A stretch of 28,451 nucleotides of DNA, taken from IMG/VR virus record IMGVR_UViG_3300042868_004570, positions 1 to 28,451 of that record; one strand, written 5' to 3'. The notes under the pieces were generated by a model. The model was given only the letters and a program-made list of their open reading frames with translations. It was not told the origin of the DNA and ran no database searches. The translations under genes and the position numbers were made by a program. Shown piece by piece: positions 1-28,451 of this stretch; the first letter of the stretch is position 1; the number at the start of each line of letters is the position of its first letter. This stretch comes from a virus.

Positions 1-59
1 GCTGCGTTACCCTCGACCTCAGAACCTCTCAGGAGGACCCGTGAACCGCTGGGGGTCAT
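1..59 (-). CDS. Start of a late gene that runs off the left edge (partial, unidentified)
   Basis: An ATG at 59-57 overlaps the TGA stop of the gpZ-like gene (ATGA), the coupling used by almost every gene junction here. The frame stays open to the window edge, giving about 19 residues beginning MTPSGSRVLL. This is too short to identify. By position in the late operon, after the gpZ-like gene and before the portal if the genome is circular, a terminase subunit is the natural expectation, but that is inference only. Confidence 0.4.
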   Translation of the reverse strand, partial: MTPSGSRVLLRGSEVEGNA

Positions 60-733
60 GCCCCACGCATCACCTTGTCGACCCGATACTGAGCCTCGCG
101 CTGGAACTCGACCGGCCACCGTTCGCGAATGCTGGCCATCATCGCCTTCTGTGCCGTGTCGCGAATGAACTCGCGTCGCACCGAAGGACCATACAACGCC
201 TTCAGCTTCGACTTCACAGGCTTGGCACCTGAGCCCACCCGGTGAGCTTGCACCTGCACCACTCGGCTGCCCACCCGTCTGGGATGAGCTGCTCGCGTGT
301 GCTGGCTTATGGAGCGATTAGCTCCAGCCTTGCGGCGTCTTGCCGGCGCTCGGTAGTCATCGCGAATGAACACCGTGCGTCCCTTGTTGCCAATGAACGC
401 GCCTCGGTAAATCTTTCGCTTCGCCCAGGCATTGGCGCTGACGCCCTTCTTAGTCTGCCTCGCCCCGAAGTTAATCAGGTTCGGCGCATACTTGCTCGCC
501 CGTATCTCAGCAGTGAGTATCGACTTACTAGCCTTCTTGGTCGTGACGTACTTACGCACGGCAGCGGCCTTGATGTTCGTTTCCTTGCGGATAGTGTCCA
601 CCGCCACCCGACGCGCCGATGTGGCCACGCGGTTTAGGGCAGACGCCGCGGCTTGCGGTATCACCTTGCGCTGGACCTCGGTCAGAGCCGCCATAGCCGC
701 CCTAATGTCCACTGATACGTCGAAGTTAATCAT
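56..733 (-). CDS. Minor tail protein, lambda gpZ-like
   Basis: A 225-residue basic protein resembling the lambda minor tail protein Z family, which acts in tail completion and the head-tail junction. The family-like part is the N-terminal helix (about residues 24-45) with AAASALNRVATSARR, followed by a segment rich in Lys and Arg and a C-terminal helix containing REFIRDTAQKAMM. Its length is close to lambda gpZ (about 190). The ATG at 733 overlaps the glycosyltransferase stop as ATGA; a GTG nine bases upstream is the alternative start. The Arg-rich middle (about residues 128-180) is unusual, but the frame is continuous. The gene sits in the late operon far from the other tail genes, between a glycosyltransferase and a gene leaving the window. 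Confidence 0.72.
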   Translation of the reverse strand: MINFDVSVDIRAAMAALTEVQRKVIPQAAASALNRVATSARRVAVDTIRKETNIKAAAVRKYVTTKKASKSILTAEIRASKYAPNLINFGARQTKKGVSANAWAKRKIYRGAFIGNKGRTVFIRDDYRAPARRRKAGANRSISQHTRAAHPRRVGSRVVQVQAHRVGSGAKPVKSKLKALYGPSVRREFIRDTAQKAMMASIRERWPVEFQREAQYRVDKVMRGA

Positions 734-1323
734 ATGGCCCACCCAGTCTCGTGCGGCTTAGGTTGCCCGTGGTAGCAGGTCACGCTGGCGGCCTTTCGCT
801 CGACCAGCTGGTGCGCCTTGTAGCTGACCACCATGCCCGGCAGGATGTCCTGCCAGCGTGCGGCTGTGTCCAGCCAGACCTGCTCCATTACCGCTTGGTC
901 TCCCTCAATGGCAAACCGGCCCATGTGGCCGTGCGGGCTCTTCTCCCAGTGTTCCCACATCCGCGCCCGGTCAGCCTCCGGCAGCATCATCAGCCCCGAG
1001 CCCAGCCCGTCTGGCCGGTAGAAGTCGCGGAGCAGCGTTAGGCGCTCGACGTAGGCCAACGGCGTGATATCGCCGTGAATCACCGTGTCGAGGTCGAAGT
1101 AAAGCACCCGACCACCCGAGAGCGTCATCAGCTCGAACTTCGACCACCAGCCCGGCAAATTCTCATGCAGCGCGTGAGTCGCCACCTCGGGGTCGTCCGA
1201 CAGACAGACCCACTGATGAGGCCAATGCAGATTAGCGGCCACTGAGTGCCGTAGCCGATTGACGTATTCCCGAGTGTAGACGCCGCCCGTCTTGTACACA
1301 CAAGCGACCGTTAAACGCTCCAC
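730..1323 (-). CDS. Glycosyltransferase (DXD type)
   Basis: A 197-residue protein from a GTG at 1323-1321, which overlaps the FkbM gene's TAA stop at 1313-1311. The N-terminus (LTVACVYKTGG) has the first beta strand of a GT-A nucleotide-sugar fold. Residues 75-86 carry YFDLDTVIHGDI, with the metal-binding DXD (Asp77-Leu-Asp79) typical of GT8-like and related glycosyltransferases. A GDQAVMEQ segment and a C-terminal HGQPKPHE follow, both common in such enzymes. It would transfer a sugar from a nucleotide sugar in the cytoplasm; the acceptor is unknown. Its coupling to an FkbM methyltransferase in the late operon suggests modification of a glycan, the host surface, or a virion protein. A longer ORF exists upstream of the GTG but only as the shadow of the FkbM gene. 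Confidence 0.7.
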   Translation of the reverse strand: MERLTVACVYKTGGVYTREYVNRLRHSVAANLHWPHQWVCLSDDPEVATHALHENLPGWWSKFELMTLSGGRVLYFDLDTVIHGDITPLAYVERLTLLRDFYRPDGLGSGLMMLPEADRARMWEHWEKSPHGHMGRFAIEGDQAVMEQVWLDTAARWQDILPGMVVSYKAHQLVERKAASVTCYHGQPKPHETGWAI

Positions 1324-1880
1324 ACCAAGTCCCGACCGATGTGCTCGCGCAGTTTGTAACCGCGCTGAATCAGCCACAGCTCGGCGGCCCCGTCCTTCAC
1401 GGCATACCGCTGGTGCAGGCCGTTCACCTCGATAATGACGACAGGCTTCCATGTTTCGATTGTTTCGACTGCGCCCTGTAGCGCGAAGAGCTCGTAGCCT
1501 TCAACGTCAAACTTCAGCAGCCCCACCTGATTGAACTGGAACCAGTCCAGCGGGTATATCTGCGCTTCTACTTCGCCCTCGGCGTCAATGTGCCACTGCC
1601 CGGTGTTCTCCGTGCCGGCAGCAAAGAACGCCTTCTCCTGCCTCGCCCCGATGCCGTAGGGGTACACGCGGTGCTCGTCGCCGCTATCCAGCTCCGGCAG
1701 GTGCCAGAAGTTGGCCGGCACTGGCTCAAACGACTCGACGGCAGCAAAGTGCTTCCGGAGTTCGCGAGTCCAAATGCCCTTGTGCGCCCCGACATCCACC
1801 GCCCGCTGCCAGTTCCGGACATACGGCAGAGCCGCCCGGAGGTGGCTCAGGTCGTGGTCAGGTGGCAATTCGGCAAGCAT
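1311..1880 (-). CDS. FkbM-family SAM-dependent methyltransferase
   Basis: A 189-residue protein with the Rossmann SAM-binding motif AVDVGAHKGIW (residues 27-37), an acidic strand end FEPVPANF (51-58) and the FkbM signature LLKFDVEGYELFALQGA (121-137), followed by VVIIEVN (147-153). FkbM-family enzymes O-methylate sugars or small metabolites; the substrate here is unknown. It is the first gene after the intrinsic terminator at 1889-1915, so it should be expressed only by read-through, late in infection. Its 3' end overlaps the glycosyltransferase start. The ribosome site is weak (GAG about 6 bases before the ATG). Confidence 0.85.
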   Translation of the reverse strand: MLAELPPDHDLSHLRAALPYVRNWQRAVDVGAHKGIWTRELRKHFAAVESFEPVPANFWHLPELDSGDEHRVYPYGIGARQEKAFFAAGTENTGQWHIDAEGEVEAQIYPLDWFQFNQVGLLKFDVEGYELFALQGAVETIETWKPVVIIEVNGLHQRYAVKDGAAELWLIQRGYKLREHIGRDLVWSV

Positions 1881-1888
1881 GGTGGCTC

Positions 1889-1915
1889 AAAAAAAAGCCC
1901 AGCGAAAGCCGGGCT
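1889..1915 (-). terminator. Intrinsic terminator ahead of the late genes (tR'-like)
   Basis: On the minus strand an 8-bp stem AGCCCGGC / GCTGGGCT (1915-1908 with 1903-1896, one G-T pair) with a 4-base loop is followed by a T run at 1895-1889. It lies between the putative antiterminator gene and the FkbM gene, the position of lambda tR' downstream of Q and pR'. This would make late expression depend on antitermination. Confidence 0.85.
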
Positions 1916-2026
1916 AGTAGGGGGTTGAGGCAACGCGACTGAAACATTTATTCGGCGTGAGGTGAAAAATCCCACGTTGCAGAAAAACTATCAGATTCCA
2001 TCCGACTTGTCCCGAAAAACTTATCC
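1916..2026 (-). promoter_or_regulatory. Probable late promoter region (pR'-like), no clear consensus
   Basis: This 111-base gap between the antiterminator-like gene and the terminator is where a Q-dependent late promoter is expected. Minus-strand AT-rich elements are visible (GATAGT near 1989 and AATAAA near 1950), but neither has a convincing -35 partner at 16-18 bases. The assignment is positional. Confidence 0.35.
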
Positions 2027-2437
2027 CTACCCCTCGGCCCGGATTAACTCCATCGATTCGACCAAGGTCAGCGCGTGGTCCAGCTCGGCGTAGAACACAT
2101 TGCGCCCGCATTCCATCTCGAATCGCCCGCGCTTGGCAGAGCCGTGACCTTCGACGTAAACGGCCCAGAGAATCGCCCGCTGGCGCTCGGTCATCTCCTC
2201 GATAGCCCGGCGCACCACCAGCCCATCCAGCGACCAGACCTCTGGGAACACTTGCACGGCCTTCTTGTGGCCACCGCTGTCGCCGTCCTTCCACTGTGCC
2301 GATGGGCTGCGACTGGGCCAGCCGTCGACAATCTGCCCGCCATCGGCGAACACCTTCCCGCCCAGCGAGATACGTCGTTGGTCGTCGCCCCAGTTGCGGG
2401 CCATCCGGTGGCCGGCGCGGGTTTCTAGTCTGCTCAT
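2027..2437 (-). CDS. Putative late antiterminator, Q-like
   Basis: A 136-residue protein. Its C-terminal half contains a helix-turn-helix-like stretch, LTERQR-type (MTERQRAILWAVYVEG) followed by FYAELDHALTLVE, reminiscent of sigma region 4-like DNA-binding segments in phage Q-type antiterminators. The N-terminal half is basic, with no recognisable domain. The strongest support is position: last gene of the minus-strand early operon, immediately before a strong terminator and the late genes, as Q is in lambda. The ATG at 2437 overlaps the VRR-NUC stop (ATGA). It could instead be another DNA-binding regulator. Confidence 0.5.
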   Translation of the reverse strand: MSRLETRAGHRMARNWGDDQRRISLGGKVFADGGQIVDGWPSRSPSAQWKDGDSGGHKKAVQVFPEVWSLDGLVVRRAIEEMTERQRAILWAVYVEGHGSAKRGRFEMECGRNVFYAELDHALTLVESMELIRAEG

Positions 2438-2709
2438 GGTTTGCCCTCGAAAATAGCCAGCGCCTCTTCCGGCGTCCGGACAACGTACACACGGCCACCG
2501 CCCGCCTCAACGTCAGCCACCATAGCCTTCTGTGCCGGCGTGAGAGAGCCTGTGCGGCCCTTTACCTCCAGCAGGTGCCAAACCCCACGCCACAGGCACG
2601 CGAGGTCAGGAAAGCCGCCGTCCGAGACCTGAAACACCCGAACGCCACGCGAACGCAGCGCCGTGATTATTTCGCCCTCGTTGGCGTCGCGCTTGGCGGC
2701 CCGGCGCAT
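2434..2709 (-). CDS. VRR-NUC domain nuclease
   Basis: A 91-residue single-domain protein with the VRR-NUC (PD-(D/E)XK) core: GGFPDLACL (Asp35) and HLLEVKGR (Glu48, Lys50) supply the metal-binding and catalytic residues, followed by LTPAQ and a C-terminal VVRTPEEAL helix. The family includes small phage-encoded structure-specific or DNA-processing endonucleases that act alone or as replication and recombination partners. It lies downstream of the replication genes and overlaps the putative antiterminator start by four bases. Confidence 0.88.
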   Translation of the reverse strand: MRRAAKRDANEGEIITALRSRGVRVFQVSDGGFPDLACLWRGVWHLLEVKGRTGSLTPAQKAMVADVEAGGGRVYVVRTPEEALAIFEGKP

Positions 2710-2712
2710 CAG

Positions 2713-3306
2713 CTAAAGGCCAGAGCCGTCAGCATTGCCAGGCATATGGCCACGACCACAATGGACACAAAACGGCTTTCCTTCGTCGGGGTCTGCGAGT
2801 CTTTCCAGTCGTACATTTCGGGCTCCTTTTCTGATTGGTCTCAGCTTCTGCGCGTGTTGCGCGTATGTCTTCCGGCATGAACCACAGCAAGAAACAAACG
2901 GCCCGTCGCCCTGCATGAAGTCTCGGTCACACAAACGGCAGGTATAGGTTGCGTTTCTTTCTCGCGCTTCACGCTTCGCCGCTGCTCGGCATTCGCGGCA
3001 GGTCTTGCCGCTGCTCTGCGTTTCCTCGCCAAACTCGCTGGCCGGCAGCACCTTCGAGCATTTGCGACACTGGCGCTCCGCTGGCGTAAACGCGGCCAAC
3101 AGCTCCTCCTCAGGCTCGGCTTCCGTGGCCAGATGGATGCGCCCACCCGCCACCAGCGCCTCGCCGCGCTTGAGCATATGCTTTACCTGCGCGTCTACCG
3201 AAGCCTGACCCGATTCGCAGAGCTGGGCCAGCGCATCGAGCCGAACAGACCGGATACCCTGCTTTACGAACTCCGTGAGAACGATAAACACTGGTTTAGC
3301 GGCCAC
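2713..3306 (-). CDS. Winged-helix plus multiple zinc-finger protein (unknown function)
   Basis: A 197-residue protein from a GTG at 3306-3304, with a good ribosome site (AAGGAG about 10 bases upstream); this start overlaps the stop of the preceding gene by a few bases. Residues 10-60 look like a small winged helix (SVRLDALAQLCESGQASVDAQ). Three Cys clusters follow: C80-C83 with C103-C106, C123-C126 with C140/141-C144, and C180-C183. This suggests two complete zinc fingers and perhaps a third. Probably nucleic-acid binding; no specific family recognised. The longer ORF upstream of the GTG is out of register with the neighbour and is rejected. Confidence 0.6.
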   Translation of the reverse strand: MAAKPVFIVLTEFVKQGIRSVRLDALAQLCESGQASVDAQVKHMLKRGEALVAGGRIHLATEAEPEEELLAAFTPAERQCRKCSKVLPASEFGEETQSSGKTCRECRAAAKREARERNATYTCRLCDRDFMQGDGPFVSCCGSCRKTYAQHAQKLRPIRKGARNVRLERLADPDEGKPFCVHCGRGHMPGNADGSGL

Positions 3307-3493
3307 GGTAAGGCTGCTCCTTTTCGTTGTAAACCGACGCCGGCGGCATCTCTTCGTCGAGCAGCTCGACTCGCCCGTGGCCGTTCCCGTGCTTGTCGCG
3401 AATAGCGACCAGCTTCCCACCCATGCGCTCACGAAAGGCCGTAGCGACATCGAGCCAGCCCATGTCCGTGAGCATCTCCGCTGGTGTTTTCAT
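3296..3493 (-). CDS. Small hypothetical protein
   Basis: A 65-residue protein beginning MKTPAEMLTDMGW. The ATG at 3493 has a purine-rich AGGGG about 6 bases upstream and lies 8 bases after the methyltransferase-like stop. It is charged, with no membrane segment and no recognised domain. It overlaps the following zinc-finger gene by 11 bases, as expected for operon members. Confidence 0.55.
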   Translation of the reverse strand: MKTPAEMLTDMGWLDVATAFRERMGGKLVAIRDKHGNGHGRVELLDEEMPPASVYNEKEQPYRGR

Positions 3494-3501
3494 TTCAGCC
3501 C

Positions 3502-4131
3502 CTAAATAAATGCAAGTTGTTCGTTTTGCCAACATTTCTTTGAGATGTCTAAACGGCCCCACTGGTCAGCCATTGCCGCGGCAATCTTAGGAAACCGCCA
3601 GCTCCGGAGCTTTGCCCGCATCGGCCCCGGAGGACATTTGTGTACACGGTTCCACGCTTTCCATTCGGCAGAATCGCTGCAAGGCGGGGTCAAAATCTCA
3701 GTGGGCTTCAGTGACGGTAAATTCTTCAACCACCAGCAAGTAGCCTTAAACTCGGGGTGTCCGAACTGCCAAGGCTGAATGACCTGCGACGGCTCGCCGT
3801 AAATGCTCGACATGATTCCAACCGGATTTTCTACGGCGATACGAGGAGCCGGTGCATTTGCCAGCAACATAAAAAACGAAATTGCGTTTTTCTGGCGGCC
3901 ATCTGCTCGTTTCTCAGGAAACCAGCGAGCGCCACTCACTGCCAGATGAGTACAAGGCGGGTGCGCCACGATTAAATCCCAGTTGTTGTCCAATACGTCG
4001 CGAACATCACCTTGATAGTGAGGACCGGGCGCTTCAGTCGGCTCAAGGTCGCACGACATGGCATCGTGCCCGCGAGTTAAAAAAGCGTCACGGACAATGC
4101 CACTGCATTCACAAGCCACAAGGACCTTCAT
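3502..4131 (-). CDS. Compact DNA cytosine methyltransferase-like protein
   Basis: A 209-residue protein with a C5-methyltransferase-like layout: SAM motif VACECSGIVRDAF (5-17), an acidic strand end (SCDLEP, 26-31), the catalytic-type loop AHPPCTHLAVSG (56-67, Pro-Pro-Cys60), and AVENPVG (99-105), matching the ENV motif. A QFGHPEFKATCWWLKNLP segment (122-139) is typical of this phage family. It is about half the length of a usual C5 enzyme and has no obvious target-recognition domain. Its DNA substrate and product are therefore uncertain. The ATG overlaps the helicase stop (ATGA). A role in protecting or marking phage DNA is plausible. Confidence 0.68.
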   Translation of the reverse strand: MKVLVACECSGIVRDAFLTRGHDAMSCDLEPTEAPGPHYQGDVRDVLDNNWDLIVAHPPCTHLAVSGARWFPEKRADGRQKNAISFFMLLANAPAPRIAVENPVGIMSSIYGEPSQVIQPWQFGHPEFKATCWWLKNLPSLKPTEILTPPCSDSAEWKAWNRVHKCPPGPMRAKLRSWRFPKIAAAMADQWGRLDISKKCWQNEQLAFI

Positions 4132-5063
4132 CGCGGCCTCCCGTCCGTGTAGTTAATGGCATTCGGAAGGTCCGGTCGGTCGTGAACCTGCCCGCAGTCC
4201 TTCCGAAAGAACGCCGAGAGCTTCCCGCACCACCCGCCGTGGCGGTTCTTCAAAACGTGAACAACAGAGGATTTAGCGCCCTCGGTTCCCATGTCATCCG
4301 GCCCACGTTTCACGAACAAAACGTTGTCGGCAATACCGGCAATTTCCCTAGCGCCAGCAACGTCGTTAATGTCTGGGTCAATGTCGCGGCTGATGATTTT
4401 TCGGGGATGAACCACGAGGTGAATGTGAACGCCCGACACTCGTGCCGTAGCCGCAACAGCGTTAGCAAACTGCCTTTGCTTCTCAAAGTCGTCATTAGCC
4501 ACATCGAGGCACATCAGCGAGTCAATCACGGCCTGCTTCAGCCCTCGCCGAGCCAGTGAGCGAATCACCGCGAGAACTTCGGAGCCTGAAGCATTGCCGA
4601 CGACGCCCCAGACGTACAGCCGCTCCCGCGACCAATGCAGGAAGTCGCCGAACATCTCCTCGTGTTGCACCTCCCGAACACCGCGAGCGACCATGCAAAG
4701 CCGCAAAAGCAGGTCTTCCGGGTCTTCTTCGAGAGACGCGAAAAAGGTCGCCTGACCTCTGCCGGCCATCGCAACGGCCATCTGCCGCAGTTGCGTAGTC
4801 TTACCCTCGCCGGGGTATCCCGACCAGACCGTAACGCCAGCCGGGAACAGGCGTAAGTGGTTGCCTGTTGGGTCTGCGGGAATGGTCTGCCACTCGCTCT
4901 GCCGCTTCTGGTATCGCGCCAGCACATCGCTGGGTGAGAGCTGCGAGAAGTCCACCAGGCGTCGCTCCGGCATCGCCTCGACTTCGGCATCGACGCCGGT
5001 GACGAGCATTCCCGCCAGTGCCGGGTTACGCCGTTTCGCAAGTTCTACGAGAAAGTCGCTCAT
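4128..5063 (-). CDS. Replicative helicase-like RecA-fold ATPase
   Basis: A 311-residue protein with Walker A GYPGEGKTT (82-90), an acidic SLEED (110-114) at the position of the catalytic glutamate, Walker B AVIDSLMCLD (178-187) and a sensor strand HLVVHP (215-220). These place it in the DnaB/T7 gp4C and RepA-type hexameric helicase group. It lacks a DnaB-type N-terminal domain, so it is short. It follows a zinc-finger primase piece with a 4-base overlap, so the pair may act as a split version of a primase-helicase. It would unwind the template at the phage replication fork. Confidence 0.8.
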   Translation of the reverse strand: MSDFLVELAKRRNPALAGMLVTGVDAEVEAMPERRLVDFSQLSPSDVLARYQKRQSEWQTIPADPTGNHLRLFPAGVTVWSGYPGEGKTTQLRQMAVAMAGRGQATFFASLEEDPEDLLLRLCMVARGVREVQHEEMFGDFLHWSRERLYVWGVVGNASGSEVLAVIRSLARRGLKQAVIDSLMCLDVANDDFEKQRQFANAVAATARVSGVHIHLVVHPRKIISRDIDPDINDVAGAREIAGIADNVLFVKRGPDDMGTEGAKSSVVHVLKNRHGGWCGKLSAFFRKDCGQVHDRPDLPNAINYTDGRPR

Positions 5064-5488
5064 CGCATCGCCCTCCGCTGAGCCTTCAGGCTGGCCGGCT
5101 CATGGCCAATCAGCGTGAGCGCCGCGTTTAGCCGGGAACCGGCCTCAATGAGCCGCTGACTGGACTGCGAATAGCCCAGCTCGGTGGCCAACAATGCCGC
5201 CACCGTAATCTCGTGCGTGACCGCCTCAAGAATCTGCAACGCGGGGATTGCCTGAGGCCGCGCCTCGCCGATTCGCTCCGGCATGATGTCGCTGAACCGC
5301 AAGCCAACAGCGCCCAAGACCGCCTCCGTCTCGCACCCGCCAAAGCAGTGCAGCAGCACCCGGCCTTCCCTGTCCGTGATGGACAGACTGGGCGAACGGT
5401 CCTCGTGGGCGGGACACTTGGCCACCCACCGGTCCGGCCCGGTGTTGCGAACGCCCGTAAGCCGCGAAATGAGAATTTGTGCGCTCAT
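5060..5488 (-). CDS. CHC2-type zinc-finger primase-like protein
   Basis: A 142-residue protein. Its N-terminal third is a primase zinc-binding domain: WVAKCPAHEDRSPSLSI (C25, H28) followed by LLHCFGGC (C48, C52), the classic CHC2 arrangement that recognises the priming site. No TOPRIM polymerase domain follows; the C-terminal 90 residues are helical and unassigned. It may therefore deliver template recognition or regulate priming. The ATG at 5488 overlaps the upstream stop as ATGA, preferred over a start 18 bases earlier. The helicase follows directly. Confidence 0.8.
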   Translation of the reverse strand: MSAQILISRLTGVRNTGPDRWVAKCPAHEDRSPSLSITDREGRVLLHCFGGCETEAVLGAVGLRFSDIMPERIGEARPQAIPALQILEAVTHEITVAALLATELGYSQSSQRLIEAGSRLNAALTLIGHEPASLKAQRRAMR

Positions 5489-6228
5489 CCGTACTTCTCC
5501 ACCCATGCCTTGTGCGCCGGGTTGTAGTTCGTCTCACCGGGGCCAAGCCAGAACGGTGGAATCGGAGGCTTTGTGCCGTTCGTGCCATTGGTCTGTGCCC
5601 GAGCTGGTGGCTCGAAGATGCCGCGATAGCCAGAGGCAATGCTATGGCGCACAGAGGCGGCCTGTCGGTCTCCCAGTGCCGCGAGTTCGGCAGCGGCTGC
5701 CGGGAGCGATTGCTCCTTCAGCGGTTTGCTCAGACTCTGGCGGTAGGCAATCCAATCTGCCCAAGCGGTTAAATCTAATCCCGTCACGTTCGACGGAATA
5801 AAAACGGTAGCGAGCTTTCGCTCGCGTCCTTTCCCTTCCCTTCCCTTCCCTTCCTCACAGGAGGCTTCGCGAACATTCGCGAGGATTCGCGAGGCTTCCG
5901 CGAATGGCGGTATTTTGCTCGCGCTTGGCTTATCAATTCTCTGATGATTCAACCAGTTACGCACCTCAAGGTATGTATTACCTTCAGCCTCATAACGGAC
6001 AATGCAGTTTTCGCGCTCCAGTTCGGCGAGCCAGCCGTCAATCCGCTTTCCGGCGTCCTCATCGTAGGGGTAAAGAAGACTCGCGAGCATTCGCGAGGAC
6101 GCGCGAGCCCTCCCGGAATCGTCGCAGATAGTCCAAACAAGGATGAAACAAAGCCGCGCTTCACGGCTCACCCGACCCATGCTTTCGCTCTGGGGAAACT
6201 CGGGTTTGATGGTTCTGATTCTCGCCAT
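5485..6228 (-). CDS. Replication initiator / replisome organiser (O/DnaT-like)
   Basis: A 247-residue protein whose first 105 residues (starting MARIRTIKPEF and containing RLCFILVWTICDDSGR) match a common phage replication protein with an N-terminal winged helix. A Glu/Gly/Lys/Arg-rich linker (about 123-137) is encoded by a GGGAA pentamer tract. The C-terminal part carries a second helical region (LTAWADWIAYRQ) and a Pro-rich tail. GGAG lies about 7 bases before the ATG. Two clusters of TCGCGA-containing repeats are embedded in the gene, the arrangement of the lambda origin inside gene O. It probably binds these repeats and recruits the primase and helicase encoded next. Confidence 0.75.
   Translation of the reverse strand: MARIRTIKPEFPQSESMGRVSREARLCFILVWTICDDSGRARASSRMLASLLYPYDEDAGKRIDGWLAELERENCIVRYEAEGNTYLEVRNWLNHQRIDKPSASKIPPFAEASRILANVREASCEEGKGREGKGRERKLATVFIPSNVTGLDLTAWADWIAYRQSLSKPLKEQSLPAAAAELAALGDRQAASVRHSIASGYRGIFEPPARAQTNGTNGTKPPIPPFWLGPGETNYNPAHKAWVEKYG
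5828..5852. repeat. CCCTT pentamer (homopurine/homopyrimidine) tract
   Basis: Four or more consecutive CCCTT units form a pure pyrimidine strand (GGGAA on the coding strand), inside the replication gene where it encodes the charged linker. It lies about 14 bases from the first iteron-like repeat. Such tracts can form unusual DNA structures, so it may be part of the origin; that is inference. Confidence 0.7.
5866..5904. repeat. Iteron-like repeats, cluster A (candidate replication origin)
   Basis: TTCGCGA occurs at 5866, 5876 and 5886, and a variant TTCCGCGA at 5896, so the spacing is exactly 10 bases, one helical turn. Ten is not a multiple of three, so codon repetition cannot explain it. 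The cluster lies inside the replication initiator gene, as lambda's iterons lie in O. Confidence 0.65.
6081..6106. repeat. Iteron-like repeats, cluster B
   Basis: TCGCGAG at 6081 and 6091 and GCGCGAG at 6101 are again spaced by 10 bases. The core TCGCGAG is shared with cluster A about 200 bases away. Both clusters lie within the replication initiator gene. Confidence 0.55.
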
Positions 6229-6253
6229 TGATGCGCTCCACTATTGCGCTGTT

Positions 6254-6288
6254 GAAAAAGTGCCGGGTGAGCTTCACCACCGCCCGGC
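6254..6288 (-). terminator. Possible early terminator or attenuator (tR1-like)
   Basis: On the minus strand GCCGGG (6288-6283) can pair with CCCGGC (6267-6262), with a small inner TGA/TCA pairing, followed after two bases by five T (6259-6255). It lies between the Cro-like gene and the replication genes, where lambda has tR1. The loop is long, so strength is uncertain. Confidence 0.42.
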
Positions 6289-6301
6289 TCGGTGGAGTGG
6301 C

Positions 6302-6508
6302 CTATTCCTTGTTGCGGCGTCGGCAGTAGTTCCTCTGGCCAGTACCAGGCGTTACTTTGAGGGCTCCTCCCGTCAGAACCTCCAGCTTGAACTGGACCAT
6401 CTCCGGGGGATATTCGTCCCAGTGATAGAACGCCTGCGGGGTATAGCCAAGTGCTCGCGCAAGCGCCGCCTTTGTGCCGAAGTGGGAAAAAACATCTTGC
6501 GTTTTCAT
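6302..6508 (-). CDS. Cro/YdaS-like helix-turn-helix regulator
   Basis: A 68-residue protein with a Cro-type helix-turn-helix, TKAALARALGYTPQAFYHW (about residues 12-30), followed by PPEMVQFKLEVLTGGALK, which closely matches the YdaS/Cro family that represses early promoters in lambdoid phages and cryptic prophages. It is the first gene of the minus-strand early operon and faces the divergent control region. No partner CI repressor is recognisable on the other side. It probably binds the inverted repeat at 6542-6570 and tunes both early promoters. Confidence 0.82.
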   Translation of the reverse strand: MKTQDVFSHFGTKAALARALGYTPQAFYHWDEYPPEMVQFKLEVLTGGALKVTPGTGQRNYCRRRNKE

Positions 6509-6541
6509 GGCGCGACCTTACCACGCGCAAATAATTTCCGC

Positions 6542-6570
6542 AAACAGTTGCACTGGGTAGAAAACTGTTT
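6542..6570. promoter_or_regulatory. Inverted repeat, candidate operator in the divergent control region
   Basis: AAACAGTT at 6542-6549 and AACTGTTT at 6563-6570 form a perfect 8-bp inverted repeat with half-sites two turns apart. It lies in the 113-base gap between the Cro-like gene and the plus-strand operon. The spacing suits a dimeric helix-turn-helix protein. An RNA hairpin is also possible. Confidence 0.55.
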
Positions 6571-6574
6571 TAAT
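6548..6574 (+). promoter_or_regulatory. Possible plus-strand early promoter
   Basis: TTGCAC at 6548-6553 resembles a -35 box and TTTAAT at 6569-6574 a -10 box (five of six), but the 15-base spacer is short. It overlaps the inverted repeat, so occupancy of that site would block it. The first plus-strand gene starts about 40 bases downstream. Confidence 0.4.
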
Positions 6575-6586
6575 CTTCTCCCATCG

Positions 6587-6606
6587 CCGGCACAGACCGG
6601 CACAGG
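6587..6606. repeat. 10-bp direct repeat in the early leader
   Basis: CCGGCACAG occurs twice head to tail (6587-6595 and 6597-6605), just upstream of the first plus-strand gene's ribosome site. The function is unknown. Confidence 0.55.
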
Positions 6607-6621
6607 CAAACGGAGAACGAC

Positions 6622-6930
6622 ATGAGCAAGAAAATCCTGAAAGCTCAGACGACGGTTGGTGAGTTCACTCGTAGCACGAGCAGCGATTACACGCACATCG
6701 TGGTTTGGAATTCTCCTCGCGTGGCTCGGTTCGTCAATCTTGTAAAAAGCGGCGACGAACGCGCTATTCGCAAATCCAAGAACGGCAATGCTGCGCGTTG
6801 GCTGAAAGACCGTGGCTTTGGCGTAACTTGGCATGGTTCGGTTGCCGCCGCTCAGAAGGCCGTTGCTGGTCGTTTCTCTTGGGACAAGACCGAAGCCACG
6901 CTTGTCGGTATTTACGAGGTGGCGGCATGA
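6622..6930 (+). CDS. Hypothetical early protein
   Basis: A 102-residue basic protein, first in the plus-strand early operon, with ribosome site CGGAG about 7 bases before the ATG. It contains HIVVWNSPRVARFVNLV and a C-terminal WDKTEATLVGIYEV. No family recognised and no membrane segment. Its position suits an early host take-over or regulatory protein, but nothing in the sequence shows this. The next gene overlaps its stop (ATGA). Confidence 0.65.
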   Translation: MSKKILKAQTTVGEFTRSTSSDYTHIVVWNSPRVARFVNLVKSGDERAIRKSKNGNAARWLKDRGFGVTWHGSVAAAQKAVAGRFSWDKTEATLVGIYEVAA

Positions 6931-7424
6931 ACCGCCTCCTCGTAATGGCCTGCTCGGCCACCAAGTCGAGCCACGCCCTGCCGCTGCCGGCGGTCGACCG
7001 CTACACCGGTCCCATATGGGGAACGTGGCGTGCGGTTGACCCGGCCCAGCATCTCGCACACGTTACGGTGCTCTCAGCCGAACACGGCTGGATTGATGGC
7101 CGCGAGCCAATCGTCAACTACAACCGCAAGCTGGACAACGTGCGCGGCCGCGAGCTCATCCAGCGCGGCGTGACGGTTGAGACCGTGGCCATGCTTTCCG
7201 AGGCCAGCGGGTACGGCAGCCGACCGTTTACCGAGGTTTGCATCGTTGGCGGCCACTACTACCAAGCAGTCGCTCGCGAGCTGGTCGACCTTGCGAATAG
7301 CGCGATGCTGCCCGAGCTGTTTACGCCCGGCTTCCGCATCGTAGAAATCTGCGACCAGATTGGTTTCATGCGCCAGAAGCTGCGGGCTTGGCTCGTGGCC
7401 GGCGCCCAGCAGGTGGCAGCATGA
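6927..7424 (+). CDS. DUF6884-like protein
   Basis: A 165-residue protein starting LLVMACSATKSSH, followed by YTGPIWGTWRAV and VTVLSAEHGWIDGREPIVNYN. The order (Cys-Ser-Ala-Thr-Lys near the N-terminus, then a strand ending in LSAxHG) resembles the DUF6884 family of small phage and bacterial proteins, possibly related to nucleotide- or base-handling enzymes; no reaction can be assigned. The ATG at 6927 overlaps the previous stop as ATGA and the stop overlaps the next start the same way. Confidence 0.55.
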   Translation: MNRLLVMACSATKSSHALPLPAVDRYTGPIWGTWRAVDPAQHLAHVTVLSAEHGWIDGREPIVNYNRKLDNVRGRELIQRGVTVETVAMLSEASGYGSRPFTEVCIVGGHYYQAVARELVDLANSAMLPELFTPGFRIVEICDQIGFMRQKLRAWLVAGAQQVAA

Positions 7425-7759
7425 GCACCATAGTGGAGGCTCAACTGGTGAGCCAGCGCCTCCGTAACATGGTTACGATGGTGAACAACGCGTCATCGAC
7501 TGCGGCTTGGGAGGATTGGGTGGTTGAGTTCAACGGCTTGCAAATGCTGCGGACGGCCAGTTACGGCACGGCATTGGCGGTCTACCTTGAGATGCGGAAA
7601 AGCCCGATGCACGCTGAACCGCACATCCGGGCGCGGGCTCAGGAACTGGCCGACACCATTCGCCATTTGGCGAACAACGATTTCACAGACGGCGCGATGG
7701 ATGTCGTGGACGAGCTCGCGCTCCTCCGCACCTCGTGGCGCTTTGCAAAAGGGGAATGA
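7421..7759 (+). CDS. Hypothetical early protein
   Basis: A 112-residue, mainly helical protein starting MSTIVEAQLVSQRLR. The ATG at 7421 overlaps the previous stop (ATGA), preferred over the in-frame start at 7388. No motif, signal or membrane segment seen. It is part of the tightly coupled run leading into the recombination genes. Confidence 0.62.
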   Translation: MSTIVEAQLVSQRLRNMVTMVNNASSTAAWEDWVVEFNGLQMLRTASYGTALAVYLEMRKSPMHAEPHIRARAQELADTIRHLANNDFTDGAMDVVDELALLRTSWRFAKGE

Positions 7760-7761
7760 AG

Positions 7762-7986
7762 ATGCAGACCTACACCGAAGCAGATATTTTCGCGCTCATG
7801 TGGCTGGCAGCCGTGCTTGGCATGGGGCTCCTGCTGGCGCTCCTGGTCAACGGCTGGCAGAGCCTGAAGGCTCCGAAGAAGCGCCCGATGGCTATCTACG
7901 TCAAGCCGGACCAGCGCTGCGAACGCTCGGTCTACCACCGTACTGACTGGTGGCGCATTCAGCGCACCCAGCGCGAGGTCAAGTAA
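7762..7986 (+). CDS. Small single-pass membrane protein
   Basis: A 74-residue protein with one hydrophobic segment (about residues 8-28, ALMWLAAVLGMGLLLALLV) followed by a basic, Arg-rich cytoplasmic-type tail. AAAAGGGGA lies about 7 bases before the ATG at 7762, making this start better than the overlapping ATG at 7756 (two residues longer). Function unknown. The stop overlaps the ERF start as TAATG. Confidence 0.6.
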   Translation: MQTYTEADIFALMWLAAVLGMGLLLALLVNGWQSLKAPKKRPMAIYVKPDQRCERSVYHRTDWWRIQRTQREVK

Positions 7987-8594
7987 TGGAAACGCCAAAA
8001 GTCTACGCGGCCATTGCCGGCTGCATTGCCACGCTAGCGAAGGACGGCATCAGCAAGAGCCGCAAGAACTCCCAGCAGGGATATTCGTTCCGCGGTATCG
8101 ACGACATCTTTAACGCGCTGGCTCCGGTGCTGGCCGCGAACGCGCTTTGCATCATCCCGCGAGTGCTGCACCGCGAGGTGACGGAACGGCAGACCAAGGC
8201 CGGGGCGACGCTGTTTTACGTCGTGGTCGATGTCGAGTTCGACCTAGTGTGCGCGGCTGACGGTTCCCGGCATACCGCCAAGGTGTGCGGCGAGGCGATG
8301 GACAGCGCCGACAAGGCCACGAACAAGGCGATGAGCGCTGCCTACAAGTACCTCGCGCTTCAGCTCTTCTGTATCCCCACCGAAGGCGACAACGACGCCG
8401 ACGCAGTGACCCACGCCGTCGTGACCGATTCCACGCTGCCCGGCTTGCTGAAGGCGGCTCAGGCGGCAGCAGGTGGCGGTATGGTGAACCTCAAAGACTG
8501 GTTCAACGGGCTGGAGGTCGGCGACCGCGAGCTCGTCTCCAAGGCGGCAGACTGGCCGCGCATCAAGGCAAGCGCCAGCAAGGTGACGGCATGA
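7986..8594 (+). CDS. ERF-family single-strand annealing recombinase
   Basis: A 202-residue protein of the ERF (P22-type) single-strand annealing family. The N-terminus has YSFRGIDDIFNAL (33-45) and the ERF core has GEAMDSADKATNKAMSAAYK (102-121) followed by YLALQLFCIPTE (122-133). It anneals complementary single strands for genome circularisation and repair, working with the exonuclease encoded next and perhaps the SSB-like protein after that. The start is the ATG within TAATG at 7986-7988; the stop overlaps the exonuclease ATG. Confidence 0.9.
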   Translation: METPKVYAAIAGCIATLAKDGISKSRKNSQQGYSFRGIDDIFNALAPVLAANALCIIPRVLHREVTERQTKAGATLFYVVVDVEFDLVCAADGSRHTAKVCGEAMDSADKATNKAMSAAYKYLALQLFCIPTEGDNDADAVTHAVVTDSTLPGLLKAAQAAAGGGMVNLKDWFNGLEVGDRELVSKAADWPRIKASASKVTA

Positions 8595-9226
8595 AGGTGC
8601 GAATCTCCGACCACGCCCAGCGTACGCCTGGTTGGTTCGCAGACCGCTGCGGCAAGGTCACTGGGAGCGCCTGTGCGGCCATCTTTGCCAAGGGGAAGGC
8701 AAAGGGCGAGGAAAGCAGCGAACGCCGCAAGTATCGCCTCCAGTTGGCTTTGGAGACCATTACCGGGCAGCCGGCGGGCTCCACTTACATGAACGCGGCC
8801 ATGCAGCGCGGTATTGACCTCGAAGCCGAGGCTGTCGCGGCATACGAGGCGGCCACCGGGAACATGGTCACGGTGCCGGGTTTCATGTTTGCGGAAGCCG
8901 AGCAGATTGGAGCCAGTTTGGATGGCCTCGTTAATGCTGACGGGGCGCTCGAGGTGAAGGTGCCAGACTCGACCACGCATCTGGCCTACATCCGCGGCAA
9001 GCGCATACCGCCCGAGTACGTCGCGCAGGTCACGCATAACATTTTTGTTAGCGGGCGTAAGTGGCTGGATTTCGTGTCCTATGACCCGCGCTTTCCCGAA
9101 GCGCTGCGCCTTTTCGTGTGGCGGGTACACGCAGACGATTTGAACCTTAGCGCCCATGCCGAAGCCGTTCGCGGCTTTCTGGGCGAAGTCGAAGCCGAAG
9201 TTAATTCAATCAAGGAGTTGATGTGA
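8591..9226 (+). CDS. YqaJ-family (lambda Exo-like) recombination exonuclease
   Basis: A 211-residue protein of the YqaJ/lambda exonuclease type: RTPGWFADRCGKVTGS (11-26), a QRGIDLEAEAVAAYE helix (72-86), GASLDGLV (Asp111) and ALEVKVP (Glu121, Lys123) form the PD-(D/E)XK active site, and Gln146 occurs in the following VAQVTHN helix. It would resect double-strand ends to 3' single strands for the ERF annealing protein. The ATG at 8591 overlaps the ERF stop (ATGA). A longer ORF upstream in this frame is a shadow of the ERF gene. Confidence 0.9.
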   Translation: MKVRISDHAQRTPGWFADRCGKVTGSACAAIFAKGKAKGEESSERRKYRLQLALETITGQPAGSTYMNAAMQRGIDLEAEAVAAYEAATGNMVTVPGFMFAEAEQIGASLDGLVNADGALEVKVPDSTTHLAYIRGKRIPPEYVAQVTHNIFVSGRKWLDFVSYDPRFPEALRLFVWRVHADDLNLSAHAEAVRGFLGEVEAEVNSIKELM

Positions 9227-9468
9227 TGACTGAATACGACAACACAAACCGGGGCGTTCTGTTCCGGAACGACAAGGGCGACAACGCCAAGCGCCCGGAC
9301 TACACCGGGAAGCTCAACGTGGCCGGCGCGGAGTTCAAGCTCTCTGCTTGGCTCAAGGAGAGCGCCAAGGGCAAGTTCCTGAGCATCAGCGTCCAGCCTG
9401 TCGAGGCACCAGCTGCTGCGCCGAAGCCGGTGGCTGACCCGGCGTTTGACGACGATTTGCCGTTCTAA
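9226..9468 (+). CDS. SSB-like single-strand DNA-binding accessory protein
   Basis: An 80-residue protein with NTNRGVLFRNDKG (about 5-17), a small beta-rich core (YTGKLNVAGAEFKLSAW) and the C-terminus FDDDLPF. The acidic tail plus Pro-Phe is the interaction tip of bacterial SSB proteins (canonically DDDIPF). The core resembles a common small phage family rather than a classic OB-fold SSB. It follows the ERF and YqaJ genes, so a role in coating single strands or recruiting host SSB partners is likely. AAGGAG lies 8 bases before the ATG at 9226; a GTG three bases upstream is the alternative start. Confidence 0.62.
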   Translation: MTEYDNTNRGVLFRNDKGDNAKRPDYTGKLNVAGAEFKLSAWLKESAKGKFLSISVQPVEAPAAAPKPVADPAFDDDLPF

Positions 9469-9490
9469 ACAAAATTTGAGTTTGTGACTT

Positions 9491-9593
9491 GGCGCGGCGT
9501 GGCCGGGCCGGGCAACGCATGGCGTGGCCGGGCAGGGCATGGCAGGGCCAGGCACGGCCGGGCATGACGAGGCGAAACGAGGCAAAGCAAGGT
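9491..9593 (+). repeat. NNGGC pentamer array 1 (21 units)
   Basis: GGC recurs every 5 bases in perfect register from 9491 to 9591: 16 of 21 units are exact and five differ by one base (CGC, GAC, AAC, AGC, GGT). The two bases between vary. No gene is assigned here. The array ends in the same 22 bases as array 2. Confidence 0.9.
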
Positions 9594-9639
9594 GGCTATT
9601 TTGGGTGGGCGGCACAAAGAATTCGTTGATATGTGATTT

Positions 9640-9729
9640 TGCGCGGCGAGGCGAGGCACGGCGCGGCGAGGCTTGGCGAGGCCAGGCACGGCCTGGCGCG
9701 GCATGGCACGGCGAGGCAAAGCAAGGTGG
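9640..9729 (+). repeat. NNGGC pentamer array 2 (18 units)
   Basis: GGC recurs every 5 bases from 9645 to 9715 without a miss, flanked by TGC (9640), AGC (9720) and GGT (9725). The last units (AAGGTGG) serve as the ribosome site of the next gene. The 22 bases at 9712-9733 are identical to 9578-9599 at the end of array 1, so the arrays probably arose by duplication. Confidence 0.9.
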
Positions 9730-9731
9730 CT

Positions 9732-10277
9732 ATGAAAGGATTGGTTTACATCGCAGAGGTAGACGGGCTGCATAAGGTGGGTTACACGACCTTGGACATC
9801 CGTCGCCGCCAGTCTCAGATTCAGACAATGACGGCATTGGCTGACGTTGAAATCGTGATGACTATTTCTAGCAATGCGCCGGATTTGCTAGAAAGTGAAT
9901 TGCACAGATTGTTCTGGCATCGAAAATGCCGGAAAGATAAATCATCCGGCGAGTGGTTCAAGCTGACAAAAGAAGATTTTGATTTTCTCAAACTAAACTA
10001 CGAGGAAGCGCGAAATGAAGAAAACAAGCATTGCAGTTCAGTTGGTGGGGGTTCGCCCTTTGATGTTCGACAAGTACGCGGGGGATTTCAACACCGTTCT
10101 GCCGACTATCGAGAGGTTGTATCTGGACGACCAGCAGCGGCTGATTATTCCCGCAATCAACATCTATTCCATGCTTTGCGCGGAAAACACCAAGTCGGTG
10201 TGCAAGATGCTGATGGGCAAGCAGGGGAAGACAATCGGTCTCGGAATTGCTTCCTATACGTCAATCACGACCTTTGA
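9732..10277 (+). CDS. GIY-YIG-like (T5orf172-type) protein with out-of-frame tail
   Basis: The first 94 residues form a small GIY-YIG/T5orf172-like domain: GLVYIAEVDGLHKVGYTT (3-20), RRRQSQIQT (24-32), ESELHRLFWHRK (54-65) and SGEWFKLT (72-79). The family includes phage endonucleases and DNA-binding proteins. The ribosome site AAGGTGG comes from the pentamer array. After about residue 94 the frame continues 263 bases into the next gene in a different frame, adding about 87 residues with no domain. The original stop has therefore probably been lost, and the functional part ends near 10015. Confidence 0.6.
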   Translation: MKGLVYIAEVDGLHKVGYTTLDIRRRQSQIQTMTALADVEIVMTISSNAPDLLESELHRLFWHRKCRKDKSSGEWFKLTKEDFDFLKLNYEEARNEENKHCSSVGGGSPFDVRQVRGGFQHRSADYREVVSGRPAAADYSRNQHLFHALRGKHQVGVQDADGQAGEDNRSRNCFLYVNHDL

Positions 10278-10563
10278 AATTGCTGTGATGCGAAACGGCG
10301 TTCAGCTTTGTACTGCCGATTTCGGAACTCATATCCATGAGCATCACGCGGTAGCTAGAACAAAAAGCGGAACGCCAAACAACAAAAAGCGTCCGCTTGT
10401 TACCCTGCCTTGGTCGCTCGATTTCGTTATTGAATATATCGAAAACCCATATTGCACGCTCCACAATTTGCGGCAGGTTATGGAGCTCGGCGGTATTCTC
10501 GGCCTCGGCACGTTCCGGCCATTTTTCGGGCGGTTCAATATGACTCGCTTTGAGGTCGTTTGA
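10015..10563 (+). CDS. Uncharacterised phage early protein (TPLLMH-like family)
   Basis: A 182-residue protein with an N-terminal strand and loop, VQLVGVRPLMFDKYAG (8-23), then RLYLDDQQRLIIPAINIYS (about 37-55) and SVCKMLMGKQGKTIGLG. This order resembles a widespread family of phage early proteins with a TPLLMH-like start followed by YxDxxGxPxIP, whose function I do not know. The C-terminus has a Gly-rich LGGILGLGTFRPFFGRF, as in ferredoxin-like or RAMP-type folds; that comparison is inference. AGGA precedes the ATG at 10015 by about 8 bases. The GIY-YIG ORF overlaps it in another frame. Confidence 0.6.
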   Translation: MKKTSIAVQLVGVRPLMFDKYAGDFNTVLPTIERLYLDDQQRLIIPAINIYSMLCAENTKSVCKMLMGKQGKTIGLGIASYTSITTFEIAVMRNGVQLCTADFGTHIHEHHAVARTKSGTPNNKKRPLVTLPWSLDFVIEYIENPYCTLHNLRQVMELGGILGLGTFRPFFGRFNMTRFEVV

Positions 10564-10566
10564 CTT

Positions 10567-10992
10567 GTGACCACCATCCACCTCGTCCGGACGGTTTCAG
10601 GCTTTAAGGCGGCAGACGAAGCCGCCATCGAGGCTATGCGGAAACTTGCCCAGGGCGAGGTGGTGCGGGTCGAACTGCGCCGGCCGCGAAACCCGCAGTT
10701 TCACCGCAAGTTTTTTGCGCTGCTCCAGCTCGTGCGCGATGCCACCGACCAGTGGCCGACCGTGGAAGCCCTGCTGGTGGCGCTCAAGTTTCACATGGGC
10801 TGGGTCGAGCATTTTCGACTGGCTGACGGCACCGAGGTGCAGGTGCCGAGGTCCATCAGTTTCGGCTCGATGGACGATATGGAATTCACGCGATTTTACG
10901 ACGGCAGCCTGCGGGCGCTAGCCGAAATAGCCGGGGGAATTCCGGAAGAACATTTGAGGGTTGCGGTAATGGAGGAGATAAACCGTGGCTGA
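10567..10992 (+). CDS. DUF1367 family protein
   Basis: A 141-residue protein starting at a GTG (10567). The NPQFHRKFFALLQLVRD segment (about 43-59) and the C-terminal helical region resemble DUF1367, a family found in the nin-like early regions of lambdoid phages. The biochemical role is unknown, though neighbours in other phages are recombination and replication genes. There is no clear strong ribosome site before the GTG; it follows the previous stop by three bases. Confidence 0.72.
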   Translation: MTTIHLVRTVSGFKAADEAAIEAMRKLAQGEVVRVELRRPRNPQFHRKFFALLQLVRDATDQWPTVEALLVALKFHMGWVEHFRLADGTEVQVPRSISFGSMDDMEFTRFYDGSLRALAEIAGGIPEEHLRVAVMEEINRG

Positions 10993-11131
10993 TTTTATCT
11001 GCTGGGCTGCCGTGATTTTCTCGGCAATCTGCACAATCGTTTGGGCGTCGGTGGCAGTTCTGCTGCTTCTGGTCATCGGTGACAAGCTGCTCGAGCTCGT
11101 CAGCGACTGGCTGAGGGAACGCGAATGCTAA
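10985..11131 (+). CDS. Small hydrophobic membrane protein
   Basis: A 48-residue protein from GTG 10985, with a strong ribosome site (GGAGG about 7 bases upstream). Residues 8-31 are a hydrophobic membrane segment (AAVIFSAICTIVWASVAVLLL), followed by a short charged tail ending in REREC. It overlaps the DUF1367 stop by 8 bases and the next start by 7. Function unknown. Confidence 0.6.
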   Translation: MADFICWAAVIFSAICTIVWASVAVLLLLVIGDKLLELVSDWLREREC

Positions 11132-11313
11132 CCGCATTTAGCCGCATCGGCTGCCCGAGCTGCGACGCTGACGGGTATCACGGCGACCCCGAGTACGGGA
11201 ACGCGAGGAACTGCCGGCGCTGCAATGGCCGCGGCACCTTGCTAGTGAGCGACCTGACCGACGACGAGCAGGACGAACTAGACATCGAGCCGGAAGAGGA
11301 GACCGAGGAATGA
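11125..11313 (+). CDS. Small DnaJ-like zinc-ribbon protein
   Basis: A 62-residue protein with CPSC (10-13) and CRRCNGRGT (30-38), a paired CxxC zinc ribbon like one repeat of the DnaJ cysteine-rich domain, and an acidic tail (EEETEE). Probably a zinc-stabilised nucleic-acid or protein-binding adaptor; role unknown. Its start overlaps the previous stop, and its own stop overlaps the next ATG. Confidence 0.68.
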   Translation: MLTAFSRIGCPSCDADGYHGDPEYGNARNCRRCNGRGTLLVSDLTDDEQDELDIEPEEETEE

Positions 11314-11612
11314 ACCGCGATGACATCATCCGCTTTGGCGAACAGGCCGACGAGGTTGCCGACCGAAAGATTAAAATGCGTGGCGAGTTCCATCCTGAAT
11401 GGCACGAGGTTCGCGATGAAGCCTTCGCCGCCCTTGTCGCTGCTGCGGAGCGAGAGGCAGCAATCAGCAAGATTGAGAACGAGACTTGTCACGCTGAAAT
11501 TAACAACCTGCGACTTACGCCGCTATTTGGACAAAAGCATGGACCGCTTGCTGTTCGTGTCGATTCTCTTGAAGCGGTGATAGACGCTATCCGTGCGAGG
11601 GGCAAGGCGTGA
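11310..11612 (+). CDS. Hypothetical early protein
   Basis: A 100-residue, highly charged helical protein starting MNRDDIIRFGEQADEVADRK. Residues 1-50 resemble small proteins common in phage early operons, but no function is known. The ATG overlaps the previous stop as ATGA, and the stop overlaps the next GTG start as GTGA. Confidence 0.6.
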   Translation: MNRDDIIRFGEQADEVADRKIKMRGEFHPEWHEVRDEAFAALVAAAEREAAISKIENETCHAEINNLRLTPLFGQKHGPLAVRVDSLEAVIDAIRARGKA

Positions 11613-11917
11613 AAGCCTGCACGCGCTGTAAGGAGGAAAAGCCGCTAGACGACTTCGCGTGGAATGGCCGCAGCGGCAGGCGTCCTGTGTGCCGGGTTTG
11701 CACCTATGCCGCAAAAGCGAAAACGGAAAGCGTGAAGGTTAAGCCGGAGAACAAGCCATTAAACGCGGTTCAGGCTCGACGGGAATACGACAGGCGACGC
11801 CGTGCCATTGATGCATTACGAGCTGGCAAGTTCACGGGCGACGGCCCTTGCTGGTGTTGCCGTAGTCAGGCAGTCGGGGAAACGCCGTATCGGCTTTGCA
11901 TAATTTGCAGAGGGTAA
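11609..11917 (+). CDS. Two-zinc-finger protein
   Basis: A 102-residue basic protein from a GTG at 11609. CTRC (4-7) with CRVC (28-31) and CWCC (83-86) with CIIC (97-100) form two CxxC pairs at each end, separated by a Lys/Arg-rich linker. The N-terminal CTRCKEEKPLDDF is a frequent phage zinc-finger start, sometimes in HNH-related proteins, but no HNH residues are visible. Probably nucleic-acid binding. Confidence 0.62.
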   Translation: MKACTRCKEEKPLDDFAWNGRSGRRPVCRVCTYAAKAKTESVKVKPENKPLNAVQARREYDRRRRAIDALRAGKFTGDGPCWCCRSQAVGETPYRLCIICRG

Positions 11918-11920
11918 TGC

Positions 11921-12058
11921 ATGAAAATTCTGTTTTTACCGTTTAGGATATTGGCGGTTCTGGCGCTGATTGTGGTCGGCTTTGTGGTTCTCACAATCTG
12001 GTGGCCATTAGCAGTCGGCAAAGCAATTTGGGGGGATTTTCGCGATGAGAGTCGATGA
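11921..12058 (+). CDS. Small single-pass membrane protein
   Basis: A 45-residue protein, MKILFLPFRILAVL..., with one long hydrophobic segment (about 4-32), then a basic/acidic tail ending DESR. AGAGGG lies about 7 bases before the ATG, and the following gene starts 14 bases inside it. Function unknown; its size and topology would also suit an inhibitor or an early membrane effector. Confidence 0.58.
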   Translation: MKILFLPFRILAVLALIVVGFVVLTIWWPLAVGKAIWGDFRDESR

Positions 12059-12236
12059 ATTGACTGACGCGAGCCGACCGGCATTTGAGGCGCAAATGCG
12101 CCGCGGTGGCATTGAGGACATTTGGTTACGGCGTCGTGGCACCGGGTACGCTTTTTTGGAGGTGTCGGCCAAGTGGCAGCTTTGGTGCGCCGCCCTCGCC
12201 TACGCCACTGAGCAGCGGCAGGAATTCAAGCGCTAA
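12045..12236 (+). CDS. Small hypothetical protein, last gene of the early operon
   Basis: A 63-residue soluble protein starting MRVDELTDASRPAFE with a conserved-looking FLEVSAKWQLWCAAL. A run of G (GGGGGG) about 9 bases upstream provides the ribosome site. Its TAA stop shares two bases with the stop of the opposing Rz gene. No family recognised. Confidence 0.58.
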   Translation: MRVDELTDASRPAFEAQMRRGGIEDIWLRRRGTGYAFLEVSAKWQLWCAALAYATEQRQEFKR

Positions 12237-12730
12237 GGTCGGTTAATGCGACCGACCCATGTTTGCAGGTCGGTCAGCCGCTGGGCGTCGTGTTCGCAGG
12301 CGGCAAGGTGGTCGGCAAGAGCTGCTCCAAGCGTTGCCTGGTTGTCGGGCTCTTGGCCGGCTCCATCAGCCGAACCGGCGGCATTACCGGGCTGGGGCAG
12401 GGGACAGGTTCCGGCGGTGAGAGCGTCGCGCAGCCGGCGAGCCAAGTCGCGGCCACGAGCATCGGCAGCATCCAGCCGAGCCGTAAGGTTTTGCTCAAGC
12501 TCTTGAGTAATTTTACGCTGTTCGTTGAGTAAAACATCAGCCGCCTCCTTTGCCCGTAGGCGAGCCTTTTCGCGCAGGACGTTATCTGCTTCCCATGCGG
12601 CCACAATCGCCGCGCTACCGGCCTCGTAGCCCGTTGTATAGCCATGCCGATGGATTCCCCATAGACCAGCCGTGAGAGCCACCAGCGCGCCGCCATACAG
12701 CCACAGCCGCCACGGTACAAGTCCCATCAT
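12233..12730 (-). CDS. Inner-membrane spanin Rz
   Basis: A 165-residue i-spanin: a short cytoplasmic N-terminus, one membrane segment (about 6-25, WRLWLYGGALVALTAGLWGI), then a long periplasmic coiled coil rich in Ala, Arg, Glu and Leu (about 45-100), and a looser C-terminal third. Together with Rz1 it fuses inner and outer membranes at the end of lysis. The ATG at 12730 overlaps the DUF3310 stop (ATGA); the second Met is also possible. The Rz1 gene is nested in another frame. Length is similar to lambda Rz (153). Confidence 0.82.
   Translation of the reverse strand: MMGLVPWRLWLYGGALVALTAGLWGIHRHGYTTGYEAGSAAIVAAWEADNVLREKARLRAKEAADVLLNEQRKITQELEQNLTARLDAADARGRDLARRLRDALTAGTCPLPQPGNAAGSADGAGQEPDNQATLGAALADHLAACEHDAQRLTDLQTWVGRINRP
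12237..12257. other. Hairpin at the convergent operon junction
   Basis: GGTCGGT (12237-12243) and ACCGACC (12251-12257) form a perfect 7-bp stem with a 7-base loop directly after the early operon's last stop. It has no T run on either strand. It may act as a weak terminator or protect 3' ends. Another GGTCGGT about 14 bases on could pair competitively. Confidence 0.4.
12274..12471 (-). CDS. Outer-membrane lipoprotein spanin Rz1 (nested in Rz)
   Basis: A 65-residue product from the ATG at 12471, entirely inside Rz in a different frame. It has a short hydrophobic signal and lipobox (MLVAATWLAGC), with Cys as the lipid-modified residue, then a Pro-rich mature part (SPPEPVPCPSPVMPP), as in lambda Rz1. 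A TTG ten codons earlier would give a more basic signal (SKTLRLGWM) and may be the true start. The ORF extends far upstream but that part reads like Rz shadow. Confidence 0.78.
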   Translation of the reverse strand: MLPMLVAATWLAGCATLSPPEPVPCPSPVMPPVRLMEPAKSPTTRQRLEQLLPTTLPPANTTPSG

Positions 12731-12948
12731 GAAAGCGTTCGCGGGTCAGTGCCGGCCAGCCAGCTCGCGTACCACGCGGCCTTCCGGTAGTCCTCCGCGC
12801 CGCCCTTTAGCTCTGCCCGGCTCAGGTACTTAATCACGTTTCCCTTGCAGAACCCGGCGAACTCCTCTGGCGTGAGCTTGGCTCGCAGAAAGTCGATGGT
12901 CTCGACGCCGCCGGCCTTGTAGTGCGTTGGGTTGATGTTGTCTGTCAT
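12727..12948 (-). CDS. DUF3310 family protein
   Basis: A 73-residue protein that is essentially one DUF3310 domain: INPTHYKAGGVETIDFL (about 4-20), FCKGNVIKYLSRAELKGG (about 32-49) and DYRKAAWYASWL. Members occur singly or fused in many phages and are often annotated as nucleotide kinase-related, without firm evidence. The start MTDNINPTHY was chosen from family alignment; the longer ORF reads into the phosphoesterase 3' end. It is placed unusually in the lysis block, coupled to Rz. Confidence 0.82.
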   Translation of the reverse strand: MTDNINPTHYKAGGVETIDFLRAKLTPEEFAGFCKGNVIKYLSRAELKGGAEDYRKAAWYASWLAGTDPRTLS

Positions 12949-12992
12949 TGGAAATTGTCCAACAGGTGAGCGATTTACGAGGATATTGTTCT

Positions 12993-14009
12993 CTATAGAG
13001 CGTCTATATTTATTTCTATTTGCTCGCCACGGAACCACGCCTTGCCGTTTACCACCTCACACAGCTCAGGCGGCAACAGCTCGCCGTCGCGGTAGGTCAA
13101 GACCGCGAAGCCGGAGCACCAGTTCAGCGGGCCGCCCTGCGTGTAGCGGAACTGCTCGCCCTTGGGCTCCGCAAGCGTCCCGGTGTCGATGCCGTAGCGC
13201 CTGCCGCGGTAGTCGCCATAGCCGACCACTTGCAGCTTGTGCAGGTGGCCGTGGACGTAGGAAACGCCAGCCCGCAGGGTCGAGTTGTAGGCAGAGTGGA
13301 CGCCACCAGCGACATGGGTGTGCTTAATGACGGTCCAGCCCGGCAGGTTGGTATTTAGGTGCAGGGCATAGCAGCCGCGCCACGCTGGCAGGAAGTCAAA
13401 CAGGGAAGTTCCGTGGACGCCTTCGAGGGCTGGGGCGTTGGCCGCGATGTACGACTCGAACCGCAGGTCGTGATTTCCAAACGTGCGGATAAGTTGTGCG
13501 CCACTTGCGGCTAGTTCCACCTCGCGCATCCGTAGGCACATGGCCTCAATTTCCTGCTGCACGGTCGGTCGGCTCTCCCAGCCGATGCGGGGGTGCCGCG
13601 AAATGGTCGCGCCGTCTAATACATCGCCGTTCGCAATCACCATTTGCGGGCGAAGGCGCTTAATGACTTCTACCAAGGCGCGGTGGGCGACCGTCACAAT
13701 GTCCGGCCAATAGTGGGCGTCCGAGAACACCACAACGACGCCATCGGCAAGCAATACTTGCGCCTCGTATTCGGCGTGGGTAAACCGCTGGTCGTTCAGT
13801 TTCTCAACGCGCTTGCGAACGTCGTTGTTTATGCTTTTTCTTACCACATCGTCATCGGTCTTTAAGGAGATTCCCTCCTCGAGCTCAATCAGCGTTCGCC
13901 GTCGATAGACGTTGCGAATGTGCAGTCCCAGCGCCTTTGCCACCTTGGCGGGCGAGCGTAATCGCTGCCATGCCATTATAAATTCGGCATTCGTGACTTT
14001 TTGTGACAT
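12993..14009 (-). CDS. Calcineurin-like metallophosphoesterase with N-terminal helix-turn-helix
   Basis: A 338-residue protein. Residues 17-38 look like a helix-turn-helix (SPAKVAKALGLHIRNVYRRR). From about 90 a metallophosphoesterase core carries all metal-binding motifs in order: SDAH (96-99), NGDVLDG (127-133), GNHD (178-181), KHTH (229-232) and HGHLH (253-257). It would hydrolyse phosphodiesters or phosphomonoesters with two metal ions; the substrate is unknown. The ATG overlaps the HExxH gene stop (TGATG). The gene is at the 3' part of the late operon among lysis genes. Confidence 0.83.
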   Translation of the reverse strand: MSQKVTNAEFIMAWQRLRSPAKVAKALGLHIRNVYRRRTLIELEEGISLKTDDDVVRKSINNDVRKRVEKLNDQRFTHAEYEAQVLLADGVVVVFSDAHYWPDIVTVAHRALVEVIKRLRPQMVIANGDVLDGATISRHPRIGWESRPTVQQEIEAMCLRMREVELAASGAQLIRTFGNHDLRFESYIAANAPALEGVHGTSLFDFLPAWRGCYALHLNTNLPGWTVIKHTHVAGGVHSAYNSTLRAGVSYVHGHLHKLQVVGYGDYRGRRYGIDTGTLAEPKGEQFRYTQGGPLNWCSGFAVLTYRDGELLPPELCEVVNGKAWFRGEQIEINIDAL

Positions 14010-14311
14010 CAAAACACCGACGTAGAGGTTATTTGGTGAATCAAGCCGCCGAGCTGGTCCACCAGCGCCTCGTTGGCGTAGTCCGGGCTGCCGAGGCAGT
14101 AGAGCATTGCGTGCGTGGCCTCATGCCAGAAGCACTGCTCCTGCGCGGTCACAGTGGACGCGGTGCATATGGCAATCACCATTTTTTGAGGGTCGAAGTA
14201 ACCCACGCAGTCGGCGTGTTTCCAGCGCGACAGGGGAAGCCGGCGCACGGTGATGGTGTGGCCCATCACCTTGAACCGGCGCGGGATTCGCGCCTTCGCG
14301 AGCGTTGTCAC
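14009..14311 (-). CDS. Small HExxH metallopeptidase-like protein
   Basis: A 100-residue protein with FWHEATHAMLYCLG (61-74), an HExxH zinc motif, and NEALVDQLGGLIHQ (80-93), where Glu81 could be the third ligand. The N-terminus has a beta hairpin (FKVMGHTITVRRL). Similar short proteins occur in phages and are described as putative metallopeptidases; the target is unknown. Its 3' end overlaps the phosphoesterase start. A role in lysis is possible by position only. Confidence 0.65.
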   Translation of the reverse strand: MTTLAKARIPRRFKVMGHTITVRRLPLSRWKHADCVGYFDPQKMVIAICTASTVTAQEQCFWHEATHAMLYCLGSPDYANEALVDQLGGLIHQITSTSVF

Positions 14312-14619
14312 CTCACACCGACGCGGCCAGACGCCAGCGCCAGCAGTTTCGGCCCGAGGCTGGAGCCCATGTAGCCAGCCAGCAGGCAGCCCATTGGCGT
14401 TTGCCCGATGGTGAACGGCAGGCCGGAAAGCAGTTTGTCCACCTCAGGGAGCGCCAGCCAGAACCCGACGCTGCCGGCAACAGCAGCCAGCCAGCCCGGC
14501 GGGTCGAGCTGAATGTAGTGCCAGGCGTTTATTTTCTGGACCGTGCGCCAGTGTTCGCCCCAGCGTCCGAGAAAGTGCAAAGCGATTCCCAGACCGCCCA
14601 TAGCCAGCATCGTAAGCAT
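14308..14619 (-). CDS. Membrane protein, putative holin or antiholin partner
   Basis: A 103-residue protein with hydrophobic segments near residues 1-18 (LTMLAMGGLGIALHFLG), about 44-56 (GWLAAVAGSVGFW) and about 78-96 (TPMGCLLAGYMGSSLG). The ATG at 14619 overlaps the endolysin stop (TAATG) and has AAGGAGG just upstream. Its position after the endolysin and its multiple membrane segments suggest a second holin or antiholin. A longer in-frame ORF reads back into the endolysin and is rejected. Confidence 0.55.
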   Translation of the reverse strand: MLTMLAMGGLGIALHFLGRWGEHWRTVQKINAWHYIQLDPPGWLAAVAGSVGFWLALPEVDKLLSGLPFTIGQTPMGCLLAGYMGSSLGPKLLALASGRVGVR

Positions 14620-15038
14620 TACGCCTCCTTGGCCGCTATGGCCTTTGCGTTCGGGTGTTGGAAATGCGGAAACTCGCGCATTCGTTTCCACTCGCCGGCC
14701 CATTCCAAGCCGCAAGCCTTACCGATGCGCCCTACGTCCTGCCAGATGGCGTCAGAAGCCGCCCAGACGGGCTTTCCCAGCCGTAGGGGTACTACGTCGA
14801 GGGCGAGGCTTGCCGGGCGTCCTGCGAGCGTGTGGTTGTGCCTAGACTGCCCAGCCTTGGCGCGGGTGACAATCGAACCCGGCGTTGTCCGGCCTTGGGC
14901 GTAGAGCGCATCTTGCTCGGCACCGCTGCGCCATGTGCAAGTGACCAGCAGGTCAATGCCCGCGGCCTTGCAGTTGTTCAGAAACTCAGCGGCCATCGGC
15001 TGCATTGCCGGGTGCAGGTCGTTGAGCGAACGGCTCAT
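14619..15038 (-). CDS. Endolysin, M15-type peptidase
   Basis: A 139-residue enzyme of the M15 (VanY/L-Ala-D-Glu peptidase) type. WRSGAEQDALYAQGRT (36-51), the zinc site SRHNHTLAGRPASLALDVV (65-83; His67 and Asp81), and WAGEWKRMREFPHFQ (113-127; Glu116, His125) match the fold. It cleaves peptide cross-links of peptidoglycan. There is no signal sequence or SAR anchor, so release depends on a holin, encoded just upstream. The start overlaps the holin stop (ATGA). Confidence 0.85.
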   Translation of the reverse strand: MSRSLNDLHPAMQPMAAEFLNNCKAAGIDLLVTCTWRSGAEQDALYAQGRTTPGSIVTRAKAGQSRHNHTLAGRPASLALDVVPLRLGKPVWAASDAIWQDVGRIGKACGLEWAGEWKRMREFPHFQHPNAKAIAAKEA

Positions 15039-15202
15039 CGGAAGATTCGCTTCCAGTGGTAGGCGATAGCGAACAGGCCCGCCACAATGGCCACAATGCC
15101 CGCCATAGCCTGAATGATGGGCAGGGCGTCAGTTGCCCACGAAGCAAGCCAGCCAAGAGTGGAGGTTGCCGCTGCGGCATCAGCCGCCCTTGTGTTTGTC
15201 AT
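15035..15202 (-). CDS. Putative holin (single membrane segment)
   Basis: A 55-residue protein, MTNTRAADAAAA..., with one hydrophobic segment (about 28-48, ALPIIQAMAGIVAIVAGLFAI) and a basic C-terminus (YHWKRIFR). Size, topology and position immediately before the endolysin suit a small class III-type holin. The ATG lies two bases past the preceding gene's TAA, and the stop overlaps the endolysin start. The 10-residue extension in this frame would read through the tail gene's end. Confidence 0.6.
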   Translation of the reverse strand: MTNTRAADAAAATSTLGWLASWATDALPIIQAMAGIVAIVAGLFAIAYHWKRIFR

Positions 15203-15203
15203 T

Positions 15204-17639
15204 TTAGGTGCGCTCGATGGTGACAGGGACATCAGCAGTCGCAGTGAGAGGCGTACCGCCCGTGGAATCCGTGACAGTACAGCGATACGTCGCGTCGAAA
15301 CTGTCGCCAGAAATCATTCCCGTTTTGCTGAACGTCGTAGTCGCGGCTGACGGGCTGTTCACCGTTAGTGTGGAGCCAGAGAGGAGGGTCCAAGCGTAGG
15401 TGTATGGAGAAACGCCACCGGACGGCGTGACCGTAGTCGAGGCGGTGGTTTGTGAGGATGTTGGCCCAGTCTTGTACAGGTAGGTCGGCGAGGCCGAAGC
15501 CGTCATCGCCAGCCGAATGATTTCCACGTTCACATCGACGGTTTTGGTCGCCGCCACGTTGTCGGTGACGGTGCAGCGGAACACCGCTGTGTAGGTCGTG
15601 CCGGACGCCAGCGAGGTTCCCGTAAAGGTCGTGGTGGCAGAGGACGCGGAATTCGCCGCGATAGAGGTCGAGCCCGAGATGCGCGTCCACGCATACGTAT
15701 ACGGCGAGGTGCCGCCAGTCGGGGTCACGGTCGTGCTGGCCGTGGTCAGCGGTGTACCTGTGCCGCTGGTCGAGAGCGAGGAAGGCGACGCCGCAGCGTT
15801 CAGGGCTGTGGAGATGGTCGCAGCAGCAGCCGCAAGCCCGGTGGTGGTCGGATTGGTCGAGGAAGTGCCGCCGTCGCTCGCCAGCAGGCGCACCCAGTAG
15901 TACCGGGTGGTCGTGTCGGTCTTGGCAATGACCGTATTGGTGCTGGAGCCGGTCCAAATGAGCGTGGCCGAGGAGAACGGCGTCGAGGCGGTGTACTCGT
16001 ACAGTTGATAGGCAGCGCCAGTCGGAACCACGCTTGGCGCGGTCCACGAGAACTGAATCAGGCCAGCGAGGCCACTTGCAGTCAGCCCTGTGGGCGCTGC
16101 CGGCGTGTAGGTGCCGGGCGTCGGTGCCGTGATGGTGCCAGGCACAACGTAATCACCAGTCGCCGGGTCGCTCCAGTCGGTTGACGCCTCCTCGCGTAGC
16201 ACCAGCTCGACGAAGCCTTGCGGGTCAAACCGCCACGACTCACAGCGAACCGTTTTAGCGCTCCAGCCGAGTTCCGAAAGAGTGACGGTGCCAGTCTCAA
16301 ATGGGCGAATCTTCCACGCCGACATCCCGCAGCGCACCGTGATGACCTGAGCGTTCCTGCTCCTGCGAGCAATGAGGATGGCCGTGCGTTGCGCCTCGTA
16401 GACGTTTGTGCAGGTCGAAATGGTGATGTCTTTCCAGATTGTCGCGCCGTCAGCGCTGACGTAGCTAGCGACAGAGACTGGCTGGAATTCAACGAACTGG
16501 TAATTTCTGCTTGCGTCTACAAACGAGCCGCGCACGGAGTTCCAGCGGTCTTTGTACGGGTAGGCGGTCACGATGTCGATGCCAGCGTTCACCAAGTCCG
16601 ACTCCGACAGCGAGAACTGCGAGGCAGACCACGCGCCGGCAAACATTCGCCACTTACCGCCGGAGTAGTAACAAACGCCATTCATTGCGCCGATGAGCAG
16701 CTCTATGTTTGCCTCAAACGGGCTGGATGTGTCCAGCACGATATTTACGGTGTAGCGCTTCTGAGTGGTGCTGCCGGGGATACTGACGTTCTCGTCGCAA
16801 ATGTCGGCGGCATCGGCCACGAGGTCAAAGTCAATGCGAGCAGTGTCCTCCTCCATGCCGTACTGCGTCGAAATCAGGTAGTTAGCAAGGCAGAGAGCAG
16901 GGTTTGTGGAATAGGTCCAAGTGGTCGAATCATTAACGCGCTGCGTGCCGGAGCCCGGAATCGTGGTCTGCGTTGAATCGAGGCGCGGGTCATAGACCTT
17001 TGCGCCTTCAACGAGGCAGGTTATCTCCGGCTTGCCGTTCTTCCAAACCGCCTGGTCATATTGGAATTGAAGCGCGATATAGGCCACGCCACGGCCTCGA
17101 TGCGCGGCTGTCCACTGGAAAGGGTTTGCAGTGGTGAGGATGTAGTCCGCGGTTTGCGAATCCGTGCCGACGTAGCGCCGCACCCATGCTTTGTTCGCGT
17201 AGGCCCCACTCGTGACCTTGCCGTCATCGGCTGTCCCGGTAATGGCCGAGATGGTCCCGACTGAATCTTCGTTGAAGTAAATGGTGCCGAGGCTGTTGCA
17301 TTCGTGGCCGGCAATGGCCAAAACTTGGTGCAGCATTTCGCCATTTAGGCCGCTGGTGATTGGGGGAATGACGTTCATGCCCGAGACTTTCATCTTTCCA
17401 TAGATGATTCGGCGCGGCTCAATGCTTCCGGAATACTCAATGTCCTGAACAATTCGCGGAAATTTAGGCTTTTTAGCAAACTGTGCCGCCACGCCACCGA
17501 GCAGCGTGGAAATGACCAGCATATTCGTGACGGTGACAATGGTCGTAAAAGCAGCAGCCGAAGTAGCGCCAAAAAGAGCCAAGCCACCAGTAACGGCAAT
17601 TGCGGCTGCAATGGCGACAGCTTTAACGATTTTGCTCAT
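15204..17639 (-). CDS. Tail tip / central fibre protein with FN3 and tandem Ig-like domains
   Basis: An 811-residue tail-tip (host-contact) protein. Residues 5-55 form two hydrophobic segments (SKIVKAVAIAAAIAV and later), common in tail-hub proteins encoded here. Residues about 60-500 resemble the phage tail tip/J-type region (SIEPRRIIYGKMKVSGM, AWKIRPFETGTVTLSELGW). Then a fibronectin III-like domain (about 515-605) and two tandem Ig-like repeats (about 615-710 and 711-811), each with SPYTYAW and TASTTVTP and a conserved Cys. They would project and bind the host surface. The ATG at 17639 overlaps the previous stop (ATGA). Confidence 0.78.
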   Translation of the reverse strand: MSKIVKAVAIAAAIAVTGGLALFGATSAAAFTTIVTVTNMLVISTLLGGVAAQFAKKPKFPRIVQDIEYSGSIEPRRIIYGKMKVSGMNVIPPITSGLNGEMLHQVLAIAGHECNSLGTIYFNEDSVGTISAITGTADDGKVTSGAYANKAWVRRYVGTDSQTADYILTTANPFQWTAAHRGRGVAYIALQFQYDQAVWKNGKPEITCLVEGAKVYDPRLDSTQTTIPGSGTQRVNDSTTWTYSTNPALCLANYLISTQYGMEEDTARIDFDLVADAADICDENVSIPGSTTQKRYTVNIVLDTSSPFEANIELLIGAMNGVCYYSGGKWRMFAGAWSASQFSLSESDLVNAGIDIVTAYPYKDRWNSVRGSFVDASRNYQFVEFQPVSVASYVSADGATIWKDITISTCTNVYEAQRTAILIARRSRNAQVITVRCGMSAWKIRPFETGTVTLSELGWSAKTVRCESWRFDPQGFVELVLREEASTDWSDPATGDYVVPGTITAPTPGTYTPAAPTGLTASGLAGLIQFSWTAPSVVPTGAAYQLYEYTASTPFSSATLIWTGSSTNTVIAKTDTTTRYYWVRLLASDGGTSSTNPTTTGLAAAAATISTALNAAASPSSLSTSGTGTPLTTASTTVTPTGGTSPYTYAWTRISGSTSIAANSASSATTTFTGTSLASGTTYTAVFRCTVTDNVAATKTVDVNVEIIRLAMTASASPTYLYKTGPTSSQTTASTTVTPSGGVSPYTYAWTLLSGSTLTVNSPSAATTTFSKTGMISGDSFDATYRCTVTDSTGGTPLTATADVPVTIERT

Positions 17640-18034
17640 TGAATTGCCCACCGCTGAAGTGCTTCGCCGCGTGGCAGGTATACGAACCCGTTCGGACCCA
17701 TTCCGGCGATATAGCCGCCGACGAGAATGCCAAGTGCTGGCCCGTCGCCGCCGTCAATGAGGACGACATCTCCGCGTAGTGGCCTGCCGGGTTCCGGCTG
17801 CCCGAGGTGCGAGCTCACAGCCGCCTCGAGGGAGCCGAACGAAGCGATGTAGGCCAACGCGGTTTCCTCGTCGGTGTAGCTCGCGTTGAGTTCAGTTTCA
17901 ATGTCGCTGTCTGTCATGGCATCGACAACGCGAGCCACAAACAGGCAGCAGTCATTGACGCCCCAGACGAATTTTGTGTTGGCGTGGTCCTCAATGGCCA
18001 GCCACATTTGCTCCACCCAGTCGTCGCGGCGCAT
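17636..18034 (-). CDS. Tail protein of the NlpC/P60-like DUF6950 family
   Basis: A 132-residue protein starting MRRDDWVEQMW. FVWGVNDCCLFVARVVDAM (about 21-39) has the Asp-Cys-Cys core of the DUF6950 type, related to NlpC/P60 peptidases, and RGDVVLIDGG (about 90-99) matches the later strand. It has lambda gpK's position before the tip protein. I do not see a clear catalytic His after the second strand, so activity is uncertain. The start at 18034 overlaps the preceding TAA (TAATG); the longer ORF upstream is shadow. Confidence 0.7.
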   Translation of the reverse strand: MRRDDWVEQMWLAIEDHANTKFVWGVNDCCLFVARVVDAMTDSDIETELNASYTDEETALAYIASFGSLEAAVSSHLGQPEPGRPLRGDVVLIDGGDGPALGILVGGYIAGMGPNGFVYLPRGEALQRWAIQ

Positions 18035-18672
18035 TAGTTTCGTGCCTCCTTGCGCGGCCCAAGGTCGTAAGGCATGGTGTTCTGCGTTCTGCTGCCGAAC
18101 CCAGAGCCACCCACGGACAGCTCGCCCCACTTGCTGACGAAGCCTTTAATGGAGGTTACGAGGTCGAAAAACCTGTCGCCAGAGTGCAACAGCTGCTGGT
18201 CTTCGTTGGTATACCGGGCGATACGCATTTCTCGGCGTAATCGGTGCTCACAGCTCAGTTTTATGACCGCGCCGCCCTCCGAGGAGGAGATAGACATCTG
18301 ATTCATACGGCCTTCCCAGCTGACCTCCGGCGTATCAATGACGGCGTTGGTGGTCTCGTCGAGGAAGCCGAGGTAAATCGTGACCGTGCGGTTCTGGTAG
18401 GTTTCTGTCATTGCAGTGGACACCAGCGAGGTTTCCACGCCAGAAAGCGTGAGCGATAAAGGCCGGGCGATTACATCAACCGACTCGTCGACCTGCTCGA
18501 CGCCGCCAAGCGTTCCCACGCCGTCGTAGGTGTTGCCGCCCCACGAAATCGAGCCGATGCCGTCGTGAACCCGGACCATGCCGGAGGTAAAGTCGAGCGC
18601 CACCGCGATAAACATCCGAATAGCCTTCTTGTCGGCCTCGGTCGAATTGGTAGCCGACGCGAACCGGGTCAC
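18034..18672 (-). CDS. Minor tail protein (DUF2163-like)
   Basis: A 212-residue protein from a GTG at 18672, overlapping the preceding stop as GTGA. It begins with helical RFASATNSTEADKKAIRMFIAV, then beta-rich ISWGGNTYDGVGTLGG and a long domain resembling DUF2163 tail proteins and lambda gpL-type tail-tip components, ending in LRREMRIARYTNEDQQLLHSGD-like sequence. Its place between the distal tail protein and the NlpC-like protein supports a tail-tip role. The assignment rests on synteny and partial resemblance. Confidence 0.65.
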   Translation of the reverse strand: MTRFASATNSTEADKKAIRMFIAVALDFTSGMVRVHDGIGSISWGGNTYDGVGTLGGVEQVDESVDVIARPLSLTLSGVETSLVSTAMTETYQNRTVTIYLGFLDETTNAVIDTPEVSWEGRMNQMSISSSEGGAVIKLSCEHRLRREMRIARYTNEDQQLLHSGDRFFDLVTSIKGFVSKWGELSVGGSGFGSRTQNTMPYDLGPRKEARN

Positions 18673-20264
18673 GCGATGTCTTCCACAAAGGAAATCGAGA
18701 AGTCGGAAAGTACGCCTGGGCGACTGCTCCAGCCCACCTCCTCCTCGGCCAGCAGGAATCGGCCAATCGGACGATTGATGATGACCGGCGCGTTGTCAGC
18801 CGGCGCGGTCGTAAATGGCCGCTGAAGCTGAAGGAAGCCAAGGCCGGCGGCGTCGGAGTTCAGAGGAGCCGTGACCATGTTTAGCTGACCGGAGCATTCC
18901 ACCCAGTCGCCCGGCAGCAGCAGGCTATTTGTGGACGGTGGCAACGCCTTCAGATTCAGCGTAATGCCCGTCTGCGAGGTTCCCGTGGTGGCTGCGGTCG
19001 TGGTCTGCGTCAAGCGAACTGGGTACTGGGAGGCAGCAGCGCCGAGACGCCAGACGCCAATATTGCCAGCGCCGTTGCCGGTGTAAAGGATGCTGACCGA
19101 GCTAACAATAAAAAATTGAAAGTTAACGGTCGTGATGGTCGCAGGAAGCAAACAAATTAATGAGCAGTGATACCACCCGCCGCCAAGCGATTGAATATAA
19201 GCCTTGCCACTGCTGCTAGTGCCAATATTGACCGGCGTGCCGGCGGTTCCTGCCGTAAGGTCAAAAATGCATTCGGTGGCGTTAGTAACGTCTCCAAGCT
19301 TCAAATTTACTCGGTCACGAACCGTACCACCATCGCCAGCGCGGAACACTCCGGACACATTCCACCACTGAGCCGAGGCAGGCTTGGTGGCCGTCTGCGT
19401 GATGTAGTGGTATTCGTTGCCAGCGTCGCTGGTTTCTACGAGTCGGTCCCCAGTTAGCGTGCCATCTGGTGCCGTAAAGGCGTTGATATTCGCGCCTGCA
19501 CAAGTTGTTTTAGTTTTGACCCATGCAGCGTTATCAATTTGGTCAGAATACGTCAAGGCGTTTAGACCGTTGTCCACGACCGCGCAGCGAGCGAGCGAGG
19601 TGTACAGAACGTCGAAGTAGTCGCCGGCCACGGTGCCAGAGGTCTGCGAGTCTTGCAGGGTGAAAAACAAGCTCGTGGAAGTGCCTGAGCTGCTCTGAGT
19701 GGTCTTCAGCCCGTAGCCGGTGGTATCGGTGCCGGCGTAGGACCCGCCAGCCGTGGTGCTAATTCTTGCGCCGGTGCTGGTGAAGGTCCCGCGCCCTTCG
19801 CGCAGGAAAGCGCGAGAGGCGTAAGCGGCATAAGTAGTCGGAGTGTTGCCCGTCGTTTCATACAGGGCAGGCGCTGAAGTTCCGGTCACGGAACGAGCCA
19901 CGCGCATTACGCGGTCCTGAAGGACGAGCGAATGATATGAGCCGGCAGTCCAGCCGGTAGACGCCGCGAAAGTGTTGTTCTCCACCAGCTCGGTCACTGG
20001 GAACGAGCCGCGCTGGGTATAGGACGCGTCGTATAGCCAAATGCGATTAGAACGCCCGCGCAGGTTGGCTAGCACGGATTGCACCCGGCCACGGTCCTGA
20101 CCGGACAGTGCGGAGAAGTTCATCGTGCAGGCGAGGCGAGTGCCAGGGCGCGAGACAGTACGGGTGACGCCGGACAGCGCCGAATTAAAAACGGCGGTGC
20201 TGTCGATGATTCGCCACTCGACGGACGAGGGAACAATGTCAGCCGGCCAGAAAAGTTCAGCCAT
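18669..20264 (-). CDS. Distal tail protein with jelly-roll carbohydrate-binding-like domains
   Basis: A 531-residue protein. Its N-terminus (AELFWPADIVPSSVEWRI, with SRPGTRLACTMNFSALS) and C-terminus (RFLLAEEEVGWSSRPGVLSDF) look like one tail-tube-like fold split by a long insert. The insert (about 80-440) includes a stretch LTYSDQIDNAAWVKTKTTCA followed by NAFTAPDGTLTGDRLVE, the typical start of phage jelly-roll domains thought to bind sugars, and a probable earlier copy (VENNTFAASTGWTAG). It probably sits at the tail tip and contacts host polysaccharide. The ATG at 20264 overlaps the tape measure stop (TGATG). Confidence 0.72.
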   Translation of the reverse strand: MAELFWPADIVPSSVEWRIIDSTAVFNSALSGVTRTVSRPGTRLACTMNFSALSGQDRGRVQSVLANLRGRSNRIWLYDASYTQRGSFPVTELVENNTFAASTGWTAGSYHSLVLQDRVMRVARSVTGTSAPALYETTGNTPTTYAAYASRAFLREGRGTFTSTGARISTTAGGSYAGTDTTGYGLKTTQSSSGTSTSLFFTLQDSQTSGTVAGDYFDVLYTSLARCAVVDNGLNALTYSDQIDNAAWVKTKTTCAGANINAFTAPDGTLTGDRLVETSDAGNEYHYITQTATKPASAQWWNVSGVFRAGDGGTVRDRVNLKLGDVTNATECIFDLTAGTAGTPVNIGTSSSGKAYIQSLGGGWYHCSLICLLPATITTVNFQFFIVSSVSILYTGNGAGNIGVWRLGAAASQYPVRLTQTTTAATTGTSQTGITLNLKALPPSTNSLLLPGDWVECSGQLNMVTAPLNSDAAGLGFLQLQRPFTTAPADNAPVIINRPIGRFLLAEEEVGWSSRPGVLSDFSISFVEDIA

Positions 20265-21940
20265 CAAGCTCTCCCGAACGCGCCGCGCGAGTAATCGTCG
20301 TAGATGGTAGCCCGAGCTAGTTCGACTGCTCGGCGGGTGTTGGCCTCGAGGATGGCCGGCAGTGCTTTCACGAGGTCAGCGGTTGCGCCCCGAGCATCGA
20401 CATTATAGACCGGCGCGACCGTTACTCCACCGCCCATTCGATTGTTCGGCACAATCGAGCCACCGGAGCTCGGCACGAACATCTCAGGCCCGCGTTCGCC
20501 GACCATGTAGGCTCGGTTGCCCATGACTGGGCCGCCGTTAGCCTTTCCCATGCCCGCAAGCAGAGCGCTGCCGATTTGGCCAAAGCCGCCACTAAGCCCA
20601 CTCATCCAAGTGAAAAACTGTTTCAGCAGCATTGCCGATGCTACTTCGGCAATCATTCTGCGAATTGTATTTATGAAGCCTTTCAGCATGCCGCCAAGGC
20701 CGCCCTTGAACGGGTCGAACAGAAACTGCGCGAAAGAGTCTTGAATGTTTCGCGCGGCCTGTGCGCCCAGTTCGCCGAGCATACCTAGGCTAGCTTCCTG
20801 CTCCTTCGTCCACGCCCGCCACTCGTCGGCAGATTCCCGACGAACTTCCATTTCGGCCTCGATGCCGCGAATGGTCATGTCGGCATAATTCTCGGTCTGA
20901 CCGTTCAGCCATTCGGCGAATTGGCGCTCGTCTTGGTTGAGCTTGTCTTGCAGGTCGCCGGCTTCTTTAGCCGTGGCAAGTTGGCGCTTTCGCGATTCCT
21001 CCTCGCCAGCAAGGTCGCGCAGCCTTCCAGTCGGTGCCGGGGCTGGGCGAGCTCGATTTATGGTCCCACGAGTCGAACCGGAGGCAGCGTCTGCGCCCAT
21101 GCCCGTGAGAGCCGCGCCCATCTCGGCGAGTGACACGCCGGAAAGATTCCGCAGGAACTGCTCGAGAAACGGGCGCTCCAGCTGCTTTTGAATAACATCG
21201 AGCGCACGAATGATAGTCGGCGCGGAACGGCCCAGCAGGTTTGTGGCGAAGGCGTCCCATTTCTTGGAAAGCAGGTCGGCTTGGTCGCCGAGCTTGCGAA
21301 CCTTGTCGTTCGCCTCGCCGGAGATTACTACGCCAAGCTCCTTGGCTGCTTCCTTGGCCTTTGTAATGCCCTCTGCGCCCTGCGAGAACAGGGGAGCGAG
21401 CTCTGCACCGGAGCGCCCGAAAACGTCGACCAGCGCCTTCGTGCGGTCTGTTTCGCTGCCCAGTTCGCTGACGCGCTGGGCGACCAACATAAACAGGTCT
21501 TCAGACTTGGTGGCCTTTACGGTCTCCATCGAGATTCCAAGCTGAAGGAAGGCGTCCTTTGCGGCCTTGTTGCCGCTGCCAGCTTCGGCGATGGTGCGAT
21601 TAAATTTTGTCAGCGAGGATTGGAGAGTGCCGAACTCGACATCGGCCTGTTCGGCCGCGAACCGGAGCGCGGAGATTTCCTCGATTGTCAGCCCGGTTTG
21701 CTCGGCGGTCTTGCCCATCGAGTCGGCCAGTTCAATGGTCGAACTGACGAACCGCTGAATGCCAGAAATGGCCGTGGACACGCCCAAAGAAATGCCCAGT
21801 GCGCCGGCCATGCTCTTCAGCGAGCCGCTGAGAGACTGCGCCTCCTTCTGCATCCCGCGAAGATTGCGCTCGACGGAGCGAAGGCCTGCCGTGGTCGCGT
21901 CTTGGGCAGTGATGATTACCTTCGCGCTTGTGTCTGCCAC
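20264..21940 (-). CDS. Tail tape measure protein
   Basis: A 558-residue protein from GTG 21940 (AGGAG upstream). It has the usual layout: an N-terminal coiled coil (AQDATTAGLRSVERNLRGM), a Leu/Ala-rich helical body with LTIEEISALRFAAEQ and VFGRSGAELAPLF, a hydrophobic region (about 425-480, LKGFINTIRRMIAEVASAML), and the C-terminal GGPVMGNRAYMVGERGPEMFVPSS signature of tape measures. It sets tail length and helps DNA pass into the host. At about 0.15 nm per residue it predicts a tail of roughly 80 nm. Its start lies inside the frameshifted chaperone extension. Confidence 0.92.
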   Translation of the reverse strand: MADTSAKVIITAQDATTAGLRSVERNLRGMQKEAQSLSGSLKSMAGALGISLGVSTAISGIQRFVSSTIELADSMGKTAEQTGLTIEEISALRFAAEQADVEFGTLQSSLTKFNRTIAEAGSGNKAAKDAFLQLGISMETVKATKSEDLFMLVAQRVSELGSETDRTKALVDVFGRSGAELAPLFSQGAEGITKAKEAAKELGVVISGEANDKVRKLGDQADLLSKKWDAFATNLLGRSAPTIIRALDVIQKQLERPFLEQFLRNLSGVSLAEMGAALTGMGADAASGSTRGTINRARPAPAPTGRLRDLAGEEESRKRQLATAKEAGDLQDKLNQDERQFAEWLNGQTENYADMTIRGIEAEMEVRRESADEWRAWTKEQEASLGMLGELGAQAARNIQDSFAQFLFDPFKGGLGGMLKGFINTIRRMIAEVASAMLLKQFFTWMSGLSGGFGQIGSALLAGMGKANGGPVMGNRAYMVGERGPEMFVPSSGGSIVPNNRMGGGVTVAPVYNVDARGATADLVKALPAILEANTRRAVELARATIYDDYSRGAFGRA

Positions 21941-22442
21941 TTTCGCTCCTGTTCGTCGCTTTCCAGTTTCAGCGTCGCCATGAGATAGGCGAAGTCGCTT
22001 TCCGGCATATCAAAAACTTGCTGGGGCAGGATGTGCAGCCGTAATGCCATTGCATAGATGCAACGCAGCTCCACATCCTGAGTTAGTTTTTTTCGGCGTC
22101 CTCGACAGAAACTGACGCCGTATTCATGGCGCTGACGATGCGCGACATGATTTCCGGGTCATATTCCGTCATTAGCTCGCGCTTTTCCGGCATCGCGAAT
22201 AGGCGCTTGGCGCCAGCATCACGCGCCCGAACGATGAGCGTCACCGCCATCGCCTCGAGGTCGAGCACCGTGTGGCCGTCCTCCTGCCGAGCCAGCAGGA
22301 AGATTTCCCGGCGCTCCTGCAAGGTCATGTCGGGCCAGTACCAGATGCTGGTATTCCATTCAGGGACCGGAATCTCGACCAGCGTTTCGGGCGAACGGCG
22401 AGCCTTAAACGTCGCCTTCGCCTGTTCTTTCCAGTGACTCAT
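21916..22442 (-). CDS. Tail assembly chaperone, -1 frameshift product (gpGT-like)
   Basis: Joining 22442-22086 to 21916-22086 by a -1 shift gives a 175-residue fusion: the 119-residue chaperone plus 56 residues (LTQDVELRCIYAMALRLH through ERKWQTQARR) ending at TAA 21918-21916. The shift site is A AAA AAC at 22092-22086. In lambda-type phages the minor fusion (gpGT) binds the tape measure and tail tube. The extension overlaps the tape measure start by 25 bases, as in other siphoviruses. An inverted repeat (22050-22063) about 22 bases downstream could stimulate slippage. Confidence 0.8.
22083..22442 (-). CDS. Tail assembly chaperone (gpG-like)
   Basis: A 119-residue protein starting MSHWKEQAKATFKARRSPETLVEIP and ending EDAEKN, the unshifted product. 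The length, position between tail tube and tape measure, and ending on a slippery heptamer identify it as the gpG-type chaperone that keeps the tape measure soluble during tail assembly. The ATG overlaps the tail tube stop (ATGA). The primary sequence alone would not place it firmly. Confidence 0.8.
   Translation of the reverse strand: MSHWKEQAKATFKARRSPETLVEIPVPEWNTSIWYWPDMTLQERREIFLLARQEDGHTVLDLEAMAVTLIVRARDAGAKRLFAMPEKRELMTEYDPEIMSRIVSAMNTASVSVEDAEKN
22086..22092 (-). promoter_or_regulatory. Programmed -1 frameshift site, A AAA AAC
   Basis: On the minus strand the codons GAA AAA AAC TAA contain the heptamer A_AAA_AAC in the correct zero-frame phase, one codon before the stop. Seven consecutive A lie at 22093-22087. 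A -1 shift opens 56 more codons. Confidence 0.85.
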
Positions 22443-22831
22443 GCGGTGCCTGTTGTCAGGACGCCGTTACCCACGAAGGAAAAGGCGATTTCCGTCACCG
22501 CCCCACGCGCCACAGTGCGGGTAATTTCAGTTACCAAAACGTCGCCGTAGTAGTAAACATCGCCCGTGGTCACGCCTTCGGGGTACAGCTTCAGCGCCAC
22601 GTTCGCGTTCGGAGCGATGGCCACCTGCCCGGTGGTGTCGGTCTCGTCCCAGTAAGCCGAGACGGAGCCGGACCAGCTCGTGATGGCCGTCGTGCTGTAG
22701 GTCTTGGCGGTATCGCCGAGGGTCGTGTCCTCGGCGTACTCGGCGGTGGCCGTGAAGTTAAAGCCAGTGACCTCGGCGACAGTATTCGCGCCGACCTTCA
22801 CCAGCCCTTCGGTGCCGTGATGATTTGCCAT
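22439..22831 (-). CDS. Major tail tube protein, copy 2
   Basis: A 130-residue beta-rich protein starting MANHHGTEGLVKVG, with a conserved TVARGAVTEIAFSFVGNG near the C-terminus. By hand alignment it is about 77% identical over its whole length, without gaps, to the gene just upstream (22841-23233). Its position (after the tail terminator, before the chaperone) and length match lambda-like tail tube proteins. AAGGAAG precedes the ATG. Differences concentrate in the middle (residues about 64-97). Confidence 0.78.
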   Translation of the reverse strand: MANHHGTEGLVKVGANTVAEVTGFNFTATAEYAEDTTLGDTAKTYSTTAITSWSGSVSAYWDETDTTGQVAIAPNANVALKLYPEGVTTGDVYYYGDVLVTEITRTVARGAVTEIAFSFVGNGVLTTGTA

Positions 22832-22840
22832 TTTTCTTCC

Positions 22841-23233
22841 TTAGACGGTGGTGGTGGACAGCGCGCCGTTGCCGACGAACGAGAAGCTGATTTCCGTCAC
22901 AGCGCCGCGAGCTACCGTGCGGGTGATTTCCGTCACGAGAGCGTTGCCGCTGTAGTAGGTGTCAGCCGAGGCGTAGCCTTCGGGGCAGAGCTTCAGGACC
23001 ACGTTCGAGCCGGTCGTGAGCGCCAGCTGGCCGTTAGTGTCGAGCTCGTCCCAGTAGGCGGTGACGCTGCCGGACCACGAGGTGATGGCCGCCGTGTTGT
23101 ACGTCTTCGCCGTGTCGGCGAGCGTGGTGTCCTCCGCGTATTCCGCGGTTAGGGTGAAGTTAAAGCCCGTGACCTCGCCCACCGTGTTGGTGCCGACTTT
23201 CACAAGCCCTTCAGTTCCGTGATGATTCGCCAT
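22841..23233 (-). CDS. Major tail tube protein, copy 1
   Basis: A 130-residue protein with the same MANHHGTEGLVKVG start and the ALVTEITRTVARGAVTEIS segment as the following gene. Either both are tube subunits (the tube may be mixed) or one has become a specialised end or decoration subunit. CAGGAG lies just upstream of the ATG; the two genes are separated by nine bases. It includes one Cys (KLCPEG) where the other copy has Tyr. Confidence 0.78.
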   Translation of the reverse strand: MANHHGTEGLVKVGTNTVGEVTGFNFTLTAEYAEDTTLADTAKTYNTAAITSWSGSVTAYWDELDTNGQLALTTGSNVVLKLCPEGYASADTYYSGNALVTEITRTVARGAVTEISFSFVGNGALSTTTV

Positions 23234-23245
23234 TTCTGCTCCTGG

Positions 23246-23683
23246 TCAAACTGCGGTGGAGACGGAGTTTTCTACCGTCCGATACATAACGATGAATTCG
23301 AGACGCGCCGAGCCAATCGGAGCATCTCCGTCGAATGAATGCGTAATCGCCGTGGAGGCAAGGAAAACGTCATCAGCCAGCCCGTTTACGGTCTGGTCAT
23401 TTGCGATGGCCTGTTCAGCCAGAACGCACAGGTCGTCGAGCGCGTCGTCGAGGTTCGAGACGGCTCGCGTGACCAGCTCGACGATTAGCGTCAGTGACCG
23501 TTCCTGCTTTCGCGGATAGGTCAGCGTTGAGTTAGTAACGGCCTCCGTTAGCGTGTAAATCAAAGCTGCCGTGCTGCCCGGCGGCAGTGGGTGAACTCGC
23601 GACTGGGTAATGGTGGTGGCCACCGCAGCAGTCGTGAGCACCGAGCCGATACGCTCGCGGATTTGCTGGCGAACGTGTGCCAT
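23246..23683 (-). CDS. Tail terminator protein (gpU-like)
   Basis: A 145-residue protein starting MAHVRQQIRERIGSVLT. It has a mixed alpha/beta layout (QERSLTLIVELVTRA, then LDDALDDLCVLAEQAI, then RLEFIVMYRT) that matches lambda gpU-type tail completion proteins, which cap the tube at the head end. The ATG overlaps the preceding TAA (TAATG). It lies immediately before the tail tube genes, as in lambda-like phages. The identification rests on pattern and synteny. Confidence 0.7.
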   Translation of the reverse strand: MAHVRQQIRERIGSVLTTAAVATTITQSRVHPLPPGSTAALIYTLTEAVTNSTLTYPRKQERSLTLIVELVTRAVSNLDDALDDLCVLAEQAIANDQTVNGLADDVFLASTAITHSFDGDAPIGSARLEFIVMYRTVENSVSTAV

Positions 23684-23994
23684 TAGGTCTGCGCCTCAAG
23701 CCGCAGCTTCGAGACGCCAGTGCCGTCCGGCTGGAACTCCCGAATGGTGTAATACACCGCATTCACCGTCAGGCGGTCGCCGACCGTGTAGCCGGTAGGC
23801 AGGTCTGCCGTCTGGCAGTAGAAGACCGGCTCTACCGAATCGTATGGAACCTCGGCCACTTCGACCTGCACGAACTCGTTGTCAAAGATGCCGTTAACCG
23901 TCGAATTCGTCGTGACACGCCGATAGGTTGCAGCCGTGCCGAAGTCGGCCACGGCAAAAAACACCGCTCGGTCTGTGGCGCTCTCAACGGCCAC
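23683..23994 (-). CDS. Head-tail joining protein (gpFII-like)
   Basis: A 103-residue, mostly beta protein from a GTG at 23994. The VNGIFDNEFVQVEVAEVPYDSVEPVF segment and DRLTVNAVYYTIREFQPDGTG ending resemble lambda gpFII-type head-tail connectors that bind between the capsid portal complex and the tail. The position between the head genes and the gpU-like gene agrees. The first 11 bases overlap the preceding gene. Confidence 0.68.
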   Translation of the reverse strand: MAVESATDRAVFFAVADFGTAATYRRVTTNSTVNGIFDNEFVQVEVAEVPYDSVEPVFYCQTADLPTGYTVGDRLTVNAVYYTIREFQPDGTGVSKLRLEAQT

Positions 23995-24205
23995 GGGTGC
24001 GGAGCTTCTGCTTCAGCGGGGCATCGTTAGGGGGTAACGCCGGCGCGGCTTCTACGGGCGCTGGCTGCGGCATCTGCCACGGCAAAGCGCGACCCATGCC
24101 GAGCAGCTCGTTTGCCACCTCGTCCGACACCTCGACCACTTGGCCGATGTCGTGATGTTCGCCGCCGAGCCTAATTGCTCGGGTCAGTTGGATTTTTCGT
24201 GCCAT
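23984..24205 (-). CDS. Small head-region protein of unknown function
   Basis: A 73-residue protein, MARKIQLTRAIRLGGEHHD..., with an N-terminal beta-type segment (about 1-40, HDIGQVVEVSDEVANELLG) and a Pro/Ala-rich, then basic tail. Short proteins like this occur between capsid and connector genes in related phages, sometimes as head completion or accessory factors. It overlaps its neighbours on both sides. The function is not shown by the sequence. Confidence 0.55.
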   Translation of the reverse strand: MARKIQLTRAIRLGGEHHDIGQVVEVSDEVANELLGMGRALPWQMPQPAPVEAAPALPPNDAPLKQKLRTRGR

Positions 24206-24699
24206 AGCTTGTTTAGTTCCTTGTCAGTAAAGCGGACGCGCTCGGGGCGCTCCATCTGGTCGCGGACAGTTAGCCAGGGCGTGCAGTCCTGTCCCTGAAC
24301 GCCGTGGCGCTCAAGCGAGTGCCAATAGCGTCTGTCGGCTTGGTAGGCATCGCAGCCCATCACTACGATTTCCTCGAATCCGAGGAAACCGGCGCACCAT
24401 GTGGCCATCGGCCCGGAAAGGCCGACGTTGGGACAGGTGCTTGTAAAAAGTACGTCTGAACGCTCGCGGATTACCGCGTAAGGCGTGATGACGTTTACCG
24501 AGTACTGCTGCACGACGTACCACACGCGGGGGTCGGCGAAAAAACAGTAATCGAGTGGGAGAATGAGGGCGTGTTGGTTTAGGCCAATCAGCCGGCATTC
24601 GTCCGGAATCGTGAGCAGGTCGCGGGGGAGAGAAGGCGCACCGCCAAGGATGCAGACCGTCTCTCCCGCGTGACGGTTTGGAAAGGCTTCCAGTTCCAT
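24184..24699 (-). CDS. DUF115/MptE-like Rossmann protein, possible glycan-related enzyme
   Basis: A 171-residue protein from ATG 24699. VCILGGAPSLPRDLL (15-29) is a nucleotide-binding-like Gly-rich turn, followed by GLNQHALILPLDYCFFADP (39-57), LSGPMATWCAGFLGF (94-108) and IVVMGCDAYQADRRYW (111-126). This order resembles the DUF115/MptE-like and sialyltransferase-like group, whose members act on carbohydrates or pterins. It lies between the capsid and connector genes, an accessory position. The enzyme activity is not proven; it may work with the FkbM and glycosyltransferase genes. Confidence 0.55.
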   Translation of the reverse strand: MELEAFPNRHAGETVCILGGAPSLPRDLLTIPDECRLIGLNQHALILPLDYCFFADPRVWYVVQQYSVNVITPYAVIRERSDVLFTSTCPNVGLSGPMATWCAGFLGFEEIVVMGCDAYQADRRYWHSLERHGVQGQDCTPWLTVRDQMERPERVRFTDKELNKLWHEKSN

Positions 24700-24711
24700 A
24701 AGCAAGGGACC

Positions 24712-24733
24712 GGGGCGGTTTTAACACCGCCCC
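24712..24733. other. GC-rich hairpin after the capsid gene
   Basis: GGGGCGGT (24712-24719) and ACCGCCCC (24726-24733) form a perfect 8-bp stem with a 6-base loop in the gap between capsid stop and the next start. No T run follows on the minus strand, so it is more likely an attenuator or mRNA-stabilising hairpin than a full terminator. Confidence 0.6.
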
Positions 24734-24744
24734 AGCCCAGCGCC

Positions 24745-27084
24745 TTAGGTCGTGGTGTAGTCCGAGACCACGGCGAACGATTCGGCGTGACGGACGGCGA
24801 TATCGCAGTCCATGAGCGTCCGAATACGCAGCGTGCCGGCAGCGCCGCCGGTGTACGGGTCAACGAGAACGTCCAGCCCGCCCCAGTAGCCCACGAGCAG
24901 CTCCGAGAAGTTGCCGAAGAACATCGCCGAGCAGACGCCCGAAGACGAACCCTTGGTCAGCGCGGAGCTGATTTGCTGGGTCGCTTCGAAACGGTAGCCG
25001 TTGAGGTTCGACGGGTCCTGCAGGATGAAGTTGCCTTCGACGCCCGAAGACTGCTTGGCAGTCGTCATCAGCTTGGCCTTCACCTTCGGGTTCGTCACGT
25101 AGGCGAGGCTGCCGGCCAGCGCGTTGTCGATTTCGACTTCGCGCATGAGGTTGACAACCGACGCCCAAGTCGGAGCGCCGCCGTTCGTGCCGATGGCCAC
25201 CGAGCCAATGCCAGACTGGCCGATGATGCCCAGCGGCTGACCGTTGGTGCCGGTGCCGTGGAATGCAGCAGCGTCCACCGCGATGGCCAGAACCGTGGCG
25301 AGGTCCGAACGAACCAGCGCTTCCACGCTGGGGTCAGACTGCACCACAAGGCGACGGCTCATGTCGGTGAACGTGCCAACGAACTTCGGCGACATCGTGA
25401 CCTGAGCGAACGTGTGGTTTGACTCAGTGAACGAGCTGTTTTCCGACACCCAGTAGGCGGTAGCAGCGCCCGACTGACGCGGAATGGCGACGTTGCCACG
25501 GAGGCCGGAGAGAACCGACGCGCCGAGCTGATTGACCACCATGCGGTTACGAAGAATCTCGATGAACGAGCCACCGAGGAAGTCCGTACCCACGAGGTTG
25601 CCGCCAGCCGAAGCCGTGCCTTGCGTCAAGTCACGCTGCTGGATGTCCATCGGCATGAAGAAGCCGCGAGCTTCACGGCCCAGACGGGACGCAACAGCCT
25701 GTGAGGCTTCACGCTCCAGACCAGCCTTCGCCCAGTTGCCTTCGGCAGCGGCAGCGATTGCGCGGGTCAGGGAGTACTGCGAGCCTTCGCGAGCGCTCAT
25801 ACCGATGGTGTCGGCGCTTTCCTCGATGGGCTTGTTGCCCACCTTGTCCAGCAGTAGACCACGGAAGGCATCGAGGCTCACGCCGTCGTGGATGGCCTTC
25901 TCAGCAACAGCACGCTGGCTGTGACGGGTGCCGAGTTCGAGGATGGAGGAAACGCGGCTGCGCTCCTCGCGGGCTGCATCGGCGGCAGCGTTCGACAGTT
26001 CAATGCTCATCTTCAGGTCCTTTGACGCAGGCGCGTCGTTGATTTCAAAAGAACGACCGACGCCCACCCGAGCGTCTGCCGGAATCGACACGGACGAGAT
26101 TTCAAGCGGAGTCCAGCGAACCGCACGATAGGTGTCAGCCTTACCGCGGTCGCCTTTCTGCACCATCCACTCGTCCACGACGTAGCCGACAGAAACATTC
26201 GTGCGAATGCCGTCAGCAACGTCTTGCAGGATTTCTTGAGCCCGTGCGCTTCTTCCGAAACGCACCCGCGCCCGCGCCATGCGGTCTGCGCCCATTGCCA
26301 CCTGCTCAACTACACCGACCACATCGGTCGGGTCGTGGTCCACCAGCAGCGGAGCCCGTCCGCTGTTAATGAATTCCATTTGCATTGCACCCTGACTGTG
26401 GTCGAGGATTTCAATGCCGTAACCGCGCTCGACCGGGGCTTCTGACGAGAACGCCAGCTCCACCGTGCGACCGTCCATGTCCACGCCGCGAGCGTCCAGC
26501 ACAGCCGAGCGCATCTGGCGTTGGCCAATGGGAGCCTTGCGGGCGCTGGGGTCAGCCAAAGCCGCGAGTACTGCCGCAAACTCGGCAGCATTCGGAGCTT
26601 CGATTTCCACCGACACCTCGGGCGCTTCCGGTGCTTCAGCCGGCGCGGCCATCTCCGGTGCTTCGGGCGCTTCCGACTCCATCATTTCGCCCTTGGCGAA
26701 CGTGACCACATAGCCAGCGTCCGTTTCCTCGACCGCCAGAATGTGGCGCTTTTCCAATTCCATGCTTCTGTCTCCTTCGTGTTCTTGAATGCGAGCGTTC
26801 GCCCACGAGCGACCTACATCGCCGCCCCATAACGCCCAGGCAATGCGCCCAGCTGACGGGTAGCCGTCATCGCCGGGGCTCCAGCCTTGGCCCTGTTTGT
26901 CCACTTCATGCCGGGCGAAGTAGCTCACCATCCGCTGGATGGTCTCCACCGATAGCATCCGGCGATTGCTGATATCCCGAGCCCGTGCCACGCCAATTTC
27001 AGTACCACCGCGCCCGAATTCCTGCCGCCAGTCGAGCCCACGCTGGGCCTCTGTGGCCATTTCCTCGGTCGGGCGGTACGGCAT
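24745..27084 (-). CDS. Prohead protease-major capsid protein fusion (HK97 type)
   Basis: One 779-residue frame from the ATG at 27084, which overlaps the portal stop (TAATG). Residues 1-107 carry a domain found before prohead proteases (MATEAQRGLDW, ending in GRIAWALWGGDVGRSWANA). Residues about 108-358 form an HK97/U35-like protease with LLVDHDPTD (His250), NVSVGYVV (Ser298) and LEISSVSIPAD (327-336). Residues about 359-779 are an HK97 capsid protein: coiled delta-type region, then GNLVGTDFLGGSFIEIL. Internal ATGs with good ribosome sites at 26763 and 26010 could give separate protease and capsid. In-frame bases upstream of 27084 are portal shadow. Confidence 0.85.
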   Translation of the reverse strand: MPYRPTEEMATEAQRGLDWRQEFGRGGTEIGVARARDISNRRMLSVETIQRMVSYFARHEVDKQGQGWSPGDDGYPSAGRIAWALWGGDVGRSWANARIQEHEGDRSMELEKRHILAVEETDAGYVVTFAKGEMMESEAPEAPEMAAPAEAPEAPEVSVEIEAPNAAEFAAVLAALADPSARKAPIGQRQMRSAVLDARGVDMDGRTVELAFSSEAPVERGYGIEILDHSQGAMQMEFINSGRAPLLVDHDPTDVVGVVEQVAMGADRMARARVRFGRSARAQEILQDVADGIRTNVSVGYVVDEWMVQKGDRGKADTYRAVRWTPLEISSVSIPADARVGVGRSFEINDAPASKDLKMSIELSNAAADAAREERSRVSSILELGTRHSQRAVAEKAIHDGVSLDAFRGLLLDKVGNKPIEESADTIGMSAREGSQYSLTRAIAAAAEGNWAKAGLEREASQAVASRLGREARGFFMPMDIQQRDLTQGTASAGGNLVGTDFLGGSFIEILRNRMVVNQLGASVLSGLRGNVAIPRQSGAATAYWVSENSSFTESNHTFAQVTMSPKFVGTFTDMSRRLVVQSDPSVEALVRSDLATVLAIAVDAAAFHGTGTNGQPLGIIGQSGIGSVAIGTNGGAPTWASVVNLMREVEIDNALAGSLAYVTNPKVKAKLMTTAKQSSGVEGNFILQDPSNLNGYRFEATQQISSALTKGSSSGVCSAMFFGNFSELLVGYWGGLDVLVDPYTGGAAGTLRIRTLMDCDIAVRHAESFAVVSDYTTT

Positions 27085-28451
27085 TAGGGGATGACCGGCT
27101 GCGTGGCTGTAGCGGGCTGTGGCGAGGTCAGGCCGTAGGACGCTAAGAGCTCCTGCTCGGCTTGGCGCTCGCGGATAACGTCCTCGATGTCGAGGCCACG
27201 TTCGGCCAGCGCCTGCGTGTTCGTCATCAGCCCGTTCTGAATGGCCGTCACCGTCGCTTCGATTTCGTTGCGCGGGTCGACCCACTGCCAGCCGCGTGGC
27301 ACCCACTGCGTCAGGCTGAACTTGAAGTATTTGGTAGCCGGCAGGTTCACCGTTGCCGAGTCCAGCGTCTGTCGGAGCCATGCTTGGTAAACCGGCTGGC
27401 AGAAGTGCTCCACCATCCACCATTGAATCGCCCGCCAGTGGTCGCGCTCCTCGAGCAAGCCCTGCCGAATCGAGGAGTAAGAGACCGCCTCGAGGTTGTT
27501 CGACAGGCTCGTGTAGCTGACGCCCAGACCGGAGGCGATACCGCGCAACATTGCCGCCTCGAAGGCCGCGAAGGCCGTAGAGGGGTGCTGCGGGTCGAAC
27601 GGCTTGAAGTCCACGCCCTGCGGGAGCTGCTCGAAGGTGCCGGGCGAAACGTCCATCTGGATGCGCCCTTGGTCGTCGGTGCCGTCGCCGACGTAATCAT
27701 CGCCAGCCGGGGTCGTAAAGAACCCCATCTTGGCCGATGAGATACGCGCTGCCACCAGCTCGGCCTCCTCGTAGCCGCCGAGCATCTTTAGCCTGGTCAT
27801 CGCCGTGGCCATCCACGGATAGCCGCGAGTCTGGCCGGGGCGCAGCTTGCGGTAGGCGTGAATAATCTGCTCGGCAGGGATACGCTGGCGCTGCACGCCG
27901 TAGCCGGCTGCGAATTGGTAATCGTCGGGGTGCTTCTGGTCCACGTAGTACGCAAGCGGCTTTCCGCCCTTGTCGATTTCCACGCCCATGCGGATTTCCG
28001 CACCGTTGCTGGCCGAACCGTTGTACTCGACATCGATGCGGTCTGGGTCGATGAACTGGAGCCGGAATCGCCACGGGTTGCTGCCGTCCGTCACCTTCAG
28101 GACGAAACATTCGCCGTCGCGGGCCACGGATTCGATAAACATCCGCTGGGCATCGAGCCAAGTCATCTGGCCATCTACCGTGCAGACGCCCAGTTCGCCC
28201 CAAGCCTTAAACGAGTCCTCGAGGATGCTATTGGCCGTCTGGTCTAGCGGCCCGCCGAGGTCACGGGCGCGAACCTGTAGCTGAATGCCTTTCGCCCCGA
28301 CCACGTTAGTCGTGGTCATGTCGAGGAACCGGCGAGCGTAGTCGTTATTGATGGCCAGCTCACGCGAACGAGCGCGGAGCGTCTTCAGCGTGTACCGAAG
28401 CTCGTGGTCGGCGCTTTTCGTGGTCGTCAGCCAGTCAGAAAAAAGCCGCCC
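27084..28451 (-). CDS. Portal protein, lambda gpB family (5' end outside window)
   Basis: 455 codons are visible and the frame is still open at the right edge. The reading begins with a basic stretch and RELAINNDYARRFLD before MTTTNVVGAKGIQLQ; the Met at 28319 is therefore internal. TWLDAQRMFIESVARDGE, GVEIDKGGKPLAYYV and ISSAKMGFFTTP are typical of lambda-type portals, and the C-terminal TQWVPRGWQWVDPRNEIEA is a family hallmark. It forms the dodecameric DNA channel at the capsid vertex. The stop overlaps the capsid-fusion ATG. Confidence 0.9.
   Translation of the reverse strand, partial: GRLFSDWLTTTKSADHELRYTLKTLRARSRELAINNDYARRFLDMTTTNVVGAKGIQLQVRARDLGGPLDQTANSILEDSFKAWGELGVCTVDGQMTWLDAQRMFIESVARDGECFVLKVTDGSNPWRFRLQFIDPDRIDVEYNGSASNGAEIRMGVEIDKGGKPLAYYVDQKHPDDYQFAAGYGVQRQRIPAEQIIHAYRKLRPGQTRGYPWMATAMTRLKMLGGYEEAELVAARISSAKMGFFTTPAGDDYVGDGTDDQGRIQMDVSPGTFEQLPQGVDFKPFDPQHPSTAFAAFEAAMLRGIASGLGVSYTSLSNNLEAVSYSSIRQGLLEERDHWRAIQWWMVEHFCQPVYQAWLRQTLDSATVNLPATKYFKFSLTQWVPRGWQWVDPRNEIEATVTAIQNGLMTNTQALAERGLDIEDVIRERQAEQELLASYGLTSPQPATATQPVIP

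Follow-up and report, generated by a model that had tools for sequence, protein, structure and literature searches.

What is the function of two long arrays of phased NNGGC pentamers in the genome of an uncultivated phage, and with which gene product do they belong? The arrays were found in IMG/VR virus record IMGVR_UViG_3300042868_004570, of which a stretch of 28,451 bases (the window) was analyzed; they are located between an ERF-YqaJ-SSB-like recombination cassette and a NinB/DUF1367 gene, and gene scans agree with an earlier note, made from the DNA letters, that had placed them directly after an ERF/YqaJ/SSB-like cassette. The locus very probably represents a phage-encoded VIPR system that comprises two candidate vrRNAs and a Vipr protein. 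The basis for this assignment is the anatomy of the arrays, the homology and predicted fold of the Vipr protein, the genetic linkage of arrays and gene, and the turnover of the guide letters.

A 2026 preprint introduced VIPR as a phage-encoded, CRISPR-related, RNA-guided DNA-binding system (PMC13142463). Its Vipr component is a CRISPR-RAMP-like protein of about 20 kDa with a G-loop that binds vrRNAs composed of tandem GGY/NN repeats (reported repeat number, 9-16) and a constant 3' tail; the NN letters of the vrRNA recognise DNA, with one base skipped between pairs, and the system is presented as a noncontiguously reading relative, and proposed ancestor, of the CRISPR RAMP systems (PMC13142463). 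According to the main text of the preprint, predicted nucleases are present only in VIPR types III and V, described as enriched in defence islands (PMC13142463).

Array anatomy and statistics

Array 1 (9491-9593) comprises 21 units and array 2 (9640-9729) comprises 18 units, and the 5-base register is kept with zero slippage in both, which bears out the earlier description of GGC recurring every five bases; some units are one- or two-base variants. Exact GGC is present in 16 of the 21 units of array 1, the variants being CGC (9516), GAC (9566), AAC (9576), AGC (9586) and GGT (9591), and with these five imperfect units array 1 may be decaying. Array 2 consists of TGC, 15 consecutive exact GGC units (9645-9717), AGC, and GGT. 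Both arrays terminate in the same 22 bases, CGAGGCAAAGCAAGGTGGCTAT (9578-9599 and 9712-9733), exactly as had been noted; the arrays of the relatives mostly end in a similar sequence, AAGGCAAGGC/T.

Two candidate vrRNAs were delimited on the plus strand. Candidate vrRNA 1 (9487-9599; 21 NNGGC-phased units, five with one- or two-base variants of GGC) carries the guide dinucleotides GC GT CG CG AA AT GT CG AG AT AG CA AC CG AT GA GA, followed by its constant 3' tail (9578-9599, plus strand). Candidate vrRNA 2 (9640-9733; 18 NNGGC-phased units) carries the guide dinucleotides GC GA GA AC GC GA TT GA CA AC CT GC AT AC, also followed by the constant tail (9712-9733, plus strand), which here includes a Shine-Dalgarno-like AAGG and overlaps the start codon (ATG, 9732) of the GIY-YIG gene by two bases. 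The suggestion that the second array supplies the ribosome site of the next gene is thus confirmed.

Period-5 GGC runs of 15, 9 and 5 units occur in the window, whereas runs of four or more units were obtained in none of 200 first-order Markov sequences simulated with the length and dinucleotide composition of the window; no comparable GGC array is present elsewhere in the 28,451 bases. For 420 guide units (window plus eight relatives of the clade), the entropies of the GGC columns were 0.14, 0.04 and 0.17 bits, compared to 1.88 and 1.99 bits for the N columns; hence, the statement that the two intervening bases vary freely is quantitatively right.

RNA folding of the window arrays was not unusual when compared to shuffled sequences (z = -1.55 and -0.14), and a structured RNA leader, as considered before, is therefore a wrong description of the array body. 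Folding also revealed no clear structure in the window tail, in contrast to the SUSP1 clade, where the tail is structured (pseudoknotted), and to some relatives. In four relatives, a hairpin with compensatory changes was observed 3' of the array downstream of vipr (L121, 6613-6675; L122, 6700-6782; L123, 5449-5507; L125, 6669-6727); this covarying hairpin is a candidate for a structured vrRNA tail, and it gave no Rfam match at gathering thresholds in any of the four. There were no Rfam families predicted within the window, and BLAST with the region, or with most of the window, retrieved no DNA relatives from phage records. The unit counts observed in L121-L129 were 15-33 per array, i.e. up to approximately twice the 9-16 reported for vrRNAs.

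Vipr protein

The vipr gene (10015-10563, plus strand; 182 amino acids) starts 280 bases downstream of the arrays and is predicted to encode a RAMP-fold Vipr protein with a G-loop region (GGILGLGTFRPFFGRF). The ORF was assigned to PHROG family 4652 (phrog_4652; E=3.5e-11), the family that also contains the experimentally tested Vipr protein of Escherichia phage SUSP1 (E=1.4e-96), and a profile of the window's Vipr family retrieved the PDB entry 36pp, 'SUSP1 Vipr protein', with E=8.4e-40; for the latter match the family profile was needed, since the single sequence retrieved 36pp weakly (E=0.01). The window and SUSP1 proteins share approximately 19% identity, and the residues that are invariant between them are G12, A114-R115, R126-P127, W133, the G-loop G159, G163, G165, R168, and G172.

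An AlphaFold model based on an alignment of 54 family sequences reached a pLDDT of 96.3; an earlier model from a shallow alignment (pLDDT 56) was unreliable and is superseded by it. All 50 PDB matches listed by Foldseek for the 54-sequence model were CRISPR RAMP-containing effectors, and VIA-align superimposed the model along its full length on Csm3-type chains (Z 13.4). The ORF was not assigned to any Pfam or NCBIfam family, there was no PADLOC match for the protein, and no Vipr protein was found in a scan of genome contigs. A search of 399 genomes of one order with the Vipr profile yielded one partial match, to the C-terminal part of an ORF in L181 (E=1.4e-8).

Linkage of the arrays with vipr

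Same-strand GGCNN arrays flank the Vipr ORF in all 11 viral-contig relatives (L121-L131; 53-58% identity); in the window both arrays are located upstream of vipr and none downstream, unlike in the relatives. At least 120 viral contigs matched the DNA pattern (GGCNN)x7, by which alone they were picked, and a Vipr-like ORF was detected in 83 of the 120 listed (59 in the first profile round) with an iterated profile seeded with the window's relatives and SUSP1. In 81 of these 83 contigs the nearest array is on the same strand, at a median gap of 18 nt. As controls, a Vipr-like ORF was found in none of 14 unrelated contigs fetched for another reason, reversed ORFs yielded nothing below E 0.35, and the SUSP1 record (KT454805) displayed GGY/NN arrays flanking its Vipr gene on either side, as published.

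The earlier note had suspected such tracts in other phages, and had listed a protein-binding array and an RNA leader among the possible roles; the arrays in SUSP1 and in the viral contigs bear out the suspicion, and a possible protein-bound RNA is likewise supported. A search for GGCNN arrays in viral contigs, as had been recommended, indeed recovered recurrent arrays; the association, however, is with the Vipr family, a decisive partner that had been absent from the note. The locus was singled out from the DNA pattern alone and VIPR was not named, which lends support to the pairing of arrays and protein. The (GGCNN)n scan is also a practical VIPR finder, with a Vipr-like gene in more than two thirds of the contigs listed. 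The other 37 of the 120 listed contigs (e.g. L005, L075, L076) contain long GGCNN arrays and no Vipr-like ORF in the fetched stretch; contig ends, a diverged Vipr, or another partner are possible readings.

GIY-YIG gene

The gene between array 2 and vipr (9732-10277, plus strand) encodes a GIY-YIG protein of the MUG113/T5orf172 type (Pfam MUG113, E=2e-11; T5orf172, E=7.5e-8), a candidate accessory (vap) nuclease, with the conserved domain at residues 1-85; the second copy of the 22-mer runs into its start codon. Motifs common to the window and its relatives are VYI, K(V/I)G, R, LHxxF, and GEWF. The domain is shared with other phage-encoded MUG113/T5orf172 proteins, from which the window gene differs by its repeated array-vipr position: a GIY-YIG gene is located between the upstream array and vipr in L121-L131 and also in the more distant L099 and L022, and in most relatives the array before vipr reaches the GIY-YIG start or stops a few bases short of it. 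In view of this repeated position, an accessory role is more plausible than free-standing homing, and the protein is, as judged from gene order, a probable VIPR accessory. No such gene was observed next to vipr in L041, L051, L057, and L088, and the clade's GIY-YIG profile matched only three of the 120 listed array contigs (L050, L099, L022).

GIY-YIG is not mentioned in the main text of the VIPR preprint (PMC13142463). With this locus, VIPR is extended to a group of uncultivated phages that have GIY-YIG partners; such a partner may mean a new variant. That the locus stands for a phage-encoded subtype of VIPR whose accessory protein is a GIY-YIG nuclease, which would give RNA-guided DNA cleavage from a phage, is a tentative and rather doubtful proposition; if true, the tail of the second guide doubles as the ribosome site of the nuclease gene.

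The GIY-YIG frame remains open for approximately 260 nt into vipr (10015-10277). Every relative that was checked, L099 and L022 among them, shows the same overlap, and in these relatives the frame extends 144-246 nt beyond a fixed vipr position. Four-fold sites in the overlap are only slightly less variable (0.43 vs 0.54), and the overlap is possibly coding in both frames.

Proposed function and target searches

Each array would give rise to a short non-coding guide RNA (vrRNA) of approximately 100 nt that consists of the GGC-NN tract followed by the constant tail. Copies of Vipr, a single-domain relative of the Cas7/Csm3 RAMP backbone subunits of CRISPR complexes, would cover the repeats, such that GGC is withheld from base pairing and the NN pairs are presented; one Vipr subunit per pentamer is our guess. 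The NN letters would then read DNA as NNxNNxNN..., following the published one-nucleotide-skip rule; x would mostly fall on the wobble position of codons. DNA bound in this way, which would probably come from a competitor (another phage, a prophage or a satellite), would be transcriptionally silenced. The GIY-YIG protein, whose gene lies between the guides and vipr, might additionally cleave it, though nuclease action of this protein is likewise a guess. Transcription, RNP assembly, the skip rule and silencing are here inferred by analogy with the SUSP1 and P. fulva experiments of the preprint.

The 10-unit NNxNNx patterns of both arrays had no match in the viral contigs, and the 8-unit patterns had nine and five matches that extended by at most one more unit, which is chance level. 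A 9-unit pattern yielded 25 matches in genome contigs, none of which exceeded 10 consecutive units or a total of 11 of the 18 units (near chance), and no guide target was detected in 399 genomes of one order at up to three mismatches. When 361 guides of the fetched contigs were compared to the 1.2 Mb of the same contigs with skips of 0-3, no convincing target was obtained, and the top matches were those of low-complexity guides. The missing targets are weak evidence against a function, as the collections are sparse for uncultivated phages. If the skipped base of guide 2 is taken as the wobble base of a codon, the guide is compatible with a protein segment such as A-(D/E)-(D/E)-T-A-(D/E)-(F/L)-(D/E)-(H/Q)-T-L-A-(I/M)-T, which is a reading and not a target. 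Two guide strings are now available for direct testing.

Guide turnover and alternative explanations

The earlier note had offered two origins of the pattern, selection for the GGC register, or growth by replication slippage followed by drift at the free positions. Among relatives with 80-91% identical vipr DNA, the end-anchored NN identity between homologous arrays was 0.12-0.46 and typically 0.2-0.35, i.e. mostly near chance, and the longest stretch common to any two arrays was four consecutive NN units, while each of the GGC bases is kept in 98-99.5% of units. A neutral microsatellite would be expected to drift in all five columns, yet the GGC columns are spared (0.04-0.17 bits, vs 1.9-2.0 for NN); moreover, the strand and position of the arrays relative to one protein family are conserved across dozens of diverse contigs. 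Small changes in unit number do occur, since one array has three AAGGC-type units more in one of two nearly identical contigs (L129, L130) than in the other; as an account of the locus, neutral slippage is nevertheless highly improbable. Fixed GGC together with near-random NN points to replacement of guides under a fixed scaffold, and hence to selection for the register; as far as can be judged from sequence, the NN turnover is as expected of guides. It is equally hard to credit that the arrays act at the DNA level, as iterons or as recombination or packaging sites to which the ERF, SSB-like or GIY-YIG proteins bind, despite their position directly after the ERF, YqaJ and SSB-like genes and an SSB-like gene seen by eye just upstream of a second locus (L022): a fixed word would be expected of such sites, yet 40% of the positions are free, the GIY-YIG profile matches only three of the 120 listed array contigs, against 83 with Vipr, and the probable replication iterons of the window lie elsewhere (5820-5910). 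The recombination site that had been considered is not supported; the arrays accompany Vipr in all 11 close relatives and in 83 of the 120 array contigs listed.

The VIPR reading itself has to accommodate the negative target search, the 15-33 units per array (vs 9-16 published), the five imperfect units of array 1 and a window tail in which no structure was found. A VIPR-derived remnant, in which guiding was lost and the arrays now serve mainly as a translation leader for the GIY-YIG gene, would agree with the imperfect units of array 1, the negative target search, the ribosome site in the tail, and the lack of an array downstream of vipr. Such a remnant is unlikely, given that vipr is intact (53-57% identical to relatives, with all G-loop residues kept), that array 2 has 15 consecutive perfect units, and that the two tails are identical to the base.

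Comparison with known systems

The candidate VIPR locus of the window shares with the type II VIPR of SUSP1 (PMC13142463; PDB 36pp; KT454805) the small RAMP protein of one PHROG family, same-strand GGY/NN arrays near the gene, a constant 3' end, the phage location, and a two-gene locus. It differs in that the repeats are GGC (mostly GGT in SUSP1), the GIY-YIG gene is upstream of vipr (the presumed vap1 gene of SUSP1 is downstream), and both arrays are upstream of vipr with no structured tail evident, whereas SUSP1 has arrays on both sides. With the Csm3/Cas7 backbone subunits of class 1 CRISPR systems, the window Vipr shares the fold over the whole protein and the G-loop; in contrast to those systems, the guide information in the window sits in interrupted dinucleotides. 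The tandem repeat scan at the locus showed phased pentamers only and no CRISPR repeat-spacer array, and among the ORFs around it, scans with Pfam and PHROG identified recombination genes, GIY-YIG and NinB, with no Cas protein and no cas operon.

Other features of the window

A TTCCC pentamer run (5820-5910) and TTCGCGA iteron-like repeats (6079-6112) are located inside a replication-initiation-like ORF (5485-6228, minus strand), and represent a probable phage origin. Furthermore, two adjacent minus-strand ORFs (22439-23233) derive from a 402-bp tandem duplication with 76% matches.
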